Source: Chromatocurvus halotolerans (lineage in GTDB: Bacteria > Pseudomonadota > Gammaproteobacteria > Pseudomonadales > Halieaceae). From it: a stretch of 64,000 nt of DNA. How positions within the stretch are numbered: position 1 is the first letter of the stretch; every line of letters starts with the position of its first letter. The position numbers and the translations under genes are program-made. Positions 1-64,000 of the stretch are shown here, piece after piece. The stretch is taken from the NCBI RefSeq assembly GCF_004340525.1, contig NZ_SLWX01000002.1, positions 186,001 through 250,000 on the forward strand. The letters are read 5' to 3'. The notes under the pieces were generated by a model, which saw only the letters and a program-made list of their open reading frames with translations, did no database searches and was not told the DNA's origin.

Positions 1-1083
1 GATCTGTTCCTCCCCCCAGAACACTGAAGGGCCCGACACCGGTGCCGGGTCGGGATCGTAGCCGGAGTCTGGCAGCGGGAAGATGGGCACTTCTGACACA
101 TCATGCGTTGCAGGATCGAGCACCGGCATATAGTCCGCACTGTTCTCCAGCACGCCATACAGCCTGCCCCCCGCGTTGACCGTAGGGTCACGGCGATCGG
201 TGGAAACCACGTCGTGCAGGTAGGCCCTGGGGTCTGCCCAGTCCCACTGGGTAATCACCACATTGCGTTCCAGCCCCTCAGGACGCGGCGGCGTCGGCGG
301 CAGCTCGCCGCCGGCAATGCGGTCGGTCCAGTCGGCATACAGACTGACCGCGCGCTCCATTCCCATACCGGCAAGAATGTTCACCATGCCAGTGCCTGCC
401 TGACCGGCCTGCACGCGCTGGTGCCAGGCTTCCACGCTGCTGCGGCCGTCGCTGAACAGGTCGGGTATCTCGCGGGTAGCCTTGCTGCCGAGCTGGTGGC
501 AGGCCAGGCAGCTGTTATTGCCGATGCGTCGCACCCAGTCCTCGTAGTGAGTGATCGACTCGGAGATGCCATTACCCTGCGGACCGGTACCCGGGAAGTC
601 GCTTCTTGCTGGCAGCTCCAGCAGCGAGTACCAGTAGCCCGCGGGGTAGTACTCGGCGGCCGCGGCCGGACTGGGAGCGGCGCGTGCCTCAAGCGCCAGC
701 TGACTGCCGGGCGCTGCTGTGATCTTTTCGGAATCCACCAGCCCGTAGCCCCGCACCCAGACCTGGTAGCTGGCGTCGGGCAGATCTGGCACCAGGAAGC
801 GTCCTGCATCATCGGTGACAACGATGCGGGCGAAGCGCGTTGGCAGATCGGTGGTCTCGGCAATGACCCAGACACCGGCTTCCGGACCTGCGGGCCCGGA
901 TACCACCCCGCCGATATCCGTATCGCCGATGGTCACGCCACCCTCCGACAGGCTATCGCCCTGTGCGGGTGTCGAGGTATCGGTACGCTCGGCACCTGTC
1001 TGTGAGTCGGTGTTCCCACGGTCGCAGGCGCTGAGTGCGCCCAGACCAATGATCAAACACATCACCCATGCTGTTCGGCACAT
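1..1083 (-). CDS. Haem-binding lipoprotein with carboxypeptidase-regulatory-like domain (3' end cut by window)
   Basis: An open frame runs from an ATG at 1083 to the left edge without a stop, so 361 codons are visible and the C-terminus is missing. A GGGAGGG ribosome site lies upstream. The N-terminus is a lipoprotein signal with lipobox LSAC (Cys20), so the protein is probably anchored in the envelope. Residues about 45-135 look like a carboxypeptidase-regulatory (Ig-like) fold, with GVWVIAETT and DDAGRFLVPDLPDASYQVWV. A single c-type haem motif CLACH (192-196) follows, and a tyrosine/tryptophan-rich region lies between. The architecture suggests a periplasmic electron-transfer or substrate-binding protein; the substrate is unknown. 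A long open frame on the opposite strand here is a shadow. Confidence 0.8.
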   Translation of the reverse strand, partial: MCRTAWVMCLIIGLGALSACDRGNTDSQTGAERTDTSTPAQGDSLSEGGVTIGDTDIGGVVSGPAGPEAGVWVIAETTDLPTRFARIVVTDDAGRFLVPDLPDASYQVWVRGYGLVDSEKITAAPGSQLALEARAAPSPAAAAEYYPAGYWYSLLELPARSDFPGTGPQGNGISESITHYEDWVRRIGNNSCLACHQLGSKATREIPDLFSDGRSSVEAWHQRVQAGQAGTGMVNILAGMGMERAVSLYADWTDRIAGGELPPTPPRPEGLERNVVITQWDWADPRAYLHDVVSTDRRDPTVNAGGRLYGVLENSADYMPVLDPATHDVSEVPIFPLPDSGYDPDPAPVSGPSVFWGEEQI

Positions 1084-1173
1084 TGTCGTACCCTCCCGAT
1101 GTCAATCTGTATCGCGACAGCGGTGACTCTTCGAGCCCTGGTCTAGCGCCGGTCAGGTCAGAAACTGCGCCGG

Positions 1174-2739
1174 TCAGGGCCTGAAATCCCCCATCGTGTC
1201 GTCGTCCATGTGTTCGTCGTTCGCTTCTTCCGCATCGAGCACTTCCAGATGCTCTTCGGCAAACCAGCGGTTCATGAGGAAGCGCAGCGGCACCAGCATC
1301 GCAATGAACAGCGGGAACAGGATACCCGCGGGGCTGCTCTTGAGTATCCAGAGTGCTACGAGCGCCACGAGCTGTATCAGCGTGAACAGATGGATGACCT
1401 TGCGCGGGACCCTGCGCACATAATGGGTCTGTGGATACAGCTTTCTGTCAGTCGCCCAGAGACGCACGCGCTCGAAGAACTCGGTGCCGCTCAGGGTGCT
1501 GAAACCCATGTAGAGAAAGAGTCCGAAGAGGACCTCCATGGGAATCATCTTTATCACCGGCAGCATGAAGATCGAAGCGGCCAGCAGGAGGTGTATCAGC
1601 AGCGGCGATACGCGGTTTTCCTCCACCGAGATGATCTTCTCGGTGGTGCTGGAACCCAGGCTGACGGTTTCGGTGGTTGCCAGGCTTTTGACGTGATTCA
1701 GGGAGTGCACGGTGGCCGCGACGATCCACGGCAGGGCGAAGAGCGAACACACGGCGGTGATCACGCCCACCACGACGAGGTCGAGATTATAGCCACAGCC
1801 CTTGCGCAGTGAGTGCAGCGGACTGTTGACCAGTCGCGCCGAGATGTTCTGGTCCAGGAAAAGCAGAACGGTCACCAGCAGTGCCGGGCCTGCCGCCGCG
1901 AAGATCGCCCAGGTGGGCAGCGCAAACAGATCAACCAGCCAGGGTCTGCCCGTGGTGGTGGCAAAGGTTTCAGGGACTGCAGCGCGTTCGACGTCGATTT
2001 CCGGCATCAGCAGGGCGAATGCCGTCATGATGGCGATAGCGATGGCGGGACCGAAATCTGATATGAACTCGCGTGCCTTGCGCTGCAGATAGGGTGTCTG
2101 CAGCACCATTTTCAGGCTGCGTGCCAGCATGTAGGTTCCCAGTGACAGCACCAGGGTCATCAGCGCCTTGGAATTGTCCCGGGGGTTTTCCATGAAGGGG
2201 GCGAGCAGGGAGCTCACGGCCTCGTAGATAAAGATAACCGCAACCAGGGCGGCGAAGATCTCGTCAGTGAAGCGCGTGAACAGGCGCATCAGGGCACTGG
2301 CGTCGGTGAAGGCGAGAATCAGCATGAACAGGCCGGCCCACAGTCCGACCCAGGCATACACCGACAGGAACGGCAGGCTCATCTGCTGGCTCAACGCATA
2401 CAGCAGGCCTGTGAAGATCACGATCGGACCCGTGCCGCCCAGAATGGTCAGCGGTTGTCCCGCAAACAATGCGAACAGAATACCACCAAGCGCGGTTGCC
2501 ACAATCATTTCGACCGTACCGATTTCACCGCCGGTCATGATGCTGGTGAGAGCGCCGAAAGCGACGGCGTTTGCCAGACAGGCAAAAAACAGGAACACCG
2601 TGGAGGCAACAACCTTGCTGCTGAGACCATCGCGAAAATCGCTGATGTAAAAGGGCAGTCGACGCCTGAGGTCGTTCTGAAGTCCACCAAAAAGGCGACC
2701 GGTGTATGCCAGAGGATCACTGCTATCCGTTTTTCTCAT
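1174..2739 (-). CDS. SLC4-family (band 3/bicarbonate-type) anion transporter
   Basis: A 521-residue multi-span membrane protein. The family hallmark is the N-terminal layout of a short cytosolic stretch (FYISDFRDGLSSKVVAST) followed by the first helices, then GGTGPIVIFTGLLYAL, which matches the band 3 pattern around the substrate site. About ten to twelve hydrophobic segments follow. The C-terminus is acidic (EEANDEHMDDDTMGD). Known relatives move bicarbonate, chloride, borate or sulfate by exchange or Na+ cotransport, and the ion here cannot be told from sequence alone. The gene lies 58 bp downstream of a universal stress protein gene on the same strand, so the two are probably cotranscribed. 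Family assignment is firm, substrate is not. Confidence 0.85.
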   Translation of the reverse strand: MRKTDSSDPLAYTGRLFGGLQNDLRRRLPFYISDFRDGLSSKVVASTVFLFFACLANAVAFGALTSIMTGGEIGTVEMIVATALGGILFALFAGQPLTILGGTGPIVIFTGLLYALSQQMSLPFLSVYAWVGLWAGLFMLILAFTDASALMRLFTRFTDEIFAALVAVIFIYEAVSSLLAPFMENPRDNSKALMTLVLSLGTYMLARSLKMVLQTPYLQRKAREFISDFGPAIAIAIMTAFALLMPEIDVERAAVPETFATTTGRPWLVDLFALPTWAIFAAAGPALLVTVLLFLDQNISARLVNSPLHSLRKGCGYNLDLVVVGVITAVCSLFALPWIVAATVHSLNHVKSLATTETVSLGSSTTEKIISVEENRVSPLLIHLLLAASIFMLPVIKMIPMEVLFGLFLYMGFSTLSGTEFFERVRLWATDRKLYPQTHYVRRVPRKVIHLFTLIQLVALVALWILKSSPAGILFPLFIAMLVPLRFLMNRWFAEEHLEVLDAEEANDEHMDDDTMGDFRP

Positions 2740-2797
2740 CGGGCTCTCGTCTCGTTGTCATTGGGTACGCCGCTTGACGCGGGAGGGGTGTTGGCGG

Positions 2798-3712
2798 CTA
2801 GGGTTCAATCGGTGGTGTGAAGCCCGGAGGCTTGATGGCGATGACGGAGCAGTTGGCCCAGGGCAGCACGTTCTCGGCCGTGTTGCCGGTGAGCAGTCCC
2901 GCGATACCCTGGCGTGCAACGGTTCCCATGACGAGCAGGTCAACCGGGTTTTTTTCCAGGTGCTCCAGAATTCTCGCGTAAGCGTTGCCATCGGTGATGG
3001 TAATGTCCCAGGTGCCTTCCGGCAGCAGGGACCGACACTGGGCTTCTATCGTCGCTTTTGCGTCATCAAGACGTCGCTGGCGCTCATCACGAGCCACGCT
3101 GTCGAGAAAGTGCGCCGCTTCCGGATGTTCTACGACGTGCAGCACCTTCACGTCAGCGCCGTCGAACTGCTGCTTGAGTGCCGCCGCTATCGAGAGTGCC
3201 GCTTCGCCCACGGGCGTGAGGTCGTGCGCGATGAGTACGGTGGGATGCTCTGGGCGCGGCTCGTCCTTGACCACCCACACGGGGCACGGGCAGAGACGCA
3301 GAAGTTTGTTTCCCGTGCTGCCGAACAGCAAGCGTCCTGCGAGACTGCGCTTGCGGGTGCCAATCACCACCAGGTCGTGATTTTCCTCCACCACCGCGTG
3401 CAGGATTTCCCGCCAGTGCTCGCCGAAGCGAATGGCCGTCTGTGAACGCAGGTCCTTGCCGGCATCTGCCTGCAGTTTCCCAAGAATCTTCAATGCGGCC
3501 GCGTGTTGTTTTCCTGCGGCGGTGCTCGTGTCAGGGGCGCCGGACGCCTGCTTGTTGCCCGGCGAATTGATGACGTGCATGAATGTCACCTCGGCGTTGT
3601 CGCGCCGTGCCGTGGTCAGCGCCTCGCGAACCGCCACGGCACCGGTATCAGCTATGGTTCCCGACTTGTAGTCGATGTCCACCGCAACCAGCACTTTGCG
3701 AAATTGGATCAT
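2798..3712 (-). CDS. Universal stress protein with two tandem Usp domains
   Basis: 304 residues from an ATG at 3712, chosen because a GGAGG site precedes it and the product then opens directly with the Usp strand MIQFRKVLVAVDID; the longer open frame upstream has no homology-like content. Two Usp domains are visible. The first ends in VIGTRKRSLAGRLLFGSTGN and the second in LVMGTVARQGIAGLLTGNTA, both matching the G-x2-G-x9-G(S/T) ATP-binding signature, so both domains probably bind nucleotide (UspE-like). It sits just upstream of the SLC4 transporter on the same strand. Fusions and pairings of Usp domains with anion transporters are known, which suggests a regulatory partnership, but that is inference. 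Confidence 0.88.
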   Translation of the reverse strand: MIQFRKVLVAVDIDYKSGTIADTGAVAVREALTTARRDNAEVTFMHVINSPGNKQASGAPDTSTAAGKQHAAALKILGKLQADAGKDLRSQTAIRFGEHWREILHAVVEENHDLVVIGTRKRSLAGRLLFGSTGNKLLRLCPCPVWVVKDEPRPEHPTVLIAHDLTPVGEAALSIAAALKQQFDGADVKVLHVVEHPEAAHFLDSVARDERQRRLDDAKATIEAQCRSLLPEGTWDITITDGNAYARILEHLEKNPVDLLVMGTVARQGIAGLLTGNTAENVLPWANCSVIAIKPPGFTPPIEP

Positions 3713-3842
3713 GTTGGTCGTTTCCTCCACAGGGGCTCTCGCACAGGGCTCTCGCCTTTGCGAGGCATGACAAGCGCCGCTGCGCTCACCTCGAAAGAGA
3801 AGCAGCGTAGCAATCAGGGTTTTGTACGACAAGAAAAGCCCG

Positions 3843-3859
3843 TGTGCGCAGAGCGCACA
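3843..3859 (-). terminator. Perfect hairpin downstream of the M48 protease gene
   Basis: Inverted repeat TGTGCGC / GCGCACA with a 3-nt loop. Read on the minus strand it starts about 50 nt after the stop of the M48 gene and is followed by CGGGCTTTTCTTG, a short T-rich tract. This is consistent with a Rho-independent terminator separating the protease gene from the stress-protein gene. The T-tract is imperfect, so termination may be partial. Confidence 0.5.
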
Positions 3860-3911
3860 TAGCGGGTCAGCGACTGTCGTCATCACGGCCAGCGCCTTGC
3901 TGTTCACGGGC

Positions 3912-5339
3912 TCAGTTCCCGATGTCTATCACACGCTTGGCCCTGAAGCCCGCTGGCATTACGTCCTCGGGCCCCTGCAGCTGGTTGATCAGCCCCAGCT
4001 CCGGCACGGAAATCATCGACGGGTAGCTGGCGCTGAATTCCTGCAGCGTCATCCTGCGGGGCAGGCGCACGACCGATATCTGCAGCGGCTGCCGGTTCAG
4101 GGCCTCGGGACTGGTAAGTCTGGCGAAGCTGTTCATGGCGGTGCGGAAGGTCTTGCCGTAGGTTGCGCGCTGCTGCACCGGCGTGTAGCCGAGGATCCTG
4201 TAGGTGCGACCGTCAAGTTCAATGAAGGTGACAACCCCGCCGAGCCGAACCTGATCGGTCTGTACCTCGAAGTCACCGCTAATGGCTGGCAGACCGCCAA
4301 CGGTGCCCGTTTCTGTCCTGCCGATGGTCATTCCCTGCTGGCTGAAGAAAGTGTTGGCGGCGTCCTGAGGGCTGCCTGCTGCCAGCATCAGCTGTAGCAG
4401 CGCATCCTCTTTCGGACTGCCTGCGACCACGGCCTTGGACAGGTTCTGTGTGCGCCAGCCCCGGGGAAAGTCCATGCGGAAGGCGAGCTCCGGGTGCAGA
4501 AAGCGGTGGTCATCGAAATAGCCTTTGCGGGGATTTTCGCCATAGGCGAGACCATCAATGCGCTGCAGGTATTCGGCCTCGCCGATGCGACGATCCATCG
4601 ACGCTGGTGGCAGCGACGCCAGCTGTCTGTTGATTCGCTGTATGCGCTCCGCCGGGTAGGGGTGTGATGCCTGCCAGCTGGGCACCGGATTCTGCCCGGC
4701 CAGCTGCGCGGACTGCTGCAGCGCTGCGAAGACGTTCACCATCTCCCTCACGTCGTAGCCCTGTTCGAGAGCGTAACGGTAGCCGAGGTCATCCGCCTCT
4801 CGCTCTGCGTCACGGCCGTACTTCAGGAACAGAAGCTGCAGACCGCCCGCGGCCAGCTCACCGAACTGCGCCGCGGTCGGGCTGAGCACCGAGGCGATAC
4901 CGATGCCGAGTTGCGCAAGCTGGGCGCGGCTCATCATGGCGACGGAATGGCGTGCAGTGACATGACCGATTTCATGGCCAAGAATACTCACCAGCTCTGC
5001 CTCATTGCGCAGCAGGGCAAGCAGTCCGCGCGTTACGAAAATGAACCCGCCCGGCGCGGCGAAGGCATTTGGTGTCGCCTCGTCGACCACCTGGAAGGAC
5101 CAGGGCAGATCCGGGCGTTCGGAGGCCTGTGCCAGGCGGCTGCCGAGTGCCTGCACATAGGCCTGCAGCGCCTCATCCTTCACCAGTCCGAATTCCTGCG
5201 CAGCATTGCTCGCGACTTCGCGCCCGATCTGGATTTCCTGGCCTTCAGAGACCAACGCCAGCTGCCGGTCACCCGTGACCGGATTGACCGCGCAGGACGC
5301 GAGTGAGAAGGCCAGGACGAACAGGGCGAAGCGCGTCAT
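3912..5339 (-). CDS. M48-family metalloprotease lipoprotein (BepA/LoiP-like)
   Basis: 475 residues. The signal peptide ends in lipobox LASC (Cys16), predicting a lipid anchor in the periplasm or outer membrane. The zinc site HEIGH (122-126) and a downstream glutamate ligand in EREADDLG (about 181) are intact, so it should be active. An N-terminal conserved block with NAFAAPGGFIFVTRGLL is typical of M48B/C proteases such as BepA and YcaL. The C-terminal 200 residues form a second domain that contains a lipoprotein-like PDFRDGLS-type helix and beta strands rather than clear TPRs. Likely role is outer-membrane protein quality control. The start codon lies 12 bp after a DUF3096 gene, indicating an operon. 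Confidence 0.9.
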   Translation of the reverse strand: MTRFALFVLAFSLASCAVNPVTGDRQLALVSEGQEIQIGREVASNAAQEFGLVKDEALQAYVQALGSRLAQASERPDLPWSFQVVDEATPNAFAAPGGFIFVTRGLLALLRNEAELVSILGHEIGHVTARHSVAMMSRAQLAQLGIGIASVLSPTAAQFGELAAGGLQLLFLKYGRDAEREADDLGYRYALEQGYDVREMVNVFAALQQSAQLAGQNPVPSWQASHPYPAERIQRINRQLASLPPASMDRRIGEAEYLQRIDGLAYGENPRKGYFDDHRFLHPELAFRMDFPRGWRTQNLSKAVVAGSPKEDALLQLMLAAGSPQDAANTFFSQQGMTIGRTETGTVGGLPAISGDFEVQTDQVRLGGVVTFIELDGRTYRILGYTPVQQRATYGKTFRTAMNSFARLTSPEALNRQPLQISVVRLPRRMTLQEFSASYPSMISVPELGLINQLQGPEDVMPAGFRAKRVIDIGN

Positions 5340-5351
5340 GTTAGCACCCGA

Positions 5352-5504
5352 TCAGAAATTGAAGTTTCCCGAGCCGAACAGTCCTATGAGACCCACGGCG
5401 ATGAGGTAGATGGCAACAATCTTGGCCAGCAGGCGTGGAAACAGGAAAATGAGAACGCCGGCGATGAGTGAAACCAGCGGCGTCAGTGCGAGGTTGATGT
5501 CCAT
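5352..5504 (-). CDS. DUF3096 small membrane protein (50 aa)
   Basis: A 50-residue frame from ATG 5504 to TGA 5352-5354 with an AGGAAA ribosome site. The product is two hydrophobic helices split by a short basic turn: LTPLVSLIAGVLIFLFP, RLLAK, then IVAIYLIAVGLIGLFG. This matches the DUF3096 family, which has almost no sequence outside its helical hairpin. Function is unknown; members often sit near stress and envelope genes. Here the stop is 12 bp from the M48 protease start, so the two are almost certainly cotranscribed and the small protein could anchor or modulate the protease (inference). Confidence 0.85.
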   Translation of the reverse strand: MDINLALTPLVSLIAGVLIFLFPRLLAKIVAIYLIAVGLIGLFGSGNFNF

Positions 5505-5653
5505 GAAGTGTTTCCTTTCCGGTTATGGCTTTGCGCCAGACTACTCTCATTGGCGGCTCGCCGTTAGTGCGGTGAATGACAGAAGCGCTGCATGAAAGAT
5601 TCTGATTTGGCATGCGTACCATCGCAGCTTGCTCTCGGCCGCCGATCGAGGCG

Positions 5654-7354
5654 TCAGCGCTGGTAGACAATCCGTCCTTCCTTGATGGTTTGCTCCACCA
5701 TCAGGGTATTCAGTTGTTCCTCGGGCACGGCCATTGGATTTGCCGACAGCACGACGAAGTCCGCCAGTTTGCCTGGCTCTATGCTGCCCTTTTCATTTTC
5801 TTCAAAGTGTTGCCACGCGGGCCACAGCGTCATGGCTTTGAGGGCCGTTGCGACCGGCACACGGTGCTCTGGCCCGAGGATGTCTCCACTGCGCGAACGA
5901 CGCGTGACGGTTGCCGACAGCACGCGCATGGCATCCGGTAGTGCGACCGGAGCGTCGTGGTGACTGCCGAACATCATTCCGCGCGGAAGCAGCCAGCCGG
6001 TGGGGGAGATATTGTCGGCGCGCACCGGGCCAAGGACGGAATCCCGGTGCCAGTCGCCCCAGTAGAAGGTGTGCATGGGAAACAGGGACGGAAAAATGCC
6101 CAACTCGTCGATGGCTTCCACCTGGTCCTTGCGAAGGGTCTGTCCGTGGATCAGTACCGGGCGATTGTCGACGTCGGGGTACTCCGTCTGCGCCGCGCGC
6201 ACGGCGTCGATGTACTGGTCGATCGCCGCGTCGCCGTTGGCGTGGCAGAGTATCTGCCATCCCCTGGCGAACGCTCTGGCAACCGAGGCGCGGGCAGTGC
6301 TTTCATCGATGGCGCCATAGCCACGGTAGTCAGCGGACTGGCCGTGGGGTGGGTGAAAGTAGGGTTCGCTGAGATAGGCGGTCTTGCCCTGGGGCGAGCC
6401 GTCGATGGTCAGTTTGACGCCACCGATGCGAAAACGCTTCGCGTAGGTTCTCGACGGCGTGACGTCCGGTACGGCCAGCATGTCCGGGTAGGCGACCAGA
6501 TCCACATCCAGGGCGCCACGCTCTGCGACCCGGCGCATGGCCGCAATCGCTGCGGGCATTGCCCGGCCTTCCTGCACCGTGGTGTAGCCGTAGGTGGCTG
6601 CCAGTCGCGTTCCCTCAATCACCAGGTGCTCGTTCATGGCGTCGTCAAACTGTGACAGCAGCTGCATCAGCGGGGCGAGAAACGCCATCTCTTCGAGCAC
6701 GCCGTTCGGTTGCCGGGACGTCTGTTCGCGCCGGATAATGCCGCCGTCAGGGTTTTCGCTGGCCGTCGTGATGCCCAGGCGCTCGAGTGCCTTGCTGTTG
6801 GCGACGCCGAAGTGGCCGGACTGGTGAATGATCATCACCGGGTAATCGATGGTAACGGCGTCCAGATCCCGGCGAGTTGGGTGGCGCTGTTCCGCCAGCT
6901 GGGAATCGTCGTAGCCGAAGCCGATCACCCAGCCGATGCCCCGCATGACGGCTGGATCGTCTGCCATCCAGTCTGCAAGCTGTGCCTGCAGGGCAGGAAT
7001 GTCGGCAGCCGCGCCGTCGGGCGGTGGCAGCAGGTTGGCGGTGCTCGCCTGCAGACCAATGGCGTAGGCATGGCCGTGGGAGTCCACAAAGCCCGGCAGC
7101 AGGGTGTGACCCCCGAGGTCGATGCGACGGGCGGTCTTCCCGGCGCTGGCCATAACGATATCCCGATTGCCGACGGCGACAATGCGTCCCTCGCGGACTG
7201 CCACGGCCTCCGCGAGAGGCCTGTCATCATCCATGGTGATGATTGTGCCGTTGTAGTAGACGGTGTCTGTCGCCGCTGCACGGGTCGCGAAAAAGCCGAG
7301 GCTCGCGAGAAGGGTGACGATGATGAGCAGGCGCGCCGTTTTCGCCAGGTTCAT
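5654..7354 (-). CDS. Exported amidohydrolase, YtcJ-like (amidohydrolase family 3)
   Basis: 566 residues from ATG 7354, with a GGAGG site nine bases upstream and a clear Sec signal peptide (LLIIVTLLASLGFFATRAAA). Mature N-terminus shows the small beta domain typical of the superfamily (YYNGTIITMDDDRPLAEAVA, then GHTLLPGFVDSHGHA with the first metal-site histidines). Later motifs include VMIIHQSGHFGVANSKALE and LCHANGDAAIDQYIDAV, both hallmarks of YtcJ-type enzymes. These hydrolyse amide or related C-N bonds in unknown substrates; some are imidazolonepropionase-like or act on N-acyl amino acids. The protein should work in the periplasm. It is transcribed divergently from satD across a 220-bp region rich in repeats. 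Confidence 0.88.
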   Translation of the reverse strand: MNLAKTARLLIIVTLLASLGFFATRAAATDTVYYNGTIITMDDDRPLAEAVAVREGRIVAVGNRDIVMASAGKTARRIDLGGHTLLPGFVDSHGHAYAIGLQASTANLLPPPDGAAADIPALQAQLADWMADDPAVMRGIGWVIGFGYDDSQLAEQRHPTRRDLDAVTIDYPVMIIHQSGHFGVANSKALERLGITTASENPDGGIIRREQTSRQPNGVLEEMAFLAPLMQLLSQFDDAMNEHLVIEGTRLAATYGYTTVQEGRAMPAAIAAMRRVAERGALDVDLVAYPDMLAVPDVTPSRTYAKRFRIGGVKLTIDGSPQGKTAYLSEPYFHPPHGQSADYRGYGAIDESTARASVARAFARGWQILCHANGDAAIDQYIDAVRAAQTEYPDVDNRPVLIHGQTLRKDQVEAIDELGIFPSLFPMHTFYWGDWHRDSVLGPVRADNISPTGWLLPRGMMFGSHHDAPVALPDAMRVLSATVTRRSRSGDILGPEHRVPVATALKAMTLWPAWQHFEENEKGSIEPGKLADFVVLSANPMAVPEEQLNTLMVEQTIKEGRIVYQR

Positions 7355-7444
7355 GGATGATGCCTCCGCAGGACAAGGGGTGATAATGCCAGATCGCTCA
7401 GCGGGCTTGCACTGCGAAGGGCGCAACAACAGGTCCGGGCTGTA

Positions 7445-7560
7445 TTAAAACGAAACGGTTAATCAGGTTCATATAAAACCAATTGGGTTTAATTTACTCC
7501 AATAAAACCTATTAGGTTGAATATACTGGTGTTCAACTGATAAGGTTTGTCCGTTTTCAA
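7445..7560 (+). promoter_or_regulatory. Four-unit operator array with 29-bp period upstream of satD
   Basis: Four consecutive 29-bp units start at 7445, 7474, 7503 and 7532. Each contains a 13-mer (7448, 7477, 7506, 7535) related to AACCTATTAGGTT, which in unit 3 is a perfect palindrome with one central base. Units 2 and 3 agree at 21 of 29 positions (shared TAAAACC, ATT, GGTT, AAT, TACT). Unit 2 core matches 11/13, unit 4 10/13, unit 1 8/13. The array ends 14 bp before the satD ATG, lies in AT-rich sequence unlike its surroundings and contains ATATACT, a candidate -10. It is best read as a repressor binding array. The HTH at the SatD C-terminus or another regulator could bind it; this is inference. 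Confidence 0.7.
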
Positions 7561-7574
7561 CCACAACGGATGTA

Positions 7575-8216
7575 ATGAGCGTGCAATATCTCGTTCTGAT
7601 TGGCGACCTGCGAGACTCCCGTCGCGTGAAGGATCGCGCGGGCCTGCAGCACCTTTTCGAGTCGTCGCTCGCGTTCCTGAACAAGCGTTTTCGGGGGGCG
7701 CTTGCCTCACCACTCACCGTTACCCTCGGTGATGAGTTTCAGGCGGTGTTCTCAGACCCGCTTCCTGTCTGGGAGATACTCTCCGCCCTGCAGGCGCGGC
7801 TGTTTCCGGTAACGGCACGCTTCGGCCTTGGGCTTGGCCAAATCGCAACGCCTGTCAATCCTCAGGCAGCGCTCGGCATGGATGGCCCCGCCTTCTATCG
7901 CGCGCGGGATGCTATTGTTCAGCTAAAAGAAGAGGGCGGGAATTATCGCATTGAGGGCCTTGATGACGCCGACCTGATCAATCACACCTTGTCTCTGGTG
8001 TCTGGTCTGCAGGAAAGCTGGCATTGCAATCGTTTCGCTACGTATCACAGCTTTCTGTCGGGTGTCCCGGTCCAGCGTATCGCACAGGAACTGAAAATCA
8101 GCAAGACCGCCGTCTACAAGAACCTGCATGACGGGCATCTTCACCCGATCTCCGGTATTCACAGGTCAATTGCAGCAAAGATGGCGGCGGCGATGGAAAC
8201 GACAGCGGATGCCTGA
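7575..8216 (+). CDS. SatD-family protein: cyclase-like N-terminal domain plus HTH
   Basis: 213 residues. Residues 5-125 fit the SatD family. They also show the order of motifs of class III nucleotide cyclases: an Asp after a first strand (LIGDLRDSR, D11), TLGDEFQAVF (50-59, compare the x-GD-xxxAxF second metal site), ARFGLGLGQI (81-90) and GMDGPAFYRARDAI (101-114). The asparagine of the usual N-x3-R pair is not evident. Residues about 164-187 (VPVQRIAQELKISKTAVYKN) form a helix-turn-helix. So this may be a nucleotide-sensing or -making regulator; the cyclase link is my inference, the SatD family call is firmer. It overlaps the next gene by 8 bp and follows the operator array. Confidence 0.75.
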   Translation: MSVQYLVLIGDLRDSRRVKDRAGLQHLFESSLAFLNKRFRGALASPLTVTLGDEFQAVFSDPLPVWEILSALQARLFPVTARFGLGLGQIATPVNPQAALGMDGPAFYRARDAIVQLKEEGGNYRIEGLDDADLINHTLSLVSGLQESWHCNRFATYHSFLSGVPVQRIAQELKISKTAVYKNLHDGHLHPISGIHRSIAAKMAAAMETTADA

Positions 8217-8964
8217 TTACCAGCTATACCTGTGCCTGATGCTTGTCACCCGCCTGGTGTATCTGCGTCAGGATGCCGCTGCCAGCTGGCGATTTTCATT
8301 GACATTGGCTCTGTCTCAGGCCGCGCTGCTTTTGCTTGTCTTCGGCATTGGCGGAACCACTCTCGCCGTGATGTTCGCGGTGTCCGGTTTTACCCTTCTG
8401 GGTGGTTTGCTCGAGGCGCGAGTGTCAGTCTACGCGGTGCGGTTTGCTGTGCTCGTGCTTCTCTCGATGGCGCCCCTGGTATTGCAGCCTCTCTTCGGTG
8501 CGCTGTCGATGTCTTCACTGAGTCTGGCGGTATCGACCATGCTCGATCACGGGTTGCAGGCGCTGCTGGGCGGTGGCGTCGGGGTGCAGCGGGCTGCGCT
8601 ACCCGTTCTGCTGGGTTTTTTGCTGCTTGCCAATGAAGTTAACGTGATCATGCGCGGTGTCTTTCAGGTCCTGCGTCTGGAGCCTCGTGTGAATCCGCAG
8701 GCGGTGGATGGGAAGCCGGATATCGATGAGTACAACGCGGGCCGCGTTATCGGCATTCTTGAACGCTGGCTCATGTTCCTTGTCGTGCTCTTTACCAGCG
8801 ACTGGGCGGCCCTGGGTTTTATTGTTGCGGCCAAGAGTCTGGTACGTTTTGACCAGTTCAAGGATCGCCGATTCGCCGAATATATGCTGGTGGGAACCTT
8901 CATGTCTGCACTGTTTGCCATCGCCGTCGCCTCGATGACAGGGATGGCGCTACCTCGGCCCTGA
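8209..8964 (+). CDS. Polytopic membrane protein, DUF3307-like C-terminus, SatD partner
   Basis: 251 residues from ATG 8209, which overlaps the end of satD by 8 bp (translational coupling). Seven or so hydrophobic segments are visible. The C-terminal third (YNAGRVIGILERWLMFL, then WAALGFIVAAKSLVRFDQ and FKDRRFAEYMLVGTFMSA) matches the C-terminal part of DUF3307 membrane proteins, which commonly accompany SatD genes. The usual DUF3307 N-terminus is not obvious. Function is unknown. The conserved arginine/glutamate/lysine pattern within the membrane (GILER, AAKS, FKDR) suggests a channel or sensor rather than simple anchoring. The open frame extends upstream of 8209 but that part overlaps satD and is unlikely to be used. 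Confidence 0.8.
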   Translation: MPDYQLYLCLMLVTRLVYLRQDAAASWRFSLTLALSQAALLLLVFGIGGTTLAVMFAVSGFTLLGGLLEARVSVYAVRFAVLVLLSMAPLVLQPLFGALSMSSLSLAVSTMLDHGLQALLGGGVGVQRAALPVLLGFLLLANEVNVIMRGVFQVLRLEPRVNPQAVDGKPDIDEYNAGRVIGILERWLMFLVVLFTSDWAALGFIVAAKSLVRFDQFKDRRFAEYMLVGTFMSALFAIAVASMTGMALPRP

Positions 8965-9036
8965 CGGCGGCCGTCATGTGCAGCCAGAATGTCACCGCCA
9001 AGTGTGACAACGTTACCCGACAGATGGAGACAGACA

Positions 9037-9771
9037 GTGACGAAAGGCCGTGACGTTCAGCTACAGTCCGATTGGCTGCGGCTGCTGGGCGATGAGTTCG
9101 AGCAGGACTACATGCGTGACCTCGCCGGCTTCCTGCGCCGGCGGCGAGGGGAGGGTGCCGTGCTGTACCCGCCGCCCGCGGAGATATTCAACGCATTCTG
9201 GTACACCCCGCCAGGGGATGTCGCCGTCGTGATTCTGGGACAGGATCCCTACCACAATCCGGGGCAGGCTCATGGCCTGTGTTTTTCGGTGCGCCCGGAG
9301 GTTGCCGTCCCGCCATCTCTGCGCAATATCTTTCAGGAACAGCGCGACGACCTCGGCGTGGAGGTCCCTTCCCATGGCTCGCTGGTTGCGTGGGCACGTC
9401 GCGGCGTGCTGCTGCTGAACAGCGTGCTCACGGTAGAGAGGGGGCAGGCGGGGTCGCACCAGGGGCAGGGCTGGGAGCGCTTTACCGATCGCGTGATTGA
9501 TGCAATCAATGGCCAGGAGCGCCCGGTCGTCTTCATGCTCTGGGGTAGCTACGCCCAGAAAAAGGGCGCATCGATTGACGCATCACGCCACTGCGTACTG
9601 CGCGCACCTCACCCGTCGCCGCTGAGTGCGCACCGCGGCTTTCTCGGCTGCAGGCACTTCAGTGCCGCCAATGCCTTTTTACGCGACCGCGGCATGGCCG
9701 ATCTGGACTGGACGCTGCCGTCGCTTGACGAGGCTCGTCAGCTGGCCTCGCTGGATCCGCGCAGGCTGTAG
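9037..9771 (+). CDS. ung: Uracil-DNA glycosylase
   Basis: Family 1 uracil-DNA glycosylase, removing uracil from DNA in base excision repair. Diagnostic motifs are GQDPYHNPGQAHGLCF (water-activating Asp), the uracil-binding LLLNSVLTV, and HPSPLSAHRGF (catalytic His loop). I chose GTG 9037 because a GGAGA site stands 6 nt before it and the length then matches the E. coli enzyme; an in-frame ATG at 8989 would add 16 residues (MSPPSVTTL). The 3' end overlaps the convergent ygfZ gene by 34 bp. Confidence 0.95.
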   Translation: MTKGRDVQLQSDWLRLLGDEFEQDYMRDLAGFLRRRRGEGAVLYPPPAEIFNAFWYTPPGDVAVVILGQDPYHNPGQAHGLCFSVRPEVAVPPSLRNIFQEQRDDLGVEVPSHGSLVAWARRGVLLLNSVLTVERGQAGSHQGQGWERFTDRVIDAINGQERPVVFMLWGSYAQKKGASIDASRHCVLRAPHPSPLSAHRGFLGCRHFSAANAFLRDRGMADLDWTLPSLDEARQLASLDPRRL

Positions 9772-10691
9772 GGCAGGGGTACTGGCTGCAGGTGGGGACG
9801 ATGGGTGCCGGCGTCCTTCACGATCAAGGGTAGTTCACTGTCGGCTACCGTAATCAGAGCCAGCACCAGCGACGGCTCACCCGCCGCCCGGATGATGCGC
9901 AGGACACTGCCGACTGCGCGACCATCAGCCTCCGGCGCCAGGGTGGCACCGGCTTCCAGGTCTGCTGCTTCCGCGACACTGTAAATCCCGCAGCGTCGTT
10001 TGCTCTTGCCTTTGTAGTGCAGCCGCGCGACGACCTCCTGGCCGATGTAGCAACCCTTGCGAAAATTAAGGAGGCCGGCGAGGTCGTAGTTCAGAACCTG
10101 GGGGACGTGACTGGCGCTCAGTTCGGCGGTGGTTCGTACCAGACCGCGACGCAGCTCGTTCTGCTGCCAGTGTGCCTCGGGACATTCCCGAGCCTGGGGC
10201 GCCAGTGCCGCCAAAACATCGGATATCGCGGCGCGTGTCACGAGCACTTCGAAAGCCTCGCCGGCATCATCTGCCTGACAGGCCACCAGGGCGTCGGTTG
10301 TCAGGCAGCGGTCGCGTCCGTCGGGTGTGGCGCCAGCGATGGTGCGCAGTACCGTGGCTGCGTCTTCGCCCCAGAGACCGAGCAGCGTCCATTGGTCATT
10401 CCGTTCACTGATCTGTGTGCGCGAGAACATGGCGTACTTTTCCAGCGTCGCGTGGGTGATGTCGCGCAAGTCACTGCGCAGTCGCAATGCGTAGTGTGTG
10501 TCGCCGAGGCACAGCACTCGACAATCCGTCACGACGCGCCCCTGGGCGCTGCACAGCGCGCCCTGGACGCTTTGCGACTCGCTGACCTGGAGGCAGTCGC
10601 AGGTGAGCTGGCCCTGGAGGAATGTCGGCACCTGATCACCGTTGAAATGAAGCAGGCGGTCTGAGGCGAGTTGCGCGTAAAAAGCGGGCAT
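9738..10691 (-). CDS. ygfZ: YgfZ, folate-binding Fe-S cluster assembly/repair factor
   Basis: 317 residues from ATG 10691 (MPAFYAQLASDR); the longer upstream frame is unlikely. The signature KGCYIGQEVVARLHYKGKSK, which includes the conserved cysteine of the family, is intact, and the fold matches the tetrahydrofolate-binding GcvT-like superfamily. YgfZ supports a subset of Fe-S enzymes such as MiaB. Its divergent neighbour is sdhE, as in many gammaproteobacteria, linking both to flavin and Fe-S enzyme maturation. The gene ends inside the last codons of ung on the other strand. Confidence 0.92.
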   Translation of the reverse strand: MPAFYAQLASDRLLHFNGDQVPTFLQGQLTCDCLQVSESQSVQGALCSAQGRVVTDCRVLCLGDTHYALRLRSDLRDITHATLEKYAMFSRTQISERNDQWTLLGLWGEDAATVLRTIAGATPDGRDRCLTTDALVACQADDAGEAFEVLVTRAAISDVLAALAPQARECPEAHWQQNELRRGLVRTTAELSASHVPQVLNYDLAGLLNFRKGCYIGQEVVARLHYKGKSKRRCGIYSVAEAADLEAGATLAPEADGRAVGSVLRIIRAAGEPSLVLALITVADSELPLIVKDAGTHRPHLQPVPLPYSLRGSSEAS

Positions 10692-10744
10692 GGAAGGCAG
10701 TCCTGTTATTGCTGGGTCTGCGGCGGTCGCCGCGTGTTTGCGGC

Positions 10745-10750
10745 TATAAT
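10745..10750 (+). promoter_or_regulatory. Candidate -10 box for sdhE-ygfX
   Basis: TATAAT, a perfect sigma-70 -10 hexamer in otherwise GC-rich sequence, 39 bp before the sdhE ATG in the divergent ygfZ/sdhE gap. No good -35 element is visible 16-18 bp upstream, so the call rests on the -10 alone. Confidence 0.5.
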
Positions 10751-10788
10751 GGCCGCTTTTGCTCTGGCACTGGGGATACTTTACGGCG

Positions 10789-11055
10789 ATGATACGTGAA
10801 AATGAACACCGTCGGATGCGTTGGGCGAGCCGCCGCGGCATGCTCGAGCTGGATCTGGTTCTGGCGCCCTTTGTCGACCAGGTCTTTCCCGATCTGTCGG
10901 AGGAGGATCAGCTCTGCTACCGGCGGCTGATGGAGTGTGAGGATCAGCAGCTTTTCGGCTGGTTCCTCGGACGCGATATCCCGGAGGATCCCGGCCTTGC
11001 CCGCATTGTCGACAGAATCCTCGCCTGTAACGCTGCTGGCTATACCGCTGGCTGA
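10789..11055 (+). CDS. sdhE: SdhE, FAD assembly factor for succinate dehydrogenase
   Basis: 88 residues from ATG 10789, the same length as E. coli SdhE (YgfY/CptB). The RGMLELDLVL segment contains the conserved RGxxE motif needed for flavinylation of SdhA, and the small helical bundle continues with the typical YRRLMECEDQQLFGWFLG. It promotes covalent attachment of FAD to succinate dehydrogenase and fumarate reductase. Its 3' end overlaps ygfX, the usual partner. Confidence 0.93.
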   Translation: MIRENEHRRMRWASRRGMLELDLVLAPFVDQVFPDLSEEDQLCYRRLMECEDQQLFGWFLGRDIPEDPGLARIVDRILACNAAGYTAG

Positions 11056-11548
11056 TACATCGCCGGCGCGGTGGCTTCACGTCGCCATCTTGGCCGCGCT
11101 CGTTGTGCAATGTGCGCTGTTACTGTCCGTCGCGCCCCTTGCGGCAGCCGCCACCTTTGGTGCGTCTGCGCTCGCGCTCTGGAGTCTCCGCCAGGCTTCG
11201 CTGGCAACGGGGATGCTCTCCCTCACCGAGGAGGGCTGGTGCCTGGTCGATGACGCGGGGTTGTGCTGGCGCGCGCCCCTGCCTGCCATTTCCATGGTGT
11301 CCTTTGCCTGCGCGATACGGCTTCGCCGGGGTTACCGCTGCCGCTGGGTCTTGGTCACCCGTGGCGTCTGCGGCACGGGGCCGTGGCGGGCGTTACGCCG
11401 AGCGGTGACTCTTTATGCGCGGCCCATCCGGTTCAAGGATCGTGTCCGTTCCCGTCTCCTGGGTATCCGGGTAATCCAGCGTGAAGTGCAGCCCGCGGCT
11501 CTCCCGACGTTCCAGCGCACTGCGAATCATCAGCTCGGACACCATTGA
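10997..11548 (+). CDS. YgfX/CptA-like inner-membrane protein with antisense C-terminal extension
   Basis: About 183 residues if translation starts at TTG 10997, which has a GGAGG nine bases upstream; no in-frame ATG exists near the expected start. The body fits YgfX: a WLHVAILAALVVQCALLLS first helix, a second hydrophobic segment, then soluble beta strands and WRALRRAVTLYARP. The family usually stops there at about 135 residues. Here the frame runs another 40-50 residues and overlaps the convergent nadB gene by 156 bp. A +1 shift at about 11390 would meet a stop within five codons, so a frameshift or lost stop is possible. YgfX with SdhE was once described as a toxin-antitoxin pair. Confidence 0.7.
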   Translation: MPALSTESSPVTLLAIPLADTSPARWLHVAILAALVVQCALLLSVAPLAAAATFGASALALWSLRQASLATGMLSLTEEGWCLVDDAGLCWRAPLPAISMVSFACAIRLRRGYRCRWVLVTRGVCGTGPWRALRRAVTLYARPIRFKDRVRSRLLGIRVIQREVQPAALPTFQRTANHQLGHH

Positions 11549-13006
11549 CAGGTTGCGCAGTTCGAGCAGATCGTTGCTCACCTTGTAATTCGAGTAGTAT
11601 TCGGCAATTTCGGACTGCAGCAGTTCTGCCCGGTGCAGCGCGCGCTGCAGGCGCTTCGTACTGCGGACTATCCCCACGTAGTCCCACATGAAGCGGCGCA
11701 GCTCATCCCAGTTGTGGGAAATCACCACGTCTTCATCGGAATCGGTGACCTGGCTCTCATCCCAGCCCTTGATGTCCGGGGCGCTGGCCTTGTGCAGATC
11801 GGCGCTGGCAATGTCCTCTGCCGCTGCCCGCGCAAATACGATGCATTCGAGCAGTGAGTTGCTGGCCATGCGGTTGGCACCATGCAGCCCGGTAAACGAG
11901 CATTCCCCCACCGCGTAAAGTCCCGGGATATCGGTTCGCGCCCGGGTGTCGACCACGATGCCGCCGCAGGTATAGTGCGCCGCCGGAACCACGGGAATGG
12001 GTTCCTGCGCGATATCAATGCCGAATTCGGCGCAGCGGGCCATGATGGTAGGGAAGTGCCCGCGCAGAAAGTCCTCACTCTGGTGGGATATGTCGAGATA
12101 CACGCAGTCGATGCCCAGACGTTTCATCTCGTGGTCGATGGCCCGGGCGACGATGTCCCGCGGCGCCAGTTCCGCGCGCTCGTCGAAGCGCTGCATGAAG
12201 CGATCGCCGTCCGGCAGGCGAAGCACAGCACCTTCGCCGCGCAGCGCCTCGGAGATCAGGAAGGACTTCGCCCTCGGATGATAGAGGCAGGTGGGGTGGA
12301 ACTGGTTGAACTCCATGTTACCGACCCGGCAACCCGCCCGCCAGGCCATGGCGATACCGTCGCCACTGGCGCCGTCCGGGTTGCTGGTATACAGGTAAGC
12401 CTTGCTGGCGCCGCCGGTTGCCAGAATGACCGCCGGCGCCTGGAACAGATCAACATGATCGCTGCGCTGATTCAGCGCATAGACGCCATGGCAATGGCCG
12501 TTGCGCACCACTAGGTCCACGGCCACGCGATGGGTAAACACCTCGACGTTGTCCGCTGCCTGTACTTCGCTCCCCAGTACATCGCCGATGGCGCGGCCGG
12601 TCTGGTCGGTGGAGTGAATGATGCGACGGTGGCTGTGGCCGCCTTCCTGCACCAGGTGAAACTCGGGCGCCGCGTCGGCCGCCTGATCGTCGCGGCGGTC
12701 GAAATTGACGCCAAGCCCGACCAGCCACTCCACGCAATCGCGGCTGTGGCGGACGGTAAACTCCACTACCTCACGGTGGCAGAGCCCCGCGCCGGCCCGC
12801 AGCGTGTCTTCGACATGTGAATCCACCGTGTCGCGATCGTGCAGTACGGCTGCCATTCCGCCCTGCGCCCAGTACGTTGCCCCCTGCGCAATGTCCGCCT
12901 TGGATATCAGGGCGATGCGCAGGTGCCCTGGCAGGCGCAGTGCGGCGCTGAGGCCCGCGGCCCCGCTACCGATGATGACGACGTCGTGGCGCCAGTGTTG
13001 TCCCAT
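11393..13006 (-). CDS. nadB: L-aspartate oxidase
   Basis: 537 residues from ATG 13006 (E. coli enzyme 540). The FAD dinucleotide motif is GSGAAGLSAAL near the N-terminus. Catalytic blocks include ATYWAQGGMAAVL, EGGHSHRRIIHSTDQTG and GLHGANRMASNSLLE, all of which place it in the aspartate oxidase branch of the fumarate reductase family. It makes iminoaspartate for quinolinate and NAD synthesis. The gene is divergent from rpoE, the classical arrangement. Its 3' end is overlapped by ygfX. Confidence 0.96.
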   Translation of the reverse strand: MGQHWRHDVVIIGSGAAGLSAALRLPGHLRIALISKADIAQGATYWAQGGMAAVLHDRDTVDSHVEDTLRAGAGLCHREVVEFTVRHSRDCVEWLVGLGVNFDRRDDQAADAAPEFHLVQEGGHSHRRIIHSTDQTGRAIGDVLGSEVQAADNVEVFTHRVAVDLVVRNGHCHGVYALNQRSDHVDLFQAPAVILATGGASKAYLYTSNPDGASGDGIAMAWRAGCRVGNMEFNQFHPTCLYHPRAKSFLISEALRGEGAVLRLPDGDRFMQRFDERAELAPRDIVARAIDHEMKRLGIDCVYLDISHQSEDFLRGHFPTIMARCAEFGIDIAQEPIPVVPAAHYTCGGIVVDTRARTDIPGLYAVGECSFTGLHGANRMASNSLLECIVFARAAAEDIASADLHKASAPDIKGWDESQVTDSDEDVVISHNWDELRRFMWDYVGIVRSTKRLQRALHRAELLQSEIAEYYSNYKVSNDLLELRNLSMVSELMIRSALERRESRGLHFTLDYPDTQETGTDTILEPDGPRIKSHRSA

Positions 13007-13116
13007 GGAATTTCCGTCAGCCCGGTGTGAGTGTGTGCAAAAAACGCGGCGGCGTGAGAAGCTTGACCGCAGTATAGTCGACCCGACGAGGGTGACGAAG
13101 ACATTCAATGAATGAT

Positions 13117-13143
13117 GAACTTGCAGGCGTCATCATGGTCTAT
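13117..13143 (+). promoter_or_regulatory. Sigma-E type promoter of the rpoE operon
   Basis: GAACTT at 13117-13122, a 16-bp spacer, then TCTAT at 13139-13143. This fits the sigma-E (RpoE/AlgU) pattern GAACTT-N16-TCNNA closely, and lies 62 bp before the rpoE start codon. RpoE operons in gammaproteobacteria are usually autoregulated from just such a promoter, so this is probably the sigma factor's own feedback promoter. Confidence 0.75.
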
Positions 13144-13205
13144 TGGGCAAGCCGACGCCGCGGGCGCCATAGCCTGCTGGCAAATATCAAGGAGGATGGC
13201 GTCGC

Positions 13206-13787
13206 GTGACGGCAACGGCCACGGACAAACAGCTGGTTGCCAGGGTGCAGAAGGGGGACAACCGCGCCTTCGATCTGCTTGTGCTCAAATATCAGCACAA
13301 GATCCTGGGGTTGATCAGCCGTTACATCCAGGATTCGGACGAAATGCAGGATGTTGCACAGGAAGCGTTCATCAAGGCATACCGTGCCTTGCCCGGCTTT
13401 CGTGGCGACAGTGCGTTCTATACCTGGCTGTACCGGATTGCGATCAACACGGCCAAAAATCACATTGTGGCGCGCTCCCGCCGCCCCCCCGGCAGTGATG
13501 TCGAGGTTGAGGACGCGGAGTATTATGATGGGGGCGGTGCCCTGCGCGATCTGGAAAACCCGGAAAATGCGCTTTTTGGTGAAGAATTGAAAGCGGTTGT
13601 CGAAGCCGCCATTGCAGATCTGCCTGATGATTTGCGCACTGCGGTAACTTTGCGGGAATTTGATGGTCTCAGTTATGAGGACATCGCGGATGTCATGGAT
13701 TGCCCGGTAGGCACCGTGCGTTCACGCATTTTCCGGGCACGCGAGGCTATTGATGCCAAAGTCACCGCCCAGATTGATGGCAGCTAG
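13206..13787 (+). CDS. rpoE: RNA polymerase sigma-E factor (RpoE/AlgU)
   Basis: 193 residues, GTG start after an AAGGAGG site; the ATG at 13196 is out of frame. Region 2 (LVLKYQHKILGLISRYI to AYRALPGFRGDSAFYTWLYR) and region 4 (DLRTAVTLREFDGLSYEDIA, then CPVGTVRSRIFRARE) are complete, as in ECF group 2 sigma factors. It directs the envelope-stress regulon and is released when RseA is degraded. It heads rpoE-rseA-rseB-rseC-mucD, the order known from Pseudomonas (algU-mucABCD). Confidence 0.97.
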   Translation: MTATATDKQLVARVQKGDNRAFDLLVLKYQHKILGLISRYIQDSDEMQDVAQEAFIKAYRALPGFRGDSAFYTWLYRIAINTAKNHIVARSRRPPGSDVEVEDAEYYDGGGALRDLENPENALFGEELKAVVEAAIADLPDDLRTAVTLREFDGLSYEDIADVMDCPVGTVRSRIFRAREAIDAKVTAQIDGS

Positions 13788-13827
13788 CAAGGGCGTCGCA
13801 GCATGCGGCGGCAACCAGAGGTAACGA

Positions 13828-14448
13828 ATGACCCACAGTACGCAAACGGAAGGCCATATGAACGAGTCCATGCGCGAATCCTTGTCTGCATTGATGGATG
13901 GAGAAGCGAGCGAGATAGAACTGCACCGCATTCTCGCCAGTACCGATGACGATGAACTTCGGGCCGCCTGGTCCGGCATGCACCGCAACAGCGATATTCT
14001 GCGCGGAACCGCGGTGATAACCCGGATGGATATTTCCCGAGCGGTCAGTGAGTCGGTTGCGAAGATCGATTTCGCACCCGTGGCCGACAAGGTCGCCGGC
14101 GGTGGAATGCGCCGGTCGCTGGTAAGTTTTGCCGTGGCGGCCTCGGTCACTGCCGTGGTCGTATTCGGCGGACAGCAGTTTCTGACATCGCCCGACAGCA
14201 TCACGCCGGCAGGTGTCGGATCACCGGGTCTGGTCAATTCCGGCGGTGCGGTTCCCGTCCGTGCCAGCTTCGGCTCACGCACGGAACAGCCGTCCATGGT
14301 GCTGCAACCCGCTACAGGGGCGGGCTACCAGGAACTCGCGCGACAGCGGCTGCGCAAGTACAGCCAGGCTCACGCGGAACAGGCAGCGCTGAACACGCCA
14401 CAGGGCCTCGTGCCGTTTGCCCGCGTTCAGGACATCCAGTCACAGTAA
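13828..14448 (+). CDS. rseA: Anti-sigma-E factor RseA (MucA)
   Basis: 206 residues. The cytoplasmic N-terminus (MNESMRESLSALMDGEASE, then ELRAAWSGMHRNSDILRG) is the sigma-binding domain of the RseA family. One membrane segment follows at about 95-112 (RSLVSFAVAASVTAVVVFG), then a periplasmic tail rich in Gly/Pro/Ser and ending in ordered sequence. It holds RpoE inactive until DegS-like cleavage and RseP. The chosen start has GAGGTAACG before it; ATG 13858 is an alternative that would drop ten residues. Confidence 0.9.
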   Translation: MTHSTQTEGHMNESMRESLSALMDGEASEIELHRILASTDDDELRAAWSGMHRNSDILRGTAVITRMDISRAVSESVAKIDFAPVADKVAGGGMRRSLVSFAVAASVTAVVVFGGQQFLTSPDSITPAGVGSPGLVNSGGAVPVRASFGSRTEQPSMVLQPATGAGYQELARQRLRKYSQAHAEQAALNTPQGLVPFARVQDIQSQ

Positions 14449-14455
14449 CGTCCGC

Positions 14456-15487
14456 ATGCATCGCTCTCGGCTGCACCCGATTCGTGCGCTTGTCTACGGC
14501 GCCTGCCTGCTGCCCACAGTCGTCTGGGCGACGTCCGACTGTGAGGATTCCAGCACCGGCGCACTTCAGTTGCTTGAGCGCATGTCCCGCGCGGGGACGA
14601 TGGTAAATCATCAGGGCATGGCGACACTGCAGCGCGACGGCGATATGCGCGTCCTGAAGATTCGCCGGAACACCGAGGGTGATGCGACGACAGAGACCCT
14701 TACCTTGCTGACCGGTCAGACGGCGCAGGTTGTGCGCTCTGCACATCCAGAAAGCTGTGTTCACCCAGGGCACACGCTGCTTCGCCTGCAGCAGGGGCAG
14801 GGAAGCGTCTGTGGTGTAGCCGCGTATTACCGGCTCGCCATGGAATCGGGTGACCGTGTCGCCGGCCGCATGACACAGCGAATTATTGCTCAGCCGCGCG
14901 ACATGTATCGCTATGCCCATGTGCTTGAGATTGATGAGGAAACCGCGCAACTGCTCAAGGTGACGACGCTGACAGCTGACGGTCGCCCTCTGGAGCAGTT
15001 CCAGTACGCCAGCCTTGCGCTCGAAGACACACGGGACACCGAGCGCGAAACCGGTGCTGATACCGCAGACGCCGACACCTCGCCCGGGGTCGCCAGCAGT
15101 CACGCTGCCGCGCATCCCGGTAACGACGTTGAGGGTGCTGATGCCGCGACGTCTTCCGGCACCTCGGCAGCGGTGCCGCAAACGGGATCACCGCAGGAAG
15201 CTGGCATGGAGTGGAAACCAGAGTGGGTGCCCGACGGATTTCTCCCGACCCGGGCGATAGAAAACGGCAACCGCCAGACCTATACCGACGGCATGGCCAG
15301 CTTCTCTGTGTTTCTCGAGCCGGGCAGCATTAGCATGCAGCCTGGTGAAGGCGCTGTGCGCGAAGGCAGTACACTTGCCTACACACGGGGGCTGCGCCTC
15401 GCGGACTCCATGGTGCTGGTCACGGTCATCGGCGAAGTGCCGGTGAATACCGCGCGGATCGTCGCTGATTCGGTCAGGCTGAGGTAG
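14456..15487 (+). CDS. rseB: RseB/MucB, periplasmic regulator of sigma-E, with long acidic linker
   Basis: 343 residues from ATG 14456, seven bases after the rseA stop, with a signal peptide ending near TVVWA. The N-terminal domain (35-188) has the lipoprotein-carrier-like LolA fold of RseB, and the C-terminal domain (251-343; WKPEWVPDGFLP, AVREGSTLAYTRG) binds RseA. Between them residues 190-250 are a low-complexity stretch of Asp/Thr/Ala/Ser/Gly (ERETGADTADADTSPG), longer than usual for this hinge. RseB blocks RseA cleavage and senses off-pathway lipopolysaccharide or other lipid signals. Confidence 0.9.
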   Translation: MHRSRLHPIRALVYGACLLPTVVWATSDCEDSSTGALQLLERMSRAGTMVNHQGMATLQRDGDMRVLKIRRNTEGDATTETLTLLTGQTAQVVRSAHPESCVHPGHTLLRLQQGQGSVCGVAAYYRLAMESGDRVAGRMTQRIIAQPRDMYRYAHVLEIDEETAQLLKVTTLTADGRPLEQFQYASLALEDTRDTERETGADTADADTSPGVASSHAAAHPGNDVEGADAATSSGTSAAVPQTGSPQEAGMEWKPEWVPDGFLPTRAIENGNRQTYTDGMASFSVFLEPGSISMQPGEGAVREGSTLAYTRGLRLADSMVLVTVIGEVPVNTARIVADSVRLR

Positions 15488-15490
15488 CGC

Positions 15491-15982
15491 ATGCTGCTGG
15501 AATCAGGCAGGGTTGTGGCGGTGGAGCCGGACGTTGTCTGGGTGGAGACCCTGCGCCGCTCAACCTGTGGCAGTTGTGCTGCCCGTGCCGGATGCGGTCA
15601 ACGCCTGCTGAATCGACACGAGGGCGGTGGGCGGGGACTCGTTCGCGCGTTGTCGGGTGACGCACTGAAGGCGGCAGACTGTCGCGTCAATGATCGCGTT
15701 GAGATTGCGCTGCCAGAGGAAGTCATTCTGCGCGGGTCAACCATTGTCTATGCCGTACCGATCATCAGCATGATCCTGGCTGTGGCGCTGGTTTCGGGCC
15801 TGAGCACCGACGCTGGCGACGCCGCCAGCGTCACAGCGGCCTTGGCTGGCTTCGCGGCAGGCCTCGGCCTGGTCCGCTGGCATGCCTTCTCTCACCGCGA
15901 CGATCCGCGGATCCAGCCGGTACTGCAGCGACGACTGCCGGCTGATTTGGATGCCGGCATCACCGTCGCTGCCATGTCGTGA
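15491..15982 (+). CDS. rseC: RseC/MucC-family membrane protein
   Basis: 163 residues, three bases after rseB. An N-terminal cysteine cluster (TCGSCAARAGCGQRLL; Cys 26, 29, 35) is characteristic of RseC, and two hydrophobic helices follow (STIVYAVPIISMILAVALVS and SVTAALAGFAAGLGLV). RseC is an inner-membrane protein tied to redox control of SoxR in E. coli and to positive control of sigma-E. Its biochemical role remains unsettled. Confidence 0.9.
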   Translation: MLLESGRVVAVEPDVVWVETLRRSTCGSCAARAGCGQRLLNRHEGGGRGLVRALSGDALKAADCRVNDRVEIALPEEVILRGSTIVYAVPIISMILAVALVSGLSTDAGDAASVTAALAGFAAGLGLVRWHAFSHRDDPRIQPVLQRRLPADLDAGITVAAMS

Positions 15983-16041
15983 ACACGGCGATCTGAAATA
16001 AACGCTACACTTACTTTTTTCGAGTGATGGGGAACTGACCT

Positions 16042-17442
16042 ATGCCAACTCCACGATCCCTCGCCCAGTGGCTGCTGCTGTCAGCCGCGCTGCTGGCGAC
16101 AGGTTTGCACGCACAGGGCCTGCCGGACTTTCGGGATATTGTCGCCGACAATTCGGCAGCCGTCGTCAAGATTCTGGTGGAACAGGAAGCGGGAGCTCCT
16201 GCTCACCCCGGTTTTGACTCCGATGAAATCCCGGAATACCTGAGGCGCTTTTTCGAGGACCGCGGTGCGCCGCCGGGACCGCGACAGAGAATGTCGATGG
16301 GCTCAGGGTTCATCATTTCCGATGACGGGTACATCGTGACCAACAACCACGTGGTGGAAAGGGCCAGCAGCGTCGTTGTCCGCCTCAGTGACCGCCGCGA
16401 GTACGATGCGGAGGTCATCGGCCTTGATGAGCGGTCTGATCTTGCTCTGCTCAGAATCGAGGGCGAGGATCTGCCGGTCGCCCGGCTGGACACCACCGAT
16501 CGGCTGGATGTCGGCGAATGGGTGCTCGCGGTCGGCTCGCCCTTTGGCCTCGATTACTCGGTCACTGCCGGCATCGTCAGCGCCAAGGGTCGCAGCCTGC
16601 CCACCGAGCGCAACGAAAACTATGTGCCCTTTATTCAAACGGATGTTGCCATCAACCCCGGCAATTCCGGAGGGCCGCTGTTCAACCTCGACGGTGAGGT
16701 GGTGGGTGTCAATTCCCAGATCTTCACCCGCAGCGGCGGTTCTATCGGTCTGTCTTTCGCGATTCCGGTGAGTGTCGTGCGCAGCGTGGTTGAGCAGCTG
16801 AAGGAAAGCGGCTCTGTTTCACGGGGCTGGCTTGGCGTGACAATTCAGGACGTCGACCGCAACCTGGCCGAATCCTTTGAGCTCGACCGTCCGATGGGCG
16901 CGCTGATCGCGCAGCTCGCGCCGGGGGGTCCGGCCGAGGGAGCGGGCTTTGAGCCGGGAGACGTGATTATCGAATTCGCCGGCCAGCCTGTCGAAACCTC
17001 CGCTGATCTGCCGCACGTGGTGGGACTGCTGCGACCCGGTACGGAAGTCGATGCCGTGATTGTGCGCGAGGGCAAGCGCCGCACCATCAGCGTCACGGTC
17101 GGCGGCCTTGACGCCGGGGATGACCTGGCCGCTGCGGCCAGCGGCGCCGCCAGTGGCGACGAGGGCAAGCTCGGCATCCTCTGCGAGAATGCCGCGCCGG
17201 ATGTCCTTGAGCGCTGGGGACTGTCAGGCGGCGTTCTCGTCCGCAACGTTGAGCCGGGATCACCCGCCGCAGATGCGGGCATCCGTGCGGGTGACGTGAT
17301 TACCATGCTCGCCAACCAGCCGGTGCAGGATCTCGATACCCTGCGCGACGTCACGGCATCGCTGCGCGCAGGCGCATCCGTGCCAGTGCGACTGATCCGC
17401 CGCGGTGCACCACTGTTCATCGGCCTGCGCGTACCTGGCTGA
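16042..17442 (+). CDS. mucD: DegP/MucD-type periplasmic serine protease
   Basis: 466 residues with a signal peptide ([16 protein letters not shown]). The trypsin-like triad is intact: His103 (TNNHVVE), Asp133 (RSDLALL) and Ser209 (NPGNSGGPL). Two PDZ domains follow, the first at about 260-350 and the second at the C-terminus ([16 protein letters not shown]). It degrades and chaperones misfolded envelope proteins. It ends the sigma-E operon, as MucD does in Pseudomonas, which is why I prefer that name over degP. A 59-bp gap separates it from rseC, and a local promoter is possible (TACACT at 16006). Confidence 0.94.
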
Positions 17443-17467
17443 TACCGTCACTCACGCAGCGCCGCCC

Positions 17468-17516
17468 GCCCGCCTTTCACGCGTGCGTGGCGGGCGCGCC
17501 TCCGCTGCGTTACAAT
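17468..17516 (+). promoter_or_regulatory. Hairpin and candidate -10 box between mucD and lepA
   Basis: GCCCGCC (17468-17474) and GGCGGGC (17489-17495) form a GC-only stem with a 14-nt loop that contains ACGCGT. No T-run follows, so it is at best a weak terminator. Fifteen bases later TACAAT (17511-17516) is a plausible -10 for lepA-lepB, whose coding region starts at 17619; no clear -35 is seen. Confidence 0.35.
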
Positions 17517-17618
17517 CGCGCCTTCCGAGCGATGGTACGCCCCGCGTATCATCAGTTGGCCGAGTGCACATCCCTATCGCACGCAATCCCGGCACCCCGA
17601 GGCGTAGAGTCATACCGA

Positions 17619-19415
<1,797 letters not shown>

Positions 19416-19430
19416 TAGGGACGGACCCCG

Positions 19431-20198
19431 ATGACCATAGACTTCCCCCTCATACTGGTGCTGGCGGTATTTTTTACCGGCGGCGTCTGGCTCGTTGATG
19501 CGCTGCTGCTGGCGCCGGCCCGGCGCAGGAATGCCGATGACAAGCCGGCAGCCGAACCCGTCCTCGTGGAGTACTCGAAGTCATTTTTCCCCGTGCTCTT
19601 TGTGGTTTTCGTGCTGCGCTCCTTCATTGTGGAACCGTTTCAGATACCGTCTTCCTCCATGGTGCCGACACTGGAAGTAGGTGACTACATCCTGGTCAAC
19701 AAGTTTACCTATGGACTGCGATTACCGGTGGTGCGCACCAAGGTGCTGGACATGAACGAACCGGAGCGTGGCGATGTGATGGTGTTCTTTCCGCCGCACA
19801 TGAACAAGACTTACTATATCAAGCGCGTCATCGGTATCCCCGGGGACACGGTCACGCACCGCAATCGGCGTCTGTACGTGAATGGCGAGCTGGTCGACAC
19901 AGAGAGCCTCGCGGTCATTCCCGAGGGGCGCTCACGCTACCAGATCAGTCGCGCGGATTTCGGTGACGAGGGTCATCTGCTTCAGGAAGACGTTTCGCGG
20001 CCAACACGGGATTTTTCCGTGGTGGTGCGACCGGGCCATTATTTCATGATGGGCGACAATCGGGACAACAGCAGTGACAGCCGGGTATGGGGTCAGGTGG
20101 CCGAGAAGGACATTGTCGGCAAGGCCTTTGCCGTGTGGATGCACTGGGACTCGCTGTTCAGCGTGCCCAGCTTCAGTCGGGTGGGAAGGATTCGCTAA
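19431..20198 (+). CDS. lepB: Signal peptidase I
   Basis: 255 residues, two N-terminal membrane segments, then the periplasmic catalytic domain. Catalytic serine is Ser76 in PSSSMVPTLEVGDYI and the general-base lysine is Lys131 in YYIKRVIGIPGD. The later motif MMGDNRDNSSDSR is box E. It cleaves signal peptides from Sec-exported proteins. It sits 15 bp after lepA, the usual order in this group. Confidence 0.97.
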   Translation: MTIDFPLILVLAVFFTGGVWLVDALLLAPARRRNADDKPAAEPVLVEYSKSFFPVLFVVFVLRSFIVEPFQIPSSSMVPTLEVGDYILVNKFTYGLRLPVVRTKVLDMNEPERGDVMVFFPPHMNKTYYIKRVIGIPGDTVTHRNRRLYVNGELVDTESLAVIPEGRSRYQISRADFGDEGHLLQEDVSRPTRDFSVVVRPGHYFMMGDNRDNSSDSRVWGQVAEKDIVGKAFAVWMHWDSLFSVPSFSRVGRIR

Positions 20199-20261
20199 CG
20201 CAGATCCAGCCTGGGAAACAGTGCCGGTTGCGCGCGGCACGCACATAACGGGATAGCGACT

Positions 20262-20648
20262 ATGACGTTACAGGGTTCACAGCGCGGCATGTCACTGCCG
20301 GGCCTGCTGGTAATCGCAATGATGGTGGGCTTTTTTGTCACGGCCGCCATTCGTATCGCGCCAAAATACATTGAGTACCTCACGGTCAAGGAAGTGGTCG
20401 AACGCGTTGCCAGTGAATTCAATCGCGATGAAGACACGATTTCCGACGTGCGCCGCAAACTGGCAACCACGCTGAATACCAACCAGGTCTACGACATCGA
20501 TTACAAGGATATTGAAGTCTATCGTGAAGACGGCAGAACCTGGATTGATGCCCGCTATGAGGCTCGCGTTCCGATGATCTGGCGCATCGATGCCGTGGTC
20601 AAGTTCGATGACCTGTTATTCGAGGCCGGGCGTGCCGAGCCGCAATGA
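20262..20648 (+). CDS. DUF4845 membrane protein
   Basis: 128 residues with one N-terminal hydrophobic segment (LPGLLVIAMMVGFFVTAAI) and a soluble domain of about 85 residues (PKYIEYLTVKEVVERVA and YEARVPMIWRIDAVVKFDD). This matches DUF4845, nearly always located between lepB and rnc. The N-terminus with GMSLPGLL looks like a type IV pilin-like prepeptide motif. Function is unknown. The rnc start overlaps its stop by 4 bp (ATGA). Confidence 0.88.
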   Translation: MTLQGSQRGMSLPGLLVIAMMVGFFVTAAIRIAPKYIEYLTVKEVVERVASEFNRDEDTISDVRRKLATTLNTNQVYDIDYKDIEVYREDGRTWIDARYEARVPMIWRIDAVVKFDDLLFEAGRAEPQ

Positions 20649-21328
20649 ATGCGACAAGCCAGCCTGCAAACCTTGAGCGTGCCATCGGCTATGTGTTTTC
20701 CCAGCGCGCCCTCCTGTCACAGGCGCTGTCCCACCGCAGCGTGGGTCGTCACAACAACGAGCGGCTGGAGTTTCTGGGCGACTCCATTCTCAATCATCTC
20801 GTCGCCGAGCATCTGTACGGCGCCTTTCCGCGCGCTCGCGAGGGCTCGTTGAGCCGCATGCGCGCGGAAATCGTCAAGGGCGAGACCCTGGCGGCAGTGG
20901 CTCGCGAGCTCAATCTTGGCGACTACCTCGCCCTCGGCCCGGGTGAACTCAAAAGCGGGGGTCATCGCCGTGATTCCATCCTCGCCGATGCGCTGGAGGC
21001 GCTGACCGGCGCCATCCTTATTGACGGAGGGCTGGAGGCGTGCCGGCGCTTTGTCATGCAGGTGCTGGGTGACCGTCTGGGGGCGTTGCAGGATGTCGAG
21101 CTCGACAAGGACCCGAAAACGCGGCTGCAGGAGTACCTTCAGTCCAGGGGGCTGCCACTCCCAGAGTATCAGCTGCTGGATGTCAGCGGCAGCGATCACG
21201 ACCAGGAATTCCGCGTGACCTGCCGGCTCGCAAAGCCGAAATCCGCAGCCGAGGGAACCGGTCGCAGCATCCGTCGCGCCGAACAGGCTGCCGCAAAAAC
21301 CGCATTGGGGCTTCTCAACCGTGGATGA
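20645..21328 (+). CDS. rnc: Ribonuclease III
   Basis: 227 residues. The signature [19 protein letters not shown] carries the catalytic acid cluster. An N-terminal endonuclease domain (to about 150) is followed by a dsRNA-binding domain ([20 protein letters not shown] to the end). It processes rRNA and regulatory duplexes. It overlaps the DUF4845 gene by 4 bp and era by 8 bp, so translational coupling is likely. Confidence 0.97.
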
Positions 21329-22226
21329 CCCCGTAGTGCACCGCTGTGGGCACGTCGCCATTATTGGCCGACCCAATACCGGCAAGTCGACCCTGCTCAA
21401 CTATCTGGTGGGCCAGAAGCTGAGCATTACCTCGCGCAAGCCACAGACCACACGGCATCAGATACTCGGGATCAAGACCGGCGACGATTATCAGATTCTG
21501 TTCGTCGATACGCCGGGCATGCACGTGGACGCCCCGCGCGCCATCAATCGCATGATGAACCGCGCTGCCAGCTCCTCCCTGGTGGATGTCGACGTGGTCC
21601 TGATGGTGGTGGACCGTACCGCGTGGACCGAGAACGACGAGCGCGTGCTGAGTCACCTCGCGAACTGCGAGGCGCCGGTGATTCTGGTGGTGAACAAGGT
21701 CGACCTGGTCCGCGACAAGACCGAGCTTCTGCCGCACCTCGAAAGCCTCGAGCAAAAGGCGGACTTTGCCGCTATTGTGCCGCTGTCAGCCCTTCGCAGG
21801 CAGAACATGGATGCCCTTGAGCGTGAGATTGTCGCGCGCCTGCCCGAGCGTGAGCCTCTCTTCCCCGAGGACCAGATTACCGACAAGAGCATGCGCTTTC
21901 TCGCCGCGGAGATCGTGCGCGAGAAAATCATGCGCCAGCTGGGTGATGAGCTGCCCTACGCTACGGCGGTGGAGATCGAGGAGTTTGTCGAGGACAAGGG
22001 CATCCTGAACATCTCTGCGCTGATACTGGTGGAGCGGCGTGGCCAGAAGCTGATTCTCATTGGCGAGGGCGGCTCGCGCCTGCGTTCCATTGGCAGTGAA
22101 GCGCGGCGCGATATGGAAAAACTGTTTGATAACAAGGTCATGCTGCGGCTCTGGGTGAAGATCAAGTCCGGCTGGTCGGATGACGATCGGGCCCTGAAAA
22201 GTCTTGGCTACGACGATCGCGGTTAG
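21321..22226 (+). CDS. era: GTPase Era
   Basis: 301 residues from GTG 21321. G-box motifs are [17 protein letters not shown] and NKVD; the C-terminal KH domain has the RNA-binding [20 protein letters not shown]. Era binds the 3' end of 16S rRNA and is needed for 30S maturation. It overlaps rnc by 8 bp, as is common. Confidence 0.97.
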
Positions 22227-22248
22227 CGCGAGTTACCGGGCGGAATGA

Positions 22249-22986
22249 ATGCGCATTACCCTGCAGCCGGCCTATCTGCTTCACCGACGACCGTTTCGCG
22301 ACAGTAGCCAGCTGCTGGAGGTTCTGACTGCGGAATATGGCCGCCTTGGTCTGGTGGCCCGCGGCGTGCGCCGCAAGTCGCGCGGTGGTTCCAGTGGCTC
22401 GCTGCTGCAGCCATTCGCTCCCCTTCTGCTTTCTTTTTCAGGTGGCGGCGACCTGAAAACGCTGACCGCTATCGAGGCCGGTGGCGGTATCGCTCCGTTG
22501 CGCGGTGATGCCCTGCTCAGCGGTTTTTATCTGAATGAGCTGGCGGTGCGCCTGCTGCATCGTGATGATCCGCAACCGGACATCTTTGCCGCCTATGCGG
22601 TAGCGCTGGCTGCCTTGGCGGACGGCGGCGCTATTGAGGACGCGCTGCGCGCCTTTGAGTTCAACCTGCTCGACGCGCTGGGCTACCGTGTTGAGCTGGT
22701 GGTGAATGGGGCAGACGGCGGCGCTATCGCCGATGAGGCTTTCTACACCTATCGGCCCGGTACGGGACTGATTCCACAGGCGAACGCCGCTGTGGCAGAG
22801 GCGCCCAAAGGGCTGTACCGCGGATCCGATCTGCTGGCGGTAGCCCGGGGCGACTATCGCGGCTCCGCCGGGCAGACTGCCAAGCGACTGGCACGATCAG
22901 CGCTCGCAGACCTGCTTGGCGGACGTCCCTTGCGCAGTCGGGAGCTGTTTCTGCAACATCGTGAGCGGGCCCGTGACAGCGGCTGA
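22249..22986 (+). CDS. recO: DNA repair protein RecO
   Basis: 245 residues. N-terminal OB fold (LLHRRPFRDSSQLLEVLT, GLVARGVRRKSRGG) and helical C-terminal domain (LYRGSDLLAVARGDY, RSALADLLGGRPLRSRELF). With RecR it loads RecA at gaps. pdxJ, the usual next gene in gammaproteobacteria, is absent here; cysM follows after 85 bp. Confidence 0.94.
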   Translation: MRITLQPAYLLHRRPFRDSSQLLEVLTAEYGRLGLVARGVRRKSRGGSSGSLLQPFAPLLLSFSGGGDLKTLTAIEAGGGIAPLRGDALLSGFYLNELAVRLLHRDDPQPDIFAAYAVALAALADGGAIEDALRAFEFNLLDALGYRVELVVNGADGGAIADEAFYTYRPGTGLIPQANAAVAEAPKGLYRGSDLLAVARGDYRGSAGQTAKRLARSALADLLGGRPLRSRELFLQHRERARDSG

Positions 22987-23030
22987 GCGCTGACCCGCAC
23001 CGGACCCTGCTCAGGTCCAGCTTCAGGCGT

Positions 23031-23036
23031 TATACT
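23031..23036 (+). promoter_or_regulatory. Candidate -10 box for cysM-relA
   Basis: TATACT in the recO-cysM gap, 36 bp before the cysM ATG, suggests a new transcription start at the cysM-relA-mazG group. No convincing -35 is present at the right distance. Confidence 0.4.
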
Positions 23037-23071
23037 GCACCGCGCCACTCGCAGCGAAGGTTTGTTCCCCC

Positions 23072-23971
23072 ATGCCCACATATCCCACAATAGAAAGCTG
23101 CATCGGTCAGACGCCACTGGTCAGGTTGCAGCGTCTGCCCGGGCCCACAGGCAACACCCTGCTGGCCAAGCTTGAGGGCAACAACCCGGCGGGGTCGGTC
23201 AAGGATCGGCCCGCACTCAGCATGATCGCCGAGGCCGAGGCCCGGGGCGACATCAAGCCCGGCGACACCCTGATCGAGGCCACGAGCGGCAATACGGGCA
23301 TCGCCCTGGCCATGGCGGCGGCGATCCGCGGCTACCGACTCGTCCTGATCATGCCGGAAAGCGCCAGCCGTGAGCGCAAGCAGGCCATGCAGGCCTATGG
23401 TGCCGAGCTGATCGAGGTGTCGGCGAAAGACGGTATGGAGGGCGCGCGCGACATGGCAGACGGCATGGCGAGGGAGGGTCGTGGCCGCGTGCTTGACCAG
23501 TTCGCCAATCCGGATAATCCCCTGGCGCATTATCGCGGTACGGGCCCGGAGCTGTGGCAGCAGACGGCGGGCGAGATCACACACCTGGTCACCTCCATGG
23601 GCACGACGGGTACCGCCATGGGCTGTTCGGCCTTTCTCAAGGAAATGAATCCGGCGATACAGATTATCGGACTGCAGCCGGCGGACGGCGCAAGCATTCC
23701 CGGTATTCGCCGGTGGCCGCAGGCCTATCTGCCAAAGATCTTCGAGGCCGCGAGAGTGGATAGGGTGATGGATATTTCCCAGGAGGAGTCCGAGGACACC
23801 ATGCGCCGGCTCGCTGCGCAGGAGGGCATATTCTGCGGCGTGTCGGCCGGTGGCTCGGTGGCGGGAGCGCTGCGACTGTCGCAGGAAGTCGAAAACGCGA
23901 CCATCGTGTCGATCATTTGTGATCGCGGAGATCGCTATCTGTCCACTGGCGTGTTCGCACCGCGCGACTGA
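23072..23971 (+). CDS. cysM: Cysteine synthase B
   Basis: 299 residues. The PLP lysine lies in NPAGSVKDRPA, and the substrate loop is EATSGNTGIALA. The short form and the sequence PGIRRWPQAYLPKIF fit CysM rather than CysK. It makes cysteine from O-acetylserine and sulfide or thiosulfate. In Pseudomonas cysM also precedes relA, separated by rlmD, which is missing here. Confidence 0.95.
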   Translation: MPTYPTIESCIGQTPLVRLQRLPGPTGNTLLAKLEGNNPAGSVKDRPALSMIAEAEARGDIKPGDTLIEATSGNTGIALAMAAAIRGYRLVLIMPESASRERKQAMQAYGAELIEVSAKDGMEGARDMADGMAREGRGRVLDQFANPDNPLAHYRGTGPELWQQTAGEITHLVTSMGTTGTAMGCSAFLKEMNPAIQIIGLQPADGASIPGIRRWPQAYLPKIFEAARVDRVMDISQEESEDTMRRLAAQEGIFCGVSAGGSVAGALRLSQEVENATIVSIICDRGDRYLSTGVFAPRD

Positions 23972-23983
23972 GCGGCGCAGCCC

Positions 23984-26209
23984 ATGGTTCAGGTCCGCGA
24001 TCAGTACCACGTCAGTGCCGATGGCCAGGTGGACGTCAGCCGCTGGCTCGCCCACGTGCCGATGGCGCTTGAGGCGGCGGATCGCCAGCGCCTCGCCGAC
24101 GCCGCACAGATGGCCAGCGAGGCGCGGCAGCGGCCGGGCGTCGATGCCAGCGACTGGAGCGCCCACTCGGACTGTCTTCTGGCCGGTGTCGAGACCGCGC
24201 AGATACTTGCCGAGCTGCAGGTGAGCGTGGATTGCCTGCTGGCGGGTTTGCTGTACCGCGCGGTGCGCGAGGGCCGGCTCGACGTTGCCAGCGTGGCAGA
24301 CCGTTTCGGTCCCGGCACGGGAAACCTCCTTGACGGCGTGCTGCGCATGGCGGCCATTGGCGATCTGCGCAATACCGGCGACGCGCGCGTTCTCGGGCAG
24401 GCTGATGCGCAGCGCGAGAACATTCGCAAGATGCTGGTAGCGATTGTGGATGATGTCCGGGTCGCGCTGATCAAGCTCGCGGAGCGTACCTGCGCGATCC
24501 GGGCGGTCAAGAACGACGCCGAGCGGCGCGAACCCATCGCCCGGGAGGTCGCGGACGTCTACGCGCCGCTGGCTCACCGTCTCGGCATCGGACACCTGAA
24601 GTGGGAGCTGGAGGATCTGTCGTTCCGCTATTTGCACCCGGACGCCTACAGCAAGATCGCGCGCCTGCTGGACGGCAAGCGCCGGGAGCGCGACCGCTTT
24701 ATCCAGCAGGTGTCATCGCAGCTTGATGTGGTGTTGAGCAGCGCGAATATCGACTTTGAGCTCAATGGTCGCGCCAAGCATATCTACAGCATCTGGCGGA
24801 AAATGCAGCGCAAGGGAATCGGTTTCTCACAGGTGTATGACATCCGCGCGCTGCGCATTCTCGTTCCTGACGTCAAGGACTGCTACGCGACCCTGGGTCT
24901 GGTCCACGGGCTATGGCGCAATATCCCCAACGAATTCGACGATTACATCGCCAACCCCAAGGAAAACGGCTATCGCTCGCTGCACACGGCGGTTATTGGC
25001 CCGGAGGGCAAGATTCTCGAGGTACAGATACGCACCCGTGCCATGCATGAGGAGGCGGAACTGGGCGTCTGCGCCCACTGGCGCTACAAGGGCTCGGACC
25101 GCGAGGCGCGTCTTGGCAGCACCTATGAAGAAAAGATCGCGTGGCTGCGCCAGGTCCTGGATTGGCATGAGGAAACCGGCGATGCCGGCAGCGTTGCGGA
25201 ACAGCTCAGCTTCAATGTCGCCCAGGATCGCGTGTATGTGTTTACCCCCTCCGGCGACGTGGTGAACCTCGCCAGCGGTGCCACCCCCCTGGATTTTGCC
25301 TATCACGTGCACACCGAGGTGGGTCACTGCTGCCGCGGCGCCAAGGTCAATGGGCAGATCGTGCCGCTGACCTATGAACTCAAGACGGGTGAGCGTGTGG
25401 AAATACTCACCGCGAAGCAGGGCCAGCCGAAGCGCGACTGGCTGCAGCCGGCGCTGGGCTACCTCAGGACCAGTCGCGCCCGTGCCAAGGTTCAGCAGTG
25501 GTTCAAGAGCCAGGCGCGGGAGGAGAACATTGACGCGGGCCGGCACCTCCTGGAGCGGGAGTTCCGGCGCATGGCGCTGACCAGCGTCGACTACAAGCGC
25601 ATTGCCGCCAGGGTGCAGCTGTCCACGGTAGAGGACATGTTCGCGGCGGTGGGAGCGGGAGACCTGTCGTCCTCACAGGTAGTCAATGCCGCGGAGAGCC
25701 TGGTCGGTGACAGGCCGCAGCCGCAATTGCGTGTGGCGCACGGCAAGGGGCGTCGCAGCGGTCATGTCGATGTTCAGGGCGTGGGCAATCTGCTGACGCA
25801 CATGGCGGGCTGCTGCAAGCCGCTCCCGGGCGACAACATCGTCGGTTTTATCACCCAGGGCCGCGGCGTCAGCGTGCACCGTGCGGACTGCCGCCGGGTC
25901 GTCCAGTGCCAGGACAGCTCGCCGGAGCGCATTATCGAGGTGGAGTGGGGCTCGGACGCTGACGAGAAGTTCGAGGTCGACATCGCCATCGAGGCCTACG
26001 ATCGCCAGGGGCTGCTGCGGGATGTCACCGCGATGTTCGCCACTGCACGGATCAATGTGCTCGCCATCACGACACAGTCCATCCGCCAGTCGCATTCCGC
26101 CACCATGCGTCTGACCGTTGAAATTGCCGACCTCGAGTCACTCGCCAAGCTGCTGGAGCGACTGAACCGACTGAAAAACGTGATATCCGCAAAGCGGATC
26201 AACAGCTGA
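23984..26209 (+). CDS. relA: (p)ppGpp synthetase RelA
   Basis: 741 residues. The N-terminal hydrolase domain is degenerate: where SpoT carries the HD pair, this reads LLAGLLYRAVREGRL, so this is the synthase-only RelA. The synthase domain shows NGRAKHIYSIWRKMQRKG, YDIRALRILV and NPKENGYRSLHTAVIG. A TGS domain (RVYVFTPSGDVVNLASGATP), a helical/zinc-finger region and a C-terminal ACT domain follow. It makes (p)ppGpp when uncharged tRNA enters the ribosome. It starts 12 bp after cysM. Confidence 0.96.
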   Translation: MVQVRDQYHVSADGQVDVSRWLAHVPMALEAADRQRLADAAQMASEARQRPGVDASDWSAHSDCLLAGVETAQILAELQVSVDCLLAGLLYRAVREGRLDVASVADRFGPGTGNLLDGVLRMAAIGDLRNTGDARVLGQADAQRENIRKMLVAIVDDVRVALIKLAERTCAIRAVKNDAERREPIAREVADVYAPLAHRLGIGHLKWELEDLSFRYLHPDAYSKIARLLDGKRRERDRFIQQVSSQLDVVLSSANIDFELNGRAKHIYSIWRKMQRKGIGFSQVYDIRALRILVPDVKDCYATLGLVHGLWRNIPNEFDDYIANPKENGYRSLHTAVIGPEGKILEVQIRTRAMHEEAELGVCAHWRYKGSDREARLGSTYEEKIAWLRQVLDWHEETGDAGSVAEQLSFNVAQDRVYVFTPSGDVVNLASGATPLDFAYHVHTEVGHCCRGAKVNGQIVPLTYELKTGERVEILTAKQGQPKRDWLQPALGYLRTSRARAKVQQWFKSQAREENIDAGRHLLEREFRRMALTSVDYKRIAARVQLSTVEDMFAAVGAGDLSSSQVVNAAESLVGDRPQPQLRVAHGKGRRSGHVDVQGVGNLLTHMAGCCKPLPGDNIVGFITQGRGVSVHRADCRRVVQCQDSSPERIIEVEWGSDADEKFEVDIAIEAYDRQGLLRDVTAMFATARINVLAITTQSIRQSHSATMRLTVEIADLESLAKLLERLNRLKNVISAKRINS

Positions 26210-26218
26210 GGTAAAGCC

Positions 26219-27031
26219 GTGACCGATACCCGCTATGACCTGAACGATCTTCTGCGCATCATGCAGCGTCTGCGCGACCCTGACGGCGGCTGTCCCTGGG
26301 ACCTGAAACAGGATTTTCAGAGCATCGTGCCCTCCACTATCGAGGAGTGCTATGAACTGGCAGAGGCAATAGAGCAGGAGGACTACCCGCATGTTGCCGA
26401 GGAACTGGGAGATGTTCTTTTCCAGGTGATCTTCTACGCCCAGCTCGGCAGTGAGCGGGCGCTGTTCGATTTTCACGCCATTGTGCACACGCTGGCGGAC
26501 AAGCTGGTGCGGCGGCATCCCCACGTCTTTGTCCCTGGCGACCTTGAGCGGCGCGTGGACCCCGGGGCCCTGGACGAGGCCGACGTCAAGGCGCAGTGGG
26601 AAGCGATCAAGCGCGAGGAGCGTCGCGCCCGCGACCAGCATCATGCACTCGCCGATGTGCCGGTGGCACTGCCGGCACTGCAGCGTTCGCAGAAGCTACA
26701 GAAACGCGCCGCCCATGCGGGCTTCGACTGGTCGGACAGTGATGGCGTGCTGGACAAACTGGAGGAGGAGATTGCCGAGTTGCGCGCTGCCATGCACAGC
26801 GGTGAGAGCGACGCGGTCGAGGACGAAATGGGAGACGTGCTGTTCACCTGTGTGAACCTGGCCCGCTGGCTGAAGCTCGATGCAGAGCGTGCCCTGCGGC
26901 GGGCGTCGGGCAAGTTCGAGCGTCGCTTCCGCCGCGTGGAAGAACTGGCAGGCGCCCGCGGTGCGACACTGGATTCCCTCGACCCGATTGCGCTGGACGA
27001 GCTCTGGCAGGCCGCAAAAGCGGACGTCTAG
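26219..27031 (+). CDS. mazG: Nucleoside triphosphate pyrophosphohydrolase MazG
   Basis: 270 residues from GTG 26219, nine bases after relA. Two MazG folds are evident, each with the EExxE..ExxD metal site: GGCPWDLKQDFQS with EECYELAEAIEQED in the first, and EEEIAELRAAM with EDEMGDVLFTC in the second. It hydrolyses NTPs to NMPs and in E. coli modulates (p)ppGpp levels, fitting its position behind relA. The annotation is firm. Confidence 0.94.
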   Translation: MTDTRYDLNDLLRIMQRLRDPDGGCPWDLKQDFQSIVPSTIEECYELAEAIEQEDYPHVAEELGDVLFQVIFYAQLGSERALFDFHAIVHTLADKLVRRHPHVFVPGDLERRVDPGALDEADVKAQWEAIKREERRARDQHHALADVPVALPALQRSQKLQKRAAHAGFDWSDSDGVLDKLEEEIAELRAAMHSGESDAVEDEMGDVLFTCVNLARWLKLDAERALRRASGKFERRFRRVEELAGARGATLDSLDPIALDELWQAAKADV

Positions 27032-27137
27032 CGCCGTGAAACGGCCCCGGAGGAGCCCTTGTACTCGTTCCGTGGGCTGTGTAAGGTTGCGCTTCTTCTG
27101 ACCGGGGTCGGCGTTGCCACGTGCGCCGCATGGATAA

Positions 27138-28429
<1,292 letters not shown>

Positions 28430-28489
28430 GGGACGGATTGTGGGATAATTTCGCGATTTACGCACATCATTCGGGCGGGTGAAAATCAC

Positions 28490-29230
28490 ATGGCTTCAGG
28501 CGAAGGGCGCAGTCAACGACTGCTGGGCATTGAGACTGCAACCGATGCCTGCTCGGTCGCCCTGTGCCTTGACGGTAAAACGGCGCAGCGCCATGAGTGC
28601 CAGCCGCGCCAGCACAGTCGCCGGCTTTTTCCTATGCTCGCTGACCTGCTGGGGAATCGCCCGCCGGCTTCCCTGACGCTTGACGCCATTGTCTACGGCT
28701 GCGGCCCAGGTTCCTTCACTGGCTTGCGCATTGCGGCCAGTGCCGCTCAGGGGCTCGCTTTCAGTCTTAACCTGCCGGTCGTGCCGGTCTCCACGCTGGC
28801 CTGTCAGGCAGCCACGGCGCGGCGCGAGCACGACGTGCCGGAGAGTGCAGTGATACTGAGTACGCTGGACGCCAATATCGGGCAGGTTTACTGGGCGCTC
28901 TACCGCGCTACGCCCGAGGGAGTGGTTGAGCTGATGCCGCCCGCCGTATGCACGCCTGAAGCGCTGCCGGCCGCCGCGATCACGGCGCAGCTGCCGGAGG
29001 CGTCGCCGCTCTGTGTCGTGGGCTCGGGAACCGCGCTGCTTTACCGTATTCCCGGGCTGCCCGTGCACCGCGGCTATGCTGACGTGCTGCCTCAGGCACG
29101 CGATCTGCTGTCGATGGCGCGGACCGCGCTGGCGTCGGGTGCCACGCAGTCTGCGGCAGACGTCTCGCCAGTCTATGTTCAGGATGCAACACGCTGGAAG
29201 AAGCTGGCAGAGCAGGGGCCGCGCGCGTGA
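28490..29230 (+). CDS. tsaB: TsaB, tRNA t6A modification subunit
   Basis: 246 residues from ATG 28490 (MASGEGRSQRLLGIETA). The ASKHA fold is recognisable from LLGIETATDACSVAL, the QPRQHSRRLFPML block and GCGPGSFTGLRIAASAAQGLA. TsaB is the scaffold that pairs with TsaD and TsaE to make t6A at position 37 of ANN-decoding tRNAs. It overlaps uppP by 4 bp. Confidence 0.94.
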   Translation: MASGEGRSQRLLGIETATDACSVALCLDGKTAQRHECQPRQHSRRLFPMLADLLGNRPPASLTLDAIVYGCGPGSFTGLRIAASAAQGLAFSLNLPVVPVSTLACQAATARREHDVPESAVILSTLDANIGQVYWALYRATPEGVVELMPPAVCTPEALPAAAITAQLPEASPLCVVGSGTALLYRIPGLPVHRGYADVLPQARDLLSMARTALASGATQSAADVSPVYVQDATRWKKLAEQGPRA

Positions 29231-30027
29231 TCGACTGGTGGCAGGCTATCATCCTGGCCTTGCTTCAGGGACTCACGGAATTTCTGCCGATTTCCAGCTC
29301 GGCCCACCTGGTAATTCCCTCACTGATGCTCGGCTGGAAAGATCAGGGCCTGGCTTTTGATGTGGCGGTTCACGTCGGCACGCTGAGCGCGGTGGTGATA
29401 TATTTCCGCCGCGACCTGATCGCGCTGCTGCTGGCACTCGTGTCGGGCACGCGGGAGCGCAGGGTGAACGACGGCTGCCGCCAGGTCATGTTCCTTGTTG
29501 TAGCCACCTTGCCCGTGGTGATCACGGGTTTCCTGCTCAACGACGTGATCGAGGGGCATTTGCGCACGCTGCCCGTGATTGCCGCCACCACGCTGGTCTT
29601 CGGCCTGGTCCTGGGGCTTGCCGACCGGTCGGCACGGGACGGTATACAGCGCGACCTCACACTGCCCATCGCCCTGGCCGTGGGCATTGCCCAGGCGATA
29701 GCACCGGTACCCGGTGTCTCGCGCTCCGGCGTGACCATTACCGCGGGTCTTCTCCTCGGTCTCGGGCATCAGCGCGCGGCGCGCTTTTCGTTTTTACTGT
29801 CGATTCCTGTCATCGCCGGCGCCGGGCTGCTCAAGGGGCGCGACCTGCTGCTGCTTGAAACGCCCGTGCCCTGGCTGCAGCTGCTGCTGGCCGCGCTGCT
29901 GGCGGGCACCACCGCCTACGCCTGCATTGCGGCCTTTCTGCGCCTGATCGATCGCATTGGGCTGATGCCCTTTGTTTACTACCGCGTCGCCCTGGCGCTG
30001 GTTCTCGCCGCGCTCTGGTTGGCATAA
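29227..30027 (+). CDS. uppP: Undecaprenyl-diphosphatase (UppP/BacA)
   Basis: 266 residues, about eight membrane segments, GTG start overlapping tsaB. Catalytic signatures are LLQGLTEFLPISSSAHLV and PGVSRSGVTITAGLLLGL, with the two conserved acidic and arginine residues of the family. It recycles undecaprenyl phosphate for peptidoglycan and other surface polymers and confers bacitracin resistance. The family call is firm. Confidence 0.96.
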   Translation: MIDWWQAIILALLQGLTEFLPISSSAHLVIPSLMLGWKDQGLAFDVAVHVGTLSAVVIYFRRDLIALLLALVSGTRERRVNDGCRQVMFLVVATLPVVITGFLLNDVIEGHLRTLPVIAATTLVFGLVLGLADRSARDGIQRDLTLPIALAVGIAQAIAPVPGVSRSGVTITAGLLLGLGHQRAARFSFLLSIPVIAGAGLLKGRDLLLLETPVPWLQLLLAALLAGTTAYACIAAFLRLIDRIGLMPFVYYRVALALVLAALWLA

Positions 30028-30055
30028 TGCGGCGCCAGCTATTTGGAGGAACAGC

Positions 30056-30949
30056 ATGAAGATCGCGTTTATCGGCCTTGGCGTCATGGGCTTTCCCATG
30101 GCGGGGCATCTGCGGGCCGCAGGACACGAGGTGACCGTGTTCAATCGTACGCGGCAGCGGGCATTGGCCTGGCAGCAACAGCACGGCGGCAGTGTTGCCG
30201 ACACGCCGGCGGCGGCTGCCGCCGGTGCCGAGATCGTGTGCTGCTGCGTCGGCAACGATGACGACGTGCGTCAGGTACTGCTCGGGGATGACGGTGCGTT
30301 GGCGGCCATGGCCACGGGTTCGCTGCTGGTAGACCACACGACGGCGTCCGCGGCACTGGCCCGTGAACTTCACGTGGCCGCCGGCGCGGTCGGCGTCGGT
30401 TTTCTCGATGCTCCCGTGTCGGGTGGACAGGCGGGCGCCGAGAACGCTGCACTCACCATCATGGTCGGCGGCGACGACGATCCTTTTGCCCGCGCCGAGC
30501 CGGTCCTGTCGGCCTATGCACGCTGTGTGCGCCTGCTGGGTCCCAGCGGCAGCGGGCAGCTGGCGAAGATGGTCAACCAGATCTGTATCGCTGGTGTGGT
30601 GCAGGGACTTGCCGAGGGCCTGGCGTTCTCCGAGCGCGCGGGCCTCGACAGCGCTGCCGTGATCGAGGTTATCTCCCAGGGCGCAGCGCAGTCCTGGCAG
30701 ATGGTCAACCGCTACCAGACCATGCTGGCCGGGGAGTATGAGCACGGCTTTGCGGTGGACTGGATGCGCAAGGACCTGGGAATGGTGCTGGAGGAGGCCG
30801 CGCAGCGCGATCTGGAATTGCCCGTCACGTCGCTGGTCGACGCCTTCTACGCCGAGGTGCAGGAGTTGGGCGGCGGCCGCTGGGATACCTCGAGCCTGTT
30901 CGCGCGCATGCGGGCGCAGATGGCGGAAAGCGGGAGCGGAACCTCATGA
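30056..30949 (+). CDS. 3-hydroxyisobutyrate/beta-hydroxyacid dehydrogenase family oxidoreductase
   Basis: 297 residues from ATG 30056 with GGAGG seven bases upstream. The Rossmann motif is [13 protein letters not shown] and the substrate-binding block is [20 protein letters not shown]. The catalytic lysine lies in [12 protein letters not shown] (N-terminal K of KMVNQ). Substrate candidates are 3-hydroxyisobutyrate, tartronate semialdehyde or a related beta-hydroxyacid; the sequence does not decide. It overlaps the following aminopeptidase gene by 4 bp (ATGA). Confidence 0.88.
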
Positions 30950-32256
30950 ACAGCACCGATTTCAATCACGGATTGTGTGATTTTCTGTCCCGCGCCACCA
31001 CGCCATTTCATGCGGTGGCGGCCATGGCCGCCACCCTGCGCGAGGCCGGGTTTGAGTCCCTCGATGAAACGGAGAAAGGCGCGTCGACGCAGCCGGGAGG
31101 CCGCTACTACCTCACCCGCAACGACAGCAGCCTGATTGCCTTCACCCACGGCACGGAACACGCGCCCGGGGACGGCCTGCACATGGTTGGCGCGCACACC
31201 GACAGTCCCTGCCTGATGGTCAAGCCCAACCCCGAGCGGCTTCGCCAGGGCTGTTTCCAGCTCGGGGTGGAGGTTTACGGCGGCGCGCTGCTGAACCCCT
31301 GGTTCGATCGCGACCTGTCTCTCGCCGGGCGGGTCAGCTATGCCGACGACGCTGGGGCGCTGGCCACGGGCCTGGTAGATTTCCGCAGGCCGCTGGCCAT
31401 TATCCCGAGTCTCGCGATCCACCTCGACCGCGAGGCGAACAGCAACCGCAGCGTAAATCCGCAGACCGACATCCTGCCCCTGCTTGCCCTCGCCAAAGAG
31501 GGCGAGGAGCCGGCCCTGCGGGAGCTTCTCGCCACCAAGCTCCGCGAGCAGGGCCACGCCGTCGGCCGGGTGCTTGACTACGAGCTGTGTTTCTACGACG
31601 TGCAGCCGCCGGCAGTGGTGGGTCTGAAGCAGGAGTTCATTGCCTCGGCGCGCCTGGATAACCTGCTGTCCTGCTATGTCGGCCTGCAGGCGCTGCTGGC
31701 GGCGGACCCGGCGCAGTCCTCATTGCTGGTGTGCAATGACCACGAGGAGGTCGGCAGCACTTCCGCCGTGGGTGCACAGGGTCCGATGCTGCGATCGCTG
31801 TTGATGCAGCTGGCGGGCAACGAGCCGGCCTACGCGCACATGCTCGATCGCTCGGTGATGATTTCGGCCGACAACGCCCACGCCGTGCATCCCAACTACG
31901 CCGACCGCCACGACGAGCGACACGGCCCCCACCTCAACGCCGGGCCGGTCATCAAGCACAACGCCAACCAGCGCTACGCCACAAGTAGCGAGACGGCGGG
32001 GCTTTACCGCCTGCTGGCTGAGAAGGAAGACGTGCCCGTGCAGTCTTTCGTGGTGCGCACCGACATGGGCTGCGGCAGCACGATCGGTCCCCTGACCGCG
32101 GCTGAGCTCGGTGTGCGTACGCTGGATATCGGTGTGCCGACACTGGCCATGCACAGCGTGCGCGAACTTGCCGGCAGCGAGGATGCCTTCAACCTGTGGC
32201 GGGTATTGCGCCGTTTCTATGCGTATCCGAGGGCAAGCGCGCCCCGTGTTGAGTGA
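30946..32256 (+). CDS. apeB: M18 family aminopeptidase
   Basis: 436 residues. Metal-site motifs are [34 protein letters not shown] and [12 protein letters not shown], giving a complete dinuclear zinc centre. M18 enzymes are dodecameric cytosolic aminopeptidases that favour acidic or neutral N-terminal residues. It overlaps the upstream dehydrogenase by 4 bp. Confidence 0.93.
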
Positions 32257-32297
32257 ACGGGCTCGCGCAGCCGGTTCCCTGGGCCTGCCGATACCTA

Positions 32298-33224
32298 TCA
32301 ATGCTCCGCCGAAAGTGCATAGCCCGCGCGCGGAAAGTGCACGTGCACGGTGTCGAAGCCGTCCGTTTCCCGCGCGACGATAATCCTGTCATCGGTGAGC
32401 GCCACCAGCGTTCCGGTCACGGGCACGACGCCGTAGTCCTCGGGCGCCACTGCCACGCTTTCACCGAGTGCCACGGGGGGCTGTTCGACGCTGTCCGGGA
32501 GAGGTCTGGGTTTGGCGTCCCGGGCGACGGCGAAGGCCTGCTCCTGGCCGATCTCCTCGCGTCTGCCGTGACCGATGGCGGCCACGCGCTGGTACCAGCG
32601 CATGACCTCTGGTGAGGCATCAAGCGGCTTGCGACGGGTTGTCACGTGCAGCCACAGCGGGTGATAGACCGAAAAATCCGCCACCGTCGGTGCCTCGCCA
32701 CTGAGCCACTCGCTGTCTGCCAGCGCGTTCTGAAGGGTGTCGAGGAAGGATTGCAGCGTGGCTCTTGCCTCGGCGGCTTTCGGCGGTCTGGCCTTGCCAC
32801 CCTGGAGCAGGCGGGAGCGGTCTTTCACGAACCGGTAGGCGCCGATGGGACCAAGTAACTGCAGCAGTGTGCCCAGCAGCCTGGGCGCGGGTACTGCAAC
32901 AATGGCGGCGAAAAAGACCTCCTTTTCGGCAGTCTGCATCAGCGAGCGCGCATCGCCAAGTAGGTTCGCAGGATTGAGCGCGGGCAGGTCTGCCATCGCT
33001 GCCACCTCTCGGGCAATAAGGTCAGTATCACAGAGGATGTCGGCGCCGATCTGTGCCACGGGAATCCGGCGGTAGCCGCCGGCCAGCGGGTCGACGTTCG
33101 GTCGTGGCGGCAAGGGCGGAGAGAGTAGGGACTGCCAGTGGCTGTTGCCCAGACCGAACATCAGGCGCACTTTTTCCGCGTACGGTGAGTTTTCATAGTG
33201 GTGCAGAATGATTGGCTGGGTCAT
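32298..33224 (-). CDS. Glutathione S-transferase family protein with C-terminal beta extension
   Basis: 308 residues from ATG 33224, overlapping the upstream gene by 4 bp. N-terminal thioredoxin-like fold with IILHHYENSPYAEKVRLMFG and the Gly/Glu loop DILCDTDLIAREVA. The helical GST domain follows (APTVADFSVYHPLWLHVT). The last 70 residues, starting near VEQPPVALGESVAVAP, are predicted beta strands (TGTLVALTDDRIIVARE), not seen in typical 200-230-residue GSTs. This could be a small accessory domain of unknown function. Confidence 0.85.
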   Translation of the reverse strand: MTQPIILHHYENSPYAEKVRLMFGLGNSHWQSLLSPPLPPRPNVDPLAGGYRRIPVAQIGADILCDTDLIAREVAAMADLPALNPANLLGDARSLMQTAEKEVFFAAIVAVPAPRLLGTLLQLLGPIGAYRFVKDRSRLLQGGKARPPKAAEARATLQSFLDTLQNALADSEWLSGEAPTVADFSVYHPLWLHVTTRRKPLDASPEVMRWYQRVAAIGHGRREEIGQEQAFAVARDAKPRPLPDSVEQPPVALGESVAVAPEDYGVVPVTGTLVALTDDRIIVARETDGFDTVHVHFPRAGYALSAEH

Positions 33225-34000
33225 AGGGCTTGCCGTTCCTTTTCCGGAAGTTCCGATTCCACCCACTTCAGCCGACGGAAATTGAAGTTCTCGTGCAGGG
33301 TGGGCTTGATGATGTCGAAGTAGGGCGAGAGGTCGAAATCCCGGGGCACGAACAGGGTGTGGTGGCGTCTGTACAGTAGTACCTCCAGGGTCCTGCCATC
33401 ATCGACGCTGTCCTGCCCGATAAAGGGCAGAATGGGATAGCGGATCGACTGGAATGCCTCCGCAATCAGCGTAGAGCAGATAGCTCTCGTTGGGTCCCCG
33501 CTACCGAGACTGATCATTCGGCGCCGAAACTGTGACGGTACGGGTGGCGTTGGCAGAAGGTAGCGTGCCAGGTCGGTAATGTTGCGCAGGTCGTACTGAT
33601 GTCCGAGACGGCCCAGAGCGTGATCAATCACGCGTCGCCGGTCTTCGTTGCTGACGCCCACGGGCCTGCAGATGCGAGTGTTGAATCCTGCGTATTCGCT
33701 TATCCCGGTCGTGCGAACGCCAGCGCGGGTGTCCGCCTCGATGAAGCAGTGCGCATCGGGTATGTCGCCCCGGTCGTGACCGAACCCGATGTACAGCGCC
33801 GCGTGCGACCAGGTGGACTGGGTCAGGTAGCGAATGGCCGTGCTGATGCGGGAGGTGCCCTCCACCAGCAGGACGTCGCCGGGTTCCAGCGCATTGAGAA
33901 GTGCTTCGACGCCGGGGCCCCGGAAGTCTTCGCCCTTGCCCCGGGGTTTGCTAAGAAACTCTGCGAGTCGCGTTCCGATACGATGCAACAGGGAATTCAT
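33221..34000 (-). CDS. YiiX/YebB-like permuted papain-fold (NlpC/P60) protein
   Basis: 259 residues. The permuted papain-like family shows [18 protein letters not shown] with a histidine in WSHAALYIG and a cysteine in [13 protein letters not shown] (about 190). The order His-before-Cys in this fold is the permuted type. YiiX-type proteins probably cleave amide or thioester bonds in lipids or peptides; substrates are not established. A 4-bp overlap with the GST gene suggests coupling and a shared role in lipid or detoxification chemistry (inference). Confidence 0.8.
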
Positions 34001-34277
34001 GCGTGTTGTTCAGTGCTCCGCTTTCGTGGATGAAACGTTCGGATATTCCGGACAGTCGATTCCGCCGTCGGCGAGTCCGCGCATTGCATGGCTTGCGTGG
34101 TATCCCGGCGCCGAATGGAGCGGCAATAATGCCAGACATGGGCGTGCTGTCCACGCATCGACGCGGCGAGTTCTGCCACCCTGTCGCGTTCACCTGCGAC
34201 AGCAGGCTCGGGTAGCGGATAGATTTACCGACAGGAATCCGTATCATGACGGGCTTTTGCGTACGGGTCGAAACAGC

Positions 34278-35291
34278 ATGAGCGAGCAACGGGTTCTCAC
34301 CGGCATCACCACCACCGGCACGCCGCACCTTGGCAACTATGTCGGCGCGATCCGCCCGGCAATCGCGGCCGCGACACAGCCGGACCAGCAGAGTTTCTTT
34401 TTTCTTGCCGACTACCACGCGCTGATCAAGTGCCAGGATCCCGAGCAGATACGCCGCTCGAGCCTCGAGATCGCCGCCACCTGGCTGGCCTTCGGGCTGG
34501 ATACCGACCGCGCGATTTTCTACCGGCAATCCGATATCCCCGAGATTCCGGAACTCACCTGGATTCTCAACTGCAGCGCCGCCAAGGGCCTGATGAACCG
34601 CGCCCATGCCTACAAGGCCGCGGTACAGGCGAACGAGGAGGCCGGTGAAGATCCCGACTTTGGCATTACCATGGGTCTGTTCTGCTACCCGGTATTGATG
34701 GCGGCGGACATTCTCATGTTCGGTGCCCAGCGCATTCCTGTAGGGCGCGACCAGATACAGCACGTGGAGATGGCGCGGGATATTGCCCAGCGTTTCAACC
34801 ACAATTTTGCCGACGTCTTCACTCTGCCCGAGGCGGTTGTCGAGGACAATGGCGCCGTGCTGCAGGGGCTGGATGGGCGCAAGATGAGCAAGAGCTACAA
34901 CAACACCATCCCGCTGTTCGAGTCGGAGAAGAAGCTGCGGAAATCGATTAACCGCATCAAGACCAATCTGCTGGAGCCCGGCGAGCCCAAAGCCACCGAT
35001 AACTCAACGCTGTTCCAGATATGGGCGGCCTTTGCCGACGATAGCGAAACATCGCGCATGCGCCAGGCCTTTGCCGACGGCATCGCCTGGGGCGAAGCGA
35101 AGAAGCAGCTCTTTGAGCTGGTGAACGATCATCTGGCGCCGGCACGCGGGTATTACATGGAACTCATGGATGATCCCGGGCACATCGAATCGGTGCTGCA
35201 AAAGGGCGCGCAGCGAGCCCGTGAGTACAGTGTTCCGCTCATGCAGCGGGTGCGTGATGCTGTCGGCATCTCCAGCATGGGCGGGCGCTAA
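34278..35291 (+). CDS. trpS: Tryptophanyl-tRNA synthetase
   Basis: 337 residues from ATG 34278. Class I signature motifs are [14 protein letters not shown] (HIGH equivalent) and [10 protein letters not shown] (KMSKS). The longer frame upstream of this ATG contains nothing like the enzyme. It charges tRNA-Trp. Transcribed divergently from the YiiX-like gene across 277 bp. Convergent with the TonB receptor, sharing a hairpin over both stop codons. Confidence 0.97.
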
Positions 35292-35299
35292 CGCCCGCC
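35280..35299 (+). terminator. Hairpin over the overlapping stops of trpS and the TonB receptor gene
   Basis: GGCGGGCG (35280-35287), loop CTAA, CGCCCGCC (35292-35299): a perfect 8-bp GC-only stem whose loop contains the trpS TAA (35289-35291) and, on the other strand, the TAG of the convergent gene (35288-35290). It is placed as a bidirectional terminator, although no T-run follows on either side, so termination efficiency is uncertain. Confidence 0.5.
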
Positions 35300-37351
35300 G
35301 GGATACCAAGATACCTCCGCGTACACTCCTCGCGGCTGGCCGACAAAGTAGCGATACTGGCCGAAGCCGAAGTCGGCGCGCTCGGCGTAATCCCGGTTAA
35401 GCAGGTTGGTGACGCGCAGGCCGGCCTCCCAGTTCGCAGAGATCGCACTGCGCAGCCGCAGATTGAGCAGGCTGTGGCCGTCGTATTCGTGGTTGTTGTC
35501 CGGATCCAGGTAATAGCTGTCCATGTAGACCCATTCCAGTTCCGCATGACCCGGGCCGAGCAGTGACATCTCGCGACCGATGCGGGCGCTGCCGAACAGG
35601 CGCGGCGCGGTGGTGATGTCATTGCCGCTGATATCGCTGCCCGAGCCGAGAAGCGGCGTCTGCCCTTCGTAGCGGTGTCTGGCGGCACTCGCATCAAGGC
35701 CTGCATACCAGCCGCCGTCAGCGCGATAGTCGAGGGTGACTTCCAGGCCGCGATGGCTGGTTTCCGCGCCGCTGACATTCTGGCGGTCAGCGTCCTGGAA
35801 AATGACGTCGGTCTTGTTCATCGCATACAGGGTCAGGTCCCAGCTAAGTCGGGCATCGAAATCGCCGCGCCAGCCCACTTCCACGCTGTCGATGCGCTCG
35901 GAGTCCAGTTCGGCGATGGTCTGCCCCGACTGCAGCCGATACAGTTCGGCGGTCTGCGGTGCACGGAACCCGCGAGCCAGTCGCGTGTAGACCACATTGT
36001 TGCCCAAGCCGCCGTAGCTTGCCCCGAGATTAAACGAGGCATCGCTGAAGCGGTCCTCGCGATCGGCAGGGCGGAAGAAGCGACAGGCGCTGGCCTCGGG
36101 GGCGCAGGCCGAGCCATCGCCGGTGCGGTTGTCATAGTCGTAGCGTCGGTGCTCGAAGCGCCCGCCCGCCTGCAGTGTCCAGTCCGTGGCCGGCTGCCAG
36201 TTAAGCTGCGTGTAGGCCGCGGCAACCGAGGCGTCAACGGTGTAATCGTAGTGCACGCCGCGCGGCTGGTTCGGACTGAAGTCGTTGGCCTGTATCTCGC
36301 TCAGATACCCGTTGGTGCGCTCGAGGTCGATGCCGCGAATCCACTCCAGATTACCCTCGTCCACCGTCAGTACCACGTTGAGTCCTGCGCTCTCATGGCC
36401 GTTGGTTTCCACTGGCTGCCAGGGCAGGAAGTGCTGCAGAAACTCCATGCGGTTGCGGCGCAGGTACGGTGTTACCGTGAGGGAGGTGTCCGGAGCCAGC
36501 TCCCGCTGCCAGCGGCTATAGGCGCGCAGCGACCAGGTATCGCGGTAGGCCTCGGGATTGGGGTTGCGTCTTCGCAGACTGCCATCCTTGTAGGCCCTGA
36601 AACCCTGTATGAAGCCGGAAGTCTCCTGGTTCAGGTTGGTCGCCTCCAGCGCGGACGTCACCTGCCAGATATCGCCGGCATAATCGTGTCGCAGCGTCAG
36701 CTTCTGCTGATCAAAACCGGAGTCATCCTTGAAGCCGCCGTCGGTGGCGGCATTGCCGCGCAGGCTGATGCCGTGTCGGCCCCGGCTCTCGCTGTAGCGG
36801 TATTTCGCCCGGTAATAATCGAACGGGCCGGTCTCCAGGGTGGCACGCTGCTCGCGCTCTGCGGTCGGTTCCGCGGTGAGAATGTTGATTACGCCGTGCA
36901 TGGCATTGGAGCCATACACCGAGGTGCCCGGACCGCGAATGACTTCGACCCGGTCCGCCTGCTCCGCATTGGCGTCAAACAGCTGGTTGACGTTGCAAAA
37001 GCCCGGCGCGCGCAGGCTGATGTTGTCCCAGCCCATGAAGAAAGGTCCACAGCCGCCGGCGCCGGTCAACACGGGCGAGCGCAGTGCGGTAAGGCTTTCC
37101 TGTCCGTTACCGCGGCTGATCCAGGCACCCGGAACGCGCTGCATCAGTTCATTGATGTGCACCGCTGCGGTGGTGTCGATCTCATCACCGCGGATGGTGG
37201 ACCAGCCAACGGGGAGCTCGAGGGCTTTTTCGGCGCTGCGGCTTGCGCTGACGAACACTTCCTCAAGCCGCGGCGGCGGATCGGCGACGGCCGTTGCGCT
37301 CAATGAGAGCATCAGGGGCAGGGCGGCAGAGCGCCAGGGCGCGAATGGCAT
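35288..37351 (-). CDS. TonB-dependent outer-membrane receptor
   Basis: 687 residues with signal peptide ([16 protein letters not shown]), a plug domain with the family sequence [20 protein letters not shown], and a beta-barrel ending in aromatic-rich strands. Two cysteines in the plug (C101 and C119, GGCGPFF and PGFCNVN) could form a disulfide. A further pair lies in an extracellular loop ([13 protein letters not shown]). The ligand is not evident: no B12 riboswitch or Fur box stands out in the upstream 186 bp. ATG 37351 has GGGAG before it. Transport of a siderophore, cobalamin or plant-type polymer is all possible. Confidence 0.88.
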
Positions 37352-37537
37352 TGGGATCTCCCGGTAGCAATGATGGGAGAGTGTAACAGCGCGCCGGTGC
37401 AGGCCCCAAGTCGCCGCGCACCGGGCCTATGGCCGTTTCGGTATACCCCGGCGGATTGCGCAAGACCGCGCCCGGTCCCCCAGTGCGCACGCTGTTTGCT
37501 ATCATGCACGCTCTTCGACCCTGAAAGAGAGTTCTGC

Positions 37538-38644
37538 ATGTCGCCCGTTTCCGAGGTGCTGGCCGTTAATGATACGCTGCCCATCCGCACCTCCTCGCCG
37601 GTGCACAGTGGCAAGGTCCGTTCCGTGTACTGGCTGACTGAGGCAGACAGTGCGCGCCTGGTGGCGCAGCGTGGATATCCGGCAGGCCCTGGTGCGCGGC
37701 TCGGTATCATGGTGATTTCGGATCGCCTTTCGGCGTTTGACTGCATCTGGCACGCGGAAGGCGGACTGCACGGCGTGCCGGGCAAGGGCGCCGCACTGAA
37801 CGCGATAGCCAGCTACTGGTTCCGATGCTTCACTGACGCGGGGCTGGCGCCCAATCACATACTCGAGGTTCCGCATCCGCTGGTCTGGATCGTGCAGCGT
37901 GCGCGGCCAGTTGCCATTGAGGCGATTGCGCGGCAGTACATCACGGGTTCCATGTGGCGTGCGTACGAGCGCGGCGAACGTGAGTTCTGCGGCATTCAGC
38001 TGCCCGCGGGCCTGCGGCGCGACCAGCGACTCCCGGAGCTGCTGGTAACGCCATCCACAAAAGGCATTCTGACCGGCATTCCGGGTGTGCCCGCAGCGGA
38101 TGATGTCAACGTCAGCTCCGCACAGATCCGCGAGCACGCGGATCGCTTTCAGTTCGCGTCGCCGGACGATGTCGACACCTGCGACCGCCTGCTCCGGGAA
38201 GGGTTTTCCCTGATCTCGGCGCAGCTCGCCGAGAAGGGGCTGCTGCTGGTGGATACCAAGTTCGAGTTTGGCTATGTGTCCGCCGAGGACGGAGCGGACC
38301 GGCTGATCTACATGGATGAGGTGGGTACCCCCGATTCCTCGCGTCTCTGGGACGCCGCGGCCTATCGCGAAGGTCGCGTCGTTGAGAGTTCGAAAGAGAC
38401 GTTCCGGCAATCCCTGCTGGCGCGGGTCGAGGATCCCGCAGTCCTCCTCGACAAGGATCGCATGCCCGAGCGCCAGGTCCTGGCGCGGGATACCGTGTTG
38501 CCCCGCGCGCTGTTTGACGAAGTGTCTGCCACTTACACCGGTCTTGCCGAGCGGATTACCGGTGAGGCGCTGCCGCGATCGGATGACCCGCGTCGCGACA
38601 TTCTGGACGTTCTCGGCGGCGACGCCTTCCGCCTGGTTGACTGA
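37538..38644 (+). CDS. purC: Phosphoribosylaminoimidazole-succinocarboxamide synthase, long form
   Basis: 368 residues from ATG 37538, longer than the 237-residue E. coli PurC but typical of the long form. Motifs are SGKVRSVY (substrate loop), [23 protein letters not shown] and [12 protein letters not shown] with [14 protein letters not shown]. It makes SAICAR in purine synthesis. TATCAT (37500-37505) is a candidate -10. A TauE-type permease follows after 8 bp. Confidence 0.93.
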
Positions 38645-38652
38645 ACCTTCCT

Positions 38653-39429
38653 GTGCTCGGAGATCCCTTTTTCTGGCTTGTCAGCATCCCCGCCGTTCTG
38701 CTGTTCGGCATCGGCAAGGGTGGCTTCGGCGGGGCCGTGGCGATTCTTGCGGTGCCACTGATGGCGCTGGTCATGTCGCCGGTTCAGGCTGCGGCGATTC
38801 TGCTGCCCATTCTGGTGGTGATGGATGCCGTGGTGGTGCGCACGTTCTGGGGGCACTTTGACTGGCGCGCGCTGCGTCGTCTGCTTCCCGGGGCGGTTCT
38901 GGGAATTTCTCTCGGCTACTACAGCGTTGGCCTGCTGGATGAAAACGCGCTGCGGCTGCTTGTCGGTATCGTGGCCATCACCTTCGGGCTGCTGACACTG
39001 CTCGGCCTGCAGGCGGTGACCGGTCGCGAGCACCATGCGGGGACCGCGCTGTTCTTCGGTACGCTGTCGGGCTACACGAGTTTCAGCATCCATGCCGGTG
39101 GGCCGCCGCTCACCATGTATCTGCTGCCGAAGTCGCTGCCGCCGTTGGTGTTTGTCGGTACGGCCGGGGTCTTCTTCGCCGCCGTCAATGCGCTCAAGCT
39201 TTACCCCTATTATCTGCTGGGCCAGTTCGATACGGACAATCTGCTGTATTCGCTTGTGCTGATGCCACTGGCGCCGGTAGGCGTGCGCATCGGGCACTGG
39301 CTGGTGCTGCACTCGCAGCCCGCCGTATACTACCGGATCATCGCAGTCTTCCTCGTGCTGGTGGGCATCAAGCTCATCGCGGACGGTCTTGGCCTGGGGT
39401 GGACTGCCAGCTCGATAGCCGCCGGTTGA
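38653..39429 (+). CDS. TauE/SafE-family sulfite/organosulfonate exporter
   Basis: 258 residues from GTG 38653, seven or eight membrane helices in the two-repeat layout of the TauE/SafE family (GIGKGGFGGAVAILAVPLMAL near the start, then GTLSGYTSFSIHAGGPPLTM in the second half). Family members export sulfite, sulfoacetate or related anions; the substrate here is not established. The gene starts 8 bp after purC, so it may be transcribed with it, and it lies upstream of a sulfur-transferase-like gene. Confidence 0.83.
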   Translation: MLGDPFFWLVSIPAVLLFGIGKGGFGGAVAILAVPLMALVMSPVQAAAILLPILVVMDAVVVRTFWGHFDWRALRRLLPGAVLGISLGYYSVGLLDENALRLLVGIVAITFGLLTLLGLQAVTGREHHAGTALFFGTLSGYTSFSIHAGGPPLTMYLLPKSLPPLVFVGTAGVFFAAVNALKLYPYYLLGQFDTDNLLYSLVLMPLAPVGVRIGHWLVLHSQPAVYYRIIAVFLVLVGIKLIADGLGLGWTASSIAAG

Positions 39430-39500
39430 AACGCCGCGCCGGTTGAAACGCCACGGTGTGGGTAAGCCCTGCCACGGAATGACCCCATAGGAGAGAGAAC

Positions 39501-39902
39501 ATGCAGATCATCAGTCTCACGGACAGTGTCGGCGTTGCGGGTCAGGTTCAGCCCGCGGACATGCCCGCCATCGCCGAGGCGGGCTACAAGGTCGTGATCA
39601 ACAATCGCCCGGATGGCGAGGCACCGGACCAGCCGCGAAGTGAGGAACTCGCCGCCGCGGCCACGGCTGCAGGGCTGGAGTATCATTACTATCCGTTGAA
39701 TGCCATGAATTATCCCGGCGACGACACGGAGGCGATGGCGGCCCTGTTCAACGATGATTCCCGACCTGTCTTTGCGTTCTGTCGCAGTGGCACGCGCTCG
39801 AGCAATCTGTGGATCAGCACGCGCTCTGCCGATGCCCGGGATGCGGCGCAGCGCCGCGCGAGCGGCCTCGGTTTCGACATTTCGATGTCAATGCAGCGCT
39901 AG
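39501..39902 (+). CDS. TIGR01244-family phosphatase-like sulfur transferase
   Basis: 133 residues. The Cys-x5-Arg catalytic loop FCRSGTRSSNLW matches the dual-specificity-phosphatase-like fold used by TIGR01244 and BlhA-type proteins, which act on persulfides. YKVVINNRPDGEAPDQP and the YHYYPLNAMNYPGDD region complete the fold. In other bacteria the family is often fused or adjacent to sulfide-oxidation genes. It is 11 bp upstream of a cytochrome b561 gene and 71 bp downstream of the TauE exporter, supporting a sulfur-handling role (inference). Confidence 0.82.
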   Translation: MQIISLTDSVGVAGQVQPADMPAIAEAGYKVVINNRPDGEAPDQPRSEELAAAATAAGLEYHYYPLNAMNYPGDDTEAMAALFNDDSRPVFAFCRSGTRSSNLWISTRSADARDAAQRRASGLGFDISMSMQR

Positions 39903-39913
39903 GCAGTGCCGAC

Positions 39914-40588
39914 ATGTCTGGCATGAAAAATGTGACATCGGAGCCTGTGCTCTGGGATATCCCGGTCCGCGTTATCCACTGGGCGCTTGCCGCCTGCGTG
40001 CCTGCCGCATGGTGGACGGCTGACCAGGGCTACATGGAGCAGCACTCATGGATAGGCTATACCGTGCTGGTGCTGGTGGCGACGCGAATCGTGTGGGGCT
40101 TTGTCGGTAGCCCCCAGGCCCGCTTCAGTGACTTTCTGCGGGGTCCCCGGGCGGTCTGGGCTTACCTCCGGGGAGCGCCGTGGGAAACGCCGGGCCACAA
40201 TCCGCTGGGCGGCTGGTCATCCGTGGCGCTGTGGCTGGTGCTGCTGTCCCAGGCGGGCAGCGGCCTGTTCAACAGCGATGGCATTCTGTTTGACGGACCG
40301 TTCTACCATGCGGCGGATTCCTCCGTGACCGATTATCTGGGCAGCATTCATGAAACGGCCTTCGACGTTCTGCTCGGACTGATTGCCCTGCACCTGGCAG
40401 CGGTTGCCTACTACCAGTTCATTGCCCGCGAGCGCCTGCTCGGACCCATGTGGCGCGGTTCTGTCGAGGGTCGACACGGCACCGGACCGGCTCGGCCGTG
40501 GTGGTGGGCGACGCTGATTGCCGGGCTGTTTGCCGCCATGCTCTGGGGGGCGATCCAGCTGGCGCCGGCGCCGGTGTCCTACTGGTAA
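39914..40588 (+). CDS. Cytochrome b561-family membrane protein
   Basis: 224 residues from ATG 39914 (ATG 39923 also possible), four membrane helices. Haem-ligand histidines lie in DIPVRVIHWALAACVPAAWW, QHSWIGYTVLVLV and GLIALHLAAVAYYQF, in the pattern of diheme b561 proteins. They pass electrons across the membrane, often between quinol and a c-type cytochrome or superoxide. Coupled to the sulfur transferase gene upstream. Convergent with the reductase gene. Confidence 0.85.
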   Translation: MSGMKNVTSEPVLWDIPVRVIHWALAACVPAAWWTADQGYMEQHSWIGYTVLVLVATRIVWGFVGSPQARFSDFLRGPRAVWAYLRGAPWETPGHNPLGGWSSVALWLVLLSQAGSGLFNSDGILFDGPFYHAADSSVTDYLGSIHETAFDVLLGLIALHLAAVAYYQFIARERLLGPMWRGSVEGRHGTGPARPWWWATLIAGLFAAMLWGAIQLAPAPVSYW

Positions 40589-40628
40589 CAGCGAGAACCC
40601 CTGTTGGTTTGCTGCACAGGCAGCGCTG

Positions 40629-41600
40629 TCAGAACAGAGCGTGCTCGCCGAGTTCCTGACCGGCGAGTCCCTGGTGTCGCGTGCGCTGATAAAACGCTTC
40701 CAGCGTGTCACCGCCAAAGCTCGGCGTCGCCTCGGCAGAGTGACGGCCTGTCTCGGGGTCTATGCTCAGCATGGATTCCGTGGCGTAGAAACGTCCGATA
40801 CGCGCAAATTCCGCCTTGTCTGCCGCCGCCGATGACAGCTTTGCAAACGGCCACAGCACAGCGCCGACAACGCTGAAAAGCTGTACCGGTACGTGTGTAT
40901 AGCGCGGTGCTTTCTCATAGATGCGAAACAGCATCTCCCCCTGCTGCAGCGGGGTAATCGCCGGCCCGGGACCACCGACAGGGAGGATGGCATTGTGGGC
41001 GCCGTCGTCCTGCAGGCAATTGGCGAGAAACATGGCAAGATCGCGTTCGCTGATCGGTTTGCAGGCGGTCTGCTCGCCATCGCCAAATACGAGAAACGAC
41101 TTGCCTTGCTGGATGCGCCGGATCTGCCCCGAGAGGGATTTGAAGAACGCGGTGGGACGGACGATGCTGTAGCGCAGACCGCTAGATAGCAATTCCTGTT
41201 CGAACGCCAGCTTCGCGTGCTGGAAGGCCAGCTTCGGTGTCTGCACGCAGATAGCCGAGAGCAGGACAAAGTGGGGAATGTCCGCGGCGCGCGCCGCGGT
41301 GAGAAGATGATGATTGCACTGGTATTCCACGTGCCAGGCATCCCGGATACCGCCGCCGCGGGTTGCGAGGCAGGAATAAACGGCGTCAAAGGCGTCGCCG
41401 TCAATCCCCTGGCGGCTGATGCTGTCGCTGCTGGTAAAGTCCACCACCCTGAGAACGGCGCCCGCCAGTTCGGGCAGCGTGCCAGCGTCGGGCGACGTTC
41501 GAAGGAGGCAGGTGACCTCGCAGCCGCGGGTGAGGAGCTCTGCAACGAGCTGCCGCCCAATGTAGCCGCTGGCACCCGCGACCAGTACGCGATGGTTCAC
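40629..41600 (-). CDS. bciA: Divinyl-chlorophyllide 8-vinyl reductase-like protein (BciA type)
   Basis: 323 residues, NAD(P)-binding Rossmann start GASGYIGRQLVAELL. The C-terminal half shows blocks I associate with the BciA/plant DVR family: KPISERDLAMFLANCLQDD, LPVGGPGPAITPLQQGEML, ARIGRFYATESMLSIDPETG and GLAGQELGEHALF. BciA uses NADPH to reduce the 8-vinyl group of divinyl (proto)chlorophyllide in chlorophyll and bacteriochlorophyll synthesis. If so, the organism is probably an aerobic anoxygenic phototroph, though no other pigment gene is in this window. A generic SDR cannot be fully excluded. It lies 38 bp downstream of a cytochrome c' gene on the same strand. Confidence 0.75.
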   Translation of the reverse strand: MNHRVLVAGASGYIGRQLVAELLTRGCEVTCLLRTSPDAGTLPELAGAVLRVVDFTSSDSISRQGIDGDAFDAVYSCLATRGGGIRDAWHVEYQCNHHLLTAARAADIPHFVLLSAICVQTPKLAFQHAKLAFEQELLSSGLRYSIVRPTAFFKSLSGQIRRIQQGKSFLVFGDGEQTACKPISERDLAMFLANCLQDDGAHNAILPVGGPGPAITPLQQGEMLFRIYEKAPRYTHVPVQLFSVVGAVLWPFAKLSSAAADKAEFARIGRFYATESMLSIDPETGRHSAEATPSFGGDTLEAFYQRTRHQGLAGQELGEHALF

Positions 41601-41638
41601 GATCGTGGGTTCGTGCTGGCTGTGGGTCCCGTTGCCAC

Positions 41639-42118
41639 TCAGTACAGGTAGTCTTTCGCCTTGTACTCATCGTGACAGGCCTTGCAGGCGCCACCGGTGT
41701 CTCTGACGGCGCTGGCGATGGCCTTGCGGTCCCCGCTGCCTGCGGCTTCCTCAAGCGCCTCTGCGGCGTCTCGAAGGTCTTCGAGCTTGGCCTCGAAGTC
41801 GTCCATGTTGTCCCAGATTTCCGGTTTGGCGCGCGTCGTCCCCTTTTCCGACCCGGGCGCAAAGCCGCGCAGCAGGTCAAGATCGACGATGTCCTCGAGG
41901 TCATCCGCATAGCCCTCCATGGCGTCCTGGTCCCAGGCGGTGTCGCCCTTGACCATGGCTGCGATCGGGCCGAAGTTTGCGCCGATGAGTGCGAAAATGG
42001 ACTGACGATAGGATTGCAGCGGCTCATCTTTCACCGAATGCGCGAGAACGGCGGGTGCGCTGGCCATGATCGTCGCGAGAATGGCGACGCGACAGTGCTG
42101 TTTGGTGACGTGAAACAT
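41639..42118 (-). CDS. Cytochrome c' (class II c-type cytochrome)
   Basis: 159 residues with a signal peptide ending near APAVLA. A single C-terminal haem motif CKACH (Cys145, Cys148, His149) at the end of a four-helix bundle fits cytochrome c'. The mature protein is about 133 residues. Such proteins bind NO or CO and buffer or carry electrons. Immediately upstream of the BciA-like gene on the same strand; cotranscription is likely. Confidence 0.88.
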   Translation of the reverse strand: MFHVTKQHCRVAILATIMASAPAVLAHSVKDEPLQSYRQSIFALIGANFGPIAAMVKGDTAWDQDAMEGYADDLEDIVDLDLLRGFAPGSEKGTTRAKPEIWDNMDDFEAKLEDLRDAAEALEEAAGSGDRKAIASAVRDTGGACKACHDEYKAKDYLY

Positions 42119-42286
42119 GGATATCTACTCCCGGGTGTTTGTTGGGTGACATAACTCTAGCAGACTGACGACGCCTGTCGACCCGTGGATTCGCATGAGG
42201 GCTGCCATGGCAATGCACTGATCCCGCTCGATTCCTGCTGCGGCCGCGCGCTACACTGCAGTCTTTGCGAAACAGGGAGACTGCGG

Positions 42287-43483
42287 GTGACCCATTCGGC
42301 GAGGCCATTGGACGGTCTTCGGGTGATAGAGCTTGGCCAACTGCTGGCTGGTCCTTTCACGACAACCATTCTCGGCTATTTCGGCGCCGAGGTGATCAAG
42401 GTGGAGCCACCGGGGGGCGATCCGATTCGCGGCTGGCGAGAGGTTCGCGACGGCACCTCGCTGTGGTACCGCAGTCTTGGGCGCAACAAGAAAAGTGTGA
42501 CCCTGGATCTGAAATCCCCCCGTGGCCGCGAACTCGCCCTGCGTCTGCTCGATGATGCCGATGTGCTGGTCGAGAACTTTCGTCCGGGCGCCATGGAGGC
42601 CTGGGGCATGGGACCGGATGTCGTCAGGCAGCGCAACCCGCGGCTTATCTATACCCGGATTTCCGGTTACGGCCAGAACGGCCCCTACTCGGACAAGCCG
42701 GGCTATGCATCGGTCACCGAGGGGTTTGGCGGCTTCCGCTATATCAATGGCGAGCCTGGAAAGCCGCCTGTGCGTCCGAATATTTCACTCGGCGACACCC
42801 TGTCGGCCATTCATGCAGCGCTCGGCGTTGCACTGGCGGTGATACAGCGCCACCGCGACGACAGTGGCCAGACCATTGACGTGGCGCTGTACGAATCGGT
42901 CTTCAACCTGATGGAGGGCATGGTGCCGGAGTTCGACGGTGCCGGCGTGGTACGCGAACCGGCGGGCACGACGATAACCGGTATCGTGCCGACCAATACC
43001 TACACCTGTCGCGATGGCAAGCATGTCATCATCGGCGGAAACGGGGACTCTATTTTCCGGCGGCTGATGACCGTCGCCGGCCGGCCGGACATGGCCGAGA
43101 ACCCGGCCATGGCGCAGAACCCGGGACGCATTGTGCACCAGGCAGAAATCGATGCGGCGCTGTCTGACTGGTGTCAGCGGCATGCCGCCGCCGAAGTGAT
43201 CGCGCAGCTGGAAGCGGCGAGGGTGCCGGTGGGGCCGATTTACAGCGTGGCGGATATGCTGGCGGACCCCCACTATCAGGCGCGGGGGCTGTTCGAGCGG
43301 GTGGAGATAGACGGCAAGCCGCTGAAGATTCCGGCGATTATGCCGCGGCTGGAAAACACCCCCGGGCGCACCGAATGGCCTGGGGGGAGCATCGGCAGTC
43401 ACAACGAGGAGATCCTGCAGGGCTTGCTGTCACTCTCTGAGGAGGATCTGGCCGGGCTCCGTGCCGAGGGCGTGATCACCTGA
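42287..43483 (+). CDS. CaiB/BaiF family III CoA transferase
   Basis: 398 residues from GTG 42287 with GGAGA seven bases upstream. CoA-binding motifs are GAEVIKVEPPGGDPIRGW and KSVTLDLKSPRGRELALR; later SIGSHNEEILQGLLSL and RLENTPGR are typical. The catalytic Asp of family III normally lies in a GYDxxxQA segment; here that position reads GYASVTEGFGGFRYING, so the acid is not in its usual place. Substrate is unknown; acyl or dicarboxyl CoA thioesters are likely. Divergent from cytochrome c' (TACACT at 42252 is a candidate -10). Confidence 0.85.
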   Translation: MTHSARPLDGLRVIELGQLLAGPFTTTILGYFGAEVIKVEPPGGDPIRGWREVRDGTSLWYRSLGRNKKSVTLDLKSPRGRELALRLLDDADVLVENFRPGAMEAWGMGPDVVRQRNPRLIYTRISGYGQNGPYSDKPGYASVTEGFGGFRYINGEPGKPPVRPNISLGDTLSAIHAALGVALAVIQRHRDDSGQTIDVALYESVFNLMEGMVPEFDGAGVVREPAGTTITGIVPTNTYTCRDGKHVIIGGNGDSIFRRLMTVAGRPDMAENPAMAQNPGRIVHQAEIDAALSDWCQRHAAAEVIAQLEAARVPVGPIYSVADMLADPHYQARGLFERVEIDGKPLKIPAIMPRLENTPGRTEWPGGSIGSHNEEILQGLLSLSEEDLAGLRAEGVIT

Positions 43484-43529
43484 ATCGCACGAAAGCGCCC
43501 CCGGTCGAGGTGCCCGCCCCGCCAGTGGC

Positions 43530-44678
43530 TCAGCGACCGAGCAGGCTGCGCGCGACCAGTTCGCGCATGATCTCCGATGTCCCCCCGTAGATACGCTGTA
43601 TGCGCGCATCGGTGTAGAAGCGCGATATCGGGTATTCACTCGTGTAACCGTAGCCGCCGAACAGCTGCAGGCATTCATCGATGGTGCTGCACTGCATCTC
43701 ACAGGAGGCAAGCTTCAGCATCGCAGCCTTGTCTGCCGTCAGTTCACCGCGGCTGTACTCGGTCGCGCACTGCTCGTAAAGGGCGCGATTGAGGGCGATC
43801 TCCGTTTTCACGTCGGCCAGCTTGAAGCGCGTATTCTGGAAGCTGCTGATCGCCTGGCCAAAGGCCTTGCGCTCGCCGACGTAGTCCACCGTCAGGGCCA
43901 GCGCGCCCTCGGCCGCGGCGACAGCCTGGGCAGCGATGCCGAGGCGCTCCCGGGGGAGTTCCTGCATCATGATGATAAAGCCGCGGTTGAGCTCGCCGAG
44001 CAGCGCATCAGCGGGCAGGCGGACATCCTGGAAAAACAGCTGTGCCGTATCGGAGGCGTGCTGGCCTATCTTGTCGATCTTGCGGCTCTTCTCGAAGCCC
44101 GGCAGGTGCGCATCGACCAGGAACAGCGAGGTGCCCTTGGCGCCCTTGCCGGGGTCGGTGATGGCGGCAACGAGCACTAGGTCCGCATGGATGCCGTTGG
44201 TGATAAAGATCTTCGAGCCATTGAGCACCCACTCGTCGCCATCCCTGACGGCGTTCGTGCGAATCGCCTGGACGTCGGAGCCGGCGCCGGGCTCGGTCAT
44301 CGCCAGCGCGCCCACCGCTTCGCCGGTGACCATGCGCGGTAGCCACTGCTGCTTCTGCGCTTCGCTGCCGTGGTGAATAAGGTAGGGGGCGACAATATTG
44401 GAATGGATGCCATAACCGCTGGCAAAACCGCCAAAGCCCATGTAGGACAGCTCTTCGATCATCGCCAGCGTTACCTGCGGTGAGGTACCGGCGCCGCCGT
44501 AGGCCTCGTCGACGTCCGGGCAGAGAAGTCCCGCCGCCCCCAGCGTGTTCCAGAGGGAACGCGGGACCATGCGGTCCTCTTCCCAGGCGTCGTAGTGCGG
44601 TGCAATCTCGTGCTCGAAAGCGCGGCGCGCCATGTCACGAAACAGGGTCATCTCATCGCTGCCGATGTCCATTGTCAT
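43530..44678 (-). CDS. Acyl-CoA dehydrogenase, LCAD-like
   Basis: 382 residues. FAD-binding and substrate motifs are ALAMTEPGAGSDVQAIRTNA and KIFITNGIHADLVLV. The C-terminal signature reads RIYGGTSEIMRELVARSL: the usual catalytic Glu before GT (YEGT in MCAD) is Gly. In long-chain and isovaleryl enzymes catalysis uses a Glu in an earlier helix, and QELPRERLGIAAQA here provides that glutamate, matching LCAD. Likely beta-oxidation of long or branched acyl-CoA. Divergent from an aldehyde dehydrogenase. Confidence 0.9.
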   Translation of the reverse strand: MTMDIGSDEMTLFRDMARRAFEHEIAPHYDAWEEDRMVPRSLWNTLGAAGLLCPDVDEAYGGAGTSPQVTLAMIEELSYMGFGGFASGYGIHSNIVAPYLIHHGSEAQKQQWLPRMVTGEAVGALAMTEPGAGSDVQAIRTNAVRDGDEWVLNGSKIFITNGIHADLVLVAAITDPGKGAKGTSLFLVDAHLPGFEKSRKIDKIGQHASDTAQLFFQDVRLPADALLGELNRGFIIMMQELPRERLGIAAQAVAAAEGALALTVDYVGERKAFGQAISSFQNTRFKLADVKTEIALNRALYEQCATEYSRGELTADKAAMLKLASCEMQCSTIDECLQLFGGYGYTSEYPISRFYTDARIQRIYGGTSEIMRELVARSLLGR

Positions 44679-44840
44679 AGTGCCCGACTCCCGGATCTGT
44701 CATTGCGGTGCTGAAATTGTGTGGCAATCGAGGACCCGGCGCAACCAGCCCCCGACCTGTCCGAAGGTAATGATCGCGTGCAGCCATCGCGCCGCCCGGT
44801 CGCGTCGGGGGCAACGGCTGTCCAGCCACGCCTCGGGTGC

Positions 44841-44846
44841 TACACT
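44841..44846 (+). promoter_or_regulatory. Candidate -10 box for the aldehyde dehydrogenase-glpK pair
   Basis: TACACT, 40 bp before the ATG of the aldehyde dehydrogenase, in the 207-bp divergent gap. The same hexamer occurs upstream of mucD (16006) and the CoA-transferase gene (42252), suggesting a local preference. No good -35 is visible. Confidence 0.4.
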
Positions 44847-44885
44847 CCTGTGCAGCAACCAGCGTCATTACCTCTGGAGATACTC

Positions 44886-46313
44886 ATGCGCGACTACACA
44901 CAATTCTACATAGACGGTCAGTGGGTCGACCCGGCCACCCCGAACCCATTTGACGTGATCAACCCGGCGACAGAAGCCGTTTGCGCCAGGATTTCCCTCG
45001 GCGGCGAGGCCGATGTCAATCGCGCTGTGGCCGCGGCCCGCAAGGCGTTCGATACCTACTCGCAGACCTCACGGCAGGAACGGGTCGAATTACTCGAAGC
45101 CTGCGCTGCGGTCTACGAGAAGCGTTACCGGGATATCGCCGCGGCGATCAGCGAAGAGATGGGCGCCCCGATCACCTTCGCCGAGAAAGCACAGGCGCAC
45201 ACCGGGCTCGGCCACCTGCAGGAGGCGGCCCGGGTTCTCAAGGAGTTCTCTTTCGAGGAGAACCTCGGGGCCCACCGCGTATTCAAGGAACCGATCGGTG
45301 TCTGCGGGTTGATCACGCCCTGGAACTGGCCGATGAACCAGATCGGCTGCAAGGTCGCTCCGGCATTGGCGGTTGGCTGCACGGTGATTCTGAAGCCCAG
45401 CGAAATTGCGCCGCTGTCAGCGCGGCTCTGGGCTGAGGTCATGCACGAGGCCGGTGTCCCTGCCGGTGTGTTCAATCTGGTCAACGGCGATGGCCCCGGT
45501 GTCGGCACGCTGCTGTCCCGGCATCCGGATATCGACATGATGTCGTTCACCGGCTCCACCCGGGCGGGTACGCTGGTGGCGCAGAATGCCGCGCCGTCGG
45601 TCAAGCGCGTGACGCAGGAACTCGGCGGTAAGTCACCGAATATCATCCTCGAGGACGCGGATCTTGCTTCCGCCGTCAAGCAGGGTGTGCGCAGCATGTT
45701 CGCCAACACCGGCCAATCCTGTAACGCACCATCGCGTATGCTGGTGCCGGCGGCCAGGCTTGCCGAGGCCGAGGCGATTGCGCGTGAGGTGGCAGAGAAA
45801 GTGGTTCTCGGCGATCCGGCAGACCCCGGCACCCATATGGGTCCCGTGGTATCGCAGCTGCAGTACGATCGCATACAGGCACTGATCGAACAGGGCATCG
45901 AAGAGGGTGCGAAGCTCGTGGTCGGCGGTCCCGGCAAGCCCGAAGGCCATGAGACGGGCTACTTTGTCCGGCCGACGGTTTTCTCCGACGTGAACAATGA
46001 CATGACGATTGCCCGGGAGGAAATTTTCGGGCCGGTGCTGGTCATGATTCCCTACACGGGGGAAGAGGAGGCCATCCGCATCGCCAATGACACGCCCTAC
46101 GGCCTTGCCGGCTACGTGCAGAGCGGTGATATCGACCATGCGCGCCGGGTGGCGTCACGGATCCGCGCCGGTAATATTCACATCAACGGTGCCTCGGGCG
46201 GGTACGACGTTCCTTTCGGTGGCTTCAAGCAGTCCGGTAATGGCCGTGAATGGGGTGCGCACGGTTTCGCGGATTTCCTTGAGATCAAGGCGGTGGAAGG
46301 TTACGGGACCTGA
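44886..46313 (+). CDS. NAD(P)-dependent aldehyde dehydrogenase
   Basis: 475 residues from ATG 44886. Catalytic Cys lies in NTGQSCNAPSRM and the general-base Glu in QELGGKSPNIIL, both intact. The N-terminal TPWNWPMNQI block is the NAD-binding region. This belongs to the broad ALDH superfamily that oxidises aliphatic or semialdehyde substrates; the substrate is unknown. One base separates its stop from the glpK ATG, so the two are cotranscribed, hinting at a shared C3 metabolism (inference). Confidence 0.92.
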   Translation: MRDYTQFYIDGQWVDPATPNPFDVINPATEAVCARISLGGEADVNRAVAAARKAFDTYSQTSRQERVELLEACAAVYEKRYRDIAAAISEEMGAPITFAEKAQAHTGLGHLQEAARVLKEFSFEENLGAHRVFKEPIGVCGLITPWNWPMNQIGCKVAPALAVGCTVILKPSEIAPLSARLWAEVMHEAGVPAGVFNLVNGDGPGVGTLLSRHPDIDMMSFTGSTRAGTLVAQNAAPSVKRVTQELGGKSPNIILEDADLASAVKQGVRSMFANTGQSCNAPSRMLVPAARLAEAEAIAREVAEKVVLGDPADPGTHMGPVVSQLQYDRIQALIEQGIEEGAKLVVGGPGKPEGHETGYFVRPTVFSDVNNDMTIAREEIFGPVLVMIPYTGEEEAIRIANDTPYGLAGYVQSGDIDHARRVASRIRAGNIHINGASGGYDVPFGGFKQSGNGREWGAHGFADFLEIKAVEGYGT

Positions 46314-46314
46314 T

Positions 46315-47805
46315 ATGGCTGGCTATATTCTCGCAATTGACCAGGGCACGACGGGAACAACAGTCGCGCTGATGACAACCGACGGGACTCTGTGCGCCAG
46401 CGTCAACAATGAGTTCGAGCAGCTGTACCCTCGACCCGGCTGGGTCAGCCACCGCGTTGACGATATCTGGCGGTCGGTGCTCAAAGGCATTCGCGGCGTG
46501 CTGCGCCGTGCCGCTTGCCGGGGTAGCGATATTGTCGCTATTGGCATTACCAATCAGCGCGAGACCTCGCTGCTGTGGGACCGGCAGACCGGCGAGGCGC
46601 TGAATGACGCCGTTGTCTGGCAGTGTCGGCGCACCACGGAATTCTGTGAATCCCTGAAAGCGGCTGGCCACGAGAAACTTGTGCAGGGAAAATCCGGACT
46701 CGTTCTTGATCCCTATTTTTCGGCCAGCAAGTTCCGCTGGTTGCTGCAGCACACACCGCGTATCGCGGCGAAACTCAAGGCCGGCCGGGTGGCGGCGGGC
46801 ACGGTGGACAGTTACCTGATCTGGCAGCTCAGTGGTGGCGAGAACCACGTGACCGATGTCTCCAACGCGGCTCGCACATCCCTGATGAATCTCAAGGATC
46901 TCTCCTGGGACAGTCGGCTGCTGGACTTGTTCGAGGTGCCCGCCGATATCCTGCCGACGATACGTCCCTGCGCCGGCGATCTGGGTCGCACCCGCAACGT
47001 TCCGGGTCTGCCGGACGGTATTCCCATCACCGGTTCGGCCGGAGACCAGCAGGCCGCGCTGTTTGGCCAGGCCTGTTTTGGCGTCGGCGACGCCAAGTGC
47101 ACCTTCGGTACCGGATCGTTTATCGTCATGAACACCGGATCAGAGCGGCTGCAGTCACACTCGGGCCTGCTCACTACCGTGGCCTGGCAGCTCGGGGAGG
47201 GTGGCAAACCCGTGTACGCCCTTGAGGGCGGGGCCTTCATCTGCGGTGCGGCGGTGCAGTTCCTTCGCGACGGTCTGAAGATGATCCGCCATGCCCGGGA
47301 GGTTGAGGCGCTGGCGCGTGAGGTGAAGGACCACGGTGGGGTCGAGTTCGTGCCGGCTCTCACGGGTCTGGGTGCACCGCACTGGGCGCCTGACGCGCGC
47401 GGCCTGATCTGCGGGCTCACCCGGGGCAGCCAGCGTGGCCATATTGCGCGGGCGACGTTGGACGCCATGGCGCTGCAGAACGCGGATATCCTGCTGGCCA
47501 TGGAGAAAGACCTGGGCCGCCGCATGCGACCGCTGCGGGTGGATGGCGGGGCCTCCGCTAACAATCTGCTGATGCAGATCCAGGCCGATGTCCTGGGGCG
47601 CAAGCTGATTCGTCCGCAGCTGATCGAGACCACGGTGGCGGGAGCCTGCTATCTCGCCGGGGTGGGTGCCGGCATCTGGCGTGGAACGCGGGATATCCGG
47701 CGTATCTGGCAGGCAGGGGACGAGTTCCGGGTAACGCTGTCTGCGCAGGCGCGGCGCCGGCGGCAGGATTCCTGGCGGACGGCGCTGGAGCGGACGCTGG
47801 CCTGA
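46315..47805 (+). CDS. glpK: Glycerol kinase
   Basis: 496 residues from ATG 46315. Motifs are LAIDQGTTGTTVALM (phosphate 1), GITNQRETSLLWDR, GSAGDQQAALFGQAC and VDGGASANNLLMQIQ. It makes glycerol 3-phosphate from glycerol and ATP. No glpF or glpD is adjacent; instead it is coupled to an aldehyde dehydrogenase one base upstream. A palindromic element follows the stop codon. Confidence 0.94.
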   Translation: MAGYILAIDQGTTGTTVALMTTDGTLCASVNNEFEQLYPRPGWVSHRVDDIWRSVLKGIRGVLRRAACRGSDIVAIGITNQRETSLLWDRQTGEALNDAVVWQCRRTTEFCESLKAAGHEKLVQGKSGLVLDPYFSASKFRWLLQHTPRIAAKLKAGRVAAGTVDSYLIWQLSGGENHVTDVSNAARTSLMNLKDLSWDSRLLDLFEVPADILPTIRPCAGDLGRTRNVPGLPDGIPITGSAGDQQAALFGQACFGVGDAKCTFGTGSFIVMNTGSERLQSHSGLLTTVAWQLGEGGKPVYALEGGAFICGAAVQFLRDGLKMIRHAREVEALAREVKDHGGVEFVPALTGLGAPHWAPDARGLICGLTRGSQRGHIARATLDAMALQNADILLAMEKDLGRRMRPLRVDGGASANNLLMQIQADVLGRKLIRPQLIETTVAGACYLAGVGAGIWRGTRDIRRIWQAGDEFRVTLSAQARRRRQDSWRTALERTLA

Positions 47806-47830
47806 AGGGGTGGGGGCTTCGTAGTCCGGT

Positions 47831-47939
47831 CGGCCTCGCGGAATCCCGCTGTCGAGACATGCCGTGAACTCATCCATGAGGGCTCGGCTGCGGCCGTCCT
47901 GGCCGCAGACGGTCTCGACAGCGCGGTTCCGCGAGGCCG
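47831..47939 (+). repeat. Large nested palindromic intergenic repeat
   Basis: Outer arms 47831-47858 and 47912-47939 are 28 nt each and complementary except at two positions (CGGCCTCGCGGAATCC... against ...GGTTCCGCGAGGCCG). Inside lies a second perfect stem, CTGCGGCC-GTCCT-GGCCGCAG (47888-47908), and a small CTCAT/ATGAG stem (47869-47880). It fills most of the glpK/CNNM convergent gap. It resembles REP/BIME-type intergenic palindromes, or a terminator, but only one copy is in this window, so repeat status needs the whole genome. Confidence 0.6.
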
Positions 47940-48000
47940 CCCTTCATCCGGAGTTCGCGGCAGGATATCGGGTTGCGAGGGTCGGCGTGTGGGGCCAGCT

Positions 48001-49164
48001 TCAGTCCTGAACCGCACCGGGAGTCGCGCTGTCCTTTGTGGGGGCCTGTTCAGGGGTGCCGGGCGGTGGTCTGGTAGCTGGTTCGGTGGAGCCGTCGTCG
48101 GCGAGAAGGCCGAGGGCTTTGGCGCGTTTTTCCCAGTTGCGTCTGGCGAGAACCTGCATGTCGGTCACGCTGTCGGATTCGTCGACAATCTCGAGGCCGA
48201 GCAGCGTTTCGATCACGTCTTCCATCGTGACGACGCCGGACATGCCACCGTAGCTGTCCATGACCAGGGCAATGTGCTCACGGTTGGTGACAAACCAGTC
48301 AAACAGCTCTGGCAGCGCGCTGGTCTCGTCGACGGCTCGCAGGGGGCGTCGTATGTCAATGAGAGGGGTCTCCCCGGCGTCCCGGGTTTTCAGTTCGAGA
48401 ATCTCATTGCGCAGCACGTAGCCGGTAATGTCCTCGCGGCTGGCGCGCCGGTAGACGGGAATGCGCGAGAATCGCAATTTGTCATCGGCGTTTGCGGCGA
48501 GGAATTCATCGACAGTGTCTTCCTGCACGGCGGTTTTCACCACCATGCGCGGGGTCATGACGTCATGCGCGGTAATGTCCCGAAAGCGCAGCAGGTTCTG
48601 GATAATGGAGGTCTCACCGGCTTCGAATACCCCATCTTTCTCCCCGATTTCTGCCAGCGTCATGAACTCGGACCGGGTCAGCACGCTGGCGCTGTCGCCG
48701 TGATTCATGCGCCGGGTGATGAACTGGCAGGCCCACACCAGAGGATACAGCAGCACGATAATGACGCGCAGCGACATGACCGTGAAGGGCGCCAGTCGCT
48801 GCCACTGGTTCGCGCCAATGGTTTTCGGGATGATTTCCGACAGGATCAGGACTGCCAGCGTCATGACCGCCGGGACCACGAGGCCGGTAATCAGCGGGTT
48901 GGCGTCGGCCCAGATCAGCGTTGCCTGCTGGCCGACCCCGATGGCACCCACGGTATGCGCGATGGTGTTGAGCGTGAGTATCGCCGCCAGCGGGCGGTCA
49001 ATGTTTTCCTTGAAGGATTGCAGGTGTCGCCCGGTGGCACGGCCCTCCTCGGCGGCGAGCCGCGCATAGGCGGGAGAAATGCTCAACAGCACGGCCTCCC
49101 ACAGGGAGCAAAGGAAAGAGGTGACAATCGCGACGAGAAAAAAAAGCAGCAGCAGGCTTGTCAT
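48001..49164 (-). CDS. CNNM-domain/CBS-domain membrane protein (CorC-like hemolysin family)
   Basis: 387 residues. N-terminal DUF21/CNNM membrane domain with three or four helices (LLLLFFLVAIVTSFLCS, PLAAILTLNTIAHTVGAI, VMTLAVLILSEIIPKTIGAN), then two CBS domains (MTPRMVVKTAVQEDT and DSYGGMSGVVTMEDVIE), and an acidic proline-rich tail. Family members move Mg2+ or Na+ or act as cobalt-resistance factors. The transporter-associated C-terminal CorC_HlyC domain is missing or very short. Confidence 0.85.
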   Translation of the reverse strand: MTSLLLLFFLVAIVTSFLCSLWEAVLLSISPAYARLAAEEGRATGRHLQSFKENIDRPLAAILTLNTIAHTVGAIGVGQQATLIWADANPLITGLVVPAVMTLAVLILSEIIPKTIGANQWQRLAPFTVMSLRVIIVLLYPLVWACQFITRRMNHGDSASVLTRSEFMTLAEIGEKDGVFEAGETSIIQNLLRFRDITAHDVMTPRMVVKTAVQEDTVDEFLAANADDKLRFSRIPVYRRASREDITGYVLRNEILELKTRDAGETPLIDIRRPLRAVDETSALPELFDWFVTNREHIALVMDSYGGMSGVVTMEDVIETLLGLEIVDESDSVTDMQVLARRNWEKRAKALGLLADDGSTEPATRPPPGTPEQAPTKDSATPGAVQD

Positions 49165-49228
49165 TCGGGGGCTCCGGTGGACGGGTGCTGCCGGGGTCGC
49201 GATAACCCCGGCGCCGTGTCCTCAGCGG

Positions 49229-50692
49229 TCAACGTGACAGGCCGCCCATCAGCATGTACTTGATCTCGACGTAATCATCGATACCGTAGATGGATCCCTC
49301 GCGGCCCGAGCCGGATTCCTTGATGCCGCCGAATGGCGCCATGGCATTGGAGATAATGCCTTCGTTGATGCCGACAATGCCGTACTCGAGGGCTTCCCCA
49401 ACGCGCCAGACGCGACCGATATCCCGGGTGTAGAAATAAGACGCAAGGCCGAACTCGGTATCGTTGGCCAGGGCAATCGCCTCGTCTTCGTCGGCAAACC
49501 GCGTGACCGGCGCAACAGGTCCGAAAATTTCGTTGCGGAACACCGGCATGTCGGCGGTGACATCGGTGAGAACCGTGGGTTGATAGAAGTAGCCACCCAG
49601 GTCATGCATGCCGCCGCCAAGGGCGACGCTTGCGCCGGCGGCAACGCTGTCATCCACCAGCTTGCTTACGTCAGAGGCCGCCTGCTGGTTGATCAGGGGG
49701 CCGATGTTGACGCCGTCCTCCATGCCGTTGCCAACCTTCAGCGCTGCGGTGGCGCGGACCAGTTTTTCCACAAACGCATCGTAAACGCTGTCCTGGACGA
49801 TCAGTCGGTTGGAGCAGACGCAGGTCTGTCCCGCATTGCGGTATTTCGACACCATTGCGCCTTCTACAGCAGCGTCGAGATCGGCGTCCTCGAAGACGAT
49901 GAACGGTGCATTGCCGCCGAGCTCCATCGAGGTTTTCTTTACGGTTCCGGCACACTGTTCGATAAGCGTCTTGCCCACGGGCGTGGAGCCGGTAAAGGTC
50001 AGCTTACGAACCAGGGGATTGGCGGTGAGTTCGCCGCCGATATCCCGGGCGCTGCCGGCGACCACGTTGATCACGCCGGCGGGTACGCCGGCCCTGGTTG
50101 CCAGTTCGCACATGGCGAACGCGGACAGGGGGGTTTCGGTGGCCGGCTTGATAACGATGCTGCAGCCTGCGGCGAGCGCGGGTGCCGCCTTTCGCGCAAT
50201 CATGGCGTTCGGGAAATTCCACGGTGTGATTGCAGCGACCACGCCCACCGGCTGGCGAATACAGACAATACGCCGGTCTGCCGCCGGTCCCGGAATCACG
50301 TCGCCGTTGATGCGTTTCGCCTGCTCTGCAAACCATTCCACATAGGAGGCGCCGTAGGCGATTTCGCCGCGGGACTCCGCCAGGGGCTTGCCCTGCTCGG
50401 CGGTCATGATCATGGCCAGGTCTTCCTGATTTGCCATCAGCAGGTCGAACCATGCGCGGAGAATGTCGGACCGCTCCTTGGCCGGCCGTGATCGCCAGGC
50501 GCCCATTGCGGCATCTGCGGCCTGTATGGCGCGACGCGTATCCGCGACGCCGCCCTTTGCCACTTCGGCGATCGTGTCACCGTTTACCGGGTTGGTAACG
50601 GCAAAGGTCTCGCCGCTGTCGGCATCGGACCAGCTGCCGTCGATGTAGACGCCGGTCTGCAGGAGGGAAGAATCTGTCAGGCTGAGTGCCAT
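49229..50692 (-). CDS. gabD: Succinate-semialdehyde dehydrogenase-type aldehyde dehydrogenase
   Basis: 487 residues from ATG 50692. Catalytic Cys in NAGQTCVCSNRLIV and Glu in SMELGGNAPFIVFEDAD. The latter block and GSGREGSIYGIDDYVEIKY are characteristic of the GabD branch (succinate semialdehyde to succinate). The start is 49 bp downstream of the pspF stop on the same strand, but a functional link to psp is not evident. An upstream extension of the frame overlaps pspF and is not translated. Confidence 0.9.
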   Translation of the reverse strand: MALSLTDSSLLQTGVYIDGSWSDADSGETFAVTNPVNGDTIAEVAKGGVADTRRAIQAADAAMGAWRSRPAKERSDILRAWFDLLMANQEDLAMIMTAEQGKPLAESRGEIAYGASYVEWFAEQAKRINGDVIPGPAADRRIVCIRQPVGVVAAITPWNFPNAMIARKAAPALAAGCSIVIKPATETPLSAFAMCELATRAGVPAGVINVVAGSARDIGGELTANPLVRKLTFTGSTPVGKTLIEQCAGTVKKTSMELGGNAPFIVFEDADLDAAVEGAMVSKYRNAGQTCVCSNRLIVQDSVYDAFVEKLVRATAALKVGNGMEDGVNIGPLINQQAASDVSKLVDDSVAAGASVALGGGMHDLGGYFYQPTVLTDVTADMPVFRNEIFGPVAPVTRFADEDEAIALANDTEFGLASYFYTRDIGRVWRVGEALEYGIVGINEGIISNAMAPFGGIKESGSGREGSIYGIDDYVEIKYMLMGGLSR

Positions 50693-50741
50693 GCTGCGTT
50701 CCTCGTTGCCAGTGTCGATCAAGCTGTCATCCGCCGTGTGC

Positions 50742-51788
50742 TCAGGGTCGCCGACGTGGACCCCGGGTCCGCAGGCCGTGCTTGCGGACCAGTCCACGCA
50801 GGGCGTCATAGCTGATCCCGAGTGACGCGGCAGCCATCTTCTGATTGTAACTGTTCTCCGCGAGGCTTGCCTCCACCAGGCGACTCTCCTCTTCATGCAG
50901 GTAGTGACGCAGGTCAACGGGCAATGTCACAGCGGCGACAGCCCCGGTGTCTTCAGCTGGCGACGACGGCGCGACTCCCAGGGGGTTCGCGGTGGCTGCA
51001 GGCGGCGATTCGGCAAAGGGGGAGCGGAAGGGATCGAGCACGACAGCGTCGACCGGTTCGTCCGGTTGTCCCCAGCGATAGACCGACCGCTCCACCGCGT
51101 TTTTCAGTTCCCGGATATTGCCCAGCCAGGCGTGCGACAGCAGGGTGGCCAGGGCCCGCTGCGAGAAGCCGGGAAACAGCGGCCAGCCGAGCTCTGCACT
51201 CATTTGTACCGCAAAGTGCTGCGCCAGCTCCTCAATGTCCTCCTGGCGCTGGCGCAGCGCGGGAAGATGCAGAACGTCAAAGCTCAGCCGATCCAGCAGG
51301 TCGTGACGGAAGCGGTTTTCCGCGGCCAGCCTGGGCAGATCGGCGTGTGTGGCGGCGATGATGCGAACATCCACCTGCAGGGTTTCCTGGCCGCCCAGTC
51401 GCTCGAATTCCCCGTACTCCACCAGCCTCAGAAGCTTTTCCTGCAGGCGTGGGGAGGTGGTGGCGAGCTCGTCCAGAAACAGCGTGCCGCCGTCCGCCCG
51501 CTCAAAGCGGCCGCGTCGGCGCTGGCTGGCACCGGTGAATGCGCCGGATTCGTGACCAAACAGCTCCGACTCCAGCAGCGACTCTGCCATGGCGGCGCAG
51601 TTCACCTTGACGTAGGGGGCCTCCCAGCGCGGTGAAAGAAAGTGCAGTCGTTCTGCGGCGAGCTCCTTGCCCGTGCCGCGCTCGCCAACGATCAGTACCG
51701 GCCGGTTGATCGCCGCGAGATCTGAGAGACGATCCAGTGCCGCAGCGAGGGCGGGGGATTGGCCGATGATGCTTTCCTGGGTGCGCAT
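50742..51788 (-). CDS. pspF: PspF, sigma-54 activator of the psp operon
   Basis: 348 residues. AAA+ motifs are GERGTGKE (Walker A, 35-42), GAFTGA (82-87, sigma-54 contact) and DGGTLFLDELATTS (Walker B). There is no N-terminal sensor domain, as in E. coli PspF, and a Fis-type HTH at the end (YNQKMAAASLGISYDALRGL). The protein is normally held inactive by PspA. It is divergent from pspA, with the likely enhancer sites in between. Confidence 0.93.
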   Translation of the reverse strand: MRTQESIIGQSPALAAALDRLSDLAAINRPVLIVGERGTGKELAAERLHFLSPRWEAPYVKVNCAAMAESLLESELFGHESGAFTGASQRRRGRFERADGGTLFLDELATTSPRLQEKLLRLVEYGEFERLGGQETLQVDVRIIAATHADLPRLAAENRFRHDLLDRLSFDVLHLPALRQRQEDIEELAQHFAVQMSAELGWPLFPGFSQRALATLLSHAWLGNIRELKNAVERSVYRWGQPDEPVDAVVLDPFRSPFAESPPAATANPLGVAPSSPAEDTGAVAAVTLPVDLRHYLHEEESRLVEASLAENSYNQKMAAASLGISYDALRGLVRKHGLRTRGPRRRP

Positions 51789-51809
51789 ACTGTCAATATA
51801 GCGCTAAAA

Positions 51810-51843
51810 GGTGAAAAATACCTTTAAAGCCGGTAAAAAATAC
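51810..51843 (+). promoter_or_regulatory. Candidate PspF upstream activating sites
   Basis: Direct repeats GGTGAAAAATAC (51810-51821) and GGTAAAAAATAC (51832-51843) match at 11 of 12 positions and start 22 bp apart, two helical turns. They lie 76 bp or more before the sigma-54 -24 box and just upstream of the pspF start, so PspF bound here could both activate pspA and limit its own transcription. The first repeat sits in AAAGGT-N7-ACCTTT. Confidence 0.6.
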
Positions 51844-51918
51844 GCTTTTTGATCGTTATACTGAAGAAAGATTCAAGTTATAAGTGGCAAGGTATTGTAA
51901 ATTAACGATAAACGAGTA

Positions 51919-51936
51919 TTGGCATGTAATCTGCAA
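51919..51936 (+). promoter_or_regulatory. Sigma-54 promoter of pspABC
   Basis: TTGGCATGTAATCTGCAA: GG at 51921-51922 and GC at 51933-51934, exactly ten bases between, the defining -24/-12 spacing. TTGGCA and TGCAA match the consensus well. The expected start is near 51946, about 85 bp before the pspA ATG. Confidence 0.8.
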
Positions 51937-52031
51937 AGCTGTGAGAGGAAAGCCAGGGAGCATCGTATGGGCTCCAGCGGCCTAACGCAGCACAGAGAGC
52001 CCCACCGCGGGGCAACAGAAGGAGCAGTCTC

Positions 52032-52730
52032 ATGGGTATTTTTTCGCGCATGACCGATATCATCAATTCCAACCTCAACGCCTTGCTCGACAGCGCCGAG
52101 GACCCGGAAAAGATGATTCGCCTGATCATTCAGGAAATGGAAGACACGCTGGTCGAGGTGCGCAGTTCCTCGGCCCGGGTGATAGCCGATCGCCGGCAGG
52201 CAGCGCGCCGTCTTGAGCAGGTGCGCGAGGAGGCCGCCAACTGGGAGGAGAAAGCACGCCTTGCCATCAGCAAGGGTCGCGACGATCTGGCGCGGGCCGC
52301 GCTTCAGGAAAAGCGTGAACTGGAGAGCGATGTCCGGGCCGTGGAGGAGGAGATGGCGGCCACCGACGAGCATGTTGCGCACCTGAATACGGAGATCGCC
52401 CAGCTGCAGCAGAAGCTGAGCGACGCCAAGGCCAAGCAGAAAGCTCTGGTAATGCGCACGGCCACCGTCGAGTCGCGCATCAAGGTGAAGAGGCAGGTCA
52501 ACCGCGAAGCGCTGGATGATGCCTTCGATCGCTTTGCGCAGTTTGAGCGGCGGATGGATAATCTGGAAAGCCAGCTCGAGGTCATGGATATCGGTCGCGA
52601 TGTATCGCCGGGGCTGGCGGCGGAAATCGACGCGCTGCAGGAAGACGAGCGCATCAACCGCGAACTGGAGCGGCTGCGTGCCGAAGTGACAGGCGGGCAG
52701 CCGGAACACGGGAAACAGGATCAGGCCTGA
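52032..52730 (+). CDS. pspA: Phage shock protein A
   Basis: 232 residues of nearly continuous helix and coiled coil (MTDIINSNLNALLDSAEDPE opening, then KMIRLIIQEMEDTLVEVRSS). PspA binds PspF under normal conditions, and under membrane stress forms ESCRT-III-like assemblies that support the inner membrane. The start has AAGGAG seven bases upstream. First gene of the pspABC operon. Confidence 0.95.
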   Translation: MGIFSRMTDIINSNLNALLDSAEDPEKMIRLIIQEMEDTLVEVRSSSARVIADRRQAARRLEQVREEAANWEEKARLAISKGRDDLARAALQEKRELESDVRAVEEEMAATDEHVAHLNTEIAQLQQKLSDAKAKQKALVMRTATVESRIKVKRQVNREALDDAFDRFAQFERRMDNLESQLEVMDIGRDVSPGLAAEIDALQEDERINRELERLRAEVTGGQPEHGKQDQA

Positions 52731-52754
52731 TGGCCGAGGGGAGAGGACGCAACC

Positions 52755-53042
52755 ATGGAATTCTGGCAATTCATGAGTATCCCGTCGATCCTGTTCGCCG
52801 TTGTCGTGGCGCCGATCTGGATCATCATGCACTACCGTAGCGTGAACCGATCCAGTCGCAGCCTCAACCGGGAGGACCTGGAGCGCATAGAGCAGATGCT
52901 GGTGACGGTGGATCGCCTCACCGACCGCATTGAAACGCTGGAATCCATACTCGATGGAGATCACCGGGACTGGCGCGGACAGGCGGGTCGCCAGCGCGGC
53001 GAAAAGCCACAGGCCACACAGGAGCCACGCTATGACGCATGA
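52755..53042 (+). CDS. pspB: Phage shock protein B
   Basis: 95 residues with one N-terminal membrane helix (SIPSILFAVVVAPIWIIMHY) and a helical cytosolic part with leucine heptads (RIEQMLVTVDRLTDRIETLE). PspB and PspC sense inner-membrane damage and recruit PspA. It overlaps pspC by 11 bp. Confidence 0.92.
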   Translation: MEFWQFMSIPSILFAVVVAPIWIIMHYRSVNRSSRSLNREDLERIEQMLVTVDRLTDRIETLESILDGDHRDWRGQAGRQRGEKPQATQEPRYDA

Positions 53043-53559
53043 CCAATACGATCGAAACCGCCAGGGCGGGCCGCGCGAGACACTGGACACCTTTCGCGCG
53101 CGCAAGCGTCGGGGCTGGGATCTGGGGCTATACCGCAACACGCGAAGTGGCAAAATCGCCGGGGTTGCGGCTGGCATCGCCGATTACTGGGATGTCGCGC
53201 ACTGGGTGGTGCGACTGCTGTGGGTCGCCGCGTTTCTCTTTACCGGCACGCTGTCCCTCTGGGCCTATCTGGCAGGGTGGCTGCTGCTGGCGCCGCGACG
53301 CGAACGCATGGCGGAGGCGGAAGATGCTGGTGCAGCATGGGTCGCCGGAGGAGGGGGAAGTGCCGGTGCCGCCATGGAATACGACGAGGATCGGCATGAT
53401 TTCCGACCGCGCAAGGCGTTCCGCTACAGTGACAGCGCGAGCCAGCGTCTGCGCAAGGCCCAGGAGCGGCTCGATGCGGCCAGCGCGCGGGTGCAGCGTA
53501 TGGAGACTTACGTCACTTCCCGGCAATATGCGCTTAACAGGGAATTCTCGCGGCTGTAA
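53032..53559 (+). CDS. pspC: Phage shock protein C
   Basis: 175 residues from ATG 53032. PspC domain with the YRNTRSGKIAGVAAGIADYW start and two membrane segments (WVVRLLWVAAFLF, LSLWAYLAGWLLLAP). A C-terminal coiled-coil tail is present (SQRLRKAQERLDAASARVQR). It works with PspB. Gene overlap with pspB indicates coupling; no pspD is present. Confidence 0.92.
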   Translation: MTHDQYDRNRQGGPRETLDTFRARKRRGWDLGLYRNTRSGKIAGVAAGIADYWDVAHWVVRLLWVAAFLFTGTLSLWAYLAGWLLLAPRRERMAEAEDAGAAWVAGGGGSAGAAMEYDEDRHDFRPRKAFRYSDSASQRLRKAQERLDAASARVQRMETYVTSRQYALNREFSRL

Positions 53560-53685
53560 AGCCGCGCCTGACCGGCGCTGGTCCGCCACTTTCAGCAACT
53601 GATGAATCTGCGCTATGCTCCGGTCCGACGATAAGGAAACCGCTGTTCGCAGGAAGCGCAGCGCATTCAGCGCCGGAGGTAAACA

Positions 53686-54510
53686 TTGGATCATTCAGGT
53701 CTGGCAGCAGTGGATGAAGGACCGCTGCCGCCGCCGGTGGCCATGTCAGTCGACATGCCGCCACCCCATCCGCTATTGGCTCTGACCGAGGTACACCGGG
53801 TCGTGATCGAGGCGGCATCGCTGTCTCTGGCCTCACGCTTTCTCGATCGGGCGCCGCGGGGCGATGGTCATCCGGTGATGGTCCTGCCAGGTTTTCTCGG
53901 CTCTGATGGTTACACGGCATCGCTGCGTCGCTACCTCACGCGGCAGGGGTATGCCGTTCATGGCTGGGGCCTGGGCCGTAATCTGGGTCCCCGAGAGGGG
54001 GTGCTTGAGGGCTTGCTGGAGCGCATCGAGTTTCTCGGTGACCGCTACCAGTGCGCCGTGTCGCTGATCGGTCACAGTCTCGGCGGTATTTTTGCCAGGG
54101 AACTGGCGCGTGAGGCACCGGAGCGGGTCAGACAGGTCATTTCCCTGGGTAGCCCCTTTGGTGAGGGGCGCTGGACAGGGTCCTATCCCTCTAGACTGTT
54201 CTCCAGTCTGAACCCTCCCGAGGAGATACCGGTCGCCGAGGATCTCCTCCCAAATGCGCCGCCGGTGCCCACCACCGCGATCTATTCCCGGGGAGATGGC
54301 ATCGTCAACTGGCGAACCGCACGGCAGCATCCGGAATTCGGCCACGCGCGTGCGCAGAGCATCGAGGTTCGCGGCAGCCACTGCGGCATGACGCTGAACC
54401 CGTCGGTGTGGTTCCTGCTCGCCGAGCGGCTGGCGCAGCCTGCCGACGGCTGGCAGCCGTTCGAGCGGCGTCACTGGACTGCGCTAGTTTACCCCGCCGC
54501 AGCGGATTGA
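53686..54510 (+). CDS. Alpha/beta hydrolase (esterase/lipase-like)
   Basis: 274 residues from TTG 53686, which has GGAGGT five bases before it. The nucleophile elbow is LIGHSLGGIFARELA (GHSLG), the oxyanion region is VMVLPGFLGSDGYTAS, and a histidine lies in EVRGSHCGMTLNPSVW. A downstream ATG at 53728 would remove 14 residues. It may be a triacylglycerol lipase-like protein acting on short or medium acyl esters. Convergent with fghA. Substrate unknown. Confidence 0.83.
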   Translation: MDHSGLAAVDEGPLPPPVAMSVDMPPPHPLLALTEVHRVVIEAASLSLASRFLDRAPRGDGHPVMVLPGFLGSDGYTASLRRYLTRQGYAVHGWGLGRNLGPREGVLEGLLERIEFLGDRYQCAVSLIGHSLGGIFARELAREAPERVRQVISLGSPFGEGRWTGSYPSRLFSSLNPPEEIPVAEDLLPNAPPVPTTAIYSRGDGIVNWRTARQHPEFGHARAQSIEVRGSHCGMTLNPSVWFLLAERLAQPADGWQPFERRHWTALVYPAAAD

Positions 54511-54519
54511 TCCTGCGAC

Positions 54520-55371
54520 TCAGTCTGAACCGCGCAGGTGCGCCGCGTGAAACGCGATGTGTTCGCCAATGAAGGTGGCAATAAAGTAATAGCTGTGGTC
54601 ATAGCCCGGGTGATAGTGGATTGATGCCTCGTATCCGGTGTCCGCGCAGGCATGTTCGAAAAGCGGGGTTTTCAGCTGCTCTGCGAGAAAGTTGTCGTCC
54701 TCACCCTGGTCGATCCGCAGCGGTTTCTGCGCCGCGCCGGCACGCACCAGTTCGGTGGCATCCCAGGCTTTCCAGGCGTCGCGATCGTCGCCGAGATAAT
54801 GGCCCAGTGCTTTCTCCCCCCAGGGGCACTGACTCGGTGCCACGATCGGCGCAAAGGCGGAAAGGCTCGCCCACTTCTCGGGATTGCGCAGGCCGATGAC
54901 GAGGGCGCCGTGCCCACCCATGGAGTGCCCCATCAGCCCGGCTCTGAGCGGGTTGATGGGTAGCTCCTCTGCGATCAACGTTGTCAGCTCGTCCTGAATA
55001 TAGTCGTACATCCGATAATGGGTGGACCAGGGTTCCTGCGTGGCGTTGACATAAAAGCCGGCGCCGAGGCCAAAATCCCAGGCACCGTCCGGATCATCCG
55101 GCACGTCCTCACCCCGCGGGCTGGTATCCGGTGCAATCAGTGCGACGCCCTGTTCCGCGGCGTAGCGCTGTGCGCCGGCCTTGGTCATGACGTTTTCATC
55201 CGTGCAGGTCAGGCCGGAGAGAAACCATATCGCGGGCACCTTGGCCCGCGATGCCTGCGGCGGCAGGTATACCGAAAACTGCATGTCGCAGCCCAGTGTC
55301 CCTGAGCGGTGGCGGAACCTGAGTTGCTGGCCGTCAAAACAGCGGGTTCTGCTGATTTCCTCAAGCGTCAT
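54520..55371 (-). CDS. fghA: S-formylglutathione hydrolase
   Basis: 283 residues from ATG 55371. Nucleophile elbow GLMGHSMGGHGALVIGLRN and the YDHSYYFIATFIGEH histidine motif are diagnostic of FghA/esterase D. It splits S-formylglutathione to formate and glutathione in formaldehyde removal. The usual partner, a glutathione-dependent formaldehyde dehydrogenase, is not adjacent. The upstream extension of the frame is not supported. Confidence 0.94.
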   Translation of the reverse strand: MTLEEISRTRCFDGQQLRFRHRSGTLGCDMQFSVYLPPQASRAKVPAIWFLSGLTCTDENVMTKAGAQRYAAEQGVALIAPDTSPRGEDVPDDPDGAWDFGLGAGFYVNATQEPWSTHYRMYDYIQDELTTLIAEELPINPLRAGLMGHSMGGHGALVIGLRNPEKWASLSAFAPIVAPSQCPWGEKALGHYLGDDRDAWKAWDATELVRAGAAQKPLRIDQGEDDNFLAEQLKTPLFEHACADTGYEASIHYHPGYDHSYYFIATFIGEHIAFHAAHLRGSD

Positions 55372-55517
55372 GGAAGCCTCTTTGTGGAGATGTCTCATCG
55401 CACAGTATACCTGTCTGTCACTCCCTCGCGAGGGCCAGGCAAGGGGTCGCGGGCATGGGCAGATCGATGCTTTTGCTTTACTCTGCGCAGGGTGTAACCA
55501 GAGAAAAAGGACAGCAA

Positions 55518-56342
55518 ATGCAGGAGCGTTGGGAAGCCTTCGGCGGCTCGGGAGATCCGCTGGTTTTCGCACATGCCAACGGTTATCCCCCCGGCAGTTA
55601 CCGGCAGCTTCTGCAGCCGCTGGGTGAGCGCTACAGTGTTGCTGCCGTTCGGCACCGCCCACTCTGGGGAGAGCCGCATCCCCCGCTTCGCCTGCGCTGG
55701 CAGCTCTTTGCCAACGATCTGATTGACACGCTCAAGGCGCATCACGACGCCCCCGTGTGGTTGCTCGGCCACTCTCTCGGTGCTGTGGTGGGAGTGCTGG
55801 CGGCGGCTCGTGAGCCGGCGCTTTTCCGGGGGCTGGTCCTGCTGGACCCCGTTTTTCTGCCGACGCGATTCGTCGTCGGCGTGGCGTTGACGCCGCGTTC
55901 CCGATTGCAACGGATGCCGATGATCCGCCGCGCGCTGGCCCGCCCCGATCAGTTTCCCGACGCGCAGGCAGCATTCGACTTTTATCGCGGCAAGCGCGCC
56001 TTCAGTGGATTCAGTGATGACGCGCTGCGTGATTACGTTGGCGCAAGTACCGCTCCGGCGAATGACGACGGCATCAAGCTGCTATTCCCGCCGGCCTGGG
56101 AGGCCGGGATTTATGGCTCTGCGCCATGGATATGGCCGACCCTGAAGCGCGTTTCGCTTCCGGTTCTCGGCCTGCGTGGCAGCGACTCGCAAACGCTGTC
56201 GGCGTCTGCATTCCGGCGCTGGGGGCGTGCGCAGCCACAGGCGGAACTGCATACCGTGCCCGGCGGTCATCTGTTTCCGCTGGAGCATCCCCGGTCGACG
56301 GCGGCGCATATTCTCGGGTATCTGCAACGGCACGAAGACTGA
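55518..56342 (+). CDS. Alpha/beta hydrolase
   Basis: 274 residues from ATG 55518 with AAGGA six bases upstream; an in-frame ATG at 55455 lacks a ribosome site. Motifs are VFAHANGYPPGSYRQLL, WLLGHSLGAVVGVLAA (nucleophile elbow) and a C-terminal histidine in VPGGHLFPLEHP. This is a soluble hydrolase, close to the broad acyl-esterase or haloalkane-type group; substrate unknown. A 146-bp gap separates it from fghA on the other strand. Confidence 0.85.
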   Translation: MQERWEAFGGSGDPLVFAHANGYPPGSYRQLLQPLGERYSVAAVRHRPLWGEPHPPLRLRWQLFANDLIDTLKAHHDAPVWLLGHSLGAVVGVLAAAREPALFRGLVLLDPVFLPTRFVVGVALTPRSRLQRMPMIRRALARPDQFPDAQAAFDFYRGKRAFSGFSDDALRDYVGASTAPANDDGIKLLFPPAWEAGIYGSAPWIWPTLKRVSLPVLGLRGSDSQTLSASAFRRWGRAQPQAELHTVPGGHLFPLEHPRSTAAHILGYLQRHED

Positions 56343-56411
56343 TCTGGGGCCTGCGCAGCCCGCAACAGTGACTGTATGGATACGCCCACGGGGCGTCAGA
56401 ATGGAGAGAAC

Positions 56412-57293
56412 ATGGGCAGGATAATGGTGATTGCGGATCGCAAGGGACCTTGCGTGGCGACGGCGCGCGGTCTTGCGCTGGCAGAGGCTTTGGGTTGCTC
56501 GGTAGAAATCGTGGCATTCACGTATGCGTCGCTGCGGCGTCTCGGTATTCCACGCGATGAGCAGGCCGGTGTGAAGCGCGGAATGCTCGACCGCCGCGAG
56601 CAGGTGCTGCGCGAGCAGATTGATCGGGAAGCGCCAGCCGGCACACGCGTAGGCCTGCGCGTTGTGTGGATGAAGGATATCGCCCCCTGGGTGATACAGC
56701 GAACCGAGTCGAGAGAGTACGACTATGTTGTGAAAACGGCGCACCACAGTGCCTCGGTGTCCTACACGTCCACGGACTGGCAGCTGCTGCGCGAGAGTGC
56801 GGCCCCGGTGCTCATCGTGGCGGGAAAGCGCTGGCATCGTCAGCGCCCCTTGCTGGTGGCGCTCGACCTTGCCACGCGGTCAAAGAGCAAGCGGGCGCTC
56901 AACAGGGTGGTTCTCGGGCACGCCAACAGGCTGGCCGAAGCACTTGGCGTGTCGCTGTCCTGTATCAGTGCCATGGAAATTCCGCATCTGCTGACGGATC
57001 TCGATGTGCTGGACCCGAACGATTTCACCCGTCGGATGAAGCGCGATATGCAGCCTCATATCACTGAGCTCGCCGACGCGTTCTCGCTGCCGACAACGGT
57101 GTTTCGTTGCCGGCGGGGGGCGACCGCGGACGTGATTTCCCGTGAAGTGGCAAAGCTGGACGCGCAGCTGGTGGTGATTGGCACAGTCGGTCGCCGCGGT
57201 TTACGCGCGAAGCTGCTTGGCAACACGGCGGAATCGGTGCTGCAGAGCCTGTCCACCGATGTGCTTGCCGTGCGTCCACCGGTGGAAAAATGA
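56412..57293 (+). CDS. Universal stress protein, UspE-like tandem domain
   Basis: 293 residues from ATG 56412, AGAG before it. Two Usp domains are present (RIMVIADRKGPCVATARGL; RPLLVALDLATRSKSKRAL). The C-terminal one keeps the nucleotide signature VIGTVGRRGLRAKLLGNTAE; the N-terminal one lacks a clear G-x2-G motif, as in UspE. Such proteins support survival in stasis. It ends on a Pho-box-like site, and ppk follows after 111 bp, linking it to starvation. Confidence 0.86.
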   Translation: MGRIMVIADRKGPCVATARGLALAEALGCSVEIVAFTYASLRRLGIPRDEQAGVKRGMLDRREQVLREQIDREAPAGTRVGLRVVWMKDIAPWVIQRTESREYDYVVKTAHHSASVSYTSTDWQLLRESAAPVLIVAGKRWHRQRPLLVALDLATRSKSKRALNRVVLGHANRLAEALGVSLSCISAMEIPHLLTDLDVLDPNDFTRRMKRDMQPHITELADAFSLPTTVFRCRRGATADVISREVAKLDAQLVVIGTVGRRGLRAKLLGNTAESVLQSLSTDVLAVRPPVEK

Positions 57294-57307
57294 CAGAAAT
57301 ATGACAA
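57290..57307 (-). promoter_or_regulatory. Candidate Pho box upstream of ppk
   Basis: Read on the minus strand: TTGTCAT-ATTT-CTGTCAT, two 7-bp half-sites with a 4-bp spacer and 11-bp period, matching the PhoB consensus (CTGTCAT-N4-CTGTCAT) at 13 of 14 half-site positions. It overlaps the stop of the stress-protein gene and lies about 100 bp before ppk. Orientation is reversed relative to ppk, so its effect on ppk needs testing. Confidence 0.6.
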
Positions 57308-57404
57308 TTTCCCGCAGGGCTACTCCCCGGCGTCCCGATCACCTAATGTGGTGTGCACACGCAATTGACACATCGCCGGAAAAGGCCCTGCAGCGGATAC
57401 GACA

Positions 57405-59549
57405 ATGACGACTAACCCCATTCAGCCACGGCTGGCCGATCTTGATGAAAACCTGTTTATGCCGCGGGAGCTGAGCTGGCTGTCCTTCAACGCCCGTGTG
57501 CTACAGGAGGCGGCGGACGAAAGCGTGCCGGAAATCCAGCGGCTGCGCTTTCTCGGGATATTCTCCAATAACCTCGATGAGTTTTTCCGGGTGCGCGTGG
57601 CCGAGGTGCGCCGTCTTATTTCCGTCTCTTCCGGCAGCACACGGCAGCAGGCGAAGGATCTGCTGGCGGCCATCCAGGCGCGGGTCTTCGAGTCGCAGGA
57701 AGAGTTTGAGAAGGTGTACAACGATGTCATGCAGGCGCTCCAGCGACGGCGCATCTACATGATCAATGAGCGTCAGCTGGAGCCCAATCAGGCGGATTAT
57801 GTGCAGGCCTTTTTCACGGCGACGGTGCTGCCGGAGCTGGATCCGGTGCTGTTCTACGAGGGTCAGCCGATACCGGCGCTCAATGACGAATCCCTGTACC
57901 TGGCTGTCGACATGCTGTCCGATGGCAAGCACACCTATGCGCTGGTCGAGGTGCCGACCGACCGCATGAATCGCTTTGTCGAGATCCCGCGGCGCAAGGG
58001 CAAGTCCGGACGTGTCTTTATCGCGCTGGACAATGTGATCCGCTTCTGCCTCCCGCAGATGTTCCGCGGCATCCTGCCCATCGAGAAGGCGTCGGCGTTC
58101 TGCTTCAAGTTTTCCCGCGATGCCGAGATCGAGCTTGATGCCGGTATTACGGAAAGCCTGATTGAGAAAATGGCGCACAGCCTCAAGCAGCGCCAGCGAG
58201 CCGACCCGGTGCGCTTCGTCTACGATGCTGATATGCCAAAGCGACTGCTGGATTTTCTGATCACGCGCTTTGACCTTGGCCGCTACGACAGCCTGATCCC
58301 GGGCGGGCGCTATCACAACTCCAAGGATTTCATGGATTTTCCGAGGGTGGGTCCAAAGTACCTCGAGCTACAGCCCATGGAGCCGGTGCGCATTCCCAGT
58401 CTGGACGACTCCCGCAGTATTTTCTCGGAGATCCGCGAGCGGGATATCCTGCTCTACTATCCCTATCACCCTTTCGATTACATTATCGACCTGCTGAAAA
58501 CGGCGGCGCTGGATCCGCAGGTGGAGTCCATCAAGATCTGCCTGTATCGCGTGGCCCGCGAGTCGCGCGTGGTTGACGCCCTGGTGAACGCGGTAGCCAA
58601 CGGCAAGCGCGTGCGTGCAGTGGTGGAGCTCGCCGCGCGCTTTGATGAATCGGCGAACATCCGCTGGGCGCAAAAGCTGACCGAGGGCGGCATCGAGGTG
58701 ATTTTCGGCATTCCGGGGCTGAAAGTGCACAGCAAACTGCTGTTGATCGAGCGTCGGGAAACGCAGGGACTGGCTTACTACAGTCACATCGGCACTGGCA
58801 ACTTCAACGAAAAGACGGCACAGCTGTATACGGATTTCACCTTGCTGACCTACGATCAGGTCATCGGTGAGGACGTTGCCAACGTTTTTGACTTCCTCAA
58901 GTTTACCTACAAGCGCCCGGATTACCGGCAACTCCTGGTATCGCCGCACTCCACCCGGCCGGCGCTGATCAGGATGATTGACCGGGAAATAGCGCATGCC
59001 CACGCCGGTCGTCGTGCGGCGATGACCCTCAAGTGCAATAATCTGGTCGACAAGCAGCTGTCCCTGAAACTGTATGAGGCCAGCGCCGCCGGGGTGGAAG
59101 TCCGTCTTATTGTACGCGGCATGTGCTCCCTGCTGCCGGGGGTGCCCGGAACGTCCGACAACATCAAGGCAATCAGTATTGTTGATCGCTATCTCGAGCA
59201 TCCGCGTCTGTATGTGTTCTACAACGGTGGCGACCCGAGCTACCTGATCGGTTCCGCCGACCTGATGACCCGCAACCTGGACTACCGGGTTGAAGTCCTG
59301 TGTCCGGTACGTGACCCCGACGCAAAAACCCTCCTGCAGGACATACTGGACCAGCAGTGGCATGATAATGAGCGCGCGCGTATTCTGGATCCTGCGCAGC
59401 TCAACACCATGGTCAAGCGGCGCAAGAAGGCCGCGAGCATCCGCTCCCAGGAGACGATCCTCCGCTACCTTGAAACCGGCAAACTGCCGCGCTATCCACG
59501 CTCGAACATGAAGAAGGCGATTCAGCGTCAGAAGCCGGGCAAGGCCTGA
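57405..59549 (+). CDS. ppk: Polyphosphate kinase 1
   Basis: 714 residues. N-terminal domain ELSWLSFNARVLQEA and FLGIFSNNLDEFFRVRV, and two phospholipase D-like catalytic domains. Autophosphorylated histidine is His442 (GLKVHSKLLLIERRE). It polymerises the gamma phosphate of ATP into polyphosphate, stored under phosphate or stress conditions. A Pho-box-like site lies upstream. No ppx is adjacent; a DUF808 protein follows after 33 bp. Confidence 0.96.
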   Translation: MTTNPIQPRLADLDENLFMPRELSWLSFNARVLQEAADESVPEIQRLRFLGIFSNNLDEFFRVRVAEVRRLISVSSGSTRQQAKDLLAAIQARVFESQEEFEKVYNDVMQALQRRRIYMINERQLEPNQADYVQAFFTATVLPELDPVLFYEGQPIPALNDESLYLAVDMLSDGKHTYALVEVPTDRMNRFVEIPRRKGKSGRVFIALDNVIRFCLPQMFRGILPIEKASAFCFKFSRDAEIELDAGITESLIEKMAHSLKQRQRADPVRFVYDADMPKRLLDFLITRFDLGRYDSLIPGGRYHNSKDFMDFPRVGPKYLELQPMEPVRIPSLDDSRSIFSEIRERDILLYYPYHPFDYIIDLLKTAALDPQVESIKICLYRVARESRVVDALVNAVANGKRVRAVVELAARFDESANIRWAQKLTEGGIEVIFGIPGLKVHSKLLLIERRETQGLAYYSHIGTGNFNEKTAQLYTDFTLLTYDQVIGEDVANVFDFLKFTYKRPDYRQLLVSPHSTRPALIRMIDREIAHAHAGRRAAMTLKCNNLVDKQLSLKLYEASAAGVEVRLIVRGMCSLLPGVPGTSDNIKAISIVDRYLEHPRLYVFYNGGDPSYLIGSADLMTRNLDYRVEVLCPVRDPDAKTLLQDILDQQWHDNERARILDPAQLNTMVKRRKKAASIRSQETILRYLETGKLPRYPRSNMKKAIQRQKPGKA

Positions 59550-59582
59550 TCACAATTAAGTAAGCTCATAGGGGCGCAGGGT

Positions 59583-60524
59583 ATGGCAGGCGGAAGTCTT
59601 CTACTGCTGATTGACGACATTGCCGCGTTGCTCGATGACGTCGCGGTAATGTCCAAGGTCGCCGCCAGAAAAACCGCCGGTGTCCTGGGGGATGATCTGG
59701 CGGTGAATGCCGAGAAGGTCACTGGCGTCAGGGCGGAGCGTGAGCTGCCGGTAGTCTGGGCGGTAGCGAGGGGGTCGCTGCTGAACAAGTGTATTCTGGT
59801 GCCCGTGGCATTGCTGATAGCGGCCTTTGCACCCTGGGTGATCACGCCACTACTGATTCTTGGCGGACTCTACCTGTGTTTCGAGGGCGCCGAGAAAGTC
59901 TGGCACGTGCTGTTCCACTCACGGGCGGAACGCGATGCCGAGCGACACAAGAGACTGGCTGCCCTGGCAGAGCCTGATGTAGATCCTCGTGAGCTCGAGA
60001 AGGCAAAAATACGCGGCGCCATACGCACCGATTTCATCCTGTCCGGCGAGATTATCGTGATTACGCTGGGAGTTGTGGCGGGTGAGCCTCTCGCCACACG
60101 AGCGGGCGTGCTGATCGCGATTGCGCTGCTGATGACGGTCGGTGTTTATGGACTGGTCGCTGCCATCGTCAAGCTGGATGACCTGGGGCTGCACCTGGTG
60201 GAGCGGGATGCTGCAGGCATTCTTGCGCGACCCGGGCGCCTTGTCGGTCGTGCGCTGCTGGCATTTGCGCCTTGGCTCATGCATGCGCTTTCCATTGTCG
60301 GCACAGCGGCGATGTTTCTGGTGGGTGGCGGCATTCTTGAGCACGGTGTCCCCGTTATTCACAGGGCGTTTCAATGGGTCCTGGGTCCCATGCAGGAGGG
60401 CGCGCTTGAAGTCCTGGCGTCTACCGCGCTGGCTGGCGGTGTCGGTCTGGTCAGCGGCCTGCTGGTGCTCGGACTCGTCAATCTGGGTAGCAGGTTGTTC
60501 GCTGCCACGAACAAGGCGCGATGA
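59583..60524 (+). CDS. DUF808 (YedI) membrane protein
   Basis: 313 residues, several membrane segments. The DUF808 opening SLLLLIDDIAALLDDVAVMS and the middle RGSLLNKCILVPVALLI and LGGLYLCFEGAEKVWH are characteristic. Function is unknown; family members are inner-membrane proteins. It follows ppk by 33 bp, so cotranscription is plausible. It ends 5 bp before the convergent HerA-like gene. Confidence 0.88.
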   Translation: MAGGSLLLLIDDIAALLDDVAVMSKVAARKTAGVLGDDLAVNAEKVTGVRAERELPVVWAVARGSLLNKCILVPVALLIAAFAPWVITPLLILGGLYLCFEGAEKVWHVLFHSRAERDAERHKRLAALAEPDVDPRELEKAKIRGAIRTDFILSGEIIVITLGVVAGEPLATRAGVLIAIALLMTVGVYGLVAAIVKLDDLGLHLVERDAAGILARPGRLVGRALLAFAPWLMHALSIVGTAAMFLVGGGILEHGVPVIHRAFQWVLGPMQEGALEVLASTALAGGVGLVSGLLVLGLVNLGSRLFAATNKAR

Positions 60525-60529
60525 CAGCG

Positions 60530-62005
60530 CTATTTGAGTAGCGACCCCAGAATACCGCGAAACAGTTTGCGACCCAGTGAGCTGCCGGCGGCGCTGCCCA
60601 GGCTGCGCGCCATGCTCTTTATGAATACCTCGGTATTTCCCTGTCGCGTGCGACTGCCGGTGCGGGTTGCGCCATTTGCGCGCTCCTCCTGTTTTGCGAG
60701 GCGCGCGGCGTCTGCTTCCTTCTGCAGGTTTGCGGTTCGCTCCAGCAATATCTCATGGGCGGAGTGTGGATCGAAGGGCTCCAGGTAACGGCGCTGGTTG
60801 GGATCGTTGCGGAGCACTGCCTCTCGCTGCTCCCCGGTGATCGGGCCCATGCGGGACTGCGGCGGACGCACCAGGACGCGCTGTACGGGACTGGGCACGC
60901 CCTTGTCCTGCAGCGTGGATACCAGCGCTTCACCGACCCCCAGTTCGCTGATCGCCGTGACCGTATCCAGCGCCGGATTGTCACGGAAAGACTGTGCCGC
61001 CACCCGGACCGCCTTCTGCTCTCGCGGCGTATAGGCACGCAGGGCATGCTGTACGCGATTGCCAAGCTGCCCCAGAACGCTGTCCGGAACGTCCGCAGGA
61101 GACTGGGTGACAAAGTACACGCCGACACCCTTCGAGCGGATCAGCCGCACTACCTGTTCTACCTTGTCGATCAGCGCCTTTGGCGCGTCCTTGAACAGCA
61201 GGTGCGCTTCATCGAAAAAGAACACCAGCTCGGGCTGTGCGGGGTCGCCGAGCTCCGGCAGGTTCTCGAACAGCTCTGACAGCATCCAGAGCAGGAGCGT
61301 GGCATAGACCCGCTGACTCCGGATCAGGGTATCTGCGGCGAGGATATTGATCACGCCATGACCCTGGCGGTCACGCTGCATGAAGTCGGCAAGCTGCAGG
61401 GCGGGCTCGCCAAAGAAGCGATCACCACCTTCGCGCTCGAGCATCAGCAGGCGCCGCAGAATGGCGTCCACCGACGCGCGTGCGACGCCAATGCCGGCCG
61501 GCAGTTCCTTGCTGTGTTCGGCGACGAACAGGAGTGAGGTCCGAAGGTCATTCAGATCCACCAGCAGCATGCCCTCCGCGTCGGCGAACTCGAATACCAG
61601 CGTCAGAACCCCCTCCTGGGTGTCGTTGAGGTCTAGCAGTCGCGCGAGTAAGCGAGGTCCCATTTCCGAAATGCTGGTGCGCGCAGGCGTGCCCGACTTC
61701 CCGAATACATCCCAGAACGCGACCGGATAGCCGGTCTGTGTATAGTGCGGGATGTTGATCTTCGCAACGCGCTCGTCAATCTTGGGGTGTGGCGCTCCCG
61801 GCTGGCTCAGCCCTGCGAGGTCGCCCTTCACGTCGGCCAGGAAGACCGGTACGCCAAGCTCTGAGAAACCCTCTGCGAGGCACTGAAGGGTCACCGTCTT
61901 TCCGGTACCGGTAGCGCCGGCCACCAGCCCGTGCCGATTCGCGAAGCGCGGGTGCAGGAACACCTGGCCGCTGTCATTTCCACCGATCAGGATTGGGTCT
62001 GACAC
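60530..62005 (-). CDS. HerA-like helicase/ATPase (DUF853)
   Basis: 491 residues from GTG 62005, with AGGGAG upstream. Walker A is GATGTGKTVTLQ, Walker B FFFDEAHLLF, with an arginine-finger region (YFVTQSPADVPDSVLGQ). The family is DUF853/COG0433, single-domain HerA-type ATPases; function in cells is not established. The C-terminus is basic (GATRTGSRTRQG). The frame upstream of 62005 overlaps the next gene and is a shadow. Confidence 0.9.
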   Translation of the reverse strand: MSDPILIGGNDSGQVFLHPRFANRHGLVAGATGTGKTVTLQCLAEGFSELGVPVFLADVKGDLAGLSQPGAPHPKIDERVAKINIPHYTQTGYPVAFWDVFGKSGTPARTSISEMGPRLLARLLDLNDTQEGVLTLVFEFADAEGMLLVDLNDLRTSLLFVAEHSKELPAGIGVARASVDAILRRLLMLEREGGDRFFGEPALQLADFMQRDRQGHGVINILAADTLIRSQRVYATLLLWMLSELFENLPELGDPAQPELVFFFDEAHLLFKDAPKALIDKVEQVVRLIRSKGVGVYFVTQSPADVPDSVLGQLGNRVQHALRAYTPREQKAVRVAAQSFRDNPALDTVTAISELGVGEALVSTLQDKGVPSPVQRVLVRPPQSRMGPITGEQREAVLRNDPNQRRYLEPFDPHSAHEILLERTANLQKEADAARLAKQEERANGATRTGSRTRQGNTEVFIKSMARSLGSAAGSSLGRKLFRGILGSLLK

Positions 62006-62036
62006 TGTGTTCTGCTCCCTGTCTGTGCTGCTACCG

Positions 62037-63650
62037 CTACGGGTTTTCTGTGCCTGCCGCGGACGCCGCGGTTTTTGCCCGGGGTTTCGCCTTGCTCCTG
62101 GCTTTGGCTTTGGTTCTGGGGGTGGCACGGGTCTTCGGCGCTGCCTTCGCGCTTCTCTTTGTTCCGGAGGCTCCTGCTGCCTTCGTCGTGGTTTTCGCCG
62201 TCGCCGCAGTGCCGGCCCGCCGCGTCGCTCGCTTCTTCGCCGCAGGCTGCGCGAGCCCCGCCACCTCTTCGAGCTCCTGCAGCGATTCCTCCAGGTGATC
62301 GATGATGCGCTGAATCTGCGGCAGCGATCGGCGGCAGGCGACAACCCCGAAGTCGAGATGGTCGTGGTAGCTCACCAGCGTAATGTTCATGGCAAAGCCG
62401 TCAAAGACAATGGATGCCGGGTAAATGCCGTCCAGGGTGGCGCCGTTCCAGTACAGCTTTTCCCGCGGTCCCGGTACATTCGAGACCACGGTGGAGAAGG
62501 CCGGCAGACGCGAGGACAGCCCCAGAAGAAAAGTGACCAGCGCGGGCAGCTGTGTCAGCTGCATGAACAGGTTGGCCTCGGCGGGGCTGAGTTCACTCAA
62601 CAGGTCCTTGCCGGCCTGCATGGAGCTCTGAATACGGCGCAGGCGCTTCTCCGGGTCGTGCACGTTGGTCGCCATATCCGCAGTGATGAAGCCCACGGCG
62701 TTGGTGGACTCGAGGTCGCCCTCTGCACGCAGGGAAACCGGCGCCATGGCTTTCAACGAATGCAGGGGCAGTTCATCCCGGGACAGCAGGTAGCGTCGCA
62801 GGGCTCCGGCACACATGGCAAGCACGACGTCATTGACGGTAGCGCCCATCACCTTGCCGACCCCACGCACGCGACTGAACGCGAAGGACTGGGCCACAAA
62901 GCGTCGCGCACCGCAGACCTGTGTGTTGATAGAGGTCTTGGGAACATTGTGCCAGGGCACGGCCAGGTTGCCGCTGCGACCGAAAAAGGCGCCGCCAAAG
63001 CGTCGCATCGCGGTTACCAGGTTCACACCGGAATCGTACTGATGCTTCAGCGCTTCCAGTACATTTCTCAGCTCTCTCTGACGAGGTGGCGTTTTCGGGC
63101 GCTGGCTCTGCCCGAAGCGCAGCTGCTTGTAGCGCTCGTAGGCTTCCAGTGAATAGGGGGCGTAGCCCACGCGTGCCTCGGGGTCTGTTGTGCACATGCT
63201 GCGGGTGATGTGCATGGCGCCGACACCATCAATGGCGGCATGGTGAATCTTGTTGTAGACAGCGAACTGGCGGTTCTGCAGGCCTTCGATCAAGTGCAGC
63301 TCCCAGAGCGGGCGGGTCCGGTCGAGCAGCGTGGTGTGCAGACGCGAGGCCAGGGCAAAGAGTTCCCGGTAGCGACCGGGGGCGGGGAGTGCGCTGTGCC
63401 GGACGTGGTAGTCCATGTCCATGTTTTCGTCTTTTTCCCAGAACAGGCCGGTGCGTCCGGTAACGGGGTACTCGGCAAACGGTCGGCGGAATTCTTTCGT
63501 CGCCTGCAGCATCTCGCGCAGGTCCTCCAGAAAGCGGCGCTCATTGACCCCCTCGGGGAGAGTGAACAGGTTCACCCCGCCAACGTGCATGGGTGTTTCA
63601 CGTTTTTCCAGCATCAGAAAGCCGGCGCTGGTCAGGTCGATTCGACGCAT
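62037..63650 (-). CDS. Wax ester synthase/diacylglycerol acyltransferase with H1-like tail
   Basis: 537 residues. Catalytic motif HHAAIDG (136-142), PLWELHLIEGL and the C-terminal NVPGPREKLYWNGA place it in the WS/DGAT family, which makes wax esters or triacylglycerol from acyl-CoA. Residues 470-537 are an extra tail of lysine, alanine, arginine, threonine and proline (AAKKRATRRAG...), similar to histone H1 or AlgP repeats. This is absent from characterised WS/DGATs and may bind nucleic acid or polyanions such as polyphosphate. The start is 31 bp upstream of the HerA-like gene on the same strand. Confidence 0.9.
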   Translation of the reverse strand: MRRIDLTSAGFLMLEKRETPMHVGGVNLFTLPEGVNERRFLEDLREMLQATKEFRRPFAEYPVTGRTGLFWEKDENMDMDYHVRHSALPAPGRYRELFALASRLHTTLLDRTRPLWELHLIEGLQNRQFAVYNKIHHAAIDGVGAMHITRSMCTTDPEARVGYAPYSLEAYERYKQLRFGQSQRPKTPPRQRELRNVLEALKHQYDSGVNLVTAMRRFGGAFFGRSGNLAVPWHNVPKTSINTQVCGARRFVAQSFAFSRVRGVGKVMGATVNDVVLAMCAGALRRYLLSRDELPLHSLKAMAPVSLRAEGDLESTNAVGFITADMATNVHDPEKRLRRIQSSMQAGKDLLSELSPAEANLFMQLTQLPALVTFLLGLSSRLPAFSTVVSNVPGPREKLYWNGATLDGIYPASIVFDGFAMNITLVSYHDHLDFGVVACRRSLPQIQRIIDHLEESLQELEEVAGLAQPAAKKRATRRAGTAATAKTTTKAAGASGTKRSAKAAPKTRATPRTKAKARSKAKPRAKTAASAAGTENP

Positions 63651-63800
63651 TTGCAGTCTCCAAACAGAGCATTGTTATAACGGGCAGTGTAGCGCAGGCC
63701 AGTCACGTATGGTGGCTGTCTGGCAATTTTAACCGCCGGATATTCTGGCCGGCTTCTCCTGTCTGCGTGACGGACTTGGCCACAGGCCGCGGGCGCGGTA

Positions 63801-64000
63801 ATGTACGGAGCTCTACAAGACTTGGAACACCGCGTGCGTTGTGTCATTGCAAGCAAAATCCATCCTCGTGGTGACTCCAGTGCGCACCGTGCCCGGTATT
63901 CGGCCACGACGCCACGCATCACCGGTTATCTGATCGCGGTGGTTTTTTTCGTGCTTCACCCGCTTCCTCTCGTCGTGGCCCAGACAGAGGCGTCCGCAGT
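63801..64000 (+). CDS. Start of an exported protein (cut by window end)
   Basis: An open frame from ATG 63801 (or GTG 63834) runs to the edge, 66 codons. After a basic N-region (HRARYSATTPRITG) comes a hydrophobic stretch LIAVVFFVLHPLPLVVAQTE that reads as a signal peptide with cleavage near VVA-QT. Too short to identify. The N-region is unusually long. The 5' end is not decided by a strong ribosome site. Confidence 0.4.
   Translation, partial: MYGALQDLEHRVRCVIASKIHPRGDSSAHRARYSATTPRITGYLIAVVFFVLHPLPLVVAQTEASA

Follow-up and report, generated by a model that had tools for sequence, protein, structure and literature searches.

The gene pair examined here consists of satD and an overlapping membrane-protein gene. 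The first-pass annotation of the window (the whole 64 kb stretch of DNA that was analysed) took SatD to be a divergent class III cyclase with a fused C-terminal helix-turn-helix (HTH), coupled to a DUF3307-like membrane protein. The four motifs on which it drew are present exactly as quoted (LIGDLRDSR with D11, TLGDEFQAVF with D53, ARFGLGLGQI, and GPAFYRARDAI), as is the 8 bp overlap of the two reading frames, from the partner ATG at 8209 to the satD stop at 8216. Weak HTH profile matches over approximately residues 144–199 and the helical C-terminus of the structural model agree with the HTH. SatD is a member of the Pfam family SatD (PF16264; E = 5.3e-29, 101.8 bits against a cut-off of 29, residues 5–184), and Pfam finds one SatD in this genome (3.91 Mb, 45 contigs).

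Table 1 Features of the satD locus, in window coordinates.
Feature	Position	Strand	Description and basis
Operator dyad 1, AACCAATTGGGTT	7477..7489		predicted; dyad pattern scan
Operator dyad 2, AACCTATTAGGTT	7506..7518		predicted; dyad pattern scan; 29 bp past dyad 1
TATACT hexamer after dyad 2	7522-7527		possible -10; by eye only
Operator dyad 3, AACTGATAAGGTT	7535..7547		predicted; dyad pattern scan; 29 bp past dyad 2
satD	7575..8216	+	213 aa ORF; predicted cyclase-fold domain and C-terminal HTH
SatD residues 1-130, nucleotide-cyclase palm domain (b-a-b-b-a-b-a-b)	7575..7964	+	predicted model and structure matches
D11 codon	7605..7607	+	counterpart of first class III metal Asp; conservation, profile alignment
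D53 codon (GD of GDEF)	7731..7733	+	counterpart of second class III metal Asp; conservation, profile alignment
SatD residues 151-186, putative helix-turn-helix	8025..8132	+	recognition helix around KTAVYKN; weak HTH profiles, model
Membrane partner gene	8209..8964	+	251 aa ORF; start overlaps satD stop by 8 bp
Partner residues 178-233, conserved C-terminal core GxxER...KxxxR...GxxxS	8740..8907	+	72-partner comparison, core profile

SatD owes its name to streptococcal acid tolerance (PMC11323703, PMC10326533). Of 249 S. pyogenes genomes, 178 carry satD, and no other accessory gene reached the top class of essentiality for the strains and conditions tested; the essentiality comes from pooled transposon data, and the portion of that paper used here gives no mechanism for it (PMC11323703). 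In the extracts of the open-access literature on SatD, DUF3307, and the sat operon that were consulted, neither the SatD fold nor an operator array nor the partner core was met.

A structural model of SatD was predicted by AlphaFold from an alignment (A1) of 40 sequences, i.e., the window SatD and 39 of the 44 loci found by peptide search. The model (pLDDT 97) runs b-a-b-b-a-b-a-b and ends in helices. Foldseek listed 50 PDB matches (E = 3.2e-5 to 9.2e-4), of which 49 were class III cyclases (adenylyl and guanylyl), a cUMP synthase, GGDEF proteins, mCpol (two Panoptes entries), or Cas10 (one Cmr entry), and the exception was a fragment of the Rv2242 regulator (9f80). The whole-query TM-scores were modest (0.29–0.45), partly because the matches leave the HTH half uncovered. 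VIA-align 2, a second look at Foldseek's own matches, placed GTP cyclohydrolase III first among the 50 matches listed (Z 10.2, rmsd 2.5, 111 residues), followed by 49 rows at Z 8.5–9.3, which we take from their titles to be proteins of class III, GGDEF, and type III CRISPR systems.

Profile comparisons pointed in the same direction. A search of the PDB with the single SatD sequence returned nothing useful, and a profile of SatD residues 1–130 (96 sequences, 88 used) was aligned by hhalign to a profile of 30 class III domains with a probability of 92.4% (P = 5.1e-7) over residues 4–94, with 0.3%, 0.5%, and 0.1% for three reversed controls. GGDEF scored 38.7% against SatD and 30.3% against class III. 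In the SatD alignment to class III, D11 is paired with the strand-1 Asp, G52-D53 with GD, and R82...G88 with the R-I-G-x-x-x-G strand. The confident alignment ends at residue 94, with helix 3 outside it, and a forced extension leaves G104 unpaired with G-x-x-x-N. The Pfam SatD model also matched a class III cyclase of one relative (locus L050) at E = 2.7e-4 for that genome, under the curated cut-off and approximately 0.016 once scaled over the 58 genomes searched; Guanylate_cyc matches the same protein at 1.7e-14. The N-terminal half of SatD is thus predicted, from the model and its Foldseek and VIA matches, to be the ferredoxin-like palm of the nucleotide-cyclase superfamily, and the cyclase idea was right for the fold.

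Whether the palm retains an active site was assessed from residue conservation. Because the 44 loci had been collected by exact peptide matches (GDEFQAVF among them), that motif was scored for conservation on 48 distinct SatDs found by profile rather than by motif, with identical proteins removed beforehand (locus L070, which matched to the HTH only, was excluded from every count). D11 and S15 were present in 47/47 of the profile-found SatDs that cover these positions (one is truncated at its start), and G52, D53, G88, and G104 in 48/48. Other positions were more variable, i.e., Q56 (n = 46), E54 (n = 37; Ser in 8), R82 (n = 35; His in 13), and R111 (n = 32). Twelve further SatDs, located only via their partner, had D11, S15, D53, Q56, R82, G88, and G104 in 12/12 and G52 in 11/12, R111 in 0/12, and a residue other than Glu at position 54 in 8/12. 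D11 and D53, matched to metal sites by the first-pass annotation, are conserved across SatDs in register with the metal Asps of class III, and the loop D-[ILV]-x-x-S is retained alongside this two-Asp site. Neither outcome named as a refutation by the first-pass annotation, a predicted fold of another type or a lack of conservation at D11 and D53, was observed.

The remaining class III determinants were profiled in 96 distinct SatDs. The substrate-specifying Lys, which we take to sit before GD, was found in 0/96 at column 49 (three before GD), and within columns 47–51 Lys was restricted to column 48 (4/96). For the transition-state pair, presumably the Asn and Arg of N-x3-R, Asn was found in 0/96 at column 108, the helix-3 match made by eye with the register taken from G104, and columns 103–112 contained no conserved Asn among the 96; in the window SatD, the first-pass annotation had already found this Asn not apparent. 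R111 was kept in 80/96 and replaced in 16, and it lies one residue out of register by eye. The residue before GDEF was Gly in 0/96, which departs from the GG[D/E]EF signature of GGDEF diguanylate cyclases. A canonical class III identity was rejected on the missing Lys and Asn, and GGDEF identity was rejected given its weaker profile match. Of the class III proposal, the palm fold and the metal Asps stood, whereas the Lys, the Asn, and a constant R111 did not. Judged from these residues, SatD keeps the metal-site half of the active site and not the cyclising half, and the kept half, by analogy to the superfamily, would bind a metal-NTP.

The membrane partner in the window is not PF11750 (DUF3307) by Pfam and matched no family (0 families) in either Pfam or NCBIfam, so DUF3307 was rejected as its label; the likeness held in another form, as the window partner is homologous by profile-profile comparison to the DUF3307-bearing partners of other SatDs (99.9%, P = 2.7e-31). 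Four partner types were distinguished, i.e., the window type of ~250 aa, a DUF3307 type, an Actinobacterial type, and a 110-aa type, which are homologous to one another (95.9 to 99.9% in comparison with the window type, 90.1 to 99.0% between the other types, and <2% for reversed controls). For the 110-aa type, it is the C-terminal 70 residues that match. The region common to all four is a C-terminal core outside the stretch matched by PF11750, and DUF3307 was the N-terminal part in 4/4 D-type partners scanned (one from a haloarchaeon, one from Fusobacterium, and two from genomes in the phylum of G059). In this core G182, E185, R186, K209, G229, and S233 were present in 72/72 partners compared, and R213 in 71/72. 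The 72 were picked by type from loci with a downstream ORF of at least 200 aa (the 110-aa type excepted), and loci left aside (L032, L042–L045, L053, L057, and L073 among others) were checked with a core profile instead.

The core profile detected the partner downstream of 86 of the 96 distinct SatDs, 48 of them outside the profile's own set. In the other ten, the sequence ends at two (L020, L076), the match is weak at L035, and none was found at L015, L048 (genome G009), L058–L061, and L072. Among 198 genomes around G059, the core was present in 62, including 36 of the 37 genomes with a Pfam SatD, and it was directly downstream at 39 of 40 SatD places, the fortieth being at a contig end. The linkage between SatD and a membrane protein that had been suggested from one locus is supported by these counts. 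In the reverse direction, 26 of the core-bearing genomes were negative for Pfam SatD, and the 12 loci fetched from these all had a SatD upstream (12/12; E = 2e-22 or better with our own profile).

No convincing PDB relative of the partner emerged. Its model has a pLDDT of 91, with no PDB fold match better than E = 0.32, and a PDB sequence search with the window partner returned nothing below E = 0.5. The best VIA matches (up to Z 7.0) were spread over unrelated helical proteins and mostly covered residues 1–113, the C-terminal core being barely covered. No S-2TM-beta, CARF, SAVED, or other known nucleotide-binding domain was matched in the window partner by Pfam, PDB sequence, or fold.

The sequence ahead of satD contains a feature that lies, like the shared partner core, beyond the first-pass annotation, and that offers the best hint of how the module works. 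Three 13-bp dyads, AAC[C/T]-N5-[A/G]GTT, precede satD at -98, -69, and -40, exactly 29 bp apart, and the promoter scan listed no + strand sigma-70 site near dyad 2. The pattern AACYNNNNNRGTT has three matches in the 64 kb window (1.1 expected), all at the satD array. At least three matches were reached by 8 of 100 shuffles of the window, and it is therefore the clustering and phase of the dyads, not their number, that is the evidence. At least one dyad was found at 38 of 101 satD loci (a few of them repeats), where 83 strict dyads were counted and shuffles would give 1.1; once only distinct proteins were kept, 35 loci with 76 strict dyads remained, and 36 of the 41 neighbour spacings were 28 or 29 bp, these counts hinging, like the lag counts below, on start codons chosen by script. 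The dyads precede satD in Gammaproteobacteria, Ignavibacteria, KSB1, and Chloroflexi loci, and further dyad-bearing loci are presumably Balneolota-type. An RNA hairpin is not favoured as their explanation because the arrays extend as far as -198 and the mismatch types C..A (n = 9) and T..G (n = 18) are both present.

In the genomes searched, paired dyads lie mostly at satD. Among 56 relatives, pairs occurred at the satD promoters of G000, G009, and G016 and at one place in G053, and the satD-bearing relatives G002 and G025 had no perfect pair; the reversed pattern, as a control, occurred once each in four of these genomes. Across 23 satD genomes, 16 had paired dyads, and 28 of the 31 pairs were located at satD by comparison of positions. 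The other three were before a phoU-like gene (locus L186 in G980), inside a reading frame (G990), and at a contig-end copy (G988), and since the control pattern matched in three of the same 23 genomes, they may be chance. A wider regulon under the dyads was rejected on these counts.

To see the spacing independently of any dyad sequence, we determined, unsupervised, the lag between 15 and 60 bp at which each promoter best repeats itself. Similar upstream regions were removed ahead of this test, leaving 95 of 112 loci. The sole best lag was 28 or 29 bp at 48 of the 95 distinct satD promoters, against ~2.5 expected in single-base shuffles, which preserve base composition only, and in 2 of 83 control regions covering 160 bp past the satD stop. 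By clade, this lag was found at 17/35, 4/19, 14/23, 8/10, and 5/8 loci; it was not the sole best at the remaining 47 promoters, and the Actinobacterial signal (4/19) is weak. The dyad sequence varied. Of 21 Actinobacterial-type loci, 5 carry ATAAG-N7-CTTAT, and of 15 loci whose partner is the 110-aa type, 7 carry TTTCA-N7-TGAAA; TTATC...GATAA-like dyads occur at several loci with DUF3307 partners, and GTTCGCC...-like dyads in the haloarchaeon. Operator spacing is thus better conserved than operator sequence across satD clades, and the 28–29 bp period occurs in bacteria as well as in a haloarchaeon.

The variation in dyad sequence follows the predicted recognition helix. AACC dyads were present before 29 of 33 AVYK-type SatDs and 0 of 25 AVSQ-type SatDs, with loci counted as phylogenetically independent; the pattern used placed 37 of the 95 loci in neither helix class, two of these with AACC dyads. 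At locus L029, whose helix the class-assigning script misread, an AVSQ helix occurs with an ATAAG-type dyad, yet the partner clusters with the window type; this locus looks like an independent switch of dyad type. Since dyad type tracks the helix, SatD itself is the likely binder, and a spacing that stays at 28–29 bp suggests that neighbouring dimers touch.

To place the module in its genomic setting, we profiled its frequency and its neighbours. Pfam SatD was over the cut-off in 5/58, 5/321, 12/198, 3/201, and 32/198 genomes, each set counting its satD-bearing starting genome; as all 12 Pfam-negative partner loci had a SatD, Pfam under-reports the family and these frequencies are rough lower bounds. 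At the locus itself, an amidohydrolase-like ORF lies upstream on the opposite strand and a uracil-DNA-glycosylase-like ORF downstream, both named by eye. We scanned 72 neighbour ORFs, hand-chosen from 175 listed after mechanical ORF calling. No PADLOC family (E = 1e-10) occurred in more than 3 of the 72 (mad8) among the 25 of 77 families listed, and no Pfam family (E = 1e-8) in more than 2 of the 72 among the 25 of 84 listed. A defence-island setting was rejected on this basis, there being no consistent defence neighbourhood among the families listed. As to phage carriage, no match was found in 50,697 phage records, and none (0) of the 63 stretches of viral contigs that fit a pattern was a relative. 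A DUF3307 label occurs in a phage gene table (PMC8504454).

Taken together, we consider it probable that SatD is an autoregulator, i.e., a nucleotide sensor of cyclase fold that controls its own operon by forming oligomers on a phased operator array. An HTH and dyads in its own promoter are present, as in a one-component autoregulator, and satD with the membrane gene would form a two-gene, self-regulated module in which SatD is the transcription factor. The palm, a degenerate member of the class III/GGDEF/mCpol group, most likely binds a metal-NTP or other nucleotide as its signal. The HTH would contact dyads every 28–29 bp across the promoter and so seat several dimers next to one another; the simplest form would be an oligomer that keeps the operon repressed as long as the signal stays the same. 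As the palm gains or loses its nucleotide, SatD would leave the array or rearrange on it. The output would be the membrane protein, with the GxxER-KxxxR-GxxxS core as its functional heart, and this protein is probably harmful if overproduced. The S. pyogenes satD, dispensable to the species and lethal to lose once present, would suit a repressor of, or an antidote to, something harmful, as far as the essentiality data drawn on here extend. SatD may activate rather than repress, and arrays reach as far as -198.

The alternatives differ mainly in what the palm does. SatD could be an active enzyme, either a nucleotide cyclase or a synthase of oligonucleotides, that resembles mCpol or GGDEF and acts through D11 and D53/E54; its product would then signal to the membrane partner, as in the OptS-OptE pair of Panoptes. 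This is suggested by the invariance of both metal Asps, by a second acid after D53, as in GGDEF, in 37 of the 48 profile-found SatDs, and by the structure matches to Panoptes OptS (9pd0 and 9mnr, ranks 32 and 44 of the Foldseek list and not its best). The two-gene plan is also that of Panoptes, a palm enzyme (OptS mCpol) with a membrane effector (OptE) (PMC12657218). However, position 54 is Ser in 8/48 and other than Glu in 8/12 partner-found SatDs, SatD lacks the Lys and Asn of class III, the window partner has no recognised nucleotide-binding domain of a known kind, and no consistent defence neighbourhood was seen (72 ORFs, 25 of 77 families listed), and we regard an active enzyme as unlikely. 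PMC12657230 makes no mention of SatD, HTH, class III, or GGDEF.

At the other extreme, the palm may be a fossil that serves only as a platform for dimerisation or oligomerisation, the signal arriving by contact with the membrane partner. The missing catalytic Lys and Asn are consistent with such a loss, and the almost constant partner core would fit direct sequestration of SatD at the membrane. It is hard to see, however, why D11, S15, and D53 should be kept where R111, E54, and helix 3 diverge unless a metal-nucleotide ligand is bound, which makes a fossil palm rather improbable. We hold it more doubtful still that SatD is the sensor of a guard module that is widespread and related to Panoptes but wired through transcription, in which SatD, as a nucleotide-gated polymer on the phased array, would restrain, via a bound or made nucleotide, a membrane effector with a new GxxER-KxxxR-GxxxS core. 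That another regulator binds the array while SatD acts elsewhere is very improbable: DNA binding by SatD is a prediction, a paired array lies ahead of the phoU-like gene in G980, and G053 has a pair and no Pfam SatD over the cut-off, but that pair falls inside a reading frame, the other 50 of the 51 relatives lacking such a SatD have none, 28 of the 31 pairs in the 23 satD genomes are at satD, and the type of dyad varies with the recognition helix of SatD.

With SatD read as a nucleotide-sensing autoregulator, a poorly understood gene family becomes directly testable, each point by standard assays. The family now has a fold prediction, a probable site for a ligand, DNA targets predicted for several clades, and a membrane partner that is almost always present and whose invariant residues are named. 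If this reading is true, the cyclase palm joins the folds that serve as ligand domains of one-component regulators, and operator spacing has been preserved across bacteria and an archaeon while operator sequence changed.

Among known systems, the SatD family and the S. mutans sat operon are linked to the window SatD by the PF16264 match over residues 5–184; Kremer 2001 and Gutierrez 1999 are reportedly S. mutans papers, the former on the sat operon. With class III cyclases (e.g., Rv1900c and Ma1120), SatD shares the palm fold, the metal Asps, and the R-x5-G strand spacing, whereas it is without the Lys before GD and the helix-3 Asn in 96/96 and is fused to an HTH. GTP cyclohydrolase III, its best VIA-align match (Z 10.2), presumably has two palm domains, whereas SatD has one palm domain and an HTH. 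The window partner resembles DUF3307 proteins through its profile homology to DUF3307-bearing partners, and differs from them in having no PF11750 match and in that the shared core is C-terminal to DUF3307. Panoptes differs in that SatD carries an HTH and a dyad array, its partner is not recognised as S-2TM-beta, and the 72 neighbour ORFs show no defence link among the families listed; what the two systems have in common is a palm-fold protein and a membrane protein joined as a two-gene module.

In one locus, SatD with an AVSQ-type recognition helix and an ATAAG-type dyad is combined with a membrane partner that is nevertheless of the window type, and from this combination we consider a swap of DNA specificity possible.

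The gene is also carried by plasmids. The conjugative plasmid pAt of Agrobacterium tumefaciens encodes a SatD, neighbored by genes for a DUF4365 protein, an antitoxin and a nucleotidyltransferase-HEPN protein. The core profile recovered the conserved C-terminal partner core after this gene, where the annotation lists only a hypothetical protein. On an archaeal plasmid, from Halorientalis sp. IM1011, satD is paired with a DUF3307 gene that it overlaps by 4 bp, and the dyads of this satD are in 29-bp phase but differ in sequence.

A paired satD-type dyad array was also detected upstream of a PhoU-like gene in genome G980, immediately past a pst-like cluster (both names by eye). This genome bears satD as well, and the array may be a chance occurrence or a second SatD target. 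No partner core was found beside the satD of genome G009 (L191, the L048 of the core-profile survey), which lies between near-copies of one gene (start MASMAFDTLQYARRLRAAGFPEPQADVQ).

Coordinates of the loci and of other window genes
Feature	Source	Positions	Remark
Region upstream of satD	L029	179-802	AVSQ-type locus
pAt SatD gene locus	L053	31242-37790
satD and DUF3307 pair	L051	138819-140236
Paired dyad array	L186	3878-3918	G980:C222:21877-21917
satD locus	L191		G009:C11:16500-22500
L-aspartate-oxidase-like gene	window	11393-13108	opposite strand to adjoining RpoE-like/anti-sigma ORFs; name by eye
RpoE-like sigma factor ORF, then likely anti-sigma ORF	window	13206-14448	names by eye

Across the whole G000 genome there were 37 GGDEF and 3 class III cyclase matches, and thus SatD would act there amid many other cyclases.
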